A stretch of 64,000 bases of DNA from Rummeliibacillus pycnus (GTDB lineage: Bacteria; Bacillota; Bacilli; Bacillales_A; Planococcaceae), in the NCBI RefSeq assembly GCF_002884495.1, contig NZ_KZ614145.1:2928423-2992422 (forward strand), written 5' to 3'. Numbering within the stretch: the first letter of the stretch is position 1; each line of letters begins with the position of its first letter. Shown one piece after another: positions 1 through 64,000 of this stretch. The position numbers and the translations under genes were made by a program. The notes below the pieces were generated by a model, which had not been told where the DNA came from, ran no database searches, and saw nothing but the letters and a program-made list of their open reading frames with translations.

Positions 1-221
1 AGTTAAGCTTGAGATGAAGAACTTAGCACCTATCCAAAGTGTAGAATAATCGTATTTTTAACTTAGTAAAGTTTTGAGTCCGCTTGCGAAACCTTTTTTT
101 CGAAAAGTTCAACTCATAATCATTTAATCCAATAGCAGTATGCTTTTTGTTCGATAACATGAAACATGGTACAATAATAAGATGAAATGATAGATTTTCT
201 TTACGAAAAGGAAGGTTTTAA
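1..221 (+). other. Leader region upstream of yybS
   Basis: No complete gene is seen here. An open frame enters the window at base 2 and stops at TAA 47-49, adding 15 residues; it could be the tail of an upstream gene, but it is too short to identify. The rest is AT-rich and holds the yybS promoter and ribosome binding site. Confidence 0.4.
147..175 (+). promoter_or_regulatory. Predicted SigA promoter of yybS-gdpP
   Basis: TTGTTC (147-152) and TACAAT (170-175) are separated by 17 bases and lie about 45 bases upstream of the yybS start. The -10 is good and the -35 is weak, so this is a prediction only. Confidence 0.45.
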
Positions 222-1163
222 ATGCCGGAAAATCAGACGCGAAGAATTACGCACGGCGCCATGATGGTTGCATTGTTTACAATAATATTAGCCATTTCAT
301 TATATGTACCTGTGGTAAGTATTGTAACAATCTGGTTTATCTCTTTACCAATAGCTTGGTATAGTGCAAAATACAGTCGTAGTTCTTCGGTATTCGTTGC
401 AATCGTTAGTATCGTCGTATCACTTTTAATCGGAGGTCTTTTATCTCTACTATTCGCAATTCCGTTTACAATGGCTGGATTTGCTATAGGAGATGCAATA
501 CGGACAAAGAAAAGTAAACTATTTTTATTTATGTCGACAGCATTTACTGTTTTGATTTCCTTTACATTGATGTATTTGATTGCGCTTAAATTTTTTAATA
601 TGGATTTTCTGAAGAAAATAATAACCCGTATTCGTGAAAGTTATGAACAATCAAACGAAATAGTACAATCAATGTCAGGGCAAGTACCTATTTCACCTGA
701 GAAATTAGACATTATATTAAATACAATACAAGTGCTAATGCCGACTATAGTAACGCTATTTGTTGTTAGTATGGCATTTATCATTATCTCAGCAAATTTA
801 CCGTTATTGCGCCGCTTTGGTTTAGAAGTTCCTAAGTTTTCCCCATTTAGAGATTTACAATTACCACGTGCAACATTGTGGTATTATCTTGTGGTATTAT
901 CACTGAGTTTATTTGTAAAACCTGATGCAGGAACTTTTATTTATATGGTTGTACTAAATTTATCTTCAATTTTAAGTATATTATTTTTGGTACAGGGTAT
1001 TTCGTTGATTCATTTTTATATGTATCAACAAGGTTGGCCAAAGTGGACAGCAGTTGTTGGTACTATTTTAGCCTTTCCACTAAGCTCGTTCGTCACATTA
1101 CTTGGCATTGCCGATTTAGGATTCAATATCCGAGGGCTTATTAGTGGCATGACAAGAAAATAG
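222..1163 (+). CDS. yybS: YybS family membrane protein (DUF2232)
   Basis: A 313-residue polytopic membrane protein. Hydrophobic segments are seen around residues 14-32, 38-75, 80-92, 105-125, 170-192, 220-235, 240-268 and 275-300, with a soluble stretch around 128-165. Length and position fit the DUF2232/YybS family, which sits directly upstream of gdpP and rplI in many Bacillales. The family's biochemical role is unknown; its shape resembles the membrane S components of ECF transporters, but that is inference. The ATG at 222 follows the purine-rich AAAAGGAAGG (207-216). The stop is 12 bases before the gdpP start, so the genes are probably co-transcribed. Confidence 0.85.
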   Translation: MPENQTRRITHGAMMVALFTIILAISLYVPVVSIVTIWFISLPIAWYSAKYSRSSSVFVAIVSIVVSLLIGGLLSLLFAIPFTMAGFAIGDAIRTKKSKLFLFMSTAFTVLISFTLMYLIALKFFNMDFLKKIITRIRESYEQSNEIVQSMSGQVPISPEKLDIILNTIQVLMPTIVTLFVVSMAFIIISANLPLLRRFGLEVPKFSPFRDLQLPRATLWYYLVVLSLSLFVKPDAGTFIYMVVLNLSSILSILFLVQGISLIHFYMYQQGWPKWTAVVGTILAFPLSSFVTLLGIADLGFNIRGLISGMTRK

Positions 1164-1175
1164 GAGTTGAGATTT

Positions 1176-3152
1176 ATGGGTACTCTTTTTAGAAAACGAC
1201 CAATACGATATCCTCTTTTAATCCTGTCATTGCTAGGAATAGCAGGCATTGTTATATGTGCGATGTGGAATATAGTAACAGGTATCGTATATGGTATTGT
1301 CCTTGTACTAGTATTGATATTAGCTTGGAAAGCTGAATCTGACACATATAAAGAGACTGAGAAGCATATAGAGATGCTTTCTTACCGATTAAAAAAGGTA
1401 GGAGAGGAAGCATTACTGGAAATGCCAATTGGTATCGTGTTGATTGATGAGCAGTTTTTAATTCAATGGACAAATCCCTACATGCTACGGATATTAGGAA
1501 CCGATTCACTGATTGGTGAAGAAATTTTTTCTTTATCAGAAGATTTATATAATCTTATTAAACATGAAGAATCAAATGAGCTAAACATTACATTAAAAGA
1601 TCGTAAATATCGGGCATTTTATAAACCAGAAGAGAAGTTACTTTACTTCTTTGATATTACAGAGCAAGTCGAGATTGAAGCACTTTACCATGATGACCGT
1701 ACAGTAATTGCTATTCTCTTCGTCGATAACTATGATGAAATTACACAAGGAATGGACGACCAAACGCGTAGTCAGACTAATTCACTTGTAACATCACTTG
1801 TTAATAATTGGAGTTCAACAAACGGTATATACTTAAAACGTACCGATTCAGACCGGTTTATCGCTGTAATGAACGAATCCATTTTGCAAGAATTGGAAAA
1901 GAAAAGATTCTCAATACTTGATGATATTCGAGAAATTACAGCTCAGCAAAATCTATCATTAACATTAAGTATAGGGGTTGGAGCTGGTTCACAATCTTTG
2001 CTTGAGTTAGGAGAGCTTGCACAATCCAGTTTAGATCTAGTTCTTGGACGTGGTGGTGACCAAGTAGCAATTAAACAACCTAATGGTAAGGTGAAATTCT
2101 ATGGTGGTAAAACGAATCCTGTCGAGAAACGTACAAGGGTACGAGCACGTGTTATTTCACATGCCTTACGAGATTTAATCCAGGATAGTGATCAAATCTT
2201 TGTAATGGGTCATAAAATGCCTGATATGGATGCTATAGGTGCTGCCATTGGTGTTCGCAAAATGGCAGATATGAATGGAATTGATGGCTACGTAGTTGTA
2301 GATTTCAATAATATTGATAATAGTATTAGTCGTTTAATGCAAGTGGTGAAAGAAAAATCTGATTTATTTAATCGCTTTATTACACCAGAAGCTGCATTAG
2401 ATAAGATTACAGACAAATCATTACTAGTTATAGTAGATACGCATAAGCCAAGTATGACAATAGAAGCAAGGTTACTTAATAAGTCGGATAAAGTTGTAGT
2501 TATTGATCATCATCGTCGTGGAGAGGAATTTGTTAAAAATCCAATGCTTGTATATATGGAACCATATGCCTCTTCTACTGCTGAATTAGTAACCGAACTA
2601 TTAGAATATCAACCAAAAAATGATAAAATAACAATGCTAGAAGCAACGGCTTTATTAGCAGGTATTATAGTTGATACAAAGAGCTTCACGTTACGGACAG
2701 GCGCAAGAACATTTGAAGCAGCATCTTATTTACGGACTAATGGGGCGGATACGGTACTTGTGCAACGCCTTTTGAAAGAGGATATTAATACGTATATTGA
2801 ACGTTCTAAAATCGTCCAAACTGCTGAATTTGTTCATAATGGTATTGCTATTGCACGTGGTGATAACGATAAAATATATAACTCTGTATTAATTGCTCAA
2901 ACTGCAGATATTTTACTGACAATGAAAGATATCTCAGCATCTTTCGTTGTAGCTCATCGTAATGATGGAACGGTTGGTATTAGTGCAAGATCATTAGGTG
3001 AGATAAATGTCCAACTGGTTATGGAGGAATTAGGTGGAGGAGGCCATTTAACAAATGCCGCCTGCCAATTAGAACTCCAAACGATTGATGAAGCAATTGA
3101 AAAGTTAAAAATCGCAATAGATGATGTATTAGAAGGGAGTACTGAATCATGA
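1176..3152 (+). CDS. gdpP: Cyclic-di-AMP phosphodiesterase GdpP
   Basis: Membrane-bound c-di-AMP phosphodiesterase, cutting c-di-AMP to pApA; it links nucleotide signalling with potassium balance and cell-wall stress. The 658-residue protein has two N-terminal membrane helices (about residues 10-50), a PAS-like domain, a degenerate GGDEF domain (the signature reads SDRF, so no cyclase activity is expected) and a C-terminal DHH/DHHA1 phosphodiesterase. Metal-binding motifs are visible: [20 protein letters not shown], and [10 protein letters not shown] near the end. The longest frame begins with a TTG at 1167 that touches the AGGAG (1162-1166); the ATG at 1176, nine bases after that AGGAG, is the better start. 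The stop overlaps the rplI start by four bases (ATGA), implying coupled translation. Confidence 0.95.
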
Positions 3153-3598
3153 AAGTAATATTTTTGAAAGATGTTAAAGGGCAAGGTAAAAAAGGTGAAA
3201 CGAAAGAGGTTTCAGATGGCTATGCTCGTAATGTATTATTAAAACAAAAAAGTGCAGTAGAAGCAACGGCTGCTGAATTAGCAAAGTTAAAGGCACAAAA
3301 CAAACGTGCTGCTGCTGATGCTGAAAAAGAATTAGAAGATGCGAAAGCATTAAAAGAAACATTAGAAGGTTTAACTGTAGAGCTGAAGGCGAAACCAGGA
3401 AAAGATGGTCGTCTATTTGGTTCAATTACTTCTAAACAAATAGTAGAACAATTACAAAAAGATCATGATATTAAAATTGATAAACGTAAAATGGAACTAA
3501 AAGAAGCTATTCGTACATTGGGTGTTACAAAAGTACCTGTAAAGCTTCATCATGAAGTAACTGCTACATTGAAAGTACATGTTGCAGAACAAGCATAA
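3149..3598 (+). CDS. rplI: 50S ribosomal protein L9
   Basis: Ribosomal protein L9, a 149-residue two-domain protein bound to 23S rRNA near the L1 stalk. The N-terminal signature ([17 protein letters not shown], then [11 protein letters not shown]) is classic. It is followed by the long connecting helix rich in Ala, Lys and Glu (about residues 40-75) and the C-terminal domain with GRLFGSIT. Length matches the family. The start overlaps the gdpP stop, and dnaB follows after 12 bases, as in Bacillus. Confidence 0.98.
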
Positions 3599-3610
3599 GG
3601 AGAGACGCTT

Positions 3611-4969
3611 ATGAACGATCCACAATTGGACCGCGTTCCGCCTCACAACCAAGAAGCTGAACAATCTGTCATAGGGGCTATATTCCTTGAACCACAAGCA
3701 TTGATTACAGCTTCAGAAATACTAATTCCTGAAGACTTTTATCGTTCTGCACATCAGAAAATTTTCTCAACTATGTTGCGCTTAAGTGACCAAGGTAAGG
3801 CAATCGATATTGTAACAGTTACTGAAGAGTTGTCCACTCACAACGAATTAGAAGATGTAGGTGGTATATCTTATATTACTGAAATTGCGAATGCTGTACC
3901 AACAGCAGCTAACGTAGGATATTACGCTCAAATTGTTTCAGAAAAAGCTGTGCTACGTCGTTTAATTAGAGTTGCAACAAAAATAGTAGAAGATGGCTAT
4001 ACGCGGGAAGACGAAGTAGATGCATTATTATCTGAAGCAGAGCGTAGAGTCATGGAAGTGGCGAATCGAAAAAATGCCGGTGATTTTAAGCATGTAAAGG
4101 ATGTTCTTGTTGAGACATATGCCAATGTTGAACATTTACAAAATCGCAAGGGGGATATTACTGGTATTCCGACAGGTTTCCGTGATCTGGATCGTTTAAC
4201 TGCAGGTTTCCAGCGTGGTGACTTAATTATTGTGGCAGCTAGACCATCAGTTGGGAAAACAGCTTTTGCGTTGAATGTAGCACAAGCTGTTGGTACACAA
4301 ACTACGGAAAATGTAGCGATTTTCTCGCTTGAAATGGGTGCTGAGCAACTCGTAATGCGTATGCTTTGTGCAGAAGGGAATATCGATGCACAAGTTTTAC
4401 GTACAGGTGCTTTAAATTCTGAAGATTGGCGTAAACTAACGATGGCAACAGGAACATTGTCTCGAGCTGGAATTTACATTGATGATTCTGCAGGTGTTCG
4501 AGTAAGTGAAATTCGGGCAAAATGTCGTCGTTTAAAACAAGAACATGGTCTTGGCATGATATTAATTGACTACTTGCAACTTATTCAAGGTAGTGGATTG
4601 GCAGGGCAAAACAGACAACAAGAAGTGTCCGAAATATCACGTTCTCTAAAGGCATTAGCTCGTGAATTAGAAGTGCCTGTCATTGCGCTATCTCAATTAT
4701 CTCGTGGTGTTGAACAGCGTCAAGATAAACGGCCAATGATGAGTGACCTTCGTGAGTCAGGAAGTATTGAGCAAGATGCAGATATTGTCGCATTCTTATA
4801 CCGTGAAGATTATTATGATAAAGAAACTGAAGATGCTAATACCATTGAAATTATTGTGGCTAAGCAACGTAATGGCCCAACAGATACAGTAAAGTTAGCG
4901 TTTAAAAAAGAGTTCAATAAATTTGTTAGTGTTGACTGGAGTGCAGAGGCGCCAGCGGGTGGTTATTAA
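3611..4969 (+). CDS. dnaB: Replicative DNA helicase (DnaB; called DnaC in B. subtilis)
   Basis: Hexameric 5'-3' helicase that unwinds DNA at the replication fork. The 452-residue protein has the N-terminal primase-interacting helical domain (residues about 1-150) and a C-terminal RecA-like ATPase. Walker A is ARPSVGKTAFAL (about 210-221), Walker B is MILIDYLQLI, and the DnaB motifs LRESGSIEQDAD and AKQRNGPTDTVKL follow. Length is normal. It is preceded by GGAGAG and ends the yybS-gdpP-rplI-dnaB run, with a hairpin terminator directly after the stop. Confidence 0.97.
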   Translation: MNDPQLDRVPPHNQEAEQSVIGAIFLEPQALITASEILIPEDFYRSAHQKIFSTMLRLSDQGKAIDIVTVTEELSTHNELEDVGGISYITEIANAVPTAANVGYYAQIVSEKAVLRRLIRVATKIVEDGYTREDEVDALLSEAERRVMEVANRKNAGDFKHVKDVLVETYANVEHLQNRKGDITGIPTGFRDLDRLTAGFQRGDLIIVAARPSVGKTAFALNVAQAVGTQTTENVAIFSLEMGAEQLVMRMLCAEGNIDAQVLRTGALNSEDWRKLTMATGTLSRAGIYIDDSAGVRVSEIRAKCRRLKQEHGLGMILIDYLQLIQGSGLAGQNRQQEVSEISRSLKALARELEVPVIALSQLSRGVEQRQDKRPMMSDLRESGSIEQDADIVAFLYREDYYDKETEDANTIEIIVAKQRNGPTDTVKLAFKKEFNKFVSVDWSAEAPAGGY

Positions 4970-4973
4970 CAAT

Positions 4974-5022
4974 AAAACACGAACATTGATGTCTGACATA
5001 TATCATACGTTCGTGTTTTTTA
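4974..5022 (+). terminator. dnaB terminator, overlapping a PurR-like box pair
   Basis: An 11-base inverted repeat (left arm 4974-4984, right arm 5009-5019) runs into a T tract, giving a Rho-independent terminator for the upstream operon. The same arms contain ACGAACATT (4979-4987) and its inverted partner TACGTTCGT (5006-5014), which look like a PurBox pair for purA (see findings). Confidence 0.8.
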
Positions 5023-5032
5023 ATGTTTTTTA

Positions 5033-5061
5033 TTGACTATAGAAGTTTTCGTTGTTACAAT
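5033..5061 (+). promoter_or_regulatory. Predicted SigA promoter of purA
   Basis: TTGACT (5033-5038) and TACAAT (5056-5061) are separated by 17 bases and lie about 50 bases upstream of the purA start codon. This is a strong match to the SigA consensus. Confidence 0.75.
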
Positions 5062-5112
5062 AAGTCTGTTTGAATCAGGACACAATGGTAGTGTCTGACG
5101 GAGGTGCTGATC

Positions 5113-6405
5113 ATGACATCAGTTGTAGTAGTAGGAACACAGTGGGGAGACGAAGGTAAAGGTAAAATTACTGACTTCTTATCTAAAAAGGCAGATGCAA
5201 TCGCCCGCTATTCTGGTGGCGATAATGCAGGACATACAATTCAATTTGAAGGCGAAACATATAAATTACACTTAATCCCTTCAGGTATTTTTTATAAAGA
5301 CAAAAGCTCAGTAATGGGTAATGGTATGGTGATCAATCCTAAATCACTTGTTGAAGAATTAAAAGGGTTACAAGAACGTGGCATCAATACAGATAACTTA
5401 CGTATTTCAAATCGTGCACAAGTTATCCTTCCTTATCATGTATACCAAGATAAAGTGGACGAAGAATCTCGCGGTGATAAAAAAATTGGTACAACATGTA
5501 AAGGAATCGGACCTTGCTACACAGATAAAGTTCAACGTATTGGTATCCGTATTGCAGATCTTTTAGACAAAGAGGTATTTGAAGAAAAGTTACGCTCAAA
5601 TCTAACTGTTAAAAACCGCTTATTCGAGAAATTCTATGAAGTAGAACCTTTAAAATTTGAAGACATCTTTGAAGAATATTATGGCTATGGACAAGAAATT
5701 GCTAAATACGTAACAGATACTTCTAAAGTATTAAATGATGTTTTAGATGAAGGTGGTAAAGTATTATTTGAAGGCGCCCAAGGTATATTACTTGATGTTG
5801 ACCATGGTACTTACCCATATGTTACTTCATCTAACCCAGTAGCTGGTGGTGTAGCAACTGGTGCTGGTGTAGGACCTTCTCAAGTTACCCGCGTAATTGG
5901 TGTAAGTAAAGCTTATACTTCACGTGTTGGTGATGGTCCATTCCCAACTGAATTATTTGATGAAGTAGGTCATCAAATTCGTGAAGTTGGCCGTGAATAT
6001 GGTACAACTACTGGCCGTCCTCGTCGTGTTGGTTGGTTTGACTCAGTTGTTGTACGTCATTCTCGCCGTGTATCAGGTATTACAGATTTAGCTCTAAACT
6101 CAATTGACGTATTAACAGGTCTTGATACTGTTAAAATCTGTACTGCATATGATTACAATGGCGAAATCATTACTGAATATCCTGCAAACCTTCACATTAT
6201 TGAAGGCTGTAAACCAATTTATGAAGAACTTCCTGGTTGGACAGAAGATATTACAGGATGCAAAACACTTGATGAATTACCAGAAAATGCACGTAACTAC
6301 GTAAAACGCGTTAGTGAATTAACAGGTATCCGTATTGCAACATTCTCAGTAGGTCCAGACCGCGAACAAACAAATGTATTAGTAGATGTTTGGGAACAAG
6401 CTTAA
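5113..6405 (+). CDS. purA: Adenylosuccinate synthase
   Basis: Joins IMP and aspartate, using GTP, to make adenylosuccinate, the first committed step from IMP to AMP. The 430-residue protein has the N-terminal nucleotide motif [23 protein letters not shown], the IMP-site region GPCYTDK, and the C-terminal SVGPDREQT. The longest frame starts at GTG 5104, but that codon lies inside the GGAGGTG ribosome binding site (5100-5106). The ATG at 5113 is correctly spaced and gives the normal [12 protein letters not shown] start. It is a single gene with its own promoter and terminator. PurR-like boxes upstream suggest purine repression. Confidence 0.97.
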
Positions 6406-6422
6406 TCAAAACTTATTTTGAA

Positions 6423-6453
6423 GGGCAGTTAGCAGAAGCTAGCTGCTCTTTTA
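6423..6453 (+). terminator. purA terminator
   Basis: A nine-pair stem (GCAGTTAGC with GCTAGCTGC, one G-U pair, AGAA loop) is followed by TCTTTTA. It lies 18 bases after the purA stop. Confidence 0.75.
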
Positions 6454-6503
6454 TATGTATTAATGTATAATAAAGGATAAAATGGGTAAATGGGGGGGTA
6501 AAT

Positions 6504-7307
6504 GTGAAGCGAAAAGTATTCTATAGTGTACTTACTGTCATTATTGCGAGCTTTTTTCTTAATAATTGGTATGCAAATAACAAGAAGATGGGGCTACCAA
6601 TTGTAATACCATCTTATATTTCAACTTTAGCCGATGATAGTATGGAAATTACATTGTACTATGTGAAAGATCGTCATGATAAACGTACCCTTCAGAAGAT
6701 AACATTTGGAGATACTGATACAGCAGTTGAAGGAGATACCAGTCATTTTTTTGAAGAAAATACATCGAAATTACATACCATTGATACTTTTAACTATCAA
6801 ACACTAAATAGAGCAAGTTTTCATATATCGGCAGGTGAAATAGCGGATATTTATAAAAAGGACATATTAGCAAAGGATATTCAAGTTATATTATCTGATG
6901 GTACAAAGATACCGGCTAATATAAAACATTTTGAAATTTTAAAGACAAAAAAGGAAGAAAAGCTATCATTTATATCATCTGGAGGTTCTTCTGATGGAAC
7001 AGGATATACAAAGTTTAAGGCAAAACAGAATATGAATCTTACACTAATCAATATGCCCAAAGAGTTAAAGAAGTATTATGACGTGCAAGTGATGAAGTCC
7101 AATCAAAGAGTAGATCTACCGATCAAGTTGAACAAAGGGGAAACATTAAGTATTAATACAAAAATAAAAGGAAATATACCCTTTAGTTATGATGCCATTA
7201 TCCCTTTACTATCAGATAAAGATAGGGTTGGATTTATCTCTCTACTAAATAATTCAACTATTTCAGAGAAGGATATAGAAAATTTGGTGAAGGAGTATGG
7301 TCGATGA
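6504..7307 (+). CDS. Membrane-anchored extracellular protein, unknown function
   Basis: I do not recognise this 267-residue protein. A basic start followed by a hydrophobic segment (residues about 5-22) predicts a signal anchor or signal peptide with no lipobox. The rest is soluble, beta-rich and lysine-rich, so probably exported. It starts with GTG at 6504, six bases after a run of G (6492-6498) that can act as ribosome binding site. Its stop overlaps the next gene by four bases (ATGA), so the two are probably co-translated and may act together at the membrane. Confidence 0.7.
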   Translation: MKRKVFYSVLTVIIASFFLNNWYANNKKMGLPIVIPSYISTLADDSMEITLYYVKDRHDKRTLQKITFGDTDTAVEGDTSHFFEENTSKLHTIDTFNYQTLNRASFHISAGEIADIYKKDILAKDIQVILSDGTKIPANIKHFEILKTKKEEKLSFISSGGSSDGTGYTKFKAKQNMNLTLINMPKELKKYYDVQVMKSNQRVDLPIKLNKGETLSINTKIKGNIPFSYDAIIPLLSDKDRVGFISLLNNSTISEKDIENLVKEYGR

Positions 7308-7849
7308 ATAAAGGATTTCACTATTTATTTATCGGTTTTTTGTTGATTCTTGTGGACCTGCGTTTCATTATTGATGTTTTACCAGATGCTTTGGGCTATT
7401 TTTTTATAAGTAAGGGAATTACTAAAACTGCACAATCACATAAACATTATGGTAAATTATACTTTGCAACATGCATTTTAATAATAGTAGCAATACCATT
7501 TGATTTATATATTAACATTACCAGTAATCTTCTGAATTACTTAATGTTTACTTTTCGCGTGATTTGGGTTGTATATTTGTATTATTTATTATCGATCCTT
7601 TATTCACATTTAGTAAAAGAAGATTATCTGTACTTAGCAGCATCATTAAAAAGTTTATCAAATAAAGTACCAATTATTTTACTAATATCGTTATTTATTT
7701 CATTATTTCTTATGAATATTCCACAAAATTGGGCTCGAATTTTGGGTATTTTTATTGCTGTTGTGGAAGCTACTACTAGCGTATGGATGATTGTTGAATT
7801 TTATAGATTAAGTAAAACAAATGAAAGGGAACAGGTAATTTCTAAATAA
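7304..7849 (+). CDS. Multi-pass membrane protein, unknown function
   Basis: A 181-residue protein with about five or six hydrophobic segments (residues about 5-35, 45-65, 70-100, 122-140, 145-165). No catalytic motif is visible. It overlaps the preceding exported protein gene by four bases, so it is likely the membrane partner of that protein. The terminator stem covers the last codons and the region after the stop. Confidence 0.7.
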   Translation: MNKGFHYLFIGFLLILVDLRFIIDVLPDALGYFFISKGITKTAQSHKHYGKLYFATCILIIVAIPFDLYINITSNLLNYLMFTFRVIWVVYLYYLLSILYSHLVKEDYLYLAASLKSLSNKVPIILLISLFISLFLMNIPQNWARILGIFIAVVEATTSVWMIVEFYRLSKTNEREQVISK

Positions 7850-7869
7850 CAGAAATTACCTGTTTTTTT
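7830..7869 (+). terminator. Terminator of the 6504-7849 gene pair
   Basis: A perfect 14-base inverted repeat (7830-7843 and 7851-7864, loop of seven) is followed by seven Ts. The left arm lies inside the last codons of the upstream gene. The T tract is on the + side only; it abuts the end of the convergent yitT-like gene. Confidence 0.85.
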
Positions 7870-8788
7870 AATGAATGTCCTTCTTTTTAAATCGTCCGCC
7901 CCTTACTTCAGCAATATTGCCAATTGCTAAGAAAGCATTGGCGTCTAGCTCTCCTACGATAGTGGTTAACTTCGATTCTTCTAAACGTGTAATGACTGTA
8001 AAAATAACCTTTTTTGAATCACCCGTATAGGCACCTTCCCCAGTTAAATACGTAACCCCACGTCCTAAACGATCAATAATAGCTCTTCCAATCTCATTGT
8101 ATTCGTCGCTAATAATATAAACTGCTTTGGATTCGTCTAAACCTTGAATGACGATATCAATCATTTTATAAGCAATAAAATAGGCTAACCCTGAATACAT
8201 TGCTTGTTCCCAAGTAAAGATGAAACCCGCGATTGTGAAAATAATGAGGTTAAAAAACATGATTATTTCACCAACAGAAAATGGCAATTTCTTGTTAAAT
8301 AAAATTGCTAATATTTCTGTGCCATCAAGTGAACCACCATATCGAATAACAAGTCCTATACCTATACCCAAAACGATACCTCCAAATACAGTAGATAATA
8401 ATAAGTCATTAGTAAACGGTTCAAATTGATGTAAAACAATAGTGAAAGTTGATAAGGTGGTAATGCCAAGAGCAGTTGATAAGGCAAAAGTTTTTCCAAT
8501 TTGCTTATAACCGAGGAAAATAAACGGAATGTTTAAGAGGAAAATAAATATCCCAAGGGGTAAATCAGTTAGATGAGAAATAATGATGGAAATTCCAACA
8601 ATTCCACCGTCTAGAATTTTGTTTGGAACTAAAAATAGCTCAAGGCCAATAGCCATAATACAGGCACCAAGCATGACCATTACGATCCTCTGAAACAATT
8701 TCTTTTTGGATAGCTTATTCCGTACTTTATTTACTGTCATTGGTGCGGAAAGCATTGTTTCCGTATTGGACCTGTTCGAATCAATCAT
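7868..8788 (-). CDS. YitT family membrane protein (DUF161/DUF2179)
   Basis: A 306-residue protein with five or six membrane helices in its first two-thirds (about residues 35-55, 65-90, 92-115, 125-150, 165-200) and a C-terminal soluble DUF2179 domain (about 215-300), the standard YitT layout. Bacilli carry several paralogues and their substrate is unknown. The ATG at 8788 is preceded by GGGGAGATT, a good ribosome binding site. The hydrophilic N-terminus of about 30 residues is slightly longer than in typical family members. Confidence 0.85.
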   Translation of the reverse strand: MIDSNRSNTETMLSAPMTVNKVRNKLSKKKLFQRIVMVMLGACIMAIGLELFLVPNKILDGGIVGISIIISHLTDLPLGIFIFLLNIPFIFLGYKQIGKTFALSTALGITTLSTFTIVLHQFEPFTNDLLLSTVFGGIVLGIGIGLVIRYGGSLDGTEILAILFNKKLPFSVGEIIMFFNLIIFTIAGFIFTWEQAMYSGLAYFIAYKMIDIVIQGLDESKAVYIISDEYNEIGRAIIDRLGRGVTYLTGEGAYTGDSKKVIFTVITRLEESKLTTIVGELDANAFLAIGNIAEVRGGRFKKKDIH

Positions 8789-9256
8789 AGAATCTCCCCA
8801 ATCTTCTTAAAGATTTGTTATATTTATATTTTATTTGAAAATTTAGGAATAAAGAAGTAAAAACGTATAGTTTCTTTTAAAATAAAACCATGTTAAAAAA
8901 ATAGAAAATGTTTAAAAGGACTGTATGCATTTTCAAGGATTTATCGACTCTAGCGTTGTAACGAACAAAATTACGTTCCATCTGCGTATATTTTTTATGC
9001 ATTATGAAATTGTTTCGATAAAATATGGACCTTTTTTACTGCTACAATAGGAAATCCTGCTGGTTGACTTTATGTTAAACTTAAATAGAATACTCTTTTT
9101 ACTGTCGATTAATAGCGAATTATTGCCCAGGAAATACAAAACTAATGAAATAGTGAAAGATGCGAATAATAAGAAAGCATGGTAGAGTTAGTATATAGAA
9201 ATGTAATCTAACAGTAATGAACAACCTAAACTGATTGTAAGAAAGGGGAAAAAACT
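8789..9256. other. Divergent intergenic region before the wal operon
   Basis: 468 bases without a gene, between the leftward yitT-like gene and walR. It is AT-rich. The best promoter is TTGACT (9064-9069) and TAGAAT (9086-9091), 16 bases apart, giving walR a leader of about 160 bases. I found no riboswitch or convincing operator. Confidence 0.5.
9064..9091 (+). promoter_or_regulatory. Predicted promoter of the walRK operon
   Basis: TTGACT at 9064-9069 and TAGAAT at 9086-9091 are separated by 16 bases. It is the best SigA-like pair in the 468-base gap before walR. Confidence 0.5.
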
Positions 9257-9967
9257 GTGGATAAAACAATTTTAGTTGTAGATGACGAAAAACCGATTGC
9301 AGATATATTACAATTCAATTTAATTAAAGAAGGATATAAAGTTGTCTGTGCTTATGATGGAGACGAAGCATTAGAAAAAGTTGAGGAAATTAAGCCCGAC
9401 TTGATTCTTTTAGATATTATGTTGCCAAAACGTGATGGCATGGAGGTTTGCCGTGAAGTACGTAAGAAATATGACTTACCAATCATTATGTTGACAGCAA
9501 AGGATTCAGAAATTGATAAAGTACTTGGTCTTGAGCTTGGCGCTGATGATTATGTAACAAAACCATTTAGTACACGTGAACTAATTGCACGTGTTAAAGC
9601 AAATATGCGTAGACACCAAACAGTTACTACTACTGAAGAAGTAGTTGAAGAAAATAATGATATCGTTATTGGTTCTCTCGTGATTCAACCTGATGCATAT
9701 CTAGTACTGAAACGAGATGAAGCAATAGAATTAACGCACCGTGAATTTGAATTACTGCATTATTTAGCAAAACATATTGGCCAGGTAATGACACGTGAAC
9801 ATTTACTTCAAACTGTTTGGGGATACGATTATTTTGGAGATGTACGAACAGTAGATGTGACGATTCGTCGTTTACGTGAAAAAATTGAAGATAACCCAAG
9901 TCATCCAACATGGATTGTAACTCGTCGTGGTGTTGGATATTATTTAAGAAACCCTGAACAGGAGTAA
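9257..9967 (+). CDS. walR: WalR (YycF) response regulator
   Basis: OmpR-family DNA-binding response regulator of the essential WalRK system, which controls autolysins and cell-wall turnover in low-GC Gram-positives. The 236-residue protein has a receiver domain with acidic pocket D9/D10, phospho-acceptor D53 (LLDIMLP), switch Thr (MLTAKDS) and Lys (VTKPFS). A winged-helix domain follows with recognition helix [19 protein letters not shown] start after AAAGGGG. walK begins six bases after the stop; gene order and operon match Bacillus. Confidence 0.97.
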
Positions 9968-9973
9968 AGAATA

Positions 9974-11800
9974 ATGCAAAAGGTTCGTTTTTTAAAATCA
10001 GTACAGGTCAAACTTGTACTGATTTATGTGTTGCTCATATTAATTGCGATGCAAATTATTGGCCTATATTTTGCAAGGGGAATAGAACAAACATTAAAAA
10101 GGAATTTTGAGACGTCTATTACAGAGCGTCTAAAGCTAGTAAACTTTAGCGTGAAAGAGGAAATATTAAAAGAACGTACAGATAAAGACCCAACACTTGA
10201 ACAGAGCTTGAAGAGCGTATTAACTGGATTATCATCAGAGGATATTAAAGAGATAAGGGTAATAGACCCAAGTAATCGTATTTTAGCATCATCTGATATG
10301 AGTAATCAGTCAATTATAGGACAACGTTCAATGAATACACTTGTAAGTCAATCATTAAGTACACAAACACGGTACGAAAAAATTGCCCTCGACGATAAGA
10401 CAAGAAAAAGAATTTGGGTAGTAGCCACTCCTATTATGTCATCTAATGGTAAAGTAATAGGAACTGTTTATGTTAAATCTAATATTGAACGCATATTTGA
10501 ACAGATGAACGAGATTAATCAAATATTAGCAGGTGGTACGGCATTAGCATTAGCGATTACGATTATTTTGGGCATCTTCATCGCAAGAACAATTACAAAA
10601 CCTATTTCAGATATGCGTAGACAAGCACAGGCTATGGCCAAAGGGAATTTCTCTCGCAAAGTTAAAGTTTACGGTAATGATGAAATCGGACAATTAGCCA
10701 TTGCATTTAATCATTTAACCAATAGGTTGCAGGAAGCCCAGTCAATTACTGAAGGTGAACGAAGAAAATTAGCTTCTGTTTTAACAAATATGACAGATGG
10801 TGTTATAGCAACAGACCGAAAAGGAAAGATTATTTTGATTAACGCGCCAGCTCAAAAACTATTAAATGGTGAGCAAAATGAACTAATGGGGCGACCTCTA
10901 ATCTCAGTATTAGGCTTAGAAAATGAGCATACTTTTGAGGATTTAATTCATATGAAAGATTCCATTAATCTAGATTTCAGTTCACCTGAACGACCTTATA
11001 TTTGGCGTGCTAACTTTTCAGTTATTCAAAAGGAAACCGGTTTTGTTAATGGATTAATTACAGTATTACATGATATTACGGAACAAGAAAAAATTGAAAT
11101 GGAACGTCGCGAATTTGTATCCAATGTTTCTCATGAATTGCGCACCCCTCTTACAACAATGCGTAGTTATTTGGAGGCATTGGCTGATGGCGCATGGCAA
11201 AACAAAGATCTGGCTCCACAATTTTTGAATGTAACACAGACTGAAACTGAACGTATGATTCGTCTTGTAAATGACTTATTACAACTTTCTCGCATGGACA
11301 GTAGAGAATATGAAATTAATGCTGATATAGTTGATTTCAACAAATTCTTCAATCGCATTATTGACCGCTTTGAAATGTCGAAGTCAAAAAATGTTGAATT
11401 CAAGCGATTACTTCCATCAGCGCCATGCTATGTTGAAATTGATACAGATAAGATTACTCAAGTAATTGATAACATTATATCTAACGCTTTAAAATATTCA
11501 CCGGATGGCGGTAATATTCGTTTTGGTATGACCACAAATGATGGCATTTTAACAGTAATGATTTCTGATGATGGTATGGGTATACCGAAGGAAAATGTGG
11601 AACGTATTTTTGATCGTTTCTATCGTGTAGATAGAGCAAGAGCACGCTCAATGGGTGGCACAGGATTAGGGTTAGCCATTTCTCGGGAAATGATTTTAGC
11701 ACATAACGGTAAGATTTGGGCAGAAAGTGAAGAAGGAGTAGGCACAACAATTTTCTTTACATTACCTTATGAAGAAGAAGAGGCAGGTGAGTGGGATTGA
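9974..11800 (+). CDS. walK: WalK (YycG) sensor histidine kinase
   Basis: Membrane sensor kinase partner of WalR. The 608-residue protein has membrane helix 1 (residues about 12-31), an extracellular sensor domain (about 32-180), helix 2 (about 182-203), HAMP, a PAS domain (about 262-370), a HisKA domain with H-box FVSNVSHELRTPLTT (phospho-histidine H387) and a HATPase domain with N-box DNIISNALKYSP, G1 DDGMGIP and G2 GGTGLGL. All kinase motifs are intact. The stop TGA is interleaved with the TTG start of walH. Confidence 0.97.
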   Translation: MQKVRFLKSVQVKLVLIYVLLILIAMQIIGLYFARGIEQTLKRNFETSITERLKLVNFSVKEEILKERTDKDPTLEQSLKSVLTGLSSEDIKEIRVIDPSNRILASSDMSNQSIIGQRSMNTLVSQSLSTQTRYEKIALDDKTRKRIWVVATPIMSSNGKVIGTVYVKSNIERIFEQMNEINQILAGGTALALAITIILGIFIARTITKPISDMRRQAQAMAKGNFSRKVKVYGNDEIGQLAIAFNHLTNRLQEAQSITEGERRKLASVLTNMTDGVIATDRKGKIILINAPAQKLLNGEQNELMGRPLISVLGLENEHTFEDLIHMKDSINLDFSSPERPYIWRANFSVIQKETGFVNGLITVLHDITEQEKIEMERREFVSNVSHELRTPLTTMRSYLEALADGAWQNKDLAPQFLNVTQTETERMIRLVNDLLQLSRMDSREYEINADIVDFNKFFNRIIDRFEMSKSKNVEFKRLLPSAPCYVEIDTDKITQVIDNIISNALKYSPDGGNIRFGMTTNDGILTVMISDDGMGIPKENVERIFDRFYRVDRARARSMGGTGLGLAISREMILAHNGKIWAESEEGVGTTIFFTLPYEEEEAGEWD

Positions 11801-13137
11801 AATATATCGAGCAGATAAAATCAGTCATACTCTTTGTCTTAGTGTTATCAAGTATTACATTGACATTTTCCATTTGGACATATAAACCGCATTATGCCAC
11901 GATAGAGAAAACAAAGTCGGTTCCTATTTCGGTAGAAAAGAAAAAACAACTAATAGAGGTTATAAAGCCCTATCGAATGGTATTCCATGAGGCCGGTATA
12001 TGGCGCGGAACAGATCAATCTGAAGAAATGGACAGCATTCTACAACAGATGCAAAATTGGCAAGTAACCAATCTTCAACTCATTAGAACAAATGCTAATA
12101 GCGCAACTGTGGATGGACTAATAGAGGGTGACAATCGCTTTACACTACTTTTCCCAGACGTCATACCTTATCGGATTTTCCAAGGATTATTGTCATCAAC
12201 TGAGGATAAAATAGTAAACATGTCATTTAATCAAATGATTGTTAGTTGGAATCAACTGTCAAATACAGAAGAGTTAACCGTATTTTTTGTGAATACCAAG
12301 AAAAATCAATTATTTAAAGCAAAAATACATGTTAATAGTGCTGTGATATTTAAAAAGCAAATTATTGAGTACTCCCATAGTTTAGAAAAATATGCTGCAT
12401 TTAAGCGTGATAACAATAGTGCACTTTATTTGCCGGCAAGGGAAACGAAAATGATGCAGTATACGTATTTGATTTCTACTTCATCTATTGATCGATTTAA
12501 GAACGCGTTATTTTTAAAACCGAAAATTGTAAAAAATAGTGTAGATGATTCAAATTCAGAGGAAAACTATACTGATGGTGTATCTATGCTAACAGTTAAC
12601 AGCAATGAGAGAGTATTGAATTTTGTTAATACGACAGAATCAGATAACCCTGTTACATTGGAAGACACAAAGCTGATTTTAAATACATTTGATTTTATCA
12701 ATGAACACGGTGGATGGACCGGTGATTTTCGATATGATTCATTAGATAACCAGAATAATCATAATAAGGTTGTGTATCAATTATATACACAAGATTACCC
12801 TGTATATACAGATTCTCTTGTGACTTCTACGCAAATTGAAACTGTATGGGGAGACAATCAAATTGCTCGATATATAAGACCCTATTATAAGCTAGTATCT
12901 GTTCCAGAAAATCATAGTTTAACGATTATGGGTGGACAAGATGTAGTAAATCATTTGGAAGAGTCTAATAAAGTAGATTTCAATAATATTAAAGAAATCC
13001 GACCAGGGTATTATTTAACGAAAAATGATCGACCAAATGTATTCGTACTTAAACCATCATGGTTCTATTTAATAAATGGCCAATGGATGCCCTTATCACC
13101 TACCACAGTAGGAGGTGGTCAAGTTGGATTGGAATAA
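11797..13137 (+). CDS. walH: WalH (YycH), modulator of WalK
   Basis: Membrane-anchored extracytoplasmic protein that, with WalI, contacts WalK and tunes its activity in Bacillus. 446 residues; one N-terminal membrane helix (about 8-27) then a long extracellular region. The longest frame starts at GTG 11791, but the TTG at 11797 overlaps the walK stop as TTGA and has AGGTGAG at 11785-11791 at a suitable distance, so I prefer TTG 11797. The 3' end overlaps the walI start, consistent with one operon. Confidence 0.88.
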   Translation: MKYIEQIKSVILFVLVLSSITLTFSIWTYKPHYATIEKTKSVPISVEKKKQLIEVIKPYRMVFHEAGIWRGTDQSEEMDSILQQMQNWQVTNLQLIRTNANSATVDGLIEGDNRFTLLFPDVIPYRIFQGLLSSTEDKIVNMSFNQMIVSWNQLSNTEELTVFFVNTKKNQLFKAKIHVNSAVIFKKQIIEYSHSLEKYAAFKRDNNSALYLPARETKMMQYTYLISTSSIDRFKNALFLKPKIVKNSVDDSNSEENYTDGVSMLTVNSNERVLNFVNTTESDNPVTLEDTKLILNTFDFINEHGGWTGDFRYDSLDNQNNHNKVVYQLYTQDYPVYTDSLVTSTQIETVWGDNQIARYIRPYYKLVSVPENHSLTIMGGQDVVNHLEESNKVDFNNIKEIRPGYYLTKNDRPNVFVLKPSWFYLINGQWMPLSPTTVGGGQVGLE

Positions 13138-13957
13138 AACAAAAACAATTTTCATCATTGTCTTCTCTATATTAAATGTTTTCCTTTATTCAATGTATGT
13201 AAACAAATACAACGAGGATAAAAAAGTAGAACTTATTGGTGAAGCTGATATTTCAACGCGTCTTAAGGATGAACATATTACAGTGAAAGATCAAGTTGAA
13301 GAGAGTCAAAATGTGTCCTATATCTCAGGAAAGATTAAGCAATTTACGCAGGATGAATTATCCCATTTACCAAATCAACATATCCAAATTCATAATAACG
13401 GTACAGAGTTATTTGCGAAAATTATTAGCCCAACTCCGTTGACGAAAATTACAGATGAGAGTTTAACAGACTTTGTAGAGCACAATGTATATAAGGGTGA
13501 TTCCTATAAGCTATGGAAAATCAATGAAGAAGAAAAAGAAGCTGTTTTCTTTCAAAGTTCTGACAACCGTATGATTTACTATAATCAAAATGCAGAAATT
13601 AAAATTCATTGGAATAATGACTTAGAAATTACTCGTTATGAACAAAAAATGTTTGATTCATTAAAAAGTTTTGGAGAAAAATATACACTTAATTCAACAC
13701 AGAAAGCAGTTAGAGTAATTTTTGATAAAGGCTATTTAATGGCTAATTCAACAGTTACCAAAACACAGCTTGGTTATTCTACACTTGTACCACTAACAGA
13801 GACACAAGTATTATCACCTACATGGTATATCCACGTAGTATTTCCAAAAGACAAAAATGGAGATGAGAAGCAAGCAGATTACTTTGTGAATGCTGTAGAT
13901 GGTACAATTGTTGATATCGAACAAAATGCAAAAGAATCAGAATTACAAAAGCAGTAA
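13124..13957 (+). CDS. walI: WalI (YycI), modulator of WalK
   Basis: Partner of WalH in control of the WalK kinase. 277 residues; starts MDWNKTKTIFI, the family signature, followed by a single membrane helix (about residues 8-26) and an extracellular domain. The longest frame starts at GTG 13115, which lies inside the GGAGGTGG ribosome binding site (13111-13118); the TTG at 13124 is the better start. It overlaps the end of walH by 14 bases. Confidence 0.9.
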   Translation: MDWNKTKTIFIIVFSILNVFLYSMYVNKYNEDKKVELIGEADISTRLKDEHITVKDQVEESQNVSYISGKIKQFTQDELSHLPNQHIQIHNNGTELFAKIISPTPLTKITDESLTDFVEHNVYKGDSYKLWKINEEEKEAVFFQSSDNRMIYYNQNAEIKIHWNNDLEITRYEQKMFDSLKSFGEKYTLNSTQKAVRVIFDKGYLMANSTVTKTQLGYSTLVPLTETQVLSPTWYIHVVFPKDKNGDEKQADYFVNAVDGTIVDIEQNAKESELQKQ

Positions 13958-13969
13958 GGAGTCTTTATC

Positions 13970-14758
13970 ATGCAGTTCAGTGTTTTAGCCAGTGGTAGTA
14001 CGGGCAACTCTATATATGTAGAGAGTGGAGAACATTCTTTTATCGTTGATGCAGGATTGACAGGTAAAAAAATGGAGCAGCTATTTGAAAAAGTGAACCG
14101 TGATATTAAGAAATTAAGCGGTATTTTAGTAACTCATGAGCATTCTGACCATATTAAAGGTGTAGGAGTACTTGCTCGAAAATATAATATCCCCGTTTTT
14201 GCAAATGAAAAAACATGGCAAGCAATGGATGGATTAGTTGGTAATATTCCGATCGAACAAAGATTTCAATTTGATATGGAAACCATTCAAACATTCGGTT
14301 CTTTAGATATCGAATCATTTGCTGTTTCTCATGATGCCGTAGATCCAATGTTCTATTGTTTCCATGAGAACGGTCAAAAGCTTGTTGTCATTACTGATAC
14401 AGGCTATGTAAGTGATCGTATGAAAGGTATTATTAAAGGTGCGGATTCATTTGTTTTCGAAAGTAATCATGATGTAGGGATGCTACAAATGGGACATTAT
14501 CCTTGGTCTATTAAAAGACGAATTTTAAGTGATCTCGGACATGTTAGCAATGAAGATGCAGCAGTTGCAATGAGTGAGGTTGTTGAACAAAAACCAACTC
14601 GTATCTATCTTTCCCATTTGAGTAAGGATAATAATATGAAAGATTTAGCAAGAATGAGTGTTTCACAAACTTTACAGTCATGTGGTATTATGCCTGGTGA
14701 ATTTGTAAACTTATACGATACAGATGCAAATGAGCCAACAGAATTAGTTACAGTATAA
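13970..14758 (+). CDS. walJ: WalJ (YycJ) metallo-beta-lactamase-fold hydrolase
   Basis: A 262-residue MBL-fold protein with the metal-binding motif [10 protein letters not shown] (HxHxDH) near residue 60, and further ligands in the AVSHDAVD and ITDTG regions. In Bacillus and relatives the family is encoded in the wal operon and is implicated in coordinating cell division or DNA repair with replication; nuclease activity has been reported for the B. subtilis protein. It starts at ATG 13970 after AAGGAG and ends the wal operon, with a strong terminator just after the stop. Confidence 0.93.
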
Positions 14759-14767
14759 AAGTATTTG

Positions 14768-14792
14768 ACCCCCATTTTCGGGGGTTTTTTTT
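14768..14792 (+). terminator. wal operon terminator
   Basis: ACCCCC (14768-14773) pairs with GGGGGT (14780-14785) across a six-base loop and is followed by eight Ts. A strong Rho-independent terminator. Confidence 0.9.
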
Positions 14793-14830
14793 ATGCATAA
14801 ATGGGGAAATTAAGATATGTACACAAAAGT

Positions 14831-14900
14831 TCTTTGCAATTTTGAACTGATTTTAAATTTATTTTCATCTGATTTTAATCTTTGCAGGTTAAAGTATAGG
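14831..14900 (+). promoter_or_regulatory. Repeat-rich htrA control region
   Basis: Two copies of CTGATTTTAA (14847-14856 and 14869-14878) are 22 bases apart, two helical turns. Two copies of TCTTTGCA (14831-14838 and 14879-14886) flank them. TATAGG at 14895-14900 could be the -10; no good -35 is present, as expected for an activated promoter. The activator is not known from this window. Confidence 0.4.
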
Positions 14901-14935
14901 TAACAAAACAGAAGAGCGCAGGAAGGAAGGGTATA

Positions 14936-16192
14936 ATGGGATATTACGATAATAATGATGAAACAAAAAGTCGTAGAAAAGGTGGTAGCAAGTCGGGCTA
15001 TTTCTTTAGTGGAGTTGTTGGAGTCATTGTCGGTGCATTACTTGTTTGGCTTTTATTACCTTCGATGGTAGGTTATTTGCCAAGTAGTTCAAATGTATCC
15101 AATACTGCAGCTACCGCAAACAAAACTGCAACACCACAACTTTCGACATCTATTTCGACCGATATAACGGATGCAGTGGAGAAAACAAAGGATGCAGTTG
15201 TAGGAATTACAAACATACAAGAAAGTCCAAATGATTTATGGGGTACATTTCCATTCCAAGATGGTGGCAGTAGTAATTCTTCGAACGAAAAAAATGGTAA
15301 ACAAGAAGTTGGCAGTGGCTCAGGTGTTATCTATAAAAAAGTGGGAGACAAAGCATACATTGTGACAAACAATCACGTTGTAGAAGGCGCTAAACAACTT
15401 GAAGTAACGTTCTCAGATGGCTCCAAAGAACAAGCAAAACTTGTGGGTACAGATATTTGGACTGATTTAGCTGTTATTTCAATTTCAAGCAAAAAAGTAA
15501 AAACCGTTGCAACATTTGGCGATTCAGATAAACTAAAACAAGGCGAGTCAGTTATTGCAATTGGTAACCCATTAGGAATGGATTTCTATGGATCCGTAAC
15601 AACTGGGGTTATCTCAGGAACTGACCGTACAGTACCAGTTGATTTAAATGGAGACGGTACTGAAGATTGGCAAGCTGAAGTTTTACAAACAGATGCGGCC
15701 ATCAACCCAGGTAATAGTGGTGGTGCTCTGATTAACTTAGCAGGACAAGTAATTGGCATTAACTCCATGAAAATTTCCGAATCAACAGTAGAAGGATTAG
15801 GTTTTGCTATTCCAATCGATACTGCGATTCCAGTTATTGATGAATTACAACGAACGGGTAAAGTAGAAAGACCTTCAATGGGAGTTGCACTAATTGACTT
15901 AACGGATGTTCCAGTTTATCACCAAAGAAATACACTTAAATTACCGGGCGAAGTAACATCTGGCGTTGTCATTAGCGAAGTTCTAAAAAATTCATCTGCT
16001 GCAAAAGCTGGTTTAGAAAAATACGATGTCATTGTCGAAATGGATGGCGAAAAAATTGATAATTCTATAGACCTACGTAAAATCCTTTATAACCAAAAGC
16101 ATGTAGGCGATCAAGTAAAAATCAAAGCTTATCGTGGCGGGGAAATAATTCAAAAAACCATTACCTTAGGCGATAGTACAAAAAATCAATAG
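14936..16192 (+). CDS. htrA: HtrA-family membrane serine protease (DegP/HtrC-like)
   Basis: Membrane-anchored quality-control protease acting outside the membrane. The 418-residue protein has a cytoplasmic N-terminus, one membrane helix (about 22-44), a low-complexity Ser/Thr linker, a trypsin-like domain with His (TNNHVVEGA), Asp (WTDLAVI) and Ser (NPGNSGGAL) of the triad, and a C-terminal PDZ domain (about 305-410). In B. subtilis the equivalent gene downstream of walJ is htrC (yycK/yyxA). It has its own control region after the wal terminator. Confidence 0.93.
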   Translation: MGYYDNNDETKSRRKGGSKSGYFFSGVVGVIVGALLVWLLLPSMVGYLPSSSNVSNTAATANKTATPQLSTSISTDITDAVEKTKDAVVGITNIQESPNDLWGTFPFQDGGSSNSSNEKNGKQEVGSGSGVIYKKVGDKAYIVTNNHVVEGAKQLEVTFSDGSKEQAKLVGTDIWTDLAVISISSKKVKTVATFGDSDKLKQGESVIAIGNPLGMDFYGSVTTGVISGTDRTVPVDLNGDGTEDWQAEVLQTDAAINPGNSGGALINLAGQVIGINSMKISESTVEGLGFAIPIDTAIPVIDELQRTGKVERPSMGVALIDLTDVPVYHQRNTLKLPGEVTSGVVISEVLKNSSAAKAGLEKYDVIVEMDGEKIDNSIDLRKILYNQKHVGDQVKIKAYRGGEIIQKTITLGDSTKNQ

Positions 16193-16230
16193 TGTGGATA
16201 AATAGTACAAAAAGATAAATTATACACAAA

Positions 16231-16270
16231 GCGAGTAAGGAAAAAAAGCCTATCTTTCCTACTCGCTTTT
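16231..16270 (+). terminator. htrA terminator
   Basis: GCGAGTAAGGA pairs with TCCTACTCGC with one bulged A, followed by TTTTCATTT. It lies about 40 bases after the htrA stop and among the DnaA boxes. Confidence 0.75.
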
Positions 16271-16355
16271 CATTTGTTACAATAGGTTGTGGATAACAAT
16301 AGAGAAAATGTGCATAAGTCTGTGGAAATCAAAGAGATCGAAAGGATGAAATATT

Positions 16356-16520
16356 TTGAAAATATATAGCTGTGAAACCCATATAGGACACGCTTTAGAT
16401 ATGTTTGTTGCAACGGAAAAAGAAGTTCCAATTATGGAAAAAGTAGAGGAGGAAGAAAAGTTATCCACAAAATGTAGTTATTGCGACGAGCAAGCGACAT
16501 ATATTGTGGCGAACAAATGA
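16356..16520 (+). CDS. Small CxxH/CxxC zinc-ribbon-type protein
   Basis: A 54-residue protein starting at TTG 16356 after AAAGGATG (16341-16348). It has CETH near residue 6 and CSYC at residues 40-43, the paired CxxH and CxxC that define the small family found between htrA and rlmH in many Bacilli; the four residues probably bind zinc. Function is unknown. A perfect DnaA box (16461-16469) lies within the coding sequence. rlmH follows after 89 bases. Confidence 0.85.
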   Translation: MKIYSCETHIGHALDMFVATEKEVPIMEKVEEEEKLSTKCSYCDEQATYIVANK

Positions 16521-16609
16521 GCGTACACAATATCTTGAAACGCCTGTGGATATGTGCATAACTTCTGTGGATAAAATGTTTGTAAATTAAATGTAAAGGT
16601 GGATAACCT

Positions 16610-17089
16610 GTGAGTATTACAATAATAAGCGTTGGGAAATTAAAAGAAAAGTATCTAAAAATGGGAATCGAAGAATATGCTAAACGTCTCAGTGGTTATA
16701 CAAAAATTGACCTCATTGAAGTTCCTGATGAAAAAGCTCCCGAACAACTCAGTGAAGCAGAGATGGAAATTGTCAAAAAGAAAGAGGGTGAACGTATCCT
16801 TGCTAAAATCACACCAGACCATTATGTGATCGCACTAGCCATCAATGGAAAAATGAGAAGTTCCGAGGATTTATCAAAAGACATTGAAAATCTTATGACA
16901 TACGGTCACAGTAAAATAGCCTTCGTTATTGGTGGTTCACTAGGATTGCATGATGATGTACTAAATCGTGCAGATGATAAATTGTCATTTGGGAAGATGA
17001 CTTTGCCTCACCAATTGATGAAGCTTGTTTTAGTGGAGCAGATTTATCGTAGCTTTCGAATTATGAAGGGTGAACCGTATCATAAGTAA
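16610..17089 (+). CDS. rlmH: 23S rRNA (pseudouridine1915-N3)-methyltransferase RlmH
   Basis: SPOUT-class methyltransferase modifying pseudouridine 1915 in helix 69 of 23S rRNA. The 159-residue protein shows the SAM-binding knot motifs [14 protein letters not shown] (about 103-116) and the C-terminal signature [26 protein letters not shown] ending in the conserved YHK (given here in part). Length is exactly typical. GTG start at 16610 after AAAGGTGG; the ribosome binding site overlaps a near-match DnaA box. Confidence 0.97.
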
Positions 17090-17240
17090 GTGATGTTTTT
17101 AAAACCATGTTTCCTAAATTTGAAGAGCAAGGTTTTGTTTAAATAGTATTGTAATAATTGTTGGTAGTCTGATTTGTGGAACCCCAATAGATTTATTACG
17201 AAACTGGTCAAAGTGCTATAGTAGTTATTAGAATAAACAT

Positions 17241-17280
17241 AAAAGCTACGACTTATGGAGTATTCTACAAGTCGTAGCTT
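17241..17280 (-). terminator. Terminator of the leftward acetate permease gene
   Basis: A perfect 12-base inverted repeat (17243-17254 and 17269-17280) lies just past the stop at 17285. On the minus strand it is followed by TTTTATG. It also separates this gene from rlmH. Confidence 0.75.
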
Positions 17281-17284
17281 ATTA

Positions 17285-17935
17285 TTAATTTTCAGTGCTT
17301 AAAACTGAAATCGCTTTCTTTTCATGAGGTTTAATAACCCCAAATGGTTTACCGATTGGCAGAAAGTCAAATCCAAAGTGTTTGTTTAACACGTTAGCAC
17401 CTGCTCCATATAAAGATAAAAGACCAATTGCTAGCTCTGAATAGGCTGCAAGTAAGTGCATGTTATATTCCATAATCCCAAGAGTACTGAATCCTAAACC
17501 AATAAATAGTAAGTCTATTAAGAAGAAAATTGCAAATAATACTTTGTTAGTTTCTAATGCACCAATTGTCATAAAAATTGAAAAGCCTAGATAACCTATA
17601 TAAACAATCCCTAGCTGATGAGTATCCGCACTGTTCTGAAGTACTTTACCAAAGACACCCGCTTGAACAAACCAACTTGTAGCTACTCCCATCCAAAAGA
17701 GACCATATGCGCCAAATGCAGTTGTGCCAAAAACATTGTTATGTTTTGAATCTAAAATTGATGCATAAAATTGTGCAATTCCCCCTAGAAAGATTGCCCA
17801 AGGAATGACTAGACCTAATCCTTCTGTCCAACCTAGCTTTACGGATGAAGCAACTAGTGTAACGATGGCTAAACCGAATAGACCGATAGCAGATGGATCT
17901 GCAGTTACAATTTTAATGTTATTTGATTGTGTCAT
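17285..17935 (-). CDS. Acetate uptake transporter, GPR1/FUN34/SatP family
   Basis: A 216-residue six-helix membrane protein of the acetate/succinate permease family. The family signature near the N-terminus is seen as DPSAIGLFGLAIVTL, and AFGAYGLFWMG is the second conserved block. Likely imports acetate or similar short carboxylates with protons. The ATG at 17935 has AGGAG at good spacing. It is a single gene with its own terminator. Confidence 0.88.
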   Translation of the reverse strand: MTQSNNIKIVTADPSAIGLFGLAIVTLVASSVKLGWTEGLGLVIPWAIFLGGIAQFYASILDSKHNNVFGTTAFGAYGLFWMGVATSWFVQAGVFGKVLQNSADTHQLGIVYIGYLGFSIFMTIGALETNKVLFAIFFLIDLLFIGLGFSTLGIMEYNMHLLAAYSELAIGLLSLYGAGANVLNKHFGFDFLPIGKPFGVIKPHEKKAISVLSTEN

Positions 17936-18345
17936 TCAAATTCTCCTAACTCTTGATGTAAATTTTCTCGAACACGTTGAGTTTAAACTATGTTACGTAT
18001 GATAACCATAGATAAGGCTGATTCAAAGGGAACTAGGTTATTAATGAATGAATATTTGATGTTTTTAACAAGATTTATTAAAAAAGAAAAACTATGAAAT
18101 GATTAAAATTTATCAAATAAGGGCATATTTATGTACTAATGTAGAAATTTATGATTTTCTGTTCTAGTACAATTAGTTAAAGGTATCTTCCTTTCTATTT
18201 CTGAAGTTGTATCAAAAGTTATAGTTATTTTTAATATGACACGTTTACATAGATATTGGCTATTTCACTCATGCATATTTTTCGGATATTTTACAATACT
18301 ATATCTAGATTATTTATCTAATTGGTAGGAAAGGAAGAGACATAA
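17936..18345. other. AT-rich divergent intergenic region
   Basis: 410 bases between the leftward acetate permease and the rightward gene at 18346. TACAAT at 18292-18297 is a possible -10 for the rightward gene, but it has no convincing -35. No open frame with a ribosome binding site was found. Confidence 0.4.
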
Positions 18346-18624
18346 TTGGCTAAGCATTCAGATATGAGTTGGAAACAGGATCATCCGAGTACTTTGTTTG
18401 GCAACTCTGTCCAAAAGGCAGAGCGTTTGTTAAAGCAAGCGAAGTCACACCCAGAGGAGATAGCGATTGAGCATGCTTTCAATCAAATAGACCATGCAGA
18501 AAATGCACTCTTGAATGCAGTGGAATATGGGGAGCATATGGATACCATTCAGCAAAATAAAGAACACTTAGATCTGATTAAGCGGCAATTACACGAAGTA
18601 AAAGAGAAAGTGAAAGAGCAATAA
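18346..18624 (+). CDS. Small helical protein, unknown function
   Basis: A 92-residue soluble protein, almost all predicted helix, rich in Glu, Gln, His and Lys. I do not recognise the family. It starts with TTG at 18346, after AGGAAAGGAAGAG (18328-18340), a good ribosome binding site. It is monocistronic and ends in a clear terminator, which supports a real gene. Confidence 0.65.
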   Translation: MAKHSDMSWKQDHPSTLFGNSVQKAERLLKQAKSHPEEIAIEHAFNQIDHAENALLNAVEYGEHMDTIQQNKEHLDLIKRQLHEVKEKVKEQ

Positions 18625-18632
18625 GATAAGAC

Positions 18633-18676
18633 AATGCCTCTCGTTGGTTTCATAAAACACACGGGAGGTATTTTAT
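18633..18676 (+). terminator. Terminator after the small helical protein gene
   Basis: AATGCCTCTCGT (18633-18644) pairs with ACGGGAGGTATT (18661-18672) with G-U pairs, followed by TTATTTT. Confidence 0.7.
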
Positions 18677-18773
18677 TTTCTTAATCTACGATTGATATGC
18701 TTTTTACAAGCTGTAGTCACAGGTAATACAGCATCTAATATAGTGTCTGTAGAATAGAATAAAAAAACTAACT

Positions 18774-19265
18774 TTAACACCAAACAATTATTTTATAAGG
18801 TGTAGTCTGTGCAGGAATACTTCTTGTAGTAGGGCCATATATCACGATTAGGTTTCGACTTGCAGGACTTTTTGAAAAAGGTTGCCCATTTGTAAGCAAA
18901 GTAATGGTATAAGGAGAGATATTTAGTTTTAATTGGCCATCACTACTTACTAATTGGTTATTAAAAAAATCTACCTTTACATTTTGATAGTTATTTTCCT
19001 TTACAATAACAAGTGCTCGATATTGTGGTGGGTATATTAAAGGTACAGGTGCATCTCCATCATAGTATCCAGTCATACGATCGCCGAGGTTCACAATTTC
19101 CTGATTAACAAAATAAGTAGTAGGTGAGATCACAAAATTAGCGATGCCGCCAACCCCATCTTCCACCGTCATTAATTTATAACAACCTTCTCCTTCCCCA
19201 TTTTGCCCAATTATAAAATCATTTATCTGGGTAACGATTCCTCGAAAAGATTTAAAATTTACCAT
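18774..19265 (-). CDS. Conserved hypothetical protein, beta-rich
   Basis: A 163-residue protein without membrane segments, probably all beta. It has a tyrosine/proline-rich middle (YYDGDAPVPLIYPPQYRAL) and a repeated theme of short strands, and it ends in IVWC. It resembles uncharacterised proteins of Bacilli and Clostridia, from memory only. The longest frame begins at 19286, but AAAGGA lies directly before the second Met; the ATG at 19265, giving MVNFKSF, is best spaced. No function can be assigned. Confidence 0.65.
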   Translation of the reverse strand: MVNFKSFRGIVTQINDFIIGQNGEGEGCYKLMTVEDGVGGIANFVISPTTYFVNQEIVNLGDRMTGYYDGDAPVPLIYPPQYRALVIVKENNYQNVKVDFFNNQLVSSDGQLKLNISPYTITLLTNGQPFSKSPASRNLIVIYGPTTRSIPAQTTPYKIIVWC

Positions 19266-19741
19266 AGCCATTCCTTTCTTTATCAAATCTCAATTGATCA
19301 ATCTTGTTTAGGGTATTGTTTATTTGGAGCGAAAAAAGTAGGTACATTTTGTACGGTTTTAATTAATTTATGTAAAGTTTCCAACAGGGGTGACAAAGAA
19401 TAAGTTGAATCTACATTAGTAGGAGCTGTCATTTTGTCGATTATGCATCATACTTGAGTGAAAGGTGGCAATCTCCAAATGTATTCGTATCTTTTGGGTG
19501 GATATTAATTCAGAGAGAGTTCATTCATCATCCTACTGAAAAGGTTCGCCTGTAGCAAAACGATTGAACTAGCAACACTATTGATAAACGAAACCTTTTA
19601 GTAAAAAAATATTTAAATATTCACAGGGGAACCTTATCATTAGTAGGTGATGTTTGCTTTGCAAGAAATCATATAAAGATTACATACAGTAATATATACT
19701 TAATTTGCTAACTAAGCTAACTTTCGAAGGAGGGGAATCTA
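19266..19741. other. Intergenic region with a possible gene relic
   Basis: About 475 bases with no intact gene. A short open stretch around 19600-19690 reads GTLSLVGDVCFARNH, which resembles the start of CapA/PgsA-type metallophosphatases, but it soon ends in a stop. The rest shows nothing recognisable. Confidence 0.35.
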
Positions 19742-19894
19742 ATGAAATGGATTTCTAAAAAGAATAAGAAACCTCTTTTATTATTCATCGTTATTATAAT
19801 TTTTATAGCAGGTCTACTTGATATCAAATATCAAGGATTATTCTTTCAATCATTACCTAAATCAATACAATCTTACTTAGCTAATATTTTTTAA
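19742..19894 (+). CDS. Small single-pass membrane protein (50 residues)
   Basis: A short frame with ATG 19742 placed six bases after the strong GAAGGAGGGG (19726-19735). It encodes a basic N-terminus (MKWISKKNKKP), one hydrophobic helix (residues about 11-26) and a polar tail. The strong ribosome binding site and clean topology support a real small membrane protein. No homologue is known to me. Confidence 0.6.
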   Translation: MKWISKKNKKPLLLFIVIIIFIAGLLDIKYQGLFFQSLPKSIQSYLANIF

Positions 19895-20155
19895 TAAGTT
19901 GCTTTTAACAGAAAAGATACCGGATTATGTCATCTGATCATCTGCTCATCCAAGCCTTCTCTCTATTGTTATGATGATATCATGGAGATAGTTACAAACA
20001 TATAAGATATCTTATTTTGATGAGATAGAAAATGGAAATGTATAAATGTGGGGAAAAGCAAAAATATATGAAATGAGCTTGAAATGTTAAATAGGGAACT
20101 ATTTAGCGGCTTTTTCATGTTATCCCAGGACTTGTTGAGATATAAAAGTTGAACA
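19895..20155. other. Intergenic region with no recognised gene
   Basis: About 260 bases between the small membrane protein gene and the TetR terminators. A minus-strand open frame crosses it (19969-20262), but it has no ribosome binding site and runs through the terminators, so it was not called. Confidence 0.4.
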
Positions 20156-20231
20156 ATCATAAAAATAACCGTTGAGACATTAGCTTTCTCAACGGCCCAA
20201 CAAAAAGCTGTCATATAGATGACAGTCTTTT
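20156..20231 (-). terminator. Tandem terminators of the TetR gene
   Basis: The first hairpin, just past the stop, is CTGTCAT-ATAG-ATGACAG flanked by A and T runs (20201-20231). A second is a nine-base repeat, CCGTTGAGA with TCTCAACGG (20168-20194), with T-rich sequence on its minus-strand 3' side. Confidence 0.7.
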
Positions 20232-20234
20232 TAA

Positions 20235-20894
20235 TTAGATAGCTAGTTTTTCTAGGATACAATCCATCATTCCATGAATATCTTCATTTATCATATTGTT
20301 CAAGTATTGAGGCTTAATGATCTGGGTCTTCTTCGCCATATAATAATCAAATAGAGCCTGTTTCAATGATAAATCTTCATCTATTAAAAAAGAGGTATTA
20401 ACTAATTTCCCTAAAACAGTTTCATCTTGAATAATCAGGATTGAAGGATTCAATTTATTAAAAACTCCATCTCTCATGCCCTTTTGATAAAAGGTATGAA
20501 TTGTAGATAATTGTTCTTTTCTTGATTGCATTTTTTTTTCATAAAGATGTGGGCAACTTCTTTTTAATTCAGACAAATAAATATCAGAAGAATACACAGC
20601 TGAAAAAACAGCTTGTTCAAATACTTTTTGAAACCGAAGTGGATAGGATAACTCTTCGTTAGAAATAGTGTGACCAGCTTCATTTATATAATCAATACAG
20701 ATATTAGTCAGCTCCATGATGACATCTTCCTTGGAAGAAAAATAGTTATACAAGGAAGCTCGACTCAAATTCATTGTGTTTGCGATATCTTGAATGGTAA
20801 GTGAAAGAAATCCTTGAGTTCGAATGACATGAATTAGTTTTTTTACGTAAGCTTTTCTCATCTTCTGTCTTTCATTTGGTGCAATTTTTCTCAA
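20235..20894 (-). CDS. TetR/AcrR family transcriptional regulator
   Basis: A 219-residue repressor. The N-terminal helix-turn-helix is clear (TIQDIANTMNLSRASLYNYF, residues about 33-52, then SSKEDVI). The C-terminal ligand domain is unassigned. TTG start at 20894 after AAGGGAG. It is divergent from the nitroreductase gene, and a perfect 12-base inverted repeat overlaps that gene's promoter, so it probably represses the nitroreductase pair, possibly in response to quinones or nitro compounds (inference). Confidence 0.85.
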   Translation of the reverse strand: MRKIAPNERQKMRKAYVKKLIHVIRTQGFLSLTIQDIANTMNLSRASLYNYFSSKEDVIMELTNICIDYINEAGHTISNEELSYPLRFQKVFEQAVFSAVYSSDIYLSELKRSCPHLYEKKMQSRKEQLSTIHTFYQKGMRDGVFNKLNPSILIIQDETVLGKLVNTSFLIDEDLSLKQALFDYYMAKKTQIIKPQYLNNMINEDIHGMMDCILEKLAI

Positions 20895-21010
20895 TATACC
20901 ACTCCCTTATACCAAAATTATATCATAATCCCATGTTGTTAATTCATACTTTAATATTCCAAATCTTTTTAGTTTACAACTGAAAAAAAGTAGAGTAAGG
21001 TATACATAGT

Positions 21011-21050
21011 TTCATTTTAGACACTTTATAACAAAACAGTCTAAAATGAA
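21011..21050 (+). promoter_or_regulatory. Promoter and inverted-repeat operator of the nitroreductase operon
   Basis: TTCATTTTAGAC (21011-21022) is perfectly inverted at 21039-21050, with 16 bases between. The arms cover TAGACA (21018-21023) and TAAAAT (21042-21047), a promoter with an 18-base spacer. A repressor bound here would block RNA polymerase. The divergent TetR gene is the obvious candidate. Confidence 0.7.
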
Positions 21051-21099
21051 TAAGGTGAATTTATGTAAGAACCTAATATGAAATGAGGATATAACTACC

Positions 21100-21738
21100 A
21101 TGAATACAACACAAGTAACGAATGATTTTAATAAAATTGTAACAGGACGCCGCTCCATCAAAAATTATGATAAATCCGTGAAAATTAGCCACGAAGAGAT
21201 GACTGAGATTTTAACAATGGCAACTCTTGCTCCCTCATCTGTTAACATGCAACCATGGCGTTTTCTTGTCATTGAAAGCCCTGAAGCAAAAGCAACACTA
21301 GCACCATTGGCTCGTTTCAACCAAACTCAAGTTGAAACATCATCAGCAGTAATTGCTGTTTTTGGTGATGTAAATAATTATGAGAAATTCGAAGAAATCT
21401 ATGGTGCTGCTGTAGAGAAAGGATTTATGCCTTTAGAAGTAAAAGAACAAATTCATGCATCTTTTGCTGGCTATTTTGAAACAATTTCACGTGAAGATAT
21501 GGAAGATGTTGTTTTAGTGGATGGAGGCCTTGTATCTATGCAGTTAATGCTTGCTGCACGTGCGTATGGATATGATACGAATCCAATCGGTGGCTATGAA
21601 AAAGATAAAATTGCAGAGGCTTTTGGATTAGATAAAAATCGTTATGTTCCGGTTATGTTAATCTCTATTGGTAAAGCAGCCGACAATGGTCATAAATCTG
21701 TACGTCTACCTATTGAACAAGTCGCACAATGGAAATAA
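21100..21738 (+). CDS. Nitroreductase family FMN oxidoreductase
   Basis: A 212-residue flavoprotein of the NfsB/NfnB type, reducing nitro compounds, quinones or flavins with NAD(P)H. Family motifs: GRRSIKNYD at the N-terminus (FMN phosphate contacts), LAPSSVNMQPWRFLVI, and the GLVSMQLMLAARAYGYDTNPIGGY block. C-terminal RLPIEQVAQW is typical. It is followed after 32 bases by a monooxygenase gene, a pairing often seen in quinone-stress operons. It lies behind a TetR-type operator. Confidence 0.9.
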   Translation: MNTTQVTNDFNKIVTGRRSIKNYDKSVKISHEEMTEILTMATLAPSSVNMQPWRFLVIESPEAKATLAPLARFNQTQVETSSAVIAVFGDVNNYEKFEEIYGAAVEKGFMPLEVKEQIHASFAGYFETISREDMEDVVLVDGGLVSMQLMLAARAYGYDTNPIGGYEKDKIAEAFGLDKNRYVPVMLISIGKAADNGHKSVRLPIEQVAQWK

Positions 21739-21770
21739 TAAAAATATAAATAAGAAAGGATTGAAGTAAG

Positions 21771-22067
21771 ATGATTATTATTCATGCTACGTTCCATATT
21801 AATCCAGAAAAGAAGGGGATGTTTTTGGAAGAAATTCAACCGCTAATTGCTACTTCAAGGGAAGAGAACGGAAATATTTCATATCGTCTTCAAAAGGATA
21901 TAGAAAATGAAAATGTATTTACGATGGTGGAAATTTGGGAGGATATGCAAGCTGTTGCTAGCCACAATTCAAGTGAACACTTCACTAGCTTTGTAACAAA
22001 AGCAAAAGGCTTTTTGACTGCGCCATTAGATGTTAAAGCATTTGATGGTCAGCCGTTAAAGTCCTAG
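21771..22067 (+). CDS. Antibiotic biosynthesis monooxygenase (ABM) domain protein
   Basis: A 98-residue single-domain ABM/YgiN-like protein with a ferredoxin-like alpha-beta barrel. It shows the family pattern IIHATFHINPEKKGMF, SREENGNISYRL and VEIWEDMQAVASHNSSEHF. Such small enzymes oxidise quinols or similar compounds without a cofactor. It sits in an operon with the nitroreductase, so both probably deal with quinone or aromatic stress. Ribosome binding site GAAAGGA lies upstream, and a terminator follows. Confidence 0.88.
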   Translation: MIIIHATFHINPEKKGMFLEEIQPLIATSREENGNISYRLQKDIENENVFTMVEIWEDMQAVASHNSSEHFTSFVTKAKGFLTAPLDVKAFDGQPLKS

Positions 22068-22098
22068 ATTTCATAGCTTAAATATAAAGAAAAAAGAG

Positions 22099-22137
22099 AG
22101 GGTATCCCAAAGTATTGCGTTAGGGATATCCTTTTTT
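22099..22137 (+). terminator. Terminator of the nitroreductase operon
   Basis: AGGGTATCCC (22099-22108) pairs with GGGATATCCT (22123-22132) with one G-U pair, followed by six Ts. Confidence 0.85.
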
Positions 22138-22319
22138 GTGGAAAAATGAATCAATCAAACTCTACATGTTCCTATCATTTGAACAAGTGCAGACATAACC
22201 AAAAGACACTGTGACTGATAATTTTAATTAGGAACAAAACAGCTTCATTTTATATTTTTGAATCTTTTTTTGAAATCAGTTCGTAAAGTATATTGCAAAA
22301 AGGAAGAGGGGTGAAAATA

Positions 22320-22655
22320 GTGGGGAAAACTCAAAAAATCATGATAGGCATTACAACGACCGCACTTTCACTTGGTCTTGTTGGATGCGCTTCAAATAGT
22401 GCTAATCTCCCTCCTAAACCTACTGATAAAAATTGTGATGATTGGGAATGGGACGATGATAAAGGTGTCTGGGCATGTGAAGACAGCAGTTCAAGTCACA
22501 ATGGTCATTATTATTATGGCGGTCATTATTACAACAATAAAAATTCACTATTAAAAAGCCATGGCTATAAAAGTTATAAAAAAAGCTCTTCATTTAAAGG
22601 TGGAATTAAAGCGAGCTCTGGATTTGGTAGTGGGGTTAAAAGCTTTGGAGGATAA
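22320..22655 (+). CDS. Small lipoprotein with Gly/Ser/Tyr-rich tail
   Basis: A 111-residue protein whose signal peptide ends in lipobox LVGC (Cys at 23), so probably a membrane lipoprotein. The mature part has an acidic Asp/Trp block with two Cys (NCDDWEWDDD, then WAC), a His/Tyr stretch (HYYYGGHYY), and a tail rich in Gly, Ser and Lys. Its make-up recalls the DUF1190 lipoproteins YgiB/YjfM of E. coli, which also partner a glutathionylspermidine-synthase-like enzyme; homology is not shown. GTG 22320 is six bases after GAGGGGTG; longer in-frame starts exist at 22293 and 22311. First gene of a four-gene cluster. Confidence 0.7.
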   Translation: MGKTQKIMIGITTTALSLGLVGCASNSANLPPKPTDKNCDDWEWDDDKGVWACEDSSSSHNGHYYYGGHYYNNKNSLLKSHGYKSYKKSSSFKGGIKASSGFGSGVKSFGG

Positions 22656-22690
22656 AATGACTTAGTTTAAAGCAAAAAAGGAGGATGAAT

Positions 22691-23089
22691 GTGAATTTAT
22701 ATATCAATTTTCTATCTTATTTAGGAGTTGCGTTGCTTCTTCTTATAGTAGGAGTTGCATTATTTGCAATTAGTACGCCGAAGTTAAAGGAATTCCACTT
22801 GATTACTGAGAAAAATGTAACAGCGGCAATGTCACTCGGTGGAAAGGTCATGGGATTAGCAATTGTTTTAGGAGCTGCGGCTGAATATTCAGTATCACTT
22901 GTGGATATGGTAATTTGGGGAGCCATCGGGATTGTTTCTCAAATTATTGTGTTCATTCTAGCAGAGATCATAACGATACGTTTTAGTATTCATAAAGCAA
23001 TTGAAGAGGATAATCGAGCAGTAGGTACTTTGTTAGTATCTCTATCATTGGCAGTTGGTTGGATTTTAGCAAAATGTCTGTCTTACTAA
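22691..23089 (+). CDS. DUF350 family membrane protein
   Basis: A 132-residue protein with four membrane helices (about residues 5-28, 50-70, 74-98, 108-130), arranged as the two-repeat DUF350 fold (YjfL-like). The GTG at 22691 lies six bases after AAGGAGG (22678-22684); the ATG at 22685 touches that site and is less likely. DUF350 genes commonly neighbour glutathionylspermidine-synthase-like ATP-grasp genes, as here. The protein's transport or anchoring role is unknown. Confidence 0.85.
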   Translation: MNLYINFLSYLGVALLLLIVGVALFAISTPKLKEFHLITEKNVTAAMSLGGKVMGLAIVLGAAAEYSVSLVDMVIWGAIGIVSQIIVFILAEIITIRFSIHKAIEEDNRAVGTLLVSLSLAVGWILAKCLSY

Positions 23090-23106
23090 TTGGATCGGAG
23101 AAATAT

Positions 23107-23562
23107 ATGAAACAATTAACTTATTATATTGATAAAGGCAATGATTGCTATGAACCGTTCTTTGAATATACAATTTCGAATGTTGGGGTTGATGAATTTT
23201 ACGCAAGACAGCTATGTACATATTTTATAATAAGAGGGACACAATACGAACTTGCTTCTAATGAGATGGATGGGGAAGATGACATTTTGGTGATTAAAGA
23301 AATAGGGAGAAATTTGCGAGGAGAAGATGAAAAAAGCTTTCGTGGTGAAGGTATTCATATCGAGTTTCGTAGTCCCCATGAACGAGAAAATTTTCGGCTA
23401 TTATCTCGAATCCCCTGTAGTACTCATTTTGATGCGATTCGCTTTCTTTTAAAGGATGTTGTTGATGTTCCGGAAATTGGTCAACAGCTTGTAACCTCTA
23501 CGGAAATTGATGAAGATCGAGGTGTATATGTCATCTATGTTAAGGATTTAGAAGAGGATTGA
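23107..23562 (+). CDS. Uncharacterised cytoplasmic protein of the DUF350/ATP-grasp cluster
   Basis: A 151-residue acidic, soluble protein with mixed alpha-beta pattern and no recognisable motif. The longest frame starts at 23059 inside the DUF350 gene, but the ATG at 23107 follows GGAG (23097-23100) by six bases and lies after the DUF350 stop, so it is the better start. Its end overlaps the start of the ATP-grasp gene, indicating translational coupling and a likely shared task with it. Confidence 0.7.
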   Translation: MKQLTYYIDKGNDCYEPFFEYTISNVGVDEFYARQLCTYFIIRGTQYELASNEMDGEDDILVIKEIGRNLRGEDEKSFRGEGIHIEFRSPHERENFRLLSRIPCSTHFDAIRFLLKDVVDVPEIGQQLVTSTEIDEDRGVYVIYVKDLEED

Positions 23563-24794
23563 GTGTACAAATGTATCATACAAAACGACTGCAGTTATAT
23601 GGGAAACTGGAAAGCTTTTGGGCAGATCTTTATGGTGAGGAATATGCTCTTTATGATATGAAGCTTTTAAACCAAAAGGAAGTTGCGAAAATTCGACTTA
23701 TTAGTGAACGTGTTGGTTCTATATTTTTTAAAATAGGTCCTTTACTCCGACAAGTACCCGATGAAACTCTTCTTGAAATGGGATTTCCAAAGGAGACACT
23801 GTCATTTATAAGGCTAAAAATACTCCCGACAGAAAGCGTTATCTCGAGACTTGATCTTATTTCGTATGGAGATAGCTATAAATGTATTGAAATCAATGCC
23901 GATACGCCAACATTTATCAAGGAATTATTTAGTATAAATGAATTGGTTTGCCGAGAATTTGGTGTAGGTAATCCAAATGAGGACATGGAGCGCTTTTTGA
24001 GACAAGCTATCTCCGACAGCATATGCCAGAGTACCGATAAGGAATCGCCCCATATAGTTTTTACTGCCCATGAGGATAACATTGAGGACCGTGAGACCGT
24101 ATTATATCTTCAAAATGGTGTGCCCATATCTAAATTTACGCCTCTCCATAAGCTTCAGATTCAAAGAGGTGTGGGGCTTTTTGATGAGGATGGAATCAAA
24201 ATAGATATTCTTTATAGGCAAACGTTCCCTATAGAAAGTTTGATAACGGATGAAGATGGAGAAGGAAACAAGATTGGTTTATGGTTGTTGGAACTTGTGA
24301 AGGAGAAGAAACTCTCGATCATTAATCCCCCTTCTTCTTTTTTACTACAAAATAAAGTAGTTCAGGCTGTCATTTGGGGATTACATGAAGAGAATCATTC
24401 TTTCTTTACTGAAGAAGAGCATATGTGGATTGAGGAATATTTTCTTCCGACGTATCTTGAATCAGATTATTTTTTACAAAGAGGTCTTTCTTTTGTGAAA
24501 AAGCCTGCATTCGGAAGAGAAGGAGACACGGTTGAAATATATAATGGGTATGGTCGGTTACTCCATTCAGACACTCAAAAGACTTATTCTGAATATATCC
24601 CTGTTTATCAGCAATTTATCAAACATCCCACAATAACATTCAATAGTGAAAAAGGGAAACAGGAAGGCCATCTTCTACTTGGAAGCTTTCTTCTTAACGG
24701 AAAATCAGCAGCACTAGGTTATAGAGTTGGGGGTATGATCACTAATAATCTTTCTTATTATTTGCCAGTGGGGTTATTAAAAGAAGAGGAATAG
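23559..24794 (+). CDS. Glutathionylspermidine-synthase-like ATP-grasp ligase
   Basis: A 411-residue ATP-grasp enzyme of the YgiC/YjfC family, which resembles the synthetase half of E. coli Gss. Motifs: EINADTPTFIKE (about 111-122), VIWGLHEENHSFF, FVKKPAFGREGDTV (ATP and substrate loop) and GSFLLNGKSAALGYRVGGMIT with the NNLSYYLPV end. The family makes an amide bond between a peptide carboxylate and an amine using ATP, but the substrate here is unknown. The TTG at 23559 overlaps the previous stop; ATG 23571 is an alternative. Last gene of the cluster, followed by a terminator. Confidence 0.85.
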   Translation: MSVQMYHTKRLQLYGKLESFWADLYGEEYALYDMKLLNQKEVAKIRLISERVGSIFFKIGPLLRQVPDETLLEMGFPKETLSFIRLKILPTESVISRLDLISYGDSYKCIEINADTPTFIKELFSINELVCREFGVGNPNEDMERFLRQAISDSICQSTDKESPHIVFTAHEDNIEDRETVLYLQNGVPISKFTPLHKLQIQRGVGLFDEDGIKIDILYRQTFPIESLITDEDGEGNKIGLWLLELVKEKKLSIINPPSSFLLQNKVVQAVIWGLHEENHSFFTEEEHMWIEEYFLPTYLESDYFLQRGLSFVKKPAFGREGDTVEIYNGYGRLLHSDTQKTYSEYIPVYQQFIKHPTITFNSEKGKQEGHLLLGSFLLNGKSAALGYRVGGMITNNLSYYLPVGLLKEEE

Positions 24795-24795
24795 T

Positions 24796-24829
24796 AAAAA
24801 GCACATCATGTTAAAGCTGATGTGCTTTT
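24796..24829. terminator. Bidirectional terminator between convergent genes
   Basis: AAAAGCACATCA pairs with TGATGTGCTTTT around a nine-base loop. A and T runs on the two sides let it serve both the ATP-grasp operon and the leftward DUF4097 operon. Confidence 0.8.
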
Positions 24830-24889
24830 CTTACTGTATTAAAATGATGCGATATCTGCCCATTCATTTTGGAGAAATCATGAATGTTC

Positions 24890-25693
24890 TTACTTGGTTA
24901 TTGTAATACGTCCATTATCGGTAGAAAGCCTAATTAAATTTTCCCCTTTACCAATTACTGCAGAGCCACTATATTTATCAAGGATATTCACTCGTCCATT
25001 ATCTACATGAACGTCAAATGTTGCATTAGTTGGTTCAGTTTCTGTTTGAACCGTGACGGACCCATTATCACATTCTAATTGAATCGGACGATCTAAACTT
25101 TTTGTTTTTAAAGTAATTTTCCCATTGTTTGTTTTTCCAGAAAGTTTCCCTTCTACATGATTAAGGACTATTATACCGTTATCTGAGTTCACATTTGCTT
25201 CAGTTGATTTTATATTTTCTAAAGTAATCCGACCGTTGTCTGTTTTAGCATATAAAACATTTGCTTGTAAATCCGTTGCTTTTATATATCCGTTATCACA
25301 TTTTACTTTGATCGATTTGTATAGTTTTTCTGGGACAAATACTTTTAAGGTTAGTTCCGTGGACAGAAAGTTTAGATTGAAAAATTTAAACTGCTGTTCG
25401 TTTAATCTAACCGAAAGTGTTTCGCCGTTAACGGTAGCTGATAGCTTTTGTTTAGAGGAGGGTTCTCTCTTGCCAGTCAGTTCTACCTTAGTTATATTAT
25501 TTTTTGAAGGTATTATTTCTACAATTGCATTCTCAACACTCACATCTATTGATTTAATGCCTGGTTGAGCAATTTTCTTTGTTTCTGCTACTGCAACAAC
25601 TTCATTGCTGGAGCGGAAAGTTAGAAGGGAACCAATAACACCAATTAAAAGAAGAACAAGTGCAATAATGGAGACTTTTAATAGTTTACTCAT
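24890..25693 (-). CDS. DUF4097 family beta-strand repeat protein, membrane anchored
   Basis: A 267-residue protein with an N-terminal membrane helix (about 5-25) and an extracellular right-handed beta-helix made of repeats containing DNG (seen as CDNGYI, TDNGRI, SDNGII, TNNGKI, CDNGSV, VDNGRV, TDNGRI). This is the DUF4097/adhesin-like family. It overlaps the upstream HAAS-domain gene by four bases. In Bacillales such proteins are often encoded with HAAS and PadR genes and are linked to envelope stress (YvlB/LiaG-type). Confidence 0.88.
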   Translation of the reverse strand: MSKLLKVSIIALVLLLIGVIGSLLTFRSSNEVVAVAETKKIAQPGIKSIDVSVENAIVEIIPSKNNITKVELTGKREPSSKQKLSATVNGETLSVRLNEQQFKFFNLNFLSTELTLKVFVPEKLYKSIKVKCDNGYIKATDLQANVLYAKTDNGRITLENIKSTEANVNSDNGIIVLNHVEGKLSGKTNNGKITLKTKSLDRPIQLECDNGSVTVQTETEPTNATFDVHVDNGRVNILDKYSGSAVIGKGENLIRLSTDNGRITITK

Positions 25694-26247
25694 GCCTTTA
25701 AACCGCCCTTCACAAGAGATATATTAAACTTCAAATATTTTACAAATAAATAAGTAAGCCACTTCGTGATAAAAAACATACCCAGTCCAATCAATAGGCC
25801 AAGTCCGCAGAGTCCAATTGATGCAAATAAGTCGAAAAGTTGGAAAGTGCCAACGTTGACGACAGCATTTACTAATACAAGTAATGGTGAGGCAACAAAA
25901 GATACTCCTGTAACCCAACCAGCAAAAATTACTCCCAATAATCCAATAAAAGGTCCAAGAACGATCACAATATTAAAAAATCCTAAACCAATAACAGCCC
26001 AAACAGCACGAATAACATTCCCTGTAGTAGCGGTTGTTTCAACTTTTTCAAGATGGTGCATGGCCGTTAACTCTCTGGCAATTTGACTAGGTTGGCCAAG
26101 TGAATCAGCAATTTGCTGTTCTGTTTTCCCTTCTTCTAATCCAATGGCAAAATGTTCTTCATAATCCTGTAAAATATCTTGTCGTTCATCTGAAGAAATC
26201 CCTTTAAGGGATTTCTTCAATTGTGTCAAAAATTGTTCTTTAGTCAA
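25690..26247 (-). CDS. HAAS-domain (DUF1700) membrane protein
   Basis: A 185-residue protein with an N-terminal HAAS helical domain ([18 protein letters not shown], then [29 protein letters not shown]), which occurs next to PadR regulators, followed by three or four membrane helices (about 82-178). Probably a membrane signal partner of the PadR repressor and the DUF4097 protein. The longest frame starts at GTG 26256; the TTG at 26247 has AGAAGG at better distance. It overlaps the end of padR by eight bases. Confidence 0.85.
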
Positions 26248-26563
26248 TATTCTCACCTTCTTTAATTAATTGATTGACCCCATTCGAAAATTTACCCCAA
26301 TCATCAATAAGTTCATGGAGATATTCTCTTCCTTTGTCAGTTAATCTGTAATACTTCCTAGATGGGCCCTCTGATGATTCTTGTAAGTAGGTTGTAAAAT
26401 ATTCTTCCTTTGTTAAGCGTCTTAAAAGAGGATAGACAGAACCTTCAGAAATCTCAATTTGGTTAGAAATTTTATGAACCAATTCATATCCATAACGATC
26501 CTGTTTATCTAATAACACCAGTACACAAAGCTCTAGGACACCTTTTTTAAATTGCACGTTCAC
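26240..26563 (-). CDS. PadR family transcriptional regulator
   Basis: A 107-residue winged-helix repressor: [44 protein letters not shown] and the wing [13 protein letters not shown] are all PadR signatures. The open frame extends to 26665, but GTG 26563 is seven bases after AGAGGTGA, giving the usual PadR size. First gene of the padR-HAAS-DUF4097 operon. A 17-base palindrome just upstream is a likely autoregulatory site. Confidence 0.9.
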
Positions 26564-26591
26564 AACTGAATCACCTCTCGTCCTTACAACT

Positions 26592-26608
26592 ACTATATAT
26601 TGTATAGT
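26592..26608 (-). promoter_or_regulatory. Likely PadR operator
   Basis: ACTATA-TATTG-TATAGT is a palindrome of 17 bases (26592-26608), about 30 bases upstream of the padR start, and overlaps a possible TACAAT -10 on the minus strand. GTAC repeats adjoin it (26607-26615). PadR proteins often bind such ATA-rich palindromes at their own promoters. Confidence 0.5.
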
Positions 26609-26809
26609 ACAGTACTTTGAATAATACCTAACGGCTATAATATAACATCCAGTATTTTCTAACACAAGGGTTTAATTCCTAATTTATAAAAAATTAATAA
26701 AAATATGCAATCATTAAAATGGTAATTGTTGAAATATGTATTTAGAAAGAATGGGAAAATCAATGTAGTTTATGTATTTAGAGGGAAATTACAAAATAGG
26801 GTTTAAAGG

Positions 26810-26848
26810 AAAAGGACAAAGTGAATGATGAATTCACTCTGTCCTTTT
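26810..26848. terminator. Terminator of the YlmD-like gene
   Basis: AAAAGGACA and GTGAAT pair with AATTCAC and TGTCCTTTT, forming a long hairpin with A and T runs on both sides. It lies just past the stop of the leftward gene at 26855. Confidence 0.85.
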
Positions 26849-26854
26849 CAAATC

Positions 26855-27625
26855 TTAGTATATTACTTGCTTCCTCATAATAAAACTCAAATGTCTTCCG
26901 GCTTTTTTATCTTGGCGATATGAAAATCCCTCTGGGTTTAAAAACGTACAAGTGGAATCAATTGTGATATGGTCAGATGGAATACCGGCTAGTTCGCATT
27001 GCTTTTTGACGGTTTGTTGATTGTCAATATGATACTTATGTGTTTGATCATTGTAATACATAAAGTCATCAGCGTAACCAAGTTTTTTAAACTTTTCGTA
27101 GACATCTTCATCAACTTCAAATTTTCCTTGGCTTAGAGCTGTACCAATATGGATATGAAAATCAATCGGATTGCAGTTCTCTACTTGTTTTAGATGTTCA
27201 AAGGTTTTCAAAGAAATTTCTTTGACTGTCCCTTGCCATCCAGAATGAATGACACCAATGAGGCCGTTCAATTCATTATAAAAAGTGACGGGTACGCAGT
27301 CTGCAGTAAATGAGCATAATAATAAATTAGGCTCATAAGTGTATAAAGCATCAGTATTTGGAATAGCAGTATCCTTACTTTCAGCCCCACTGCCTTTATC
27401 AGCAAGCGATACCTTATGAATATTTGCACTATGGGTCTGATTGGCGCATACGAATTGATCAAGCCCACAACCAATTAAAACAGCTAATTTCTTACGGTTT
27501 TCTAATACTTCATCAGGATTTATACAAGTATGTAGTGCCATATTTCCTTGTTCAAGTTCATTTTCATCCCTTAGCGTAATCCCAGCAATAAACTTTTCAT
27601 TATTTAAGTAAATGTTTGTCTTCAT
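26855..27625 (-). CDS. YlmD/YfiH-type polyphenol oxidase (laccase-domain) protein
   Basis: A 256-residue protein of the multicopper-oxidase-like DUF152 family; members act on phenolic compounds or as purine nucleoside phosphorylase/deaminase (FAMIN-like). Metal ligands visible: His in NQTHSANIH, Cys in FTADCVPV and His in VIHSGWQGTV. In most Bacilli ylmD is beside ftsZ; this copy stands alone, suggesting a paralogue. ATG 27625 follows AGGTGATGAT. Substrate unknown. Confidence 0.87.
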   Translation of the reverse strand: MKTNIYLNNEKFIAGITLRDENELEQGNMALHTCINPDEVLENRKKLAVLIGCGLDQFVCANQTHSANIHKVSLADKGSGAESKDTAIPNTDALYTYEPNLLLCSFTADCVPVTFYNELNGLIGVIHSGWQGTVKEISLKTFEHLKQVENCNPIDFHIHIGTALSQGKFEVDEDVYEKFKKLGYADDFMYYNDQTHKYHIDNQQTVKKQCELAGIPSDHITIDSTCTFLNPEGFSYRQDKKAGRHLSFIMRKQVIY

Positions 27626-27686
27626 ATCATCACCTAGTTTTAATATATCTTAATGGAAGAGGGATGTATAGACATTCGCTATTTCG

Positions 27687-27721
27687 ACAAAAAAGCTCAT
27701 ATAGCTGTGCCATATGAGCTT
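27687..27721 (-). terminator. Terminator of the amino-acid permease gene
   Basis: AAGCTCATAT (27693-27702) pairs with ATATGAGCTT (27712-27721); on the minus strand it is followed by TTTTTTGTC. It lies directly after the stop at 27726. Confidence 0.85.
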
Positions 27722-27725
27722 AGGT

Positions 27726-29114
27726 TTATTTATTTAATAAGCTATGTTTTTTACCATAAATGAAGTAAATAATTAACCCTACAATGATCCAAATACCACA
27801 GAAAATAATGGTATGAATGGATAGCTGAGTCATTAAGAAAATGCATAAGGCAAATGAGATAAGCGGAATGACTGGGAAGAATGGAACTTTGAACCCACCA
27901 GTTTTAATGTCCTTGTTTTTACGTAAAAGGATTACGCCAATTGATACAACTGTAAAGGCTAATAAAGTCCCCATGTTAACAAGTTCAGTTAACTTATCTA
28001 AAGGGACAAATCCGGCACAGAAAGCGATTAAGATTGCTGTAATCCAAGTGTTTTTTACTGGTGTTTGACGCTTCGCATTTACTTCTGACATTACTTTTGG
28101 AAGTAAACCATCACGACTAAATGCGAAAATAAGACGAGTACCACCATAGAGCATGACAAGGATTACGGTCATCATACCAATCACTGCACCTAAAGAGATA
28201 ATGCCAGAAATCCAATCTTGATGTACTAGTTGCATCGCATAGCTTACCGGATCACTTACATTTAACTTTGTATAAGGAACCATTCCTGTTAAAACAAGCG
28301 ATACAATAACATATAAAACTGTACAGATGAGCAATGAGCCAATAATACCGATTGGCATATTACGTTGTGGATTTTTCACTTCTTCAGCAGCAGATGATAC
28401 TGCGTCAAAGCCAAGATAAGCAAAGAATACAAGTGCAGCACCCGATAATATACCGCTTGTCCCAAATGGCATGAATGGTTTCCAGTTTGTAGGCTCGACA
28501 TAGAAAACACCTACAAAGATAAAAAGAAGAATAACCGCCACTTTTAAGCTAACCATGATTGTGTTGAATTTTGTTGATTCTTTTATACCCATAGTAAGTA
28601 AGAATGCAATTACTAAAATGATTACAATCGCAGGTAAATTTACATAAGTTCCATTTTCAGGATTAAATGCTCCTGAAACTGCTTGTGGTATATGAATATT
28701 AAAACCAGTTAATAGCGAACCAAGATAAGATGACCAACCCGTAGCAACAGCTGCAACAGCTAAGCCATATTCTAATATTAATGACCATCCAACAAGCCAA
28801 GCAACAACTTCACCAAAAACAACATAGGTATATGTGTAGGCGCTACCAGTTACTGGGATAGATGATGAAAATTCTGAGTAACACATGGCAGCAAATGCAC
28901 AAACAATCGCAGCGATGATAAAGGAGAAAATAATTCCTGGACCTGCGTGTTCAGCTGCAACGGTTCCCGGTAGGATGAATATCCCTGTACCAACAATGGC
29001 ACCTATGCCTAGTAGCATTAAATCAAATGCGCCAAGCGTTTTATTCAGTTGAATTTTCCCTTGTTGATGTAAAAGATCACTTACGGACTTTTTTCGGAAA
29101 ATAGTATTTTTCAT
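27726..29114 (-). CDS. APC superfamily amino-acid permease
   Basis: A 462-residue permease of the cationic amino-acid transporter type (YfnA-like) with 12 membrane helices. Family motifs: GIGAIVGTGIFILPG in helix 1, SSSIPVTGSAYTYTYVVFGE, and FFAYLGFDAVSSAAEEVKNPQRNMP. Likely proton-linked uptake of an amino acid; the substrate cannot be read from sequence. The frame extends to GTG 29123, but ATG 29114 gives the normal short N-terminus. No strong ribosome binding site for either. Confidence 0.88.
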   Translation of the reverse strand: MKNTIFRKKSVSDLLHQQGKIQLNKTLGAFDLMLLGIGAIVGTGIFILPGTVAAEHAGPGIIFSFIIAAIVCAFAAMCYSEFSSSIPVTGSAYTYTYVVFGEVVAWLVGWSLILEYGLAVAAVATGWSSYLGSLLTGFNIHIPQAVSGAFNPENGTYVNLPAIVIILVIAFLLTMGIKESTKFNTIMVSLKVAVILLFIFVGVFYVEPTNWKPFMPFGTSGILSGAALVFFAYLGFDAVSSAAEEVKNPQRNMPIGIIGSLLICTVLYVIVSLVLTGMVPYTKLNVSDPVSYAMQLVHQDWISGIISLGAVIGMMTVILVMLYGGTRLIFAFSRDGLLPKVMSEVNAKRQTPVKNTWITAILIAFCAGFVPLDKLTELVNMGTLLAFTVVSIGVILLRKNKDIKTGGFKVPFFPVIPLISFALCIFLMTQLSIHTIIFCGIWIIVGLIIYFIYGKKHSLLNK

Positions 29115-29467
29115 TGGAAACACTCAATTCTATTTTAAATTATATAAATATTCTAAACATTTACATAATCTATGTCAATCAAAATTGTCGAATTAACACG
29201 AATTGTGTCGAAATTGAGGAACTATTCACGAAATAAGAGAACTTTTATGCATTGAAGCACTGAAGCGATGAGCTAGAAAAATAATTAATTTATGATCATC
29301 CATAAATGGAGAAAATAAAGGTAACCTCACTCAAATATTCATATATTATATATTTTTATTAAATTAGAAATAAAAGGTATAATGTTTTTAAAACAGTAAA
29401 TCATAAAATATAAGTAAAAAAATGTCGGAAGTTCTTGTTTTATTCTATAAGAAGAAAGGATTTTTTT
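29115..29467. other. Divergent intergenic region, no gene seen
   Basis: About 350 AT-rich bases between the leftward permease and the rightward diguanylate cyclase. It must hold both promoters, but no pair stands out. No operator or RNA element was recognised. Confidence 0.4.
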
Positions 29468-30421
29468 ATGTGGATAGTAGCTGTATTACTTACAATAGGG
29501 CTTGTCATAACATGCCTTCAATTAAACTCGATGCGAAAAAAATTACAGCAACAAATTAACCATTTAAGTCCTATGATACAAGTTGTTGAGAATGCAAAAG
29601 ATATTCTCTATTACTGCGATACAAAGCCAAAATTAAAATATCGTTATCTAAGTCCTGTAATCGATAATATACTTGGGCCAAATTCATTAAAAGAACATTT
29701 AAATTATCCAGATAAAGTGTATGAAATTGTTCATCCAGATGATTATGAAACCTTATTAAAGAAAACAACAGGGCAGATAGATTACAGTAAACCAATCATT
29801 CTGAGATTGAAAAACACTCAAGGACAATATATATGGTTTGAGGAATATGCAACACCAGTTTATGAAAACGGGGAAGTAGTAGCCGTTCAGGGGATTTATA
29901 GAAATATAAATGAAAAAGTGGAATTGCAGAAAAAGTTGGAATATAAAGTTTCGCATGACACTTTAACAAATATTTTTAACCGTGAATATTTTGAATCAAA
30001 GTTTGAATATTACGATAAAGAAAGCAATAGTTCAATAGCAATTGTAATTTGTGATTTAGATGAACTTAAATTTATAAATGATCACTTTGGACATAAAATG
30101 GGAGATACATTAATAAAAGAAACAGCGAATCTATTATATAGAAGCTCTAGTAAGAACGAAATCGTTGCAAGAATAGGTGGAGATGAGTTTGTAATTATGT
30201 TAGTTGATACAGATCTATCTAAGGTTGAAGTTTTTTTAACTAATGTACAATCTGAAATAGATGCATTCAATAACGGTAACCCATCATTTTATATAAAAAT
30301 GTCGAAGGGGTATGCATATAGCTCATCATCCCTTTCAAAAATGAAGCAGTTATTTATTGAAGCGGACAACCGAATGTATGAAGAAAAGAGAAATAAAAAG
30401 AAAGAACGAGTGTTAGTTTGA
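29468..30421 (+). CDS. Membrane-anchored PAS-GGDEF diguanylate cyclase
   Basis: A 317-residue protein making c-di-GMP from GTP. One N-terminal membrane helix (about 2-20), a short coiled segment, a PAS domain with PAC motif (about 35-150; ILRLKNTQGQYIWFEEY) and a GGDEF domain (about 160-312). The active loop is intact: ARIGGDEFVIML. The inhibitory I-site RxxD is absent (SKNE at that place). The ATG at 29468 has AGAAAGGA seven bases upstream, better than the upstream start at 29435. Confidence 0.9.
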   Translation: MWIVAVLLTIGLVITCLQLNSMRKKLQQQINHLSPMIQVVENAKDILYYCDTKPKLKYRYLSPVIDNILGPNSLKEHLNYPDKVYEIVHPDDYETLLKKTTGQIDYSKPIILRLKNTQGQYIWFEEYATPVYENGEVVAVQGIYRNINEKVELQKKLEYKVSHDTLTNIFNREYFESKFEYYDKESNSSIAIVICDLDELKFINDHFGHKMGDTLIKETANLLYRSSSKNEIVARIGGDEFVIMLVDTDLSKVEVFLTNVQSEIDAFNNGNPSFYIKMSKGYAYSSSSLSKMKQLFIEADNRMYEEKRNKKKERVLV

Positions 30422-30449
30422 TTAAGCGGGTTTATCTATAGATGAAGGT

Positions 30450-30528
30450 TTCTACTTAAACTTACCACGCAACTTCGTTTAAGTAGAAAATAAGGATTTG
30501 AGAATTATAGTGCATTTTTGAATGCACT
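30450..30528. repeat. Two hairpins after the diguanylate cyclase gene
   Basis: A 12-base perfect inverted repeat (30450-30461 with 30477-30488) is followed by an eight-base one (AGTGCATT with AATGCACT, 30509-30528). Neither has a T tract, so they may be weak terminators or processing sites. The rest of 30422-30674 shows nothing else. Confidence 0.45.
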
Positions 30529-30674
30529 ATTAGCCTCCAATTATTATATTGAAGAGGAAATGGGTTATTTATGGGGCGTGCTTGAAATAAAATTAAATTC
30601 AACGTGATTCTAGTAATTTTGCTATGACTAAAAATACGCTATAAAAATGCGTGGTCTCATAAATTAATACAGTA

Positions 30675-32015
30675 TTAAAAAAGCCAGGTTACCCAATAAT
30701 ATAAAACAACTAATGTAAACAACACTACTGGTGGTATGACAACAGTAGTGATTTTAATATATTTCCACCAAGTAATTTTTACATTTCCACGTCTTACGAT
30801 ATGCATCCACATTAGGGTGGCTAATGTACCCATTGGAAGTAAAAGAGAACCGATGTCACTGCCAATAACATTGGCCAAATAAGCAACTTTTAAGGAAAGT
30901 GGATCTAGATTCATGTTGGTTAATGTTAATGTTCCGATCATAAGGGCTGGGTGATTATTAAATATGTTAGAGAGTATAGAAAGTAGCATGCCCATTAACA
31001 CGCTAGTATGAAGAAGACTTCCAGAAACCATTGGTCTCATAAAACTAATTAACCATTCTGTTAAACCAATATTGTTAAGACCATATATGATAATGTACAT
31101 ACTAAATGCGAAAATAATGATATACCAAGGGGTTTTTTTCAACATGTCACCTGGGGGGATTTTTAAGTAAATCCATCTCCACCCTAAAAGAACAAGTGAA
31201 CCTAAAACCGCCATAGTGGAAACTGGAATGGAAACAAAGGAAGCAGCAAATAGGCTAAGACGTACAGCTAAGACGAATAGTAGGATGTTCCTCATAAATT
31301 TTGTACGATCATTCCCAGAAGCATACAAAGAATTCTGCTTCAGGGGATGGTAATTTGGAAGCGATAATCCGGTAATTTTGGTCGGGACATTTTTAGGTAA
31401 ATCCTTTTTAAATCTTAAGAAAAGGAGTACAACTAGAAATAGTAAACCTAGGGTTGCAGGCACGAACATCATTGCTGTATGAGAGATTAAACTCATATCG
31501 ACAATTTTCAGGGCTATTAAATTTACAATGTTACTTACACCAATGGGAGCACTTGATGCAGTGGCAATCAATCCACCAGACAATAAATAGGGGATCTTTT
31601 GATGATTCTTCAACCCCATATTGTTTAATAACATAACCAAAATAGGAGTTGTGATTAAAATACTGCCATCATTATTGAAGAATAGTGTCATGAGAAAGCA
31701 TAAAAGATTCACATACCAGAATAGGCGAATTCCTGAACCTTTTGCCTTTTCAGCTAATTTTTCAGCGACCCAGTTAAAGAACCCAAAGCTTTCTAAAACG
31801 ATTGTCATAACGATAGTTGCCATAATTGTTATTGCTGCGCCACTTATGGTTTCTGTGATAATGCCAAGTTCAGCAAGAGAGACACTGCCACTTAGTAATA
31901 CAACAATAGCGCCAATTGTAGCTGGTATAGCTTCATTAATACCTTTAGGTCTCCAAAGAATAAATACAAGTGTAACCACAAAAGTGATAATTGTTATCCA
32001 AGCCGTTGGTTGCAT
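30675..32015 (-). CDS. ArsB/NhaD (ion transporter superfamily) permease
   Basis: A 446-residue permease with about 11-12 membrane helices, resembling ArsB arsenite efflux and related anion/Na+ permeases. Features: LFFNNDGSILITTPILV (conserved ND in a membrane loop), ASSAPIGVSNIVN, and NIFNNHPALMIGTL repeated in the second half, showing the inverted-repeat fold. No arsR or arsC gene is near, so arsenic specificity is not supported. ATG 32015 has AGGAAGGAGGT upstream. Confidence 0.8.
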   Translation of the reverse strand: MQPTAWITIITFVVTLVFILWRPKGINEAIPATIGAIVVLLSGSVSLAELGIITETISGAAITIMATIVMTIVLESFGFFNWVAEKLAEKAKGSGIRLFWYVNLLCFLMTLFFNNDGSILITTPILVMLLNNMGLKNHQKIPYLLSGGLIATASSAPIGVSNIVNLIALKIVDMSLISHTAMMFVPATLGLLFLVVLLFLRFKKDLPKNVPTKITGLSLPNYHPLKQNSLYASGNDRTKFMRNILLFVLAVRLSLFAASFVSIPVSTMAVLGSLVLLGWRWIYLKIPPGDMLKKTPWYIIIFAFSMYIIIYGLNNIGLTEWLISFMRPMVSGSLLHTSVLMGMLLSILSNIFNNHPALMIGTLTLTNMNLDPLSLKVAYLANVIGSDIGSLLLPMGTLATLMWMHIVRRGNVKITWWKYIKITTVVIPPVVLFTLVVLYYWVTWLF

Positions 32016-32475
32016 ACAATATGGACCTCCTTCCTGGCTTGAATATTATTGTTATTAATGGATTTTTACGATTATTTTGTACGTATCACCTCTTCCAAAA
32101 TGCTCTAATCTTCCTTACGATATGTATATGTAGTAGAATAAGGTCAGTTTTGGCTTAGTACCTATATTCTCAAAAAATTTCCCTTGTTTATATTTGGAAT
32201 GTAAGAGTTGCATTTGAGCGGATTAATAATGAAAAGGAAAATAAAGCTAAAAAATACGATAAAACAATAAGAGGAGGCTAAAAAGTGCATTGAATCACTT
32301 TTTAGCCTCCCTTCTATTATTCGAGATACTAATCATACTTTCACCATATGACAGGAGTCGTCCAAAAATAATTTTTGGAAACTCCTTGTTTTTTATACAA
32401 TTACAGGTTTTCTAATTCCAATGATGGTGCCGAATTCGGGAATGGCATATTGAAATGATCTGAAATACTGGCTAA
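32016..32475. other. Gene-free region with an orphan terminator
   Basis: About 460 bases. It holds a 15-base perfect inverted repeat (32273-32287 with 32296-32310) and, 40 bases on, a + strand terminator (32352-32394), with no + strand gene upstream. A small RNA may end here (see findings). Confidence 0.45.
32352..32394 (+). terminator. Orphan + strand terminator
   Basis: CAGGAGT and TCCAAAAAT pair with TTTTTGGA and ACTCCT with small internal loops, followed by TGTTTTTTAT. There is no + strand gene between 30421 and this hairpin. Confidence 0.65.
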
Positions 32476-32631
32476 TTAGTAATAAGGGATTCCTCTTTTG
32501 GGATTTTCTTTATGGGCTTTTTTAGCTGGTTCCTTTTTTCTCGAAGCAATTGTTTTTGCCTTTTTCTCAGTATCAATCTTAATGGCTTGTTCCTTGGCAG
32601 CATCTTCTGCAATTTTTCGCTCCTGTTCCAT
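32476..32631 (-). CDS. Small Lys/Glu-rich protein or gene remnant
   Basis: A 51-residue basic frame (MEQERKIAEDAAKEQ to RGIPYY), predicted helix, with no clear ribosome binding site. The same frame continues upstream through a single TGA (32662-32664) to an ATG at 32679 (MLKNF then stop). It may be a small gene or a remnant interrupted by a nonsense codon. Low confidence. Confidence 0.35.
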   Translation of the reverse strand: MEQERKIAEDAAKEQAIKIDTEKKAKTIASRKKEPAKKAHKENPKRGIPYY

Positions 32632-32809
32632 TTTATTTACTCTGAAGAGAATAGCTTGAATTCAAAAATTTTTTAACATTAGGGTATTAGTAAATCCACC
32701 TTTCGATACCCTGTACCAAATTTTTATGCTAAAGAACGTTAAAATATGAAAGGTTATTATAGAGAGAATTTTGATCCATTGAGATTTTATATTATTTTTA
32801 CAATAGTAG

Positions 32810-32838
32810 TTTACATCTTCTAAACAATTTTATATAAT
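32810..32838 (+). promoter_or_regulatory. Predicted SigA promoter of the 32883 gene
   Basis: TTTACA (32810-32815) and TATAAT (32833-32838) are separated by exactly 17 bases, 45 bases upstream of the start codon. A strong match. Confidence 0.75.
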
Positions 32839-32882
32839 ACCTATAAGATAACTGGGGAATAAAAAGTAAAGGAGAGATTGAA

Positions 32883-33254
32883 ATGAATACAAATGCTTTT
32901 TTTAGATCAACAATGGCTAATAATTTTGCAACAAGAAAGTTTTTTAAACGTGTAGCAATGGATATTAAAAGTCAGTTACAAGAATGGCATGTAGATTATA
33001 AAGTTACAGTTGAAACTTGGAGGACATATACATTATGTGTACAAAATGGCGAAAAAACGTATCAAGTTGTTTTATCTAAAAACTTTGTAGACATTCTTCA
33101 ACATGAAACTCCTTATTCGTTAGATGCAACAATTTGGAAAGGGTTAATTGACCAAGGATTAGAGCTACAAGATGTACAGGGGAATTACTTAGAAATTGCA
33201 CTAAACTTTAATAATTATCAACAGCAAACAAGGAAATTAAAAAACGTTAAATAA
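32883..33254 (+). CDS. Hypothetical protein
   Basis: I do not recognise this 123-residue soluble protein. It is Gln/Asn/Lys-rich with alternating helix and strand (for example EWHVDYKVTVETWRTYTL). It has a strong promoter, a ribosome binding site (AAAGGAGAG, 32868-32876) and its own terminator, so it is surely expressed as a single gene. Confidence 0.7.
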   Translation: MNTNAFFRSTMANNFATRKFFKRVAMDIKSQLQEWHVDYKVTVETWRTYTLCVQNGEKTYQVVLSKNFVDILQHETPYSLDATIWKGLIDQGLELQDVQGNYLEIALNFNNYQQQTRKLKNVK

Positions 33255-33298
33255 ATATAAGTTTTTATATACATCACTCTTAATAACAATATTCAAAT

Positions 33299-33336
33299 AA
33301 AAAACCATCTAACTTATGAGCTAGATGGTTTTTTAT
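33299..33336. terminator. Bidirectional terminator between convergent genes
   Basis: AAAAAACCATCTA pairs with TAGATGGTTTTTT around a ten-base loop. It serves the gene at 32883 and the leftward gene ending at 33357. Confidence 0.85.
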
Positions 33337-33356
33337 TTTGGTTGGGCAGCTAGAAA

Positions 33357-34427
33357 TTATAAATTTTCGCCTTCAATCGAAACATTTTGGCGATCCGTTA
33401 CAAATTTCTTGCCATTCCACTGTAATACATTCTGTACATAACCTAAGCCGTCTGCATGATATCTACCGGATATTTTTTGAAACGCTAGAAGTTCATATGT
33501 TCCATCACGATCAAAGTCAATTGGATAAAGTCCTCCTAACGGATCAACCCATCCCTCAATGGGGGCTTTTAATGTACCATCTAGATTATAAATTTCGGAT
33601 AAGTATTCCTTTCCCTTATAGCGTATATCCAAGAGATATCGCTTTTTAGGTGATGAGCTAGTTACGCGTACTTTATAAAAATTCTCATAATCCACGGAGT
33701 ATTTTGATTGTTGCTGATAAGTATCACCATTGAAAATTAAGGTCATTCTTCTATTTATATAAGAAAAAATATCGGTATATATGGTGCCGCCACTTCCGCC
33801 TGTATCAATAGTAACGAATATGTCTTTAATGTGATTACCTGTGAAATCCCCAAGGAAAATGGTTGGATCATATCCACTGTTTTCTTTAAGAGGTATTTTT
33901 TCATAAGTATTTTTTGAATGGTAGAATATTATAAGATTAATATTCTGCCAATAGGGACTATCCTTTTGTTTTGTACCCGTAAGATAAATTGTATCGATGT
34001 TACCATCTCCAGTAACATCGCCATAACTTTTTGTAATGACAATTTGAGCGGAGTCTACAGGAAGTCGTTCAAAGCCGTTAGGAGTCCATTGTAAATAATC
34101 TAGATATGAGGGTAAATGTTTTGTTTTCCATTCAATGACTAGCGCCTTTTTTGCACTATGATCAAGTTTAATAGCATGTAGTCCAGCTATGGTGTGCTCG
34201 TCTATTTTAAGATGAATAAGGGGGTACAATTGAAAGTTTATTTGTTTAAGTAACAGAAGAAAGGTATCACCTTGATAGATGTATGCACTGACTAGTTCTT
34301 CTACAGAATCACCATCTACATCGACGTGTTGAATAAGAGCTCCTTTTTGTGGTAATTCTAAAATCGAAGCCGTTGGAGGTAAAAAATAACGAATCATTTG
34401 CAAGTCACTAAAAATAACAGACACCAC
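33357..34427 (-). CDS. FG-GAP/VCBS-like repeat protein, unknown function
   Basis: A 356-residue protein with repeated Asp-rich calcium-type loops: HVDVDGDSVEEL, YGDVTGDGNIDTIYL, LGDFTGNHIKDIFV and PIDFDRDGTYELLAF, each followed by beta strands. This suggests a beta-propeller related to FG-GAP/VCBS repeats. No signal peptide or membrane helix is evident at the N-terminus. The start is unsure: two GTGs (34427, 34424) lie right after AAGG, so spacing is poor. Monocistronic; divergent from a VOC gene. Confidence 0.7.
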   Translation of the reverse strand: MVSVIFSDLQMIRYFLPPTASILELPQKGALIQHVDVDGDSVEELVSAYIYQGDTFLLLLKQINFQLYPLIHLKIDEHTIAGLHAIKLDHSAKKALVIEWKTKHLPSYLDYLQWTPNGFERLPVDSAQIVITKSYGDVTGDGNIDTIYLTGTKQKDSPYWQNINLIIFYHSKNTYEKIPLKENSGYDPTIFLGDFTGNHIKDIFVTIDTGGSGGTIYTDIFSYINRRMTLIFNGDTYQQQSKYSVDYENFYKVRVTSSSPKKRYLLDIRYKGKEYLSEIYNLDGTLKAPIEGWVDPLGGLYPIDFDRDGTYELLAFQKISGRYHADGLGYVQNVLQWNGKKFVTDRQNVSIEGENL

Positions 34428-34528
34428 CTTTTTTATATAAATTTATGCTAACAAGGAATTTATATGAAAGAAGTCGAAAAAGTACATCGGTATTAAGAAG
34501 CGGATTTATATTTTTAGGAGGATATACA

Positions 34529-34906
34529 ATGATCCAACAATTAGGACAAGTTATGATTTATGTAGATAATCAGGAAGCAGCAAAGACGTTTTGGACAGAA
34601 AAAGTAGGTTGTATAGTTCGTTCAGAAGAGACGAATGGACAGTTTCATATGATTGAGATTGCACCAACAAAGGATGCAGAAACAAGTTTTGTTTTACAGA
34701 ATAAGCAACTTGTTGCAAAAATGGAGCCATATCTAAACGTAGGACCACCTTCATTAATGTTTTTTACAGATAATGTTGAAAACTTATATGAAGAATTTAA
34801 AGCAAAAGAAATTACAGTAGGAGATTTAGTAGAAATACCTAGTGGGAAAATATTTAACTTTGCTGATCCTGAAAATAATTATTTTGCAGTAATAGAGAGA
34901 AAATAA
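34529..34906 (+). CDS. VOC family protein (glyoxalase/bleomycin-resistance fold)
   Basis: A 125-residue single VOC module pair: LGQVMIYVDNQEAAKTFWTEKVG at the start, FVLQNKQ in the middle and FNFADPENNYFAVIE at the end, a typical glyoxalase-like layout. The enzyme or binding role cannot be told. The open frame extends to 34445, but ATG 34529 follows TAGGAGGATATACA and is the clear start. Followed by another VOC gene 38 bases on, probably one operon. Confidence 0.87.
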   Translation: MIQQLGQVMIYVDNQEAAKTFWTEKVGCIVRSEETNGQFHMIEIAPTKDAETSFVLQNKQLVAKMEPYLNVGPPSLMFFTDNVENLYEEFKAKEITVGDLVEIPSGKIFNFADPENNYFAVIERK

Positions 34907-34944
34907 AGGAGGATATAACTAATTTAATAGGAGGAGAATAATCA

Positions 34945-35379
34945 ATGACAGTAAATGCGTATTTAATTTTTAATGGGAATTGTCGTGATGTGCTCGAGTT
35001 TTATAGTAAAGCGTTTCAAACTGAAAAGCCGCAAATTATGACCTTTGGTGATGCAGCCAATGATTCAAACTCTAAATTACCACAGAAAGCAAAAGATTTA
35101 GTGATGCATGCTAATATTAAGGTTTGTGGAAGTGATATTATGTTCTCTGATACATTCCCTGGGAATCCATACACAGTTGGAAATAACGTCACATTAGCAG
35201 TAGTCAGTGATGATGAAGGATATATTCGCTCAGCATTCAGAGCATTACAAGATGGTGGAGAAGTAATAATGGAATTACAAAAGACATTTTGGAGTCCATG
35301 CTATGGAAGCGTAAAAGATCAGTTTGGCGTGCATTGGCAGTTTAATTTAGATGATGGAACAGTCTTTCAACCAGAGTGA
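34945..35379 (+). CDS. VOC family protein, PhnB/YjdN type
   Basis: A 144-residue protein of the PhnB-like branch of the VOC fold (formerly called 3-demethylubiquinone methyltransferase-like). Signatures: YLIFNGNCRDVLEFYSKAF, HANIKVCGSDIMFSDTF and the C-terminal SPCYGSVKDQFGVHWQF. Ligand unknown. ATG 34945 after GGAGGAG. Second gene of a VOC pair, followed by a terminator. Confidence 0.9.
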   Translation: MTVNAYLIFNGNCRDVLEFYSKAFQTEKPQIMTFGDAANDSNSKLPQKAKDLVMHANIKVCGSDIMFSDTFPGNPYTVGNNVTLAVVSDDEGYIRSAFRALQDGGEVIMELQKTFWSPCYGSVKDQFGVHWQFNLDDGTVFQPE

Positions 35380-35401
35380 ACAAGTTATATTAAAAGTAAA
35401 T

Positions 35402-35450
35402 AGCTCTGTGGTAGTTTATGAAATCACCACAGAGCTTGTTTTATTATTTT
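35402..35450. terminator. Terminator between convergent VOC and chemoreceptor genes
   Basis: An 11-base perfect repeat, AGCTCTGTGGT (35402-35412) with ACCACAGAGCT (35426-35436), followed by TGTTTTATTATTTT on the + side. On the minus side the following sequence is only moderately T-rich. Confidence 0.8.
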
Positions 35451-37402
35451 GTTTTGAATCGTTGAACAACATCTTGCAAATCTTCAGACATGTTTAGTAA
35501 TTGTGTAGCAGCAGCTTCCATTGCTTCCATTGAAGATAGTGTTTCTTCTGTAGAAGCAGATACTTCTTCAGAAGCAGCAGCATTATCTTTGGCATGGTCG
35601 TTTAACTTATTAGCAGTCGCCGCCATTTCTTGAATGGATGCAGATATTTGTTGGGAAGTTGCAGATACATTCTCAATCTTTGGTGTTATATCACGCATGC
35701 TTGAAATAATGGCTTTAAATTTTGCAGCTGTATTTTGCGAAATGGTAATACCTTCTTGTACATTTTCCAATGTTAGGACCATCGTTTTCACAGCTTCTCC
35801 AGAATCCTGTTGTACCGCAGTTATTAGTGCGGCAATTTTCGCAGCTGATTCTTGGGAGTTTTCAGCAAGTTTCCTTACTTCATCCGCTACAACAGCAAAA
35901 CCCTTACCGTGTTCCCCTGCACGTGCAGCTTCAATTGATGCATTGAGTGCGAGTAAATTTGTCTGATCCGCAATATCACCAATGATATCTAAAATTGCAC
36001 CAATTTCCTTTGTACGATCATATAAAGATTTAATTTTAGCATCGGATGTTGTAACAAATTGATGAATGGAGTCCATTTGAGATACATTATGTTTGATGGA
36101 TTGTTCACCATCTTCTGCTTGTTTTGTTGCGTGTACAGATAGAGAAGATACTTCAGAAACTGCATCCGTTATAACTGTCATACCATCTGCAATTTCCTCT
36201 ACAGATGTGGCATTCTGTTCAATATTATTTGTTTGTTGTTCCGTATTTAGGGTTACTTGTTGCATGGCAGAAGCAATTTGCTGTGCTGCCGCGATGTTTT
36301 GGCTAGCGCTTGCCGATAACTCCTCAGATGAAGAGCGAACAAGTGTTGCACTACTATTTACCTTTTGAATTAAGGAAGATAGATTGTCTTTCATGGTGTT
36401 AAACGATTGGGCAAGTTCACCAATTTCATCATTTGAATGAATAGCAATTTCCTCTGTTAAGTCGCCTTCTCCCATTCTGTGTGCACTTTCTTTTAATTTA
36501 TCGATTGGTTTTATAATTGAACGAACGATGAATAGTATTAAAATACACCCAATAACAATGAAAATGATTTCAACAATTAGTTCAATATCTAATGTCGCGG
36601 CAGCATCTTTTGTGGCTTCCGATTTAAATGTTGTTCCAATTATCTTCCAACCAGTTTCGTTATTCGTCAGATAAAGTATTTTTTGATCGTTGTAATCTGT
36701 TTGACCATATGATTTGGATAAAACTTGTTTCATGTATGATTCTTTTGCTGTATTTCCACTCTTAATATGAGGATTTGAAATATAGTTTCCACTATTATCA
36801 ACTAATGAAACAAAACCTAATTTTCCAATTTTAACCCTGTTGGCAATTTCCTGTAATTTATCGATGGCAATATCAACGCCAACGACTCCGGATCCGTCCG
36901 CTAGTTTCTTTGAAATTGTAATGACTAAATTACCGCTTGTAGAGGAAGTATAAGGCTCAGTTATTACAACATCGTTACTTTGAAGTGCTTCTTTATACCA
37001 TGGACGTTCGCGTGGATCATAATCCTTTGGATACTCAAAATATGGCATACGAATCATCTTTCCTTTTGCAGTTCCCACATAAGCCATTGCAGCTTCTGGA
37101 TGTTCGTTGACATATTGATCTAAAATATTTCGGAGATTTGAATCCTTTGAAGCATCTAATAATGATAACGTAACTTTTTTAGACAAATACCCCACATCAT
37201 GAGTTTTAGGTTGGATTGTATCTGTAATCGTTGAATTTAGTAGATTAATGGTTGATTTTGCACTATTAATTTGTTCCAATTCAATTTGTTTTTTGGTGCT
37301 TTCATATGAAATTGCTCCAAGAATAATAGAAGGAATCACTAAAATTAATAAGAATGCACTGAATAATTTTGTACGGAGATTCAATTTTAGAATTTTTTTC
37401 AA
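35444..37402 (-). CDS. Methyl-accepting chemotaxis protein with dCache sensor
   Basis: A 652-residue transmembrane chemoreceptor: membrane helix 1 (about 10-30), extracellular dCache sensor (about 35-270; contains RPWYKEAL and GVDIAIDKL), helix 2 (about 275-297), HAMP (about 298-350) and a long coiled-coil signalling domain with hairpin tip near [20 protein letters not shown] and [20 protein letters not shown]. It would relay ligand binding to CheA/CheW. TTG start at 37402 after GCGAGGTAG. A large inverted repeat lies upstream (37452-37522). Confidence 0.93.
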
Positions 37403-37451
37403 TTAAAGCTACCTCGCTACATGGTTGTTTTGTTATCTCACTTCTCTGTCC

Positions 37452-37522
37452 TTTGAATCATCAACATACTACGGTGGTTAGTATGAAGATATATAATATA
37501 TAGTAGTATGTGATGATTCAAA
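37452..37522. repeat. Large inverted repeat upstream of the chemoreceptor gene
   Basis: Arms of 21 bases (37452-37472) and 20 bases (37503-37522) are complementary throughout except for one extra base, with a 30-base AT-rich centre. The minus strand has TTGAAT in one arm and TATTAT in the centre, 17 bases apart, so the repeat may surround the promoter. Confidence 0.65.
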
Positions 37523-37647
37523 CAATTGAGATGGATGAGTCAATTTTACCACATTTAGATAAAAATAATTATAAATAATCCAAAATTGTGAAAAAAAGAT
37601 AGAAATATATCAATATTAGTAAAACAAATTAGAATATTCAAATAATA

Positions 37648-37689
37648 TAAAAAGCTACACCGGCAATTGTAATAATTGACGATGTAGCT
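37648..37689 (-). terminator. guaC terminator
   Basis: On the minus strand AGCTACA and TCAATT pair with AATTG and TGTAGCT around a short loop, followed by TTTTTT. It lies 26 bases after the guaC stop. Confidence 0.8.
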
Positions 37690-37714
37690 CGAATTAGTAA
37701 GAAATGGTGTTTCC

Positions 37715-38698
37715 CTAGTACACTTTATCTCCATTGAAAATAGAGTTTTTTACGACAACATAATCTACATTACGAATCGCATCAAGTTTTGTACCGCCAG
37801 CATATGAAATAGAGGATTGAAGGTCTTGTTCCATTTCAATTAGTGTATCCTTCAAATTTCCTTTATGTTCAACGTGCATTTTTTTGCCTTCGACATTTTT
37901 CTTTTCACCTTTTTGGAATTCAGATGCAGAGCCGAAATATTCTTTATATAATTTACCATCAATTTCAATTGTTTTCCCTGGTGATTCTTCATGTCCTGCA
38001 AATAGTGAGCCGATCATCACCATTGTAGCACCAAATCGAACTGATTTAGCAATATCACCATTTGTACGAATACCACCATCAGCAATAATTGGTTTTGTTG
38101 CGGCTTTTGAACACCAACGAAGTGCAGCTAATTGCCAGCCACCTGTACCAAAGCCAGTTTTAATTTTAGTAATACATACTTTACCAGGTCCAATTCCAAC
38201 TTTTGTTGCGTCTGCACCTGCATTTTCAAGTTCTCGTACAGCTTCTGGTGTACCAACGTTACCTGCAATGACAAAAGTTGTAGGTATTAATCTTTTAATA
38301 TGATGAATCATGTTAATTACAGCATTTGAATGACCGTGAGCAATATCAATTGTAATATAATCTGGTGTTAAATTTGCTTTAGCTAAATCTTCGATAAAAG
38401 TGTACTCTTCAGGTTTTACCCCAACACTAATCGAAGCAATTAAGCCACGTGCTTGCATATCTTTTACAAAATCTGCACGTTTTTCAGGATTGAAGCGGTG
38501 CATAATATAGAAGTAACCATTTTCAGCTAATTGAATTGCGATATTTTCATCTATAATTGTTTGCATATTTGCAGGGACAACTGGGAGTCTGAATTTGTGA
38601 CCACCAAGCATTACACTTGTATCACACTCAGAGCGACTATTAACAATACATTTTGCGGGAATTAATTGAATATCTTCGTAATCAAATACATTATCCAT
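37715..38698 (-). CDS. guaC: GMP reductase
   Basis: NADPH-dependent conversion of GMP to IMP, recycling guanine nucleotides toward adenine. The 327-residue protein is of the IMPDH/GMPR barrel family. It shows [17 protein letters not shown], the catalytic loop [20 protein letters not shown] with active Cys, and [15 protein letters not shown], and has no CBS domains, which separates it from GuaB. The frame extends to 38707, but ATG 38698 has AGGAG at the right distance. PurR-like boxes lie just upstream. Confidence 0.95.
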
Positions 38699-38715
38699 GA
38701 AACACACTCCTAAAA

Positions 38716-38788
38716 ACGAATATTATTTTTTTAATCGATAAAAATGTTCGTCCTTTGGTAATTTACATTATTTTCGTCCCAATGTCAA
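38716..38788 (-). promoter_or_regulatory. guaC promoter and PurR-like box pair
   Basis: On the minus strand TTGACA (complement of 38783-38788) and TAAATT (complement of 38760-38765) are 17 bases apart. Just downstream lie two inverted boxes, ACGAATATT (38716-38724) and AATGTTCGT (38743-38751), with 18 bases between their inner ends. This is the same spacing as the pair before purA. Confidence 0.6.
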
Positions 38789-39050
38789 AATATTTTCTTA
38801 GTTTTATAAATTTAAGCAAAAATAAAGACAAAAAAGCTAATAAAATAGAAATATGCTGTGGAATGAACGACCCTCTTTAAACGGAGAAGATGCATTTATA
38901 TTCCAAACAATTTAAGACGAACTAACATATTTATGTTAAAATCAGGTTTTAAGGACAGAAAAAATCAACAGTTAATTTATTTCCTACTTTTACATAAAAA
39001 ATAATAATTTTCGATATATATTTAATGAGAATAATGAGAGGAAGCAAGTA
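38789..39050. other. Intergenic region before the 39051 gene
   Basis: About 260 AT-rich bases between the divergent guaC and 39051 genes. GAGAGGAAG (39038-39046) is the ribosome binding site of the rightward gene. No clear promoter or RNA element was seen. Confidence 0.4.
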
Positions 39051-40517
39051 ATGAAAAATTGGGAATTTGTATTACGGGATTATATCATTGGGCGACCAGT
39101 TATTTCGATTGATTATGATGAGGATGATTCTACTGTAGGTGAAATTATAGATGCTCATAGAGATTTAGTATATGGCCATATTGAGTTATCGGATGATGGA
39201 AAACTTACTTCATTTATGGTGGATCTAGATGAGATTCTGGCACATAATGATGTTTCACTAGATGAATATGAGGAATTAACTCCAGATGAAATCATCGGTT
39301 GTGCAGAAGATTTTACAAAGGATTTTTGTCGTGATCACTTGTATTTTAATATGATGACGGAATGGAATGGGGAATCTTATCTAGTTGTTTTTGAGGCAAA
39401 AGATGTGGCACTTAATCTATTCTTGCCTAATTCAGGCGCTACCATTGAAATTAATAAACAAGGGTTTATTCTTTCAGCAACATTATTCCAATCGTATTAT
39501 CAATTATCATATCCTGATATTGAAATTTCAGCGGAGGATGCAAAAGAAATTTTATGCCAGTATCCTTTAGTGGAGCTTGGAATTTATGAAGACAATGGTG
39601 AGATGAAGCTTGTTTATTATCCAAAACGTGAGTATGCTGCAGTTCATGTAGATGGTCATATTGTAACTGCAGGGGACTTTTTTGAAGACGAGTATGTAAA
39701 GGCTCAAACATTTAACAAAGTAACGGTTACTGAAACGATTGAAAGTCTTTTAGGTGTTACAGATGATATGTTGAGGGTAGAGAATTCAAATGGGCAATAT
39801 TGGTATCAAGCAGAAGACGAAGAAAATATTGAACTTGCTGAACCAATTATAAAAATTGAACATTCAGATGAGATGCAAAAGGACTATGAGTCATCGGTTA
39901 GTTGGGAAGAATTAGACGAAGAATTGCCAGTAACCGTTTTAGAAGAAAAAGCGAAAATGTTCTTAGAAGCAACAATAGGGAATATTCATCAAAAATATTT
40001 ACTTGAAGATCAGTTAGAAGATGATGATTTTGATATCCTTAGAGAGGAAGATTTATCAGAAGAGGAACGTCAATACTTTGAACAATTAGAGATGATGGAA
40101 GAAGACGAAGAAGATTTTGTAGAAGATGATGATCTCGATTTTGAGCCTTTTACAACTTTTACATTTATACGCCATCATAAAGGAATTCGCATTGAAGAAT
40201 ATGCCATACATGTAAACGTGGGTATTTATACGGGTATTATCCGGGATTGTACAGTCATATTACCAAATGAGGATAAATTAGTTTCAATGGATATAAATCC
40301 TGTATTGTCTCTAGAACAGGTCGATGCCATATATAAAGAGCAATTACATATGAAACTTGCTCGAACTTCTAGTTATGATGATGAAGATGAGGAAGTAACA
40401 GTGTATGGATTAGATTATGTTATGAATTTCCCGCAAAGAGGGGAAATAGAAAGAATTGATGCAACAACAGGTGAAGTTCACTATATTGATGCAGATATTC
40501 TAAAAGAGGGAGATTAA
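39051..40517 (+). CDS. Acidic YcdB/PepSY-like protein, unknown function
   Basis: A 488-residue, strongly acidic, probably cytoplasmic protein (no signal peptide or membrane helix). Asp/Glu runs occur at about residues 330-370. Two stretches look like PepSY/YcdB modules: SAEDAKEILCQYPLVELG with following strands, and LSLEQVDAIYKEQLHM ending in RIDATTGEVHYIDAD, the usual DAxTGE close. YcdB/YcdC members are normally exported, so a cytoplasmic form is odd. Function unknown. Single gene. Confidence 0.7.
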   Translation: MKNWEFVLRDYIIGRPVISIDYDEDDSTVGEIIDAHRDLVYGHIELSDDGKLTSFMVDLDEILAHNDVSLDEYEELTPDEIIGCAEDFTKDFCRDHLYFNMMTEWNGESYLVVFEAKDVALNLFLPNSGATIEINKQGFILSATLFQSYYQLSYPDIEISAEDAKEILCQYPLVELGIYEDNGEMKLVYYPKREYAAVHVDGHIVTAGDFFEDEYVKAQTFNKVTVTETIESLLGVTDDMLRVENSNGQYWYQAEDEENIELAEPIIKIEHSDEMQKDYESSVSWEELDEELPVTVLEEKAKMFLEATIGNIHQKYLLEDQLEDDDFDILREEDLSEEERQYFEQLEMMEEDEEDFVEDDDLDFEPFTTFTFIRHHKGIRIEEYAIHVNVGIYTGIIRDCTVILPNEDKLVSMDINPVLSLEQVDAIYKEQLHMKLARTSSYDDEDEEVTVYGLDYVMNFPQRGEIERIDATTGEVHYIDADILKEGD

Positions 40518-40574
40518 TAGAGGCCTCAACAGATAGTTTCAGTTAGTTAAAATGAATAACGGAATTTACAAAAG

Positions 40575-40700
40575 AAGTTTGAACGAATCGTATTTATGGA
40601 TCAAGGTGTTATTGTTGAAGATGGTGCATCTGATGAGGTATCCAATAATCCTAAACACGAACGTTCCAAGGCTTTCTTGCAACGAGCTTATATAATTTGA
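40575..40700 (+). pseudogene. Remnant of an amino-acid ABC transporter ATPase
   Basis: 42 codons read KFERIVFMDQGVIVEDG, then SDEVSNNPKHERSKAFL and a stop. This is the C-terminal end of the GlnQ/TcyN-type polar-amino-acid ABC ATPases. No Walker motifs or earlier part are present, so the gene is a decayed fragment. A terminator follows, probably the original one. Confidence 0.75.
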
Positions 40701-40706
40701 GCTATA

Positions 40707-40740
40707 GCTGTCGTCTCTCTTTGAGAAGGCAGTTTTTTTG
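40707..40740 (+). terminator. Terminator after the ABC remnant
   Basis: CTGTCGTCTC pairs with GAGAAGGCAG with one mismatch around TCTTT, followed by seven Ts. Confidence 0.7.
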
Positions 40741-40909
40741 ATGAACAAAATTAGAAATAGAACCAATAAAAAGATGTAGCACTATCTCATATAATGTCAC
40801 ATAATCTGCTTTAAATATGTGAGGAGATATTACATAAAAATCAGAAAATTTAGAGATATACATGGTATACTATCTAATAGAAGGATGTTATACATAAGGG
40901 GCTGAGTAT
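40741..40909. other. Leader region of the soluble receptor gene
   Basis: AT-rich, without a gene. AAGGGGCTGAG (40897-40907) is a plausible ribosome binding site for the gene at 40910. TATACT at 40865-40870 is a possible -10. Confidence 0.35.
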
Positions 40910-41908
40910 ATGATTGACACAAAAGATGAGAATCTCAATGTATCAACATTGATGAATGAATTAAAATATGAAAATCGAGTCATGCAACAAGTTATGCATA
41001 AGCTTCAAACGATATCTATGCAATCAAAAATACTAGCTTTAAACTCCGGCATTGAAGCGGCTCGTGCAGGAGAGGCAGGTCGTGGTTTTTCTGTAGTAGC
41101 AAAGGAAATCAATAAATTTGCGGCAGCTAGTATGGAGGCTAGTAAAGAAAGTGAAGGGATTATTCATTCTATTCAGCAAAAAGCAAATGACATTATTGCT
41201 GTTCGTACAGTAGATATTGCTTTTGACACCATTGATAAAATTGACCGAAACTTATTTGAAAGAAATTGTGATGTACAAGCATGGGCTACTTTTGATGCAG
41301 TAAGGAATGTAATAATAAATCCAACATCTGAAACGAAAAAACTTGCGCAAGCATTATTGAAGAATATCTATGAAATTTATGAAGTATATTTTGAATTGTT
41401 AGTTGTGGATTTGGAAGGGAATATTGTAGTCACTGCCAAAAATCAACATGAAGTAGGCAAGAGTATGGCTGATCGTGAATGGTTTAAAGAGACTATAGCC
41501 AATAATGATGTATATGTAACGGATATGTATTACTCTGAAGTTGCTCAAGGGTATACGATGAGCTACTCTAGTCCAATTCGAGATGATCAGGGCAATGTCA
41601 TAGGGGTCTTCTCTACTCGATTTAATTGGGATTTTATATACGACATTATTGATAATGTTAAAATTGATGAGCAATCACAACTATTCGTCATCAATAAAGA
41701 AGGCATCGTTATAGCATCAAAGAATAGAGAAAATATTTTGACTAAAAAACTAACTGATATGAAAGCTGTAAACCGTGTATTAAGTGGTCAGAAAACTCGA
41801 GGGTATGAAATTGAGAATAACCAAATTTGCGCTTATTGCCTAACGCAAGGATACAATGCTTACAAAGGAAAAGGATGGTCAGTTATTGTAATCGAGCCAA
41901 TTGGCTAA
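40910..41908 (+). CDS. Soluble receptor: short MCP signalling domain followed by a Cache sensor
   Basis: A 332-residue protein without membrane helices. The N-terminal part (about 15-95) is a shortened chemoreceptor signalling hairpin: [20 protein letters not shown], then GRGFSVVAKEINKFA. The C-terminal two-thirds (about 100-328) is a Cache/PDC-like sensor (MADREWFKETIANNDVYVTD, MSYSSPIRDDQGNVIGVFS). The domain order is the reverse of usual receptors and the sensor would be cytoplasmic. It may sense an internal ligand and act on CheA/CheW. Confidence 0.8.
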   Translation: MIDTKDENLNVSTLMNELKYENRVMQQVMHKLQTISMQSKILALNSGIEAARAGEAGRGFSVVAKEINKFAAASMEASKESEGIIHSIQQKANDIIAVRTVDIAFDTIDKIDRNLFERNCDVQAWATFDAVRNVIINPTSETKKLAQALLKNIYEIYEVYFELLVVDLEGNIVVTAKNQHEVGKSMADREWFKETIANNDVYVTDMYYSEVAQGYTMSYSSPIRDDQGNVIGVFSTRFNWDFIYDIIDNVKIDEQSQLFVINKEGIVIASKNRENILTKKLTDMKAVNRVLSGQKTRGYEIENNQICAYCLTQGYNAYKGKGWSVIVIEPIG

Positions 41909-41956
41909 TAGGAGATGTAACGAGACATTGCACTTTCTAATAATCCTTTAAAGCAG

Positions 41957-41990
41957 TAGAAAAAGCATCCCCACTTTTCCTTCGGGGATG
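41957..41990 (-). terminator. Terminator downstream of the pirin gene
   Basis: GCATCCCC (41964-41971) pairs with GGGGATGC (41983-41990). On the minus strand it is followed by TTTTTCT. A second weaker hairpin (about 42058-42082) lies nearer the pirin stop. Confidence 0.65.
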
Positions 41991-42123
41991 CCTGATGATA
42001 AAATCAGTATTTTTTCAATTCAAATGAATTAATTTCATAAATAGATGTCTATCTTTCATACAAGAACAGAGTACTCTTGTATGGTTTTAGTTTTACTCCA
42101 TATTAATCAACGGATTGTTTATA

Positions 42124-42825
42124 TTAGTCAATTTTAGCCATTTCAATGACTAAAATATGTGCGGTATCTTCAGCATTAATGTGAATGTTCTCTTCTATGA
42201 TTTCTAAGCCATCACGTGTTTCAAGTGCTACATCATTAATCATGGCTTTGCCTTCAATTTGCACAAGATATGCTTGACGACCTGTAGCCACTGGGAAGTC
42301 GATTTCCTTACCGGGTTCAAGTGTAATAGCGTATAAATTGGCATCTTGGTTAATTTGAATAGGAGCAGTCCCATTCTTATCTGAAACCATATGAAGCCAT
42401 TTGTTTTTGCGATCCTCCATTTCAAAAAGGAACTCACCATAATGAGGTGTATGGCCATGTCGATCAGGTAAAATCCAAATTTGTAACATACGAAGTTCTT
42501 CGTCGCCCATATTATGTTCACTATGGAAAACGCCAGTGCCAGCACTCATGTATTGCACTTGACCACGAGTAATCGTATGCTTGTTCCCCATACTATCTTG
42601 GTGAGTAAGAGCACCGTTTACGACGTAAGAAATAATTTCCATATCTCGGTGAGGATGTAGGTCAAATCCTGTATGTGGTGCAATTAAATCATCGTTGATA
42701 ACACGTAAAGCGCCAAATTGTATATTATTTGGATTATAATATTCTGCAAATGAGAAATGAAATGTACTGTTCAACCAACCTAGATGGCTAGTTCCCATTT
42801 GTTTATGATCAACTTTTCTAAGCAT
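42124..42825 (-). CDS. Pirin family protein
   Basis: A 233-residue double-cupin protein of the YhhW/pirin type. The metal-site motif HTGFDLHPHRDMEIISYVVNG is complete (two His in HPHRDMEI and further His/Glu near VFHSEHN). Some pirins are quercetin dioxygenases; others are regulators. The frame extends to 42834, but the ATG at 42825 has GAAGGGA eight bases upstream, while the earlier ATG touches it. Monocistronic. Confidence 0.92.
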   Translation of the reverse strand: MLRKVDHKQMGTSHLGWLNSTFHFSFAEYYNPNNIQFGALRVINDDLIAPHTGFDLHPHRDMEIISYVVNGALTHQDSMGNKHTITRGQVQYMSAGTGVFHSEHNMGDEELRMLQIWILPDRHGHTPHYGEFLFEMEDRKNKWLHMVSDKNGTAPIQINQDANLYAITLEPGKEIDFPVATGRQAYLVQIEGKAMINDVALETRDGLEIIEENIHINAEDTAHILVIEMAKID

Positions 42826-42976
42826 AAAAATCATCCCTTCAATTTAATTCGAAAATATCTTTAATTCGAGATAATTGTAAAACGAACTTTTGGTTAAGTC
42901 AACTTCTAACGATGGTATACATATTAAAGGATGGCTAATAAGCTTTTCTCTAAGCTTATAGCCATCCATGCTTGGG

Positions 42977-43984
42977 CTATTTTTTAAACAATAAATAAAT
43001 AAAGTAGGGTGCGCCGATTAAGGATACAATAATTCCTGCTGGTAAAGAGATATTACTTAGTAAGCTACGTCCAATTGTATCTGCGACTAACAGAAGCAAA
43101 CCACCAATCAAAATAGCAATGGGAATAAACAATTGGTTTCGTGGCCCTACTAATTTCTTTGCGATATGTGGAGATAAAAGGCCGATAAAGGCAATCCCAC
43201 CTGTAACGGATACAGCGGAAGCAGCTAATGCTACAGCAATAATCAATAGGATTATTCGCTCTTTTTGTACTGAAATTCCAACGCCAATCGAAACTGGCTC
43301 ATTTAGATTTAAGATATTCAACCGATGTGCTTTATACAATGTAAACGGAATCAAAACAACAAGCCAAGGAAGAAGCGCCCATACAAACGGCCAGTCGGTA
43401 CCCCAGATATTCCCTGCTAGCCATGTTGAGATGAAATCCACCTTTCTATTATCAGAAGACGAGATTAAAACAATCATTAAACCTGATAATGCCATTTGGA
43501 ATCCGACACCCACTAATATCATTCTTACAGGTTTAATCCCTTCTTTTCTACTATATGAAAAAATGTAGATTAGAATAGTAGCAAAGATAGCACCTAGAAA
43601 GGCAACTATAGGTAATGTATAAACAAATGATCCTGCTTCAATTGGAAAATACAAAAAGAAGATAGAAATCGCAACGCCCGCCCCAGAATTAATACCGATA
43701 ATACCAGGATCCGCTAGATCATTACGTGTAATGCTTTGTAAGATTGAACCAGAAAGGGCAAGGGCCATACCAGCAAGTAATGTAATGATGATACGAGGTA
43801 AACGAATGGAAAATAGCACAAATTCATCTTTAAACGTTCCATAGCCCATTATTGTGGGGAAAATCTGATCGAAAGATACAGCAGATGCCCCCATTCCAAG
43901 ACTAGCTGTAACAGCTACGAGGATAAGAACCATTAATATTAACAAAGTGATACGTTGTTTACGAATTACAGATGTTGCAATCAC
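42977..43984 (-). CDS. Siderophore ABC transporter permease, FecCD family
   Basis: A 335-residue membrane permease of iron-siderophore importers with about nine to ten helices. Family motifs: LPRIIITLLAGMALALSGSI, the NDLADPGIIGINSGAG loop, and GGIAFIGLLSPHIAKKLVGP, the ATPase-contact loop. It overlaps the upstream permease gene by four bases. Last gene of a four-gene importer operon (ATPase, binding protein, two permeases). Confidence 0.93.
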   Translation of the reverse strand: MIATSVIRKQRITLLILMVLILVAVTASLGMGASAVSFDQIFPTIMGYGTFKDEFVLFSIRLPRIIITLLAGMALALSGSILQSITRNDLADPGIIGINSGAGVAISIFFLYFPIEAGSFVYTLPIVAFLGAIFATILIYIFSYSRKEGIKPVRMILVGVGFQMALSGLMIVLISSSDNRKVDFISTWLAGNIWGTDWPFVWALLPWLVVLIPFTLYKAHRLNILNLNEPVSIGVGISVQKERIILLIIAVALAASAVSVTGGIAFIGLLSPHIAKKLVGPRNQLFIPIAILIGGLLLLVADTIGRSLLSNISLPAGIIVSLIGAPYFIYLLFKK

Positions 43985-44997
43985 GAGAATGATTTTCCTC
44001 CTTTTCGAACGATGATAAGGAAGAATGGCAATCCTAAAATCGCAATAATTGCTGCAAGTGGTGTTTCATAAGGGGCATTAATGGTACGCCCCACAGTATC
44101 TGCTAGAAGCATTAAGCATGCACCGAAAATAGCAGTCATCGGGATGACATGACGATAATCTGTCCCGACAAAAGCACGAACCATATGGGGGACCATTAAT
44201 CCTATAAATGCTAAGTTTCCTACAAGTGCAACGGATGTTCCTACTAGTACAATAATGACCATAAAGAGAAGAAACTTGATCAATAGTATATGTTGGCCTA
44301 AGCTTACTGCAACCTCCTCGCTCAAACTTAAAACGGTAAGTTGTCGAGATAATATAATGGCTATGAATATACCGACTAAGATGGTCGGTATCACAATTTG
44401 TAGTTGATCAAAGGAAGTTCCGACTAAACCTCCAGATGTCCACATCGATACATCTTTCGAAACTTTAAACAATAAACCAATACCATCTGCAATAGCATAT
44501 AAAAACATAGAAACAGCAGTACCTGCAAGGACTAGACGAAGTGGTGAAAATCCACCTCTCTGTAACATACTTATACCGAACACCAGCAATGCACCACAAG
44601 CTGCTCCGATAAAGCATGAGGTCATAATTCCAAAATAACTTAGGGAAGGGAGTATAGCCATTGCAGAAGCTAATGCACAATTTGCCCCGGCTGTTAAACC
44701 AAGTAACCCGGGGTCTGCTAACGGATTTCGAGTCATTCCTTGCATAATAGCGCCAGCGACGGATAGAGCGGCACCAATGAAAATGGCGCCAATTTCCCTA
44801 GGTAATCGAATTTCATGAATCATTGTGATGGTTTCACTTATTTTTTCTTGTGATACGATGGCAAGCCATGCTTCTTTTAGTGTGGTATTGGCTGCCCCGC
44901 ATACCATTGCTATTGCAAAAAAGATTACTAATAAACTAAGGCCAACAATCAACTGAATGAGAAATGGAGTTGTACGTTGTTTTTGTTGTTTCATCAT
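43981..44997 (-). CDS. Siderophore ABC transporter permease, FecCD family
   Basis: A 338-residue permease partner of the downstream FecCD protein; the two form a heterodimer. Motifs: LPREIGAIFIGAALSVAGAIMQGMTRNPLADPGLLGL and NLAFIGLMVPHMVRAFVG (each given in part). The open frame extends to 45030 inside the binding-protein gene, but ATG 44997 follows GAAGGAAAC by eight bases and is preferred. Confidence 0.92.
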   Translation of the reverse strand: MMKQQKQRTTPFLIQLIVGLSLLVIFFAIAMVCGAANTTLKEAWLAIVSQEKISETITMIHEIRLPREIGAIFIGAALSVAGAIMQGMTRNPLADPGLLGLTAGANCALASAMAILPSLSYFGIMTSCFIGAACGALLVFGISMLQRGGFSPLRLVLAGTAVSMFLYAIADGIGLLFKVSKDVSMWTSGGLVGTSFDQLQIVIPTILVGIFIAIILSRQLTVLSLSEEVAVSLGQHILLIKFLLFMVIIVLVGTSVALVGNLAFIGLMVPHMVRAFVGTDYRHVIPMTAIFGACLMLLADTVGRTINAPYETPLAAIIAILGLPFFLIIVRKGGKSFS

Positions 44998-45019
44998 ATC
45001 ATCGTTTCCTTCAATAGTA

Positions 45020-45946
45020 TTACTTTCCAAGGAAATGCTTTTTAAAGAATGCTAATTGATAATCTAAGGTAATGGGATCATTAAAGTAGAATGCTTTTGC
45101 ATTTGCTTCATAAACATGTCCATTTTTGACTGCTGGAATATTTTTGTATGTTTTGGATTTCATAAATGAAGTATCTCCATCAGAGTTTTTGCTTAAAATT
45201 AAGTAATCTCCTGCATAGTTGCCCATTACTTCTTGAGAAAGTGCATAGTAACCATCTTTTTTGGTCATGTTTTCAACTTTTTCAGGCATTTTTAGTTGCA
45301 TAGCTTGGTAAAGTACTTCTGTTCCACGCCCCCAATGATCTCCAAATACATATAAATCTTTACCAAAGTTTTCAATAACAGAAACAGTTGTGTCTTTACC
45401 TATTTTGTCTTTTATTTCAGCACCAGTGGTTGCAGCACGTTGTTTAAAATCATCAACCCAAGCGCTTGCTTCTTTTTCTTTGTTTAATAATTTTCCGATT
45501 TCGATATGTTGAGTTAAATAGTCAACTTTCGCATATGTAAATGTGACAGTTGGAGCAATTTTGTTTAGTTTATCAACATTTTTAAGGGTTGAAAGACCAA
45601 TGATTAAGTCTGGTTTTAGTTCAATAATTTTTTCTAAATCATCTTCAGTAACGACTTTTGCATCTTTTAATTTGTCTTTAAAATTTGGATTAGCTTTTGA
45701 CCAAGCATCAACACCTACAATAGGAACGCCCAGCTGCATAACATTTCCTACGAATGATGATAAGACTACAACACGTTTAGGATGCGCGGGTACTTTAATG
45801 TCACCATTTTCTGATTTAAACGTAATAGTTGTTGGCTCTTTTGTATCTGATTTTGATGAACCATTATCTGTTTTACTTGATGTATTACTACAAGCACTCA
45901 TCATTAAAACGAATATTAATAAGATTGGAAAAAGATATTTTTTCAT
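45020..45946 (-). CDS. Iron-siderophore substrate-binding lipoprotein
   Basis: A 308-residue FepB/FecB-type binding protein. Signal peptide with lipobox MSAC (Cys about residue 19), a Ser/Thr linker, then the two-lobe fold with HPKRVVVLSSF and LKPDLIIGLS. It captures a ferric siderophore outside the membrane. The start overlaps the ATPase stop by one base (TAATG), with AAAGGAG inside that gene. The kind of siderophore cannot be told. Confidence 0.93.
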   Translation of the reverse strand: MKKYLFPILLIFVLMMSACSNTSSKTDNGSSKSDTKEPTTITFKSENGDIKVPAHPKRVVVLSSFVGNVMQLGVPIVGVDAWSKANPNFKDKLKDAKVVTEDDLEKIIELKPDLIIGLSTLKNVDKLNKIAPTVTFTYAKVDYLTQHIEIGKLLNKEKEASAWVDDFKQRAATTGAEIKDKIGKDTTVSVIENFGKDLYVFGDHWGRGTEVLYQAMQLKMPEKVENMTKKDGYYALSQEVMGNYAGDYLILSKNSDGDTSFMKSKTYKNIPAVKNGHVYEANAKAFYFNDPITLDYQLAFFKKHFLGK

Positions 45947-46740
45947 TATTCTACTCCTTTAATAATGTCGTATGTGACACACATTGGTTTTTTTGTTCGC
46001 GGGTCTCTACCGATATAAGCATCGATATTGAAGACTGTTTTTAATACTTCAGGTTGGATGACTTCCTCACAATCACCAGCTTTAATGATTTTGCCATCTT
46101 TGAGAGCAATTAAATAATCTGCAAATCTTGCAGCTTGGTTTAAGTCATGTAGAACCATGATAATTGTGCGATGTTGCTCTTTATTTAACTTTTGAAGTAA
46201 TGTGAGAACTTCTAATTGATGAGCCATATCCAAGTATGTAGTAGGTTCATCTAGGAAAATAATTTCTGTTTCCTGAGCAAGTGCCATTGCTATCCATACT
46301 CGCTGACGTTGGCCACCTGAAAGCGCATCGACGGAACGAAATTTAAAATCAGATGTTCCGGTTACTTCTAATGCCCAATCAATTACTTCGAGATCATGCC
46401 TTTTTAATTTCCCAATACCCTTTTGATAAGGGAAACGTCCATAAGATACCAATTCTCCAACAGTCAATCCACTGACGCTTTCAGGTGTTTGGGGAAGAAT
46501 AGCTATTTTCTGAGCAAGTAACTTTGTTTTTTGTTTAGCAATATTCTCACCATCTAAAATGATTGAGCCAGATTGTTGAGTGATGATTCGAGTCATTGTT
46601 TTCAGTAAAGTAGATTTTCCACAACCATTTGAACCGATGATGGTTGTAATTTTTTTATCAGGAATATGAATATTTAAATTCTGCAAAATCAACTTTTCAC
46701 CATAGCCAACACTCAAGTCTTTAGTTTGTAGGCGTTCCAT
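45946..46740 (-). CDS. Siderophore ABC transporter ATP-binding protein, FecE/FhuC type
   Basis: A 264-residue ATPase powering siderophore uptake. Walker A GSNGCGKSTLLK, Q-loop LPQTPE, signature LSGGQRQRVWIAMAL, Walker B IIFLDEPTTYLD and the switch His in VLHDLNQA are all intact. First gene of the operon, unlike many relatives where the binding protein comes first. A near-perfect Fur box lies 46 bases upstream of the start. Confidence 0.95.
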   Translation of the reverse strand: MERLQTKDLSVGYGEKLILQNLNIHIPDKKITTIIGSNGCGKSTLLKTMTRIITQQSGSIILDGENIAKQKTKLLAQKIAILPQTPESVSGLTVGELVSYGRFPYQKGIGKLKRHDLEVIDWALEVTGTSDFKFRSVDALSGGQRQRVWIAMALAQETEIIFLDEPTTYLDMAHQLEVLTLLQKLNKEQHRTIIMVLHDLNQAARFADYLIALKDGKIIKAGDCEEVIQPEVLKTVFNIDAYIGRDPRTKKPMCVTYDIIKGVE

Positions 46741-46785
46741 TTTCTACCCTCCATTTACAAACATTCGCGTAAATTAAGATAAAAT

Positions 46786-46804
46786 GATAATGATAATCAA
46801 TATC
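46786..46804. promoter_or_regulatory. Fur box 1
   Basis: 19 bases match the classic Fur consensus (GATAATGATAATCATTATC) at all but one position. It lies between the divergent importer operon and the reductase gene, over the likely importer promoter. Confidence 0.9.
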
Positions 46805-46806
46805 AT

Positions 46807-46835
46807 TTGACACAATCATAATTCTAATTGATAAT
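46807..46835 (+). promoter_or_regulatory. Predicted promoter of the reductase gene
   Basis: TTGACA (46807-46812) and GATAAT (46830-46835) are separated by 17 bases. The -10 falls within the second Fur box. Confidence 0.7.
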
Positions 46836-46848
46836 GATTGTCAATAAG
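46830..46848. promoter_or_regulatory. Fur box 2
   Basis: A second Fur-like site, about 14 of 19 matches, covers the -10 of the rightward gene. Bound Fur-iron would block that promoter directly. Confidence 0.65.
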
Positions 46849-46895
46849 ATTTGCAGAATAAAAGCGATTATTTATCCAATATGGGAGTGTTCAAT

Positions 46896-47945
46896 ATGAA
46901 CTATGAGGAAATATTTGAAGTTACGATTATTGGTGGAGGGCCAGCTGGTTTATACTCTGCTTTTTATAGTGGATTAAGGGGTATGAAAACGAAAATAATT
47001 GAATATCAAGCACAATTAGGTGGCAAACTTCATGTCTATCCAGAAAAAATGATTTGGGATGTGGGGGGACATAGACCATTGTCTAGCGTTCAACTTACCG
47101 AACAATTAGTAGAACAAGGATTAACATTCAATCCAACAGTAATAGTAGGAGAGAAAGTTGAGACAATTAGTCAGAATGGGGATCATCTATTTACATTAAA
47201 AACTTCAAGCGGTAAGGAACATTATTCAAAAACTGTAATAGTTGCAGTAGGGAGCGGTATTTTAAATCCTCAAAAATTAGAGGTTGAAGGTGCAGAGCGT
47301 TATGAGGTATCAAATCTTAATTATACAATCAAATCGTTGCGGCGTTTTAAAGATAAAGTTGTTCTCATCTCAGGTGGGGGTAATTCTGCTGTTGACTGGG
47401 CAATTGAACTGCAACAAGTAGCTAAAAAGGTATATGTGAGTTATCATAAGGGAAAATTATCTGCACATGAGTCACAAGTTGAACAGTTATTAAAAAGTGA
47501 TGCAACAGTATTTCGTAATACATCTATTACCAAACTAATCGCAGATAGTGTAAACAGTTCGCTAATTAAAACAGTAGAACTAACAGATAAACAAACAGGT
47601 GAATCTATTCATGTCGATGTTGATGAAGTTATTATTAATCATGGTTTTGAACAGGATTCATCATTACTAAAAAATAGTTCTGTAAATTTACAATTAGTCG
47701 ATGGGTTTATAAAAGGAAATGCATTAGGGGAAACTTCTATCTCAGGACTGTTCGCTGCTGGAGATATTATTAGCTATGAGGGTAAAGTAAATCTAATTAC
47801 GGGAGCGTTTCAAGACGCTGTAAATGCTGCGAATAAGGCGAAAGTTTATATTCAACCAGATGCCGTAGCTACTGGTATGGTATCTTCTCATAACGAAGTA
47901 TTTAAAGAACGCAATCGTAAAATTGTGAAAGATATGATGAAGTAA
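46896..47945 (+). CDS. Ferredoxin/flavodoxin-NADP+ reductase-like protein (YcgT/YumC family)
   Basis: A 349-residue FAD enzyme of the thioredoxin-reductase-like FNR class. FAD motif TIIGGGPAGLYSAFY, NADP motif VVLISGGGNSAVDWAIEL, and the C-terminal ISGLFAAGDI. It lacks the CxxC of thioredoxin reductase. The frame extends to 46851, but ATG 46896 follows GGGAGTG by six bases. The Fur boxes and divergent importer suggest a role in iron metabolism, such as feeding electrons to ferric-siderophore reduction; I recall B. subtilis ycgT is also Fur-regulated. Confidence 0.9.
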   Translation: MNYEEIFEVTIIGGGPAGLYSAFYSGLRGMKTKIIEYQAQLGGKLHVYPEKMIWDVGGHRPLSSVQLTEQLVEQGLTFNPTVIVGEKVETISQNGDHLFTLKTSSGKEHYSKTVIVAVGSGILNPQKLEVEGAERYEVSNLNYTIKSLRRFKDKVVLISGGGNSAVDWAIELQQVAKKVYVSYHKGKLSAHESQVEQLLKSDATVFRNTSITKLIADSVNSSLIKTVELTDKQTGESIHVDVDEVIINHGFEQDSSLLKNSSVNLQLVDGFIKGNALGETSISGLFAAGDIISYEGKVNLITGAFQDAVNAANKAKVYIQPDAVATGMVSSHNEVFKERNRKIVKDMMK

Positions 47946-47981
47946 GTATGGTATCTTGAAAATCCAGGATCAATGCGATTA

Positions 47982-48022
47982 AATAACCTCTACACTTAAA
48001 AGGTGTAGAGGTTATTTATCTT
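47982..48022 (+). terminator. Terminator of the reductase gene
   Basis: A 14-base perfect repeat, AATAACCTCTACAC (47982-47995) with its complement at 48003-48016, followed by a modest T-rich stretch. Confidence 0.75.
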
Positions 48023-48128
48023 TGTAAGGGTTATCTTTCTCGTTTAATAAATATTTTTCTTTATGAAGATGGAAATGTTAAAATAGGCTTATGTGAATTT
48101 TTATGTCTTTTTAGTTAGGTGATTTCTC

Positions 48129-49397
48129 ATGAATCCAATGTCATCAAAATGGTTAAAATCTGAAACAATTTGGGTGTTGCTGATTGCGATATTTACAGCA
48201 ATTAGTAGTGAAATTAAACTCATACCATTTAATGGAGAGCATTTTCGATTTGGTTTAGGTAGTATAACCTTCCTATTATTAATTTTAATTCGTTTACCTA
48301 AATCTGTGATTCAAACGGGTATTATTACAGGATTAACCGTCGTTTTATTTCGAATATTTTCAAATATAACTTTTTATAATGGTGCTTTTTGGGATAGTGT
48401 TATAGAAAATTATCCTGCATTTTTATATTACTTTGTTTATGTTTGCTTATTTAAACTATTAAAAGTACAGCAACTAATTGAACAACCATTTAAATTAGGT
48501 ATACTAGCAATGTTTATGGAGATTATTGCAAATAGTGCTGAACATATTGTTCGATATTTAATGAACCCAAATACTACTTTGGTTTTTTATGATTGGTTTT
48601 TAATTGTGATGGTAGCGTTATTAAGAAGTTTCTTTGTAGTAGGAATTTATAGCTCTATTATTATGTCTGAACAACGCAAACGATTAGATGAACAACTTAC
48701 ACTAGGATCAGATTTGTATGTTGAAACATTATATTTGCAAAAAATGATGAATCATATCGAACAAATAATGGCCGATAGTTATGACTTATATCGCAATCTT
48801 AAAAAACAACAATTACAGGATCAAGGTGTAAGGGCATTGCATATTTCCCAGGAAATTCATGAAGTAAAAAAAGATGCACAACGGATTTTCGCTGGCTTGT
48901 CGAATATTACCATGCCTAAGACAGAAGAAGTTTATTATTTAGCGAATATTGTAGAATTCGTTGTAACAGCAAATAGTAAATACAGCGAAATGTTAAATAA
49001 GAGGATTGAATTTAAAGTAGAAAATAATGTGGATTTTGAGTTAACGCAGCAAATTCCTTTACTTGCAATACTTAATAACATTACAGCAAATGCAATTGAA
49101 GCTATAGTAGATTCTGGGCGTATTTTATTTCAAGTATCTGATCAACAAGGAACTATTCTCTTTAAGATACAAGATACAGGAACAGGAATAGCTGAAGAGG
49201 ATTTAGATATAATTTTCGAACCAGGTTTCACAACTAAATATAACAAACAAGGGGTAGCAGCGACTGGAATCGGCTTATCCCATGTACAAGAAATTGTTCA
49301 AATGCTGGACGGTAAAATCCACGTAGATCGACCAACTGTAGGGACGATTTTCTGTATTGAGATTCCTCGCAAAAATATACAAAAAGGGGTTGAGTAA
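48129..49397 (+). CDS. Sensor histidine kinase, GlnK (YcbA)-like
   Basis: A 422-residue kinase with five or six N-terminal membrane helices (about residues 10-180), a coiled linker, a phospho-acceptor region ALHISQEIHEVKKDAQRI and a HATPase domain with N-box AILNNITANAIEAI, G1 QDTGTGIA and G2 GIGLSHVQEI. This layout matches the B. subtilis GlnK/YcbA type, whose partner regulators have a YcbB domain, as found in the next gene. Upstream of an amino-acid symporter, it probably senses glutamate, glutamine or a dicarboxylate. Confidence 0.85.
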   Translation: MNPMSSKWLKSETIWVLLIAIFTAISSEIKLIPFNGEHFRFGLGSITFLLLILIRLPKSVIQTGIITGLTVVLFRIFSNITFYNGAFWDSVIENYPAFLYYFVYVCLFKLLKVQQLIEQPFKLGILAMFMEIIANSAEHIVRYLMNPNTTLVFYDWFLIVMVALLRSFFVVGIYSSIIMSEQRKRLDEQLTLGSDLYVETLYLQKMMNHIEQIMADSYDLYRNLKKQQLQDQGVRALHISQEIHEVKKDAQRIFAGLSNITMPKTEEVYYLANIVEFVVTANSKYSEMLNKRIEFKVENNVDFELTQQIPLLAILNNITANAIEAIVDSGRILFQVSDQQGTILFKIQDTGTGIAEEDLDIIFEPGFTTKYNKQGVAATGIGLSHVQEIVQMLDGKIHVDRPTVGTIFCIEIPRKNIQKGVE

Positions 49398-49399
49398 CT

Positions 49400-50296
49400 T
49401 TGCGTTATTTTATCGTTGATGACGATGCAGCAAGCCGTCGAATGCTAAAACAAATTATTGTAGAAGGGGATATGGGCGTAATAATTGGGGAAGCTGATAG
49501 TGGGATGAACGCATTGGAGCCTATTTTATCAAGTGATCCAGATTTTGTGCTCATTGACCTTTTAATGCCAAGATTAGATGGAATCGAAACAATGGAACAA
49601 CTTCGTAAACAAGGTTTCAAAGGTCATTTTATCATGATTTCGCAAGTAGAAAACAAAGAGATGGTTGGTGAGGCTTACGAAAAAGATGTAGAATTTTTTA
49701 TACACAAGCCCATTAATCGCATTGAAGTGCAAAGTATTCTCAGAAAAACTTCAGAACGGTTTCTTTTAAAAAGATCTCTACTGACTATTAGAAAATCAAT
49801 TTTGAACTTTGAAGAAGAAGCGAAAGAAGAATCTCATCGTACAATGAAAGACGTTGTTTCTTCCATATTAAATGATATGGGGATTGTAGGTGAGGTAGGG
49901 AGTGATGATATTGTTTCCATTATTGACTATTTATCCTCAAGAGAAGAAAGCACGATGCAGATTCCACCATTAAAAGATATTTATGAAGAGCTTGCGAGTA
50001 AAACAAAATTTAGTAGTGTAGAAATTATTAAAGAAAGTAAAGCGATTGAACAAAGGATTCGTCGTACTATTTCCGTTGCGATGAATAATTTAGCTACCCT
50101 TGGAGTAGTAGACTATACAAATCCGGAATTTGAATACTATGCACCTCGTTATTTTGAGTTTGCAGAAATACGAGCATTGATGAAAACTATTCAAGAGAAT
50201 GAAGTTGTACCTAAAAAGATGAAAATTAATGTGAAGAAGTTTTTACAAGTGCTATATGTAGAAGCAACTGAAAAATTCAAACATCCGTCAAAATAA
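49400..50296 (+). CDS. Response regulator, GlnL (YcbB) family
   Basis: A 298-residue regulator. Receiver domain with D7/D8/D9, phospho-acceptor D53 (LIDLLMPRLDG) and Lys in IHKPINRIE, then a long C-terminal YcbB-type DNA-binding domain (about 130-290). TTG start at 49400, two bases after the kinase stop, with AAAGGGG inside that gene. The tandem TGTCGGAT before the next gene is a likely target site. Confidence 0.87.
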   Translation: MRYFIVDDDAASRRMLKQIIVEGDMGVIIGEADSGMNALEPILSSDPDFVLIDLLMPRLDGIETMEQLRKQGFKGHFIMISQVENKEMVGEAYEKDVEFFIHKPINRIEVQSILRKTSERFLLKRSLLTIRKSILNFEEEAKEESHRTMKDVVSSILNDMGIVGEVGSDDIVSIIDYLSSREESTMQIPPLKDIYEELASKTKFSSVEIIKESKAIEQRIRRTISVAMNNLATLGVVDYTNPEFEYYAPRYFEFAEIRALMKTIQENEVVPKKMKINVKKFLQVLYVEATEKFKHPSK

Positions 50297-50400
50297 GTAA
50301 TATATTGTAAAAAGCGATCTCAATTTAGCATAAAACCTATCTATTTTATAGAAAATTTATATAAAAAAATATTTTTTTTGAATTTTTATTTCTTTGGAAT

Positions 50401-50439
50401 TGTCGGATGGTGTCGGATTTTATAAGTCACTCTTATAAT
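50401..50439 (+). promoter_or_regulatory. Activated promoter of the symporter gene with tandem repeat
   Basis: TGTCGGAT occurs at 50401-50408 and again at 50411-50418, one helical turn apart. The second copy covers the position of a poor -35 (17 bases before the perfect TATAAT at 50434-50439). This is the layout of a regulator-activated promoter. Confidence 0.65.
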
Positions 50440-50496
50440 AAAGTTATGATTATTAGTCTTATTTAGAACAACCACATTTTGAAGGGGTGACTTGTT

Positions 50497-51777
50497 ATGA
50501 AAAAACGTAAACTTGGATTAGCTTGGCAAATTTTGATTGGGCTAATTCTTGGTGTTATAGTAGGTGCAGTTTTTTACGGAAATGAAAACGTAACCAAATA
50601 TCTTCAACCTGTTGGAACAATCTTTATGAACATGATCAAGATGATTGTTGTTCCAATTATTATTTCAACATTAATTTTAGGTGTAGCTGGTCAAGGGGAC
50701 TTTAAAAAACTTGGTAAACTAGGTATTAAAACCATCGTTTACTTTGAATTGATTACGACATTTGCCATTATTATTGGTATTGCAGCAGCAGATATCTTCC
50801 ATCCTGGTGTAGGCGTAAATATGGCACACCTAACTAAAGGTGATATTTCTACTTACGTTGAAACAAGTAAAACGGTAAAAGAAGGCGGCGGTTTTGCCGA
50901 AACAATTATTAATATTGTGCCAACAAACGTTGTTCAAGCAATGGTAAATGGTAATATGCTTGCGATTATCTTCTTCTCTGTATTATTTGGACTAGGTGTT
51001 GCAGCAATTGGTGAAAAAGGTAAACCAGTTCTAGCATTCTTCTCTGGTATGGCGGATGCTATGTTCTGGGTAACAAATACAATTATGAAATTTGCTCCTT
51101 ATGGAGTATTTGCATTAATCGCAGTTACGGTTTCAACATTTGGGATTCAATCATTAATTCCTCTAGGTAAATTAGCTATTCTTGTTTATGTATCAATGAT
51201 TTTATTCGTTGTAATTGTACTGGGTTTAGTGGCGAAATTATTCGGCCTAAATATTTTCCATATAATTCGCATTTTAAAAGATGAATTATTACTTGCTTAT
51301 TCAACTTCAAGTTCTGAATCGGTATTGCCACGTATTATGATGAAAATGGAAAAAGCAGGTGTACCGAAAGATATCGTATCATTCGTTATTCCAACTGGCT
51401 ATTCATTTAACCTAGATGGTTCAACTTTATACCAATCTATTGCAGCGTTATTTATCGCTCAAATGTACGGTATCGATTTAACATTAGGTCAACAAATTAC
51501 ATTAGTGCTTACATTAATGGTAACTTCTAAAGGTATTGCTGGTGTTCCTGGGGTATCATTTGTAGTATTACTTTCAACTTTAACTGCAGTGAACATTCCA
51601 GTAGAAGGTCTTGCATTTATTTTAGGTATTGACCGTATCTTAGATATGGCTCGTACTGCTGTCAATGTTACTGGTAACTCATTAGCTTCACTTGTTATGG
51701 CTAAATGGGAAGGTCGACTTGATAAAAATAAATACGACAATTATTTTGGTAACGAAGATAGCAATAAATTAGCTTAA
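50497..51777 (+). CDS. Dicarboxylate/amino-acid:cation symporter (GltP/GltT family)
   Basis: A 426-residue DAACS transporter that takes up glutamate, aspartate or C4-dicarboxylates with H+ or Na+. Family motifs: YSTSSSESVLPRI (serine-rich re-entrant loop), PTGYSFNLDGSTLYQSIAALF, TSKGIAGVPGVSF and the helix-8 region DRILDMARTAVNVTGN. Eight membrane helices are visible. The neighbouring GlnK/GlnL-like pair probably controls it. Strong ribosome binding site and terminator; single gene. Confidence 0.95.
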   Translation: MKKRKLGLAWQILIGLILGVIVGAVFYGNENVTKYLQPVGTIFMNMIKMIVVPIIISTLILGVAGQGDFKKLGKLGIKTIVYFELITTFAIIIGIAAADIFHPGVGVNMAHLTKGDISTYVETSKTVKEGGGFAETIINIVPTNVVQAMVNGNMLAIIFFSVLFGLGVAAIGEKGKPVLAFFSGMADAMFWVTNTIMKFAPYGVFALIAVTVSTFGIQSLIPLGKLAILVYVSMILFVVIVLGLVAKLFGLNIFHIIRILKDELLLAYSTSSSESVLPRIMMKMEKAGVPKDIVSFVIPTGYSFNLDGSTLYQSIAALFIAQMYGIDLTLGQQITLVLTLMVTSKGIAGVPGVSFVVLLSTLTAVNIPVEGLAFILGIDRILDMARTAVNVTGNSLASLVMAKWEGRLDKNKYDNYFGNEDSNKLA

Positions 51778-51791
51778 TCATTTAAATAGAG

Positions 51792-51837
51792 GCTCTACTA
51801 ACATGTAGTTCATGTTAGTAGAGCTTTTTTTATTTTT
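51792..51837 (+). terminator. Terminator of the symporter gene
   Basis: A 14-base perfect repeat (51792-51805 with 51811-51824, loop of five) followed by seven Ts. Confidence 0.9.
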
Positions 51838-51922
51838 GTTATACAACTAAATTAGACATCAAGCTGACTTATTGAGATGATAATATATAAGATAAAATGT
51901 AGAAATTACTGGGGGTCAAGTA

Positions 51923-52600
51923 GTGGACAAAGTATTAATTGTGGAAGATGAATTTGCCATAAGTCAAGTGTTAAAGGCATATTTACAAAAAGTACACCTT
52001 CTAACTGAACAAGCATATACAGGCACTGAAGCGATTGAAAAATTTCGTACTTGTGCCCCTAATATTGTTTTGTTAGATGTGATGTTACCTGAAAAAAATG
52101 GATGGCAAATTTTAAAAGAGATTCGCAAAGAAAGTAGTTGCCCTGTTATTATGCTAACTGCATTGGGTGATGTCAATTATAGATTGGAAGGTTTAAATGA
52201 AGGAGCGGATGATTACATAGCAAAACCATTTGTAGCAGAAGAGGTAGTTGCACGTGTGAAAGCTGTTTTAAGAAGAACACAAGGTGGCACAGGACCAAAA
52301 CGTCAGTTCGGCAGCTTGGAAATTAATCTTCAATCACATCAAGTCAAGGTAGCAGGACACGAAGTAGAGTTAACGCCTCGAGATTTATCTGTCTTAATGT
52401 TTCTTGCGGAACATCCTAATCATACCTTTACAAGAGATCAATTGATCGAGCAAGTTTGGGGATGGGAATATGATGGAAGTGATCGTGCAGTGGATTTAGC
52501 TATTAAACGGTTACGTAAAGTGCTACAAGATTGGCCTGAAACAGAAGGAGAAATCAAAACGTTACGTGGATTGGGGTATCAACTAAGTGTCAAATCATGA
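51923..52600 (+). CDS. OmpR/PhoB-family response regulator
   Basis: A 225-residue regulator: receiver domain with E8/D9, phospho-acceptor D52 (LLDVMLPEKNG), Thr in MLTALGD and Lys in IAKPFV, then a winged-helix domain with recognition helix GSDRAVDLAIKRLRKVL. GTG start after GGGGGTC. Overlaps its kinase gene by 14 bases. Target genes are not known from sequence; the PrsA-like gene downstream is a candidate. Confidence 0.92.
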   Translation: MDKVLIVEDEFAISQVLKAYLQKVHLLTEQAYTGTEAIEKFRTCAPNIVLLDVMLPEKNGWQILKEIRKESSCPVIMLTALGDVNYRLEGLNEGADDYIAKPFVAEEVVARVKAVLRRTQGGTGPKRQFGSLEINLQSHQVKVAGHEVELTPRDLSVLMFLAEHPNHTFTRDQLIEQVWGWEYDGSDRAVDLAIKRLRKVLQDWPETEGEIKTLRGLGYQLSVKS

Positions 52601-54035
52601 TAAAGAAAAGCGGATCTCTTTAACGCAGTATTGGACGAGCCGTTATTTACTTACATTATGTATAGGACTTACAATTGTTGCGTTTCTATCTGCAATATGG
52701 ATTCGACATACGACTTTGCAAAATCGTTTGGATATGTTGGAATTTATGGGGGAAGAAATTTCGAATCGCTTAGAAGAAAATACGATAAATAATCCTTCAA
52801 TAAGACCAATAAAAGGACCAAATGAAGATAAGGAAAATCCAGGTGTATTTAGAGATCGTGAGCGTTTTATGGATATGGGCATTAACCCAACCATATATAT
52901 TGTTGATACCGAAGGCAATATTCTTTCTATGAATCACCCTAAAGAACCATTAAATGAACAAACAATACCCAAAACGGTGATGGCATCAAAAAGTGATATT
53001 GTTAAATTCAAATATGACAATTCTGCGCAATTATATTATGCCATAAAAAAGAAGATTGAGATTGATAACAAAACGGTTGGCTATATTGTTATTAGTGAAA
53101 CGAAAGAAAACTTGACACATCTAAACCAAGAATATAGTCAATTAGCAATTATGATTGGTTGCTTGGCTTTACTTGGTGTAGGAGCAATTTACTTTTTATC
53201 TCGTCGTTTGGCTAAACCAATCAAGGATGTAGCTTATGCAGCAAAACAAGTTCAAGAAGGAAACTATAATATTGAATTGCCAGACAATACTAAAGAAGAG
53301 GAAGTTTATGAACTTGTTCATTCCTTTAAAGAGATGGCTACAAGGCTTCAACAGTTAGAAGCAATGAGAACTGAATTATTAGCAGGTGTGACACATGAAT
53401 TAAAAACACCAGTTACTTCTATTAGTGGTTTGTTACAAGCGATTCAAGACGAGGTTGTTGAAGGGAACACGCAAAAAGAATTTATCCAAATGGCAGTAAA
53501 TGAAACGACAAAATTAAAAACGATGGTAGGCGATTTACTCGCATTTAATTCGTTCTCTGTAAATGCAATCCCTGTAAAATTTGAAACATTTGAAATCAAT
53601 CAAATCCTAGAAGAAACACTAATGCAATGGGAACTAACACAAGATACGGAAGATGTTGAATTGACGTTCGTTAAATTACCAGAGCCTAGAGAGGTTGAGA
53701 TTGATTTCATTCGTTTTCAACAAATTTTTACAAATCTCTTTACCAACGCAAAACAAGCGATGAATGGATTTGGGAAAATCTCTGTCACACTAAGTGAAAC
53801 AGCAGAGGATCTATTCATTCGAGTTGCTGACACAGGAAAAGGAATACCAGATGAAGAACAAACTCTAATCTTCGAACGCTTCTATCGAGGAGAAAATAAG
53901 AAATATGCAGTACGTGGTTTGGGGCTTGGTTTACCATTAAGTAAAATGATGGCGCAATCAATACATGGTGATTTACGTCTTGTTCATAGTACAAAAAACA
54001 GTACAGTCTTCGAATTACGTATTCCAAAACAATGA
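52587..54035 (+). CDS. Sensor histidine kinase
   Basis: A 482-residue kinase with two membrane helices (about 18-38 and 187-207) around an extracellular sensor of about 145 residues, a HAMP domain (about 208-262), H-box LLAGVTHELKTPVTS and HATPase domain with N-box IFTNLFTNAKQAMNG, G1 DTGKGIP and G2 GLGLPLSK. GTG start at 52587 inside the regulator gene; GGGG lies ten bases upstream. Layout resembles YkoH-type kinases, an inference only. Confidence 0.9.
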   Translation: MSNHDKEKRISLTQYWTSRYLLTLCIGLTIVAFLSAIWIRHTTLQNRLDMLEFMGEEISNRLEENTINNPSIRPIKGPNEDKENPGVFRDRERFMDMGINPTIYIVDTEGNILSMNHPKEPLNEQTIPKTVMASKSDIVKFKYDNSAQLYYAIKKKIEIDNKTVGYIVISETKENLTHLNQEYSQLAIMIGCLALLGVGAIYFLSRRLAKPIKDVAYAAKQVQEGNYNIELPDNTKEEEVYELVHSFKEMATRLQQLEAMRTELLAGVTHELKTPVTSISGLLQAIQDEVVEGNTQKEFIQMAVNETTKLKTMVGDLLAFNSFSVNAIPVKFETFEINQILEETLMQWELTQDTEDVELTFVKLPEPREVEIDFIRFQQIFTNLFTNAKQAMNGFGKISVTLSETAEDLFIRVADTGKGIPDEEQTLIFERFYRGENKKYAVRGLGLGLPLSKMMAQSIHGDLRLVHSTKNSTVFELRIPKQ

Positions 54036-54042
54036 TAATATG

Positions 54043-54085
54043 AAAATACCTAATAAGTTATTACTAAACTTATTAGGTATTTTTA
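54043..54085 (+). terminator. Terminator of the two-component operon
   Basis: AATACCTAATAAGTT pairs with AACTTATTAGGTATT around a seven-base loop, followed by TTTACTTTTTT. Confidence 0.88.
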
Positions 54086-54194
54086 CTTTTTTCTAAAGTT
54101 TTCCTCATGACATGTAACTGACACAATCAAACTGTATAGTAAGTCTTGTAAAGAAGATCAAACCCCATATCACATAAAAGGAAGGAAGATATAG

Positions 54195-55151
54195 ATGAAC
54201 AAGATAAATAAGTTCAAACAGAAAGGATTCGGCAAGATCATTTTAGCAATTGGAATTCCCCTCATATGTGTGGTAGCAGTAATAGCTTTCTATGTAGTAG
54301 ATAAAGGTAATAGCTACGTCGCGAAAATCGGTGATGTGAAAATCTCACAAGAAGATTTAAATAAAACTTTAAATAAGCAATATGGTACAACGGTTCTTGA
54401 CACCTTAATATCAGATAAAGTGATAGAGTTAGAAGCTAAAAAACAGAACGTAACGGTTTCTAAAAAGGCAATCCAATCTCAGCTTGATACATTAGCTTCA
54501 CAATATGGCAGTGAAGAAGCTCTTGAATCAGCACTTTCCTCCAATAACATGACAGTAAGCGATGCGAAAAATAGTATTAAAACCTATTTGCTAACAAAAA
54601 AATTAATTGAACCCTCTCTGAAAATTACCGATGCAGAATTAAAATCGTATTTTAAAGAAAACAAGGATACCTATAATCAAGCAGCTCAAGTTAAAGCAAG
54701 CCATATCCTAGTGAACAATAAGAAAACAGCTAAAACAGTCTTAGCCAAATTAAACAATGGAGAGGATTGGAATAAATTAGCTAAGGAATATTCGCAAGAT
54801 TCAAGCAATGCAACAGATGGAGGAAATTTGGGATACTTTACGAAATCTGATATGGATGAAAACTTTGCAAATGCAGCTTTTTCATTAAAAGTTGGCGAAA
54901 TCAGTGGCATTGTTAAATCATCTTATGGCTATCACATTATTAAAGTTACCGGGAAAAAGTCGGCACAAGAAGCTATGTATGCAGATGTTAAGGATCAAGT
55001 GAAAGAAGCCGTTGTAGAACAGAAGATGAACGAAAACTATAGTACATGGTTATCATCACTCTATAAAAAATACAAAATTGAAAACAAATTAAGTGATACC
55101 AATAGTAGCTCTACATCAAAATCTTCTAAAACTAGTACAAGTAAAAGTTAA
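54195..55151 (+). CDS. PrsA-like foldase, parvulin-type peptidyl-prolyl isomerase
   Basis: A 318-residue extracytoplasmic folding catalyst. One N-terminal membrane helix (about 14-35), a SurA-N-like helical chaperone part, and a parvulin domain (about 160-255) with VKASHILVNNKKTAK, EYSQDSSNATDGGNLGYF and SYGYHIIKVTGK. A Ser/Thr/Lys tail ends the protein. Unlike classical PrsA it has no lipobox (the Cys in PLICVV lacks a small residue before it), so it is probably held by its helix. ATG 54195 after GGAAGGAAGA. Confidence 0.9.
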   Translation: MNKINKFKQKGFGKIILAIGIPLICVVAVIAFYVVDKGNSYVAKIGDVKISQEDLNKTLNKQYGTTVLDTLISDKVIELEAKKQNVTVSKKAIQSQLDTLASQYGSEEALESALSSNNMTVSDAKNSIKTYLLTKKLIEPSLKITDAELKSYFKENKDTYNQAAQVKASHILVNNKKTAKTVLAKLNNGEDWNKLAKEYSQDSSNATDGGNLGYFTKSDMDENFANAAFSLKVGEISGIVKSSYGYHIIKVTGKKSAQEAMYADVKDQVKEAVVEQKMNENYSTWLSSLYKKYKIENKLSDTNSSSTSKSSKTSTSKS

Positions 55152-55154
55152 CAA

Positions 55155-55419
55155 CTTTCTGGTTCATTCAAAGTTAGTTCAGAAAAATAACCAATCTCCA
55201 AGCCCACAACAGGATGAGCAAATGGGACCTGGTGGTGGCGAATTTGACCAAAATAATTCAGTACAAAATATAGGACAAAAGGATCCATCAAAACAAGCAA
55301 CTTATGAAAACACTAAATCGTCTAGTATTATGAATTTAATTGCTGTTTGCATATTAATCATAACGATTATTTTAGTTTTCTGGTTTAAACGAAGAGGATA
55401 TAAAAGAAATATAGTATAG
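55155..55419 (+). pseudogene. Remnant of a membrane-anchored surface protein
   Basis: An open frame after prsA encodes a Gln/Gly/Pro-rich linker (SPSPQQDEQMGPGGGEF), one membrane helix (LIAVCILIITIILVFWF) and a basic end (KRRGYKRNIV). This is the shape of a C-terminal membrane anchor of a surface protein. No start codon with ribosome binding site exists, and the frame runs back only into prsA, so the main part seems lost. No LPXTG is present. Confidence 0.5.
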
Positions 55420-55426
55420 GGTAAAG

Positions 55427-55548
55427 CACTGCCCGTATCTGTTTGACGATACGGGCAGTGAAAACCCACCCAATTTTACACTTACACATGGCAAAAGGCT
55501 ATTTTCGATCGACTAGCACATCGATGGGGATAGCCTTTTGTTGTTTTT
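55427..55548 (+). terminator. Two hairpins, the second a T-tailed terminator
   Basis: CACTGCCCGTATC is inverted after eight bases (about 55427-55460) with no T run. CAAAAGGCTA (55492-55501) pairs with TAGCCTTTTG (55531-55540) with an inner stem, followed by TTGTTTTT. The remaining gap to 55772 is AT-rich and holds no gene. Confidence 0.65.
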
Positions 55549-55728
55549 CAATGCATTTTACGTGTCGCTACCAACTTAAAAAGATTTGGTGCTATCCTTG
55601 GAAATAAATGTGCTTGTGGATTATGCAACTTTATTTTAAACCAAGTCATATTATTCACTTTTTTCTTTAAATTATTTTATGATTAAATTACGTTCTCGTT
55701 TTAAAAGAAAGTGATCCAAAATCAAGTG

Positions 55729-55743
55729 TTTTAATGTTAAAAT
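55729..55743. promoter_or_regulatory. Palindrome TTTTAA-TG-TTAAAA upstream of methyltransferase gene
   Basis: The 15 bases at 55729-55743 are the same as at 58824-58838 upstream of the SDR gene. The shared palindrome suggests one regulator, perhaps a MarR protein encoded nearby. Confidence 0.4.
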
Positions 55744-55772
55744 ATTTATCTCTATAAAAATGGGGGATTTCT

Positions 55773-56387
55773 ATGAATGATCAGCAATATGATCAGTTAC
55801 TACATATAAACACAATAGGAAATCAAAATGATTTTCCAATGTTAGCACATTATTATCCGTATGAGCCAACGCCTTATGATGTATTAGATTTATGTTTTGA
55901 TAAGATTGAGTTGGAAAAAGATGATTGTTTAATTGATTTTGGCTGTGGTAAGGGACGCGTACCTTTTTATGTGAATCATCGATTCCATATTGAAACGCTT
56001 GGTGTTGAAATGAATGAAGGATATGTAGAAGATGCTTTAAAAAATAAGATTGACTATTCAAAAGGTCATCAACTAGAAAATGCCCCTGTAAATTTTCTTT
56101 ATGGGAAAGCTGAACATTACAAAATAAAACCATCTGATAATATTTTCTTTTTCTTTAATCCTTTCTCTATCCAAATTTTTCGAAAAGTTATTTATAATAT
56201 ATTGAATTCACAACAAAAAAGTCCACGTAAGATATATATAATGTTGTATTATCCATCTTTTGAATATATTCAATTTTTACGAGATGAAACGCATTTTAAG
56301 GTTGTGAGAGATGTTCTAATACCGAATGTTACTACTTATAATATGCACGAACGGGTTATGATTTTTGAATCAAAGGAGGAGTTATAA
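55773..56387 (+). CDS. Class I SAM-dependent methyltransferase
   Basis: A 204-residue methyltransferase-like protein. SAM motif I LIDFGCGKGRVPFYV (about 51-65) and the acidic end of strand 2 (LGVEMNEGY) are clear; FFFFNPFS resembles the NPPY-like active loop. Substrate unknown. ATG 55773 after GGGGGA. It ends one base before the next methyltransferase gene, so the two are co-translated. Confidence 0.8.
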   Translation: MNDQQYDQLLHINTIGNQNDFPMLAHYYPYEPTPYDVLDLCFDKIELEKDDCLIDFGCGKGRVPFYVNHRFHIETLGVEMNEGYVEDALKNKIDYSKGHQLENAPVNFLYGKAEHYKIKPSDNIFFFFNPFSIQIFRKVIYNILNSQQKSPRKIYIMLYYPSFEYIQFLRDETHFKVVRDVLIPNVTTYNMHERVMIFESKEEL

Positions 56388-56990
56388 ATGACAAATTCAT
56401 GGAATGAGCGCTTTAATACAGAAGAATATATGTATGGTGAAAAACCAAATGCATTTATTGAGAAATTTTCTTCACAGCTAGGTGGATTAAAAAATGTAGC
56501 AGCATTTGCTGAGGGAGAAGGTCGGAATGCTGTTTTTTTAGCAACATTAGGACATGAAGTAACAGCTTTTGATTATGCAGAAAGTGGATTACGCAAAACG
56601 AAACAATTAGCAAAGAAAAATCATGTAGAAGTGAATACTGTTCAGGTAGATTTGTTAGAAGGAGATATCCCTGCAGAACAATTTGATGGAGCTATTATGG
56701 TATTTGGACATTTTCCAAAAGAAAAACAATCACTTGTGTTCAACAAAATTGTAAACTCAGTTAAACCAGGTGGTAAGATCATGATGGAAGTATATTCAGA
56801 AGATCAACTAGATTATCAAACTGGAGGTCCCAAAAACTTAGAAATGCTCTATAAACCCCAGGATCTTTTAGATTGGTGTGAAGGAAGGAAAATTCTACAT
56901 TTTTTTGTAGGTGAACAGACAAGACATGAAGGAAAACTGCATAAAGGACTTGCACATGTGATACAACTGATTGTTGAAAAAAATAACTAA
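56388..56990 (+). CDS. Class I SAM-dependent methyltransferase, TehB-like
   Basis: A 200-residue protein starting WNERFNTEEYMYGEKPNAF, typical of the TehB/thiopurine-methyltransferase-like group. Motif I is AAFAEGEGRNAVFLA and the acidic strand 2 end is TAFDYAESGL. Substrates of the group include thiol, selenium and tellurium compounds. It follows another methyltransferase with no gap, with GGAGGAG at the end of that gene, and ends at a terminator. Confidence 0.85.
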   Translation: MTNSWNERFNTEEYMYGEKPNAFIEKFSSQLGGLKNVAAFAEGEGRNAVFLATLGHEVTAFDYAESGLRKTKQLAKKNHVEVNTVQVDLLEGDIPAEQFDGAIMVFGHFPKEKQSLVFNKIVNSVKPGGKIMMEVYSEDQLDYQTGGPKNLEMLYKPQDLLDWCEGRKILHFFVGEQTRHEGKLHKGLAHVIQLIVEKNN

Positions 56991-56992
56991 AC

Positions 56993-57021
56993 GGCAACTC
57001 TTTATGGAGTTGTCTTTTTTT
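56993..57021 (+). terminator. Terminator of the methyltransferase pair
   Basis: GGCAACTC (56993-57000) pairs with GAGTTGTC (57007-57014), followed by seven Ts. Confidence 0.88.
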
Positions 57022-57113
57022 ATGACATTTATTGAGAAATTAAAACTACAATTCCTACGAATTTACTTGAAATTAAGTGCAGATTTTGATATGATGAGAA
57101 AGTTCATTTAATT

Positions 57114-57130
57114 AGTTATCATTGTTAACT
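57114..57130 (+). promoter_or_regulatory. Likely MarR operator
   Basis: AGTTA-TCATTGT-TAACT is a 17-base palindrome ending 14 bases before the MarR start codon. Size and AT content fit MarR autoregulatory operators. Confidence 0.5.
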
Positions 57131-57144
57131 ATTTAGGAGGGAAT

Positions 57145-57567
57145 ATGTTTACATTTAGAAGCTTATTTTATCAATTGATTTTAACGTATAGACCATTTGA
57201 AACGAGATTGAATGAGAGGTTAGCAAAGCACGATTTGCATCGGACAGAGTGGTCAATCTTATATTATTTAGTTACATCTGAGTCCATGACATTAGTAGAA
57301 ATGGCAAGATTGTTAAGTGTAGAAAAGCCAAATATTACAAGGACTATGAAGAGTTTAGTAGAGAGAGGTTATATAGAGACTAAAACAGGTAAAGACAAAC
57401 GTGAAAAACATATGATCGTCACAGCTAAAGGCATAGAGATTTATAACCAAATCCGAATTACTGTTGATGAATTCGAACAACAAATGTTAGTTGGGATACC
57501 AGAGGAAGAACAATTAGCATTTATTCATACGATGCAAAAAATCAGAGAGAATTTATTAAAAAAATAG
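57145..57567 (+). CDS. MarR family transcriptional regulator
   Basis: A 140-residue winged-helix regulator: LHRTEWSILYYLV, TLVEMARLLSVEKPNITRTM (recognition helix), LVERGYIETKTGKDKREKHMIVTAKG (wing, in part). It ends 11 bases before an MFS transporter gene, so it probably controls that transporter and itself. ATG 57145 after TAGGAGGG. Effector unknown. Confidence 0.9.
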   Translation: MFTFRSLFYQLILTYRPFETRLNERLAKHDLHRTEWSILYYLVTSESMTLVEMARLLSVEKPNITRTMKSLVERGYIETKTGKDKREKHMIVTAKGIEIYNQIRITVDEFEQQMLVGIPEEEQLAFIHTMQKIRENLLKK

Positions 57568-57578
57568 GGGGATTTTGA

Positions 57579-58772
57579 ATGAGTCATGCGAAAGAGAAAT
57601 TATGGTCAAAAGACTTTGTTATTATGTCGATCATAAACTTTCTCATTTTGGTTATTTTTTATTTATTAATGGTAACAATTGCTTCCTTTGCAGTGAAGGA
57701 ATACCATGCTTCAACGAGTCAGGCAGGACTAGTTACAGGGATTTATATTATTGGTACTTTAATTGGACGCCTTGGAACAGGAAGGGTTATTGACCAATTT
57801 GGACGCAAACGAGTACTTATTATTGGATTAATATTATTCGTGATTACGATGTCACTTTACTTCATTCATGCAGGGATTACGGTATTACTTTTATGTCGCT
57901 TTGTACATGGTTTTTCTGTAGGTATTGCATCAACTGCAACAGGTACAATTGTAGCACAAATCTTACCTCAATCTCGCAAAGGTGAAGGGATTGGTTATTA
58001 TAGTATGAGTGCGACTCTTGGTACAGCAATTGGCCCATTTATCGGTATTTTGATGAGTCAGCATACAACATATAATGTCATATTCTCACTTTGTATGTTA
58101 TTAGGTGTTATTTGTTTAGCAATATCTTTTATAGCGAAAGTACCACCAGTACTGAAAGCACCAGAATCAAAAGAAGTACAAAAAGGTTTCAGTATTTCTC
58201 AATACTTAGAACCAAAGGCGATCCCCATTGCCATTATTACTATTTTTATAGCTTTTGGTTACGCAGGAATCCTTTCATTTATTAACTTTTTTGCTAAAGA
58301 ACGAGATTTAGTAGCAGCATCAAGCTTCTTCTTCTTTGTTTATGCTGTAGCTATTTTAGTAACTCGTCCATTTACTGGACGATTAATGGATACGAAAGGT
58401 GCGAACTTTGTCATGTATCCAGGTTTTGTCCTATTTGCACTGGGTTTACTATTATTAAGTACGGCACATAGTAGTGTAATCTTGTTACTATCAGGTGCGA
58501 TGATTGGTGCAGGATATGGTAATCTGTCATCTACTGCACAAGCTATTGCAGTAAAACTTACGCCCCCACATCGTATGGGCCTGGCTACTTCAACTTATTT
58601 CATCGCATTGGACGGAGGACTTGGTGTAGGGCCTTATTTACTAGGCTATCTAATTCCGCTATTAGGTTATGGAAAGTTATATGTATCATTAGGAATTTTC
58701 ATCTTTGTTACAATTGGGTTTTATCTTGTATTACATGGACGAAAAGATCATTTGATTTTAGAAAAAATATAG
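57579..58772 (+). CDS. MFS transporter
   Basis: A 397-residue major facilitator with 12 membrane helices. The loop 2-3 motif GTLIGRLGTGRVIDQFGRKRVL and the motif C-like GTAIGPFIGILM in helix 5 point to the drug/H+ antiporter-1 group; specificity cannot be read. Probably a small-molecule efflux pump controlled by the MarR gene in front, 11 bases away. ATG 57579 after GGGGGA. Confidence 0.88.
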   Translation: MSHAKEKLWSKDFVIMSIINFLILVIFYLLMVTIASFAVKEYHASTSQAGLVTGIYIIGTLIGRLGTGRVIDQFGRKRVLIIGLILFVITMSLYFIHAGITVLLLCRFVHGFSVGIASTATGTIVAQILPQSRKGEGIGYYSMSATLGTAIGPFIGILMSQHTTYNVIFSLCMLLGVICLAISFIAKVPPVLKAPESKEVQKGFSISQYLEPKAIPIAIITIFIAFGYAGILSFINFFAKERDLVAASSFFFFVYAVAILVTRPFTGRLMDTKGANFVMYPGFVLFALGLLLLSTAHSSVILLLSGAMIGAGYGNLSSTAQAIAVKLTPPHRMGLATSTYFIALDGGLGVGPYLLGYLIPLLGYGKLYVSLGIFIFVTIGFYLVLHGRKDHLILEKI

Positions 58773-58820
58773 CATAAATTTACAAGCTTTTTTATAGGAT
58801 GCAATATATTTTATTATTAA

Positions 58821-58840
58821 ATATTTTAATGTTAAAATAT
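58821..58840. promoter_or_regulatory. Nine-base-arm palindrome upstream of the SDR gene
   Basis: ATATTTTAA-TG-TTAAAATAT is a perfect palindrome 30 bases upstream of the SDR start. It shares 15 bases with the site at 55729. Likely an operator. Confidence 0.5.
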
Positions 58841-58869
58841 ATTTATTCTAATAAAAGGAGTTGTAAACA

Positions 58870-59625
58870 ATGGGGAAATTAGACGGTAAAGTCGCAATTA
58901 TCACAGGTGGTGCAGGTGGTATTGGTAGTGGTATGGCAAAAGCAATGGTGAAAGAAGGGGCCATTGTTACAATCGTTGACTTAAACGAAGAAACAGGGAA
59001 AGCGATGGAAAAAGAATTACAACAATTCTCACCACAGTCCATGTTCCTTCAAGCAAATTTAATGGATCGAGATAATCTTCCAAATATCATTAAAACTGTT
59101 GTCGAAAAATATGGTAAACTAGATATCTTAGTGAATAATGCACATGCTTCAAAACAAAAAACAATTGAAGAAACAACTCAAGCTGATCTTGATTTATCAT
59201 TTGGTACAGGATTCTACCCAACATTTTATTTGATGCAAGCTGCACTACCGTATTTAAAAGAAACAAAAGGTAATATTATTAACTTTGCATCAGGTGCAGG
59301 TCTCAACGGACATGAAACACAAGGTGCTTATGCTGCTGCAAAAGAAGCAATTCGTGGTATTTCTCGTGTAGCGGCTAATGAATGGGGACGTTTTGGTATC
59401 AATGTAAACTTAATCAGCCCTATTGCAAACTCTCCAGGTGTACAAGCATGGGCTAAAGCACAGCCTGAATACTATGAAGCTGTAAGAAGCAAAATTCCAT
59501 TGGGGCGTTTTGGTGATGTTGAGGAAGATATCGGCCGTGTTGCGGTATTCTTAGCTTCAGAAGACTCACAGTATATCACTGGTCAAACAATTATGGTTGA
59601 TGGTGGTTCCATTATGCTTCGATAG
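58870..59625 (+). CDS. SDR family oxidoreductase
   Basis: A 251-residue short-chain dehydrogenase/reductase. Cofactor motif TGGAGGIGSGMA near the start, D60-type NAD(H) contacts, NNAH (variant NNAG), catalytic Ser in INFASGAG and the YAAAK pair. The end, ITGQTIMVDGGS, is typical. Substrate unknown. ATG 58870 after AAAAGGAG. The MarR gene at 59651 follows by 25 bases. Confidence 0.92.
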   Translation: MGKLDGKVAIITGGAGGIGSGMAKAMVKEGAIVTIVDLNEETGKAMEKELQQFSPQSMFLQANLMDRDNLPNIIKTVVEKYGKLDILVNNAHASKQKTIEETTQADLDLSFGTGFYPTFYLMQAALPYLKETKGNIINFASGAGLNGHETQGAYAAAKEAIRGISRVAANEWGRFGINVNLISPIANSPGVQAWAKAQPEYYEAVRSKIPLGRFGDVEEDIGRVAVFLASEDSQYITGQTIMVDGGSIMLR

Positions 59626-59650
59626 TAGTTGCAGGAGTTAGGAGGACATT

Positions 59651-60082
59651 TTGAAAGAAACGAATATTTTTCAACTTATACATGCAAATGAATTAGTGAA
59701 CAATGCCAATATCATTCGATTTTCACAACGCATTGAAAACTATATAGGGATATCACCTATTTTAGTGCTCAATGAGCTTAAACTAAGAGGCGCTCAGAGG
59801 CAAACGGTTCTAGCAGAGAATTTAGGTTATACACCAGGGGCAATGACCAATATCGCTTCAAAATTGGTGAAAGAAGGGTACGCAGAACGCCAATATAATG
59901 CTGATGATCGCAGAAATGTACTGTTAGCTATCACCAACCTAGGGTTAAAAGCATTAGAAGAAGCTCAACGTGTTGGAAGTCAGATACAAGTAGAACTATT
60001 CAGTGTGTTGAGTGAGGAAGAAATTGAACAATATCTGTCCATCCAGCAAAAGTTATTATTAACGGTCAGCAAGAATCCATAA
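59651..60082 (+). CDS. MarR family transcriptional regulator
   Basis: A 143-residue MarR-type regulator with recognition helix GYTPGAMTNIASKLVKEGY and wing NADDRRNVLLAITNLG. TTG start at 59651, six bases after TAGGAGG. Likely controls the SDR gene in front of it, perhaps through the palindrome at 58821-58840. The two probably share a transcript ending in the hairpin at 60085. Confidence 0.88.
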   Translation: MKETNIFQLIHANELVNNANIIRFSQRIENYIGISPILVLNELKLRGAQRQTVLAENLGYTPGAMTNIASKLVKEGYAERQYNADDRRNVLLAITNLGLKALEEAQRVGSQIQVELFSVLSEEEIEQYLSIQQKLLLTVSKNP

Positions 60083-60084
60083 GA

Positions 60085-60122
60085 AAAAGCTTAGTTCTTA
60101 TCGTAAGAACTAAGCTTTTCCT
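60085..60122. terminator. Bidirectional terminator between MarR and photolyase genes
   Basis: A 16-base perfect repeat (60085-60100 with 60104-60119) and a three-base loop, with A and T runs on both sides. Its right arm covers the last codons of the photolyase gene. Confidence 0.88.
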
Positions 60123-61540
60123 TTTATCTGGTTATATGCATCCAGAGCACGTTTACGAGCAGCATTATGATCTACTATTGGGAAAGGATAGTTTTTCCCA
60201 AGTTCAACCGCAGCGTTAGCTAAGATCTGGTTAGGTGCTTTCCATGGGCAATGAATATATTTATTCGGTAGATTTTTAAGTTCAGGTACCCATTTACGCA
60301 CATAGCTGCCATCAGGGTCAAATCGTTGTCCTTGTGCGATGGGATTAAAAATTCGAAAGTATGGAGCTGCATCAATACCACAGCCTGTTGTCCACTGCCA
60401 GCCCAGGGCGTTGTTGGCAACATCATAGTCAACTAGGGTGTTTTCAAGCCAATTGGATCCTTTTGTCCATGGAATCAGAAGATGTTTTACTAAAAAAGAT
60501 GCGACAATCATACGTACACGATTATGTATATAGCCTGTATTCCACAGCTCACGCATTCCAGCATCTACAAGTGGATATCCTGTTTTACCGCGAGTCCAAA
60601 GCTGGAATGCATCTTCATCATCAATCCAAGGGAAACTGTCAAAATTTCTACGTAATGGTTTTTTAATTAAATCGGGGAAATGGATCAGTTGATCATAAGC
60701 AAAATCTCTCCATATGAGTTGCCTAGCAAATTCATCCATTGATGAATTCAATCTATTTTCATTTCCAATATTATTGTATAAAGAATGCCAAATTGCTTTA
60801 ATGCTAATGTTACCCCATGCTAAGTAAGGAGAAATACGTGCAGTTGCAGAGGCACTTGGATAATCTCGTCCATGATTATATTCTTCCAATATATTTTCCA
60901 AAAAATAATGCCACCTTTTGATAGCATTTTGTTCACCAGGTTCCCAGATATCATTGAATTTATGGTGCCAGTTAGTAAAAGTTAGTAAATGCAATTCTTT
61001 AATCATAACAGAATTGATGTTACATTTGATGGGTTTCAATTTCGGAACAGGAAGTGGGAGTGCGACGATTTCGTGTATTGCCCTTTTCCAGTAAGAAGTG
61101 AAAATTTTGTAGGGTTGATGCTGTTTGTTCAATATATGTCCTGATGGATATAACAAATTATCATTGAATGTAGCCACTTCAACATTCAATGATAATAGAA
61201 GTTCATTTATATTCGCTTTTGGTTGAAACATTGGATCAGCACATTCATTATAAAATACGGCATCTGCTTTTACTTCATGAATAAGCTTTTTTAACTCTGA
61301 TTCGATTGATCCTTTACGAATGATCAGCGGAATATCATACTTAGCAAGTTCTTGCTTTAATGAAAGTAATGAGTGATGTAGCCACCAATTCGATGCTGTA
61401 CTCTTTGTGTGTTCATGACGTTCACTATTATTGGGCCAAATAAAAACGGGGAGTATTAGACCTTGTTCAGCAGCATTAAATAACGCTTCATGATCATGTA
61501 AACGTAAATCTCTTCTAAACCATACAATTATTTTCTTCAT
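60110..61540 (-). CDS. phrB: Deoxyribodipyrimidine photolyase
   Basis: Light-driven repair of UV pyrimidine dimers using FADH-. The 476-residue protein starts MKKIIVWFRRDLRLHD and has an N-terminal antenna-binding domain. The FAD domain follows with GRDYPSASATARISPYLAWGN, WRDFAY, RGKTGYPLVDAGMREL, NRVRMIVASFL and DYDVANNALGWQW (each short part seen). The Trp electron chain region is intact. The frame extends to 61588, but ATG 61540 follows AAGGAAGGA. Confidence 0.95.
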   Translation of the reverse strand: MKKIIVWFRRDLRLHDHEALFNAAEQGLILPVFIWPNNSERHEHTKSTASNWWLHHSLLSLKQELAKYDIPLIIRKGSIESELKKLIHEVKADAVFYNECADPMFQPKANINELLLSLNVEVATFNDNLLYPSGHILNKQHQPYKIFTSYWKRAIHEIVALPLPVPKLKPIKCNINSVMIKELHLLTFTNWHHKFNDIWEPGEQNAIKRWHYFLENILEEYNHGRDYPSASATARISPYLAWGNISIKAIWHSLYNNIGNENRLNSSMDEFARQLIWRDFAYDQLIHFPDLIKKPLRRNFDSFPWIDDEDAFQLWTRGKTGYPLVDAGMRELWNTGYIHNRVRMIVASFLVKHLLIPWTKGSNWLENTLVDYDVANNALGWQWTTGCGIDAAPYFRIFNPIAQGQRFDPDGSYVRKWVPELKNLPNKYIHCPWKAPNQILANAAVELGKNYPFPIVDHNAARKRALDAYNQIKGKA

Positions 61541-61613
61541 GGTACATCCTTCCTTACAGATATCCAATAAATTTTTAAGTGTTATCATGTTTGAACAGAT
61601 TGAAATAAATGAA

Positions 61614-62234
61614 TCATGAAATCCCTAAGCCTTTCCAGAAAAAATCTACAATATGCTGAGCCATTTCCTCAATGGAAGAGAAAATAGCTTGTCCACTTGC
61701 ATCTCGGTAGTTACCCACGTTTAATAATGATAAAAATAGCTGTGTAACAAACTTACTATCATGGTGAGGAATTTCTCCTTTTTCCATAGCTTCCACTAAA
61801 ACATGTTGAATAGCTTCATGCATTTTTTCTTCAGATTGTTTCATCTGCTCTTGTTGCTCTTTAGACAGATTAATCTTGGCATCACGCATAAAATTATTTA
61901 GGTCAATATCCTCTGTAGCTGAAAGGTGAATTTTAATGAGTTGATATAAGCGTATTTTTAAAGGTTGTTCATTTGCTAATACTTTGGATATATTTTCACT
62001 AATACGAACCATCATTACAATCATGCAGTCCGTGTATAAATCTGCTTTTGTAGAATAGTAGTAGTAAATGGTTGCCTTCGTTACATTACAAGCTTTAGCT
62101 ACATCATCCATCGAGACAATTTTATAGCCATTCTGCAAGAATAATGTAGTTGCGGTTTCTAAAATAACTGACTTTGTAGGTTTTGTGGTTTGATCATGTC
62201 GAGGTCTTCCTAGATTTCTTGGTTTTTGTTGCAC
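61614..62234 (-). CDS. TetR/AcrR family transcriptional regulator
   Basis: A 206-residue repressor with helix-turn-helix SMDDVAKACNVTKATIYYYY (residues about 40-59) followed by STKADLY. GTG start at 62234 after AGGAG. It is divergent from an MMPL transporter gene and probably represses it; the 120 bases between the genes hold both promoters. The ligand is unknown. Confidence 0.9.
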   Translation of the reverse strand: MQQKPRNLGRPRHDQTTKPTKSVILETATTLFLQNGYKIVSMDDVAKACNVTKATIYYYYSTKADLYTDCMIVMMVRISENISKVLANEQPLKIRLYQLIKIHLSATEDIDLNNFMRDAKINLSKEQQEQMKQSEEKMHEAIQHVLVEAMEKGEIPHHDSKFVTQLFLSLLNVGNYRDASGQAIFSSIEEMAQHIVDFFWKGLGIS

Positions 62235-62292
62235 TTAAATCGCTCCTAAATCCGCCATTTTGTAAATACAGTATAACATATCAATAAAAAGC

Positions 62293-62322
62293 TTGAATAA
62301 TTAACTTACCAGTATATATAAT
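62293..62322 (+). promoter_or_regulatory. Predicted promoter of the MMPL gene
   Basis: TTGAAT (62293-62298) and TATAAT (62317-62322) are separated by 18 bases, 33 bases upstream of the ATG. The likely TetR operator could not be fixed precisely. Confidence 0.55.
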
Positions 62323-62354
62323 TAAATCAATGATGAAAGGAAGGTGTTTTTTGG

Positions 62355-64000
62355 ATGAAAAAAGATCCATTTGAGCTGTGGGGATCACTCGTTAGTGGTA
62401 AAAAATCACATTGGATGACATTAATTATTTGGGTATTATTAGTTACTGTTTTGTCTTTTATATGGCCACAGGTAAATAGTATAGAAAATGCATCAACTAA
62501 TGATTTACCAAAAAGTATGATGTCACAAAAGGCAAATGAACTAATGGATAAAGAATTTTCAGATGGTACGGGCAATCCATTGTTACTTGTTTGGCATCGG
62601 AATGGAGCATTGAAGGATGAAGATCTTAAAGCCATTCAACGTATTTATATCAAATTAGAGGATGATCCACTTTCGGCCCAAAAATCAATTCCACCTTTGG
62701 GCAAAGTGCCTTTACAATCACTTAAAGCAAGTGTATCAGAAAACGGAACAACCATTGTAACGCCAATATTTTTTGACTCTGATGCTCAAACTGATGTTCT
62801 GAAGAAGAATGTTGATGATTTTCAAAAAATAGTGAAGTCAGAATTAGGAAAGAACCCGACTGAAGGAAAATTATCAACAAACGACTTACATTTGCGATTA
62901 TCTGGACCAGTTGGGATACAACTAGATGCAGTGAATTTGTTTTCGCAAGCAGATGTAAAGTTAATGATTGCTACAGTCTTACTTGTATTGGTTCTTCTTA
63001 TTTTGTTGTATCGCTCACCATTATTAGCAATAATTCCACTTATTGTTGTAGGGTTTGCATACGGAATTATAAGTCCTGCTTTGGGGTATTTTGCTGAGCA
63101 AGGATGGATTAGTAAAGATGCTCAAGCTGTTTCAATCATGACTGTACTACTATTTGGTGCAGGTACAGATTACTGTTTATTTTTAATCTCAAAATATCGT
63201 GAAATTTTATTTGAGGTTGAAGATCGTTATAAAGCGATGAAGATAGCTGTAAAGGAATCGGGTGGCGCAATTGCAATGAGTGCTTTAACTGTTGTGATTG
63301 GTCTTTTGACGCTTAGCTTAGCACATTACGGTTCGTTCCAGAGATTCTCTGTACCATTTAGCTTTGCAGTTCTTTTAATGGGTATTGCATCATTAACAGT
63401 TTTACCAGCATTATTAGTGGTCATTGGTCGAATAGCATTTTATCCATTTATCCCTCGTACCGTAGAGATGGAAAAAGAAAGAGCTGAAAAGAAAGGTAAG
63501 CCTTACAAACAACCTAAACCACAACATCGTTTTAGTCGTAGAATTGGTGAAATTGTAACCGTTAAGCCATGGATTGTTATTTTGACAACGTTGATTTTAC
63601 TGGGAGGCTTAGCGGCAGGAGTTACAAAAATACAATTTACTTTTGACTTGCTATCATCCTTTCCAAAAGATATGGCATCTCGAGAAGGCTTTCAACTGAT
63701 TTCTGATAACTTTTCTCCAGGTGAATTGGCACCCGTTAAAGTAATTGTCAATACTGATCAAAAAAACATGGATTTACAGAAAAACTTAAAGAATCTTTCG
63801 TATGTTGATGAGGTGAAAAAGCCTATTGCTGGGAAACACAGTGAAGAACTTCAATTGTATGAACTGTATTTAGCAGGGAATCCATATTCTTCAAAGGCAA
63901 TCGAACACATACCGGAATTAAAAAAACAAGTAGTAAAGATTTTAAATAATGCAGGGGTGGAAAATGCTAGTGAACATGTATGGATTGGCGGGGAGACAGC
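62355..64000 (+). CDS. MMPL family RND-type transporter (3' end outside window)
   Basis: At least 548 residues are seen, running off the window. It begins MKKDPFELWGSLVSGKK and has a first membrane helix (about 24-42), a large extracellular domain, then a cluster of membrane helices (about 200-370) with VLLFGAGTDYCLFLISKYREIL, the MMPL/YdfJ signature including the GAGTDY motif. A second half begins near residue 405 (KPWIVILTTLILLGGLAAG). Such pumps move lipids or drugs using the proton gradient. ATG 62355 after GGAAGGTG. The divergent TetR gene is the probable regulator. Confidence 0.9.
   Translation, partial: MKKDPFELWGSLVSGKKSHWMTLIIWVLLVTVLSFIWPQVNSIENASTNDLPKSMMSQKANELMDKEFSDGTGNPLLLVWHRNGALKDEDLKAIQRIYIKLEDDPLSAQKSIPPLGKVPLQSLKASVSENGTTIVTPIFFDSDAQTDVLKKNVDDFQKIVKSELGKNPTEGKLSTNDLHLRLSGPVGIQLDAVNLFSQADVKLMIATVLLVLVLLILLYRSPLLAIIPLIVVGFAYGIISPALGYFAEQGWISKDAQAVSIMTVLLFGAGTDYCLFLISKYREILFEVEDRYKAMKIAVKESGGAIAMSALTVVIGLLTLSLAHYGSFQRFSVPFSFAVLLMGIASLTVLPALLVVIGRIAFYPFIPRTVEMEKERAEKKGKPYKQPKPQHRFSRRIGEIVTVKPWIVILTTLILLGGLAAGVTKIQFTFDLLSSFPKDMASREGFQLISDNFSPGELAPVKVIVNTDQKNMDLQKNLKNLSYVDEVKKPIAGKHSEELQLYELYLAGNPYSSKAIEHIPELKKQVVKILNNAGVENASEHVWIGGET

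Follow-up and report, generated by a model that had tools for sequence, protein, structure and literature searches.

A DnaA-box array between htrA and rlmH

The window, meaning the whole 64,000-nt stretch of Rummeliibacillus pycnus DNA analysed here, carries nine DnaA boxes within 414 bp (16193-16606), located between an htrA-like gene and rlmH, as determined by a motif scan allowing at most one mismatch. Four of these boxes are perfect, two are TTATGCACA and three are other one-mismatch sites. The original prediction had called for at least eight boxes, one of them inside a small CxxH/CxxC gene and another over the rlmH ribosome binding site. The count exceeds that minimum by one, and both placements hold: B5 at 16461 falls within the small gene, which belongs to the YyzF family, and the box at 16598-16606 overlaps the likely ribosome-binding site at 16595-16602. 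The features of the locus are given below; counts out of 80 refer to the family alignment described in the next section.

14936-16192, plus strand: htrA-like serine protease gene (degP_htrA_DO, 3.6e-85, under that model's cut-off)
16193-16201, minus strand: box B1, perfect TTATCCACA, abutting the htrA stop codon; consensus bases in 73-77 of 80 rows
16220-16228, plus strand: box B2, TTATACACA, one mismatch; weakly kept (24-66 of 80 rows)
16230-16268, plus strand: imperfect inverted repeat with a T run after htrA, putative terminator suggested by the sequence
16275-16283, plus strand: putative extended -10 element (TG-T-TACAAT) of the yyzF-rlmH operon, suggested by the conserved TTTGtTAcAATaG
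16288-16296, minus strand: box B3, perfect TTATCCACA; 74-77 of 80 rows
16309-16317, minus strand: box B4, TTATGCACA, 21 bp from B3; 72-74 of 80 rows except for a free fifth base
16356-16520, plus strand: yyzF, CxxH/CxxC protein of 54 amino acids (TIGR04129, 3.5e-19; PF14116 YyzF, 1.7e-16)
16461-16469, plus strand: box B5, perfect TTATCCACA within yyzF and in frame as TTA-TCC-ACA (Leu-Ser-Thr)
16501-16533, plus strand: inverted repeat ATATTGTG...CACAATAT around the yyzF stop
16545-16561, minus strand: double box TTATGCACATATCCACA, 17 bp, the overlapping pair B7/B6
16545-16553, minus strand: box B6, ATATCCACA, one mismatch, downstream half of the double box; 70-80 of 80 rows
16553-16561, minus strand: box B7, TTATGCACA, forming the upstream half of the double box and sharing one base with B6
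16566-16574, minus strand: box B8, perfect TTATCCACA, 13 bp from B7 and 21 bp from B6; 68-80 of 80 rows
16595-16602: likely rlmH ribosome-binding site AAAGGTGG, ahead of the GTG start at 16610
16598-16606, minus strand: box B9, TTATCCACC, one mismatch, overlapping the likely ribosome-binding site; 65-75 of 80 rows, a conservation that may be due in part to the ribosome-binding site itself
16610-17089, plus strand: rlmH, 23S rRNA (pseudouridine1915-N3)-methyltransferase, the B. subtilis yydA (NF000985, 8.3e-78)

Just before B3, a conserved TTTGTTACAATAG looks like an extended -10 element, which would place the transcription start near 16290, within B3. Scanning 16100-16700 returned no sigma-70-like site (2.8 expected in shuffles) and no terminator, and for this reason both the promoter and the terminator listed above are given as putative. 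The inverted repeat around the yyzF stop folds with a median of -8.0 kcal/mol over the 80 rows; it is conserved, and its arms vary between genera in a partly matching way. Three Rfam matches between 15700 and 17300 all scored under the gathering score and were judged to be chance.

The boxes share one register within the family

Eighty named loci with close relatives of RlmH were found. Because only 50 bases precede its rlmH, L044 was left out, and the window together with the other 79 loci makes up a set of 80 rows, which are related, so that row counts are not independent. The family name, Planococcaceae, was inferred from these named loci. A YyzF-type open reading frame is present in 80/80 rows, and boxes recur at about -420, -323, -302, -150, -57 and -44 relative to rlmH.

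The register was scored with the strict pattern TTATNCACA, requiring B1 to lie 60-110 bp before B3 and each other box to lie within 3 bp of its position. All six strict boxes (B1, B3, B4, B5, B7 and B8) are found in 30 of the 80 rows, five in 36, four in 4 and three or fewer in 10. Thus, five or six of the six stand in one register in 66/80 rows, in agreement with the conservation originally predicted for this locus. Additionally, the strict B3 and B4 are separated by a step of 19-22 bp in 75/80 rows. Base by base, the alignment retains the consensus of B1, B3, B5, B6 and B8 in 68-80 of 80 rows, and the bases of B4 and B7 are likewise kept apart from variable fourth or fifth bases.

Loci of the Ureibacillus type carry about 140 bp of extra sequence before rlmH and nevertheless retain the inner steps of 21, 152, 93 and 13 (L028). 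In L028-L030, L032, L045, L051 and L078 the extra 130-140 bp lies between B8 and rlmH, in some cases with an added box near -43, and is possibly a local duplication. The average number of boxes is lower in Kurthia, Caryophanon and Metalysinibacillus, and B5 is absent in Solibacillus (0/3) and most Kurthia (1/5).

Synonymous codons are held fixed at the coding box

Box B5 lies in yyzF, where the DNA can be separated from the protein it encodes. The codons TTA-TCC-ACA occur in 66/80 rows, which is 66 of the 72 rows encoding Leu-Ser-Thr, and the expectation for this combination from rlmH codon usage is 1.7% (0.304 x 0.133 x 0.421). At the three B5 residues the same codon is used in a fraction of 0.96, 0.96 and 1.00 of rows; for the eight remaining conserved yyzF residues with 4- or 6-fold degeneracy the fraction is 0.47-0.80, a contrast drawn within one gene although the rows are related. 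Thus, the DNA itself is under selection at this box.

The array is the orthologue of a known B. subtilis cluster

The original prediction pointed to a DnaA-box cluster at B. subtilis yydA, and this link is borne out by the genes, which are the same (YyzF and RlmH; TIGR04129, PF14116 and NF000985). Since the small gene is yyzF, the yyzF-rlmH region matches the yyzF-yydA region described in PMC4447404. The array therefore corresponds by orthology to the yyzF-yydA (rlmH) cluster of B. subtilis, and its kind is already known. As in B. subtilis (Smith and Grossman 2015, PMC4447404), many boxes extend across yyzF up to rlmH, near oriC; the distance to oriC here is about 31 kb, as the proposed origin-proximal location requires. 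The family layout differs in its shared register and oriC-type double box, the B. subtilis cluster being known here from its published description. A different layout is found in Bacillus-like f11 loci, none of which is known to come from B. subtilis.

Published work suggests how such an array might act. Region 8 of B. subtilis, upstream of yydA and downstream of yyzF, contains 7 sites with an apparent Kd of 0.16 µM (ATP) or 0.33 µM (ADP) (PMC4447404, Table 1). These values are close to those of the dnaA-dnaN oriC region (0.16 and 0.30 µM, respectively; PMC4447404). In the same study DnaA "appears to directly repress" yyzF-yydD, and yyzF-yydABCD is named as directly regulated in a review (PMC8203912). 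Removal of six extra-oriC clusters from B. subtilis results in early initiation, which one re-introduced cluster partly relieves (PMC5295017, PMC13220808). Going by these accounts, DnaA binding, apparent repression and early initiation without all six clusters can be taken as established in B. subtilis; the corresponding binding and repression in R. pycnus, as well as the promoter site, would follow by analogy.

By title and abstract, the literature searched, with most subscription journals outside it, contained no account of a yyzF/rlmH cluster outside B. subtilis, nor of a comparable pair of boxes away from oriC. Conservation may be discussed in Okumura 2012 and Ishikawa 2007, both of which reportedly deal with the B. 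subtilis yyzF-yydA DnaA-box cluster. Four features appear to be new within the literature searched: the common register of the boxes, the selection acting on codons, the way the array is distributed over Bacilli, and the double box of oriC type.

A proposed operator that also holds DnaA

We consider it probable that the locus is a cis-acting DnaA-binding array, serving both as an operator through which DnaA represses yyzF-rlmH and as a reservoir of DnaA. DnaA would occupy the array cooperatively. B3 and B4 would then lie over the likely yyzF-rlmH transcription start, with B6-B9 covering the leader of rlmH and its ribosome-binding site; from these positions we propose that DnaA, once bound, represses the operon. 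With its high affinity, the array would also hold DnaA and leave less of it free. The results presented here fit repression and titration alike.

Distribution across Bacilli and distance from dnaA

The comparison across Bacillales called for by the original prediction was extended to 98 of 133 rlmH matches from other families, mainly one per genus plus extras, covering 71 genera and 38 families of the class. Successive 500-bp bins upstream of rlmH contain 150 (98 loci), 8 (96), 1 (88), 1 (78), 2 (77) and 1 (51) boxes, or 1.53, 0.08, 0.01, 0.01, 0.03 and 0.02 TTATNCACA per bin per locus. At least two boxes fall in the first bin in 29/71 genera and 17/38 families, with f31 (L183) scored as zero though three of its boxes sit just past 500 bp (-532 to -512). 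Several families have none: within 500 bp upstream of rlmH, TTATNCACA was found in 0/10 loci of f22, 0/4 of f3, 0/3 of f6, 0/4 of f7 and 0/3 of f30, and in no locus of further Bacilli families.

These data bear on the alternative that the array is a replication-timing element which titrates DnaA near oriC and is doubled soon after initiation, with effects on rlmH being incidental. We regard this as possible, though improbable as the main function. The location of the array agrees with it, as does the early initiation reported for B. subtilis, and among the matches listed rlmH lies 26.7-62.7 kb from dnaA in 76/81 family genomes with both genes on the same contig; in the other five of the 81, dnaA sits no more than 4 bases from the start of the contig, with rlmH close to its end. 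However, rlmH is also close to dnaA in families lacking boxes (28-58 kb where both are on the same contig). Because many Bacilli families have no boxes although rlmH is at this distance, the cluster is dispensable. Boxes also persist where rlmH has a distant position: in G271, G294, G304 and G284, rlmH is 231, 265, 208 and 404 kb from dnaA, and 1, 4, 2 and 2 boxes remain; G329 and G212 do not enter this comparison of distances. Such retention at 208-404 kb argues that linkage to the gene matters, and is compatible with titration too. As far as position can indicate, an operator tied to its gene accounts for the boxes in these four genomes no less well than a timer near the origin would. Nor is closeness to oriC required, because in this genome about 370-475 kb separates oriC from the clusters at tsaD-ydiF, ywlC and sda.

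By analogy with B. subtilis, a role in replication timing is nonetheless plausible in R. pycnus alongside the operator function that we favor. The reviews consulted leave it unsettled whether the B. subtilis clusters outside oriC work as timers, as operators or in both ways.

Two additional perfect boxes lie inside rlmH at +336 and +392 in G271, G294 and G304. At the level of loci, perfect boxes within rlmH were seen in the f4 loci L190, L222 and L223 (+336 and +392) and L152 (+392); for three of these four genomes the distance between rlmH and dnaA is 208-265 kb.

The rlmH double box resembles the oriC unwinding module

On the minus strand B7/B6 reads TTATGCACATATCCACA, with a step of 8 bp between its two boxes. 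In its dnaA-dnaN region, this genome contains TTATCCACAAATCCACA, followed by GGCC and then by CTA/TTA trios. The genome has exactly two matches to TTATNCACANATCCACA, one at the rlmH double box and one in the oriC unwinding region; there are no further occurrences at one mismatch and nine at two, compared with seven at up to two mismatches for the reversed control. In 100 family genomes, 104 exact copies of the 17-mer were found in 94 genomes, and none of the reversed control. Of these copies, 67 are upstream of rlmH (among the rlmH matches listed), 32 are downstream of dnaA and 5 are elsewhere. Three of the latter five lie on the same contig as dnaA at 27.7-30.0 kb, the usual rlmH distance, with no rlmH among the matches listed there.

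With the fifth base free and at most one mismatch, the 17-mer is found in 69/80 family rlmH rows and 17/21 oriCs. Other families have it, again at up to one mismatch, at 22/98 rlmH loci in 8/38 families. Control windows at least 600 bp upstream of rlmH yielded it, at up to two mismatches, in 1/1210; loci L090-L130 entered these control windows only. Caryophanon lacks the 17-mer in all three loci (0/3) even allowing one mismatch. In family f29, a second exact copy of the double box lies upstream of rlmH at a distance of 2.8-4.4 kb (G329:C1:3612724 and G233:C2:43070).

Among known systems, this pair comes close to the basal unwinding system (BUS) of oriC, which combines DnaA boxes 6/7 with DnaA-trios (Richardson 2019, Pelliciari 2021). 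A BUS has tandem DnaA boxes (one near-consensus, at most 3 bp apart), a GC-rich spacer of about 4 bp and at least three DnaA-trios within 16 bp. The likeness lies in the 17-bp overlapping pair with its 8-bp step: the rlmH double box is a tandem pair of this kind with a one-base overlap, as at the genome's own oriC. The spacer is GGC at this locus and varies among relatives, many of which are not GC-rich. Unlike the BUS, the rlmH array in this genome has no DnaA-trio run and does not lie between dnaA and dnaN; the longest NTN run at its double box is 1, below the required three.

Trio runs of at least three beside the 17-mer were also counted in the relatives. CTA-type runs occur at 1/69 family rlmH, 0/22 other-family rlmH and 13/21 oriC copies; under the loosest rule, NTN, the values are 10/69, 14/22 and 20/21, respectively, with an expectation of about 43% from shuffled rlmH flanks (49 flanks). 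Thus, the genome analysed here and its family have the box pair without the trio run. Outside the family, the absence of trios depends on the rule, because 14/22 copies have NTN runs and 0/22 have CTA-type runs.

One tentative explanation is that B7/B6 nucleates an oriC-type DnaA assembly that cannot open DNA without trios, serving as a decoy or as a sensor for assembly-competent DnaA. The confinement of the 17-mer to oriC and rlmH in this genome favors this, as do the 99/104 exact family copies found at one or the other site and the scarcity of trio runs at family rlmH loci relative to oriC. Several observations weigh against it. Tight binding alone could preserve double boxes, rlmH loci do not generally share the GC-rich 4-nt spacer found at oriC, and outside the family most rlmH copies do have runs under the NTN rule. 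Additionally, the exact 17-mer was placed at rlmH in 67/100 family genomes (among the matches listed) and in none of the Caryophanon loci, and Bacillus-like f11 loci differ in layout.

A bolder reading makes the array an origin mimic: most family members examined, along with eight further Bacilli families, have a second copy of the strand-opening box pair at rlmH that lacks the CTA-type trio run of oriC. DnaA would then build an oriC-type starter complex without melting, repress rlmH and compete with oriC for assembly-competent DnaA; we consider this unlikely as a whole. The register, the codon-held coding box, the relatives with distant rlmH and the unwinding-module look-alike together offer several clean routes for telling repression, titration and the nucleation of oligomers apart.

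Comparison with datA and DARS

Like E. coli datA, the rlmH array is an extra-oriC DnaA-box locus, and one expected to lower active DnaA. A datA- or DARS-like site that changes the nucleotide state of DnaA would share its multi-box geometry and its position near oriC, but is very improbable here. A review reports that datA, DARS, Hda and IHF are all absent from B. subtilis, and ATP- and ADP-DnaA differ only about two-fold in apparent affinity at the B. subtilis orthologue. The rlmH array differs from datA in its genes; no IHF dependence is known for it, and nothing points to ATP hydrolysis.

DnaA-box clusters elsewhere in the genome

The window as a whole is barely enriched, because its 32 sites at up to one mismatch (24.1 expected) were equalled in 5/100 shuffles; 9 of the 32 are concentrated in the 414 bp. 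Genome-wide, 79 perfect boxes are present in 3,851,193 bp (one contig), compared with 59 for the reversed pattern, or about one per 49 kb on both strands together. The original prediction expected a perfect 9-mer once per 130 kb per strand, which is incorrect; uniform sequence gives about 262 kb per strand. In the whole-genome scan that it proposed, only three loci have at least four perfect boxes per 414 bp: the dnaA upstream region (7), sda (4) and rlmH (4). Equal density at many random loci, which would have spoken against the prediction, was not seen, and random placement of the 79 boxes gave four in 414 bp in 0/20,000 runs. Chance or compositional clustering is thus scarcely credible as an explanation of the array: the surplus over the reversed control is modest, but the placements, the retention of boxes within the family and the selection on synonymous codons all contradict it.

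Nine genome stretches around box groups were inspected for neighbouring genes. Clusters are present at the B. subtilis binding loci dnaA-dnaN, jag-trmE, ywlC, tsaD(gcp) and sda (PMC4447404, Table 1), and a ywcI-vpr cluster was not found among the nine stretches. The tsaD(gcp) cluster adjoins an ABC-F gene, taken as ydiF by position. Two further small box groups (L086:6496-6667 and L088:6340-6650), near a PH-domain gene and in a LysR-type gene, have no B. subtilis counterpart to our knowledge. The sda cluster (L081:6647-7404; G000:C1:2438646-2439403; Sda, PF08970) is beside an aminotransferase gene, not yqeG as in B. subtilis. At the tsaD-ydiF cluster (L089:6700-6860; L250-L279), 28/30 family loci have at least two TTATNCACA within 700 bp after tsaD. 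Upstream of ywlC/Sua5 (L082:6492-6946; L280-L309), at least two are found within 700 bp in 22/30 loci, and this cluster also has 21-bp steps, with one-mismatch boxes at 6599, 6620 and 6641 in L082.
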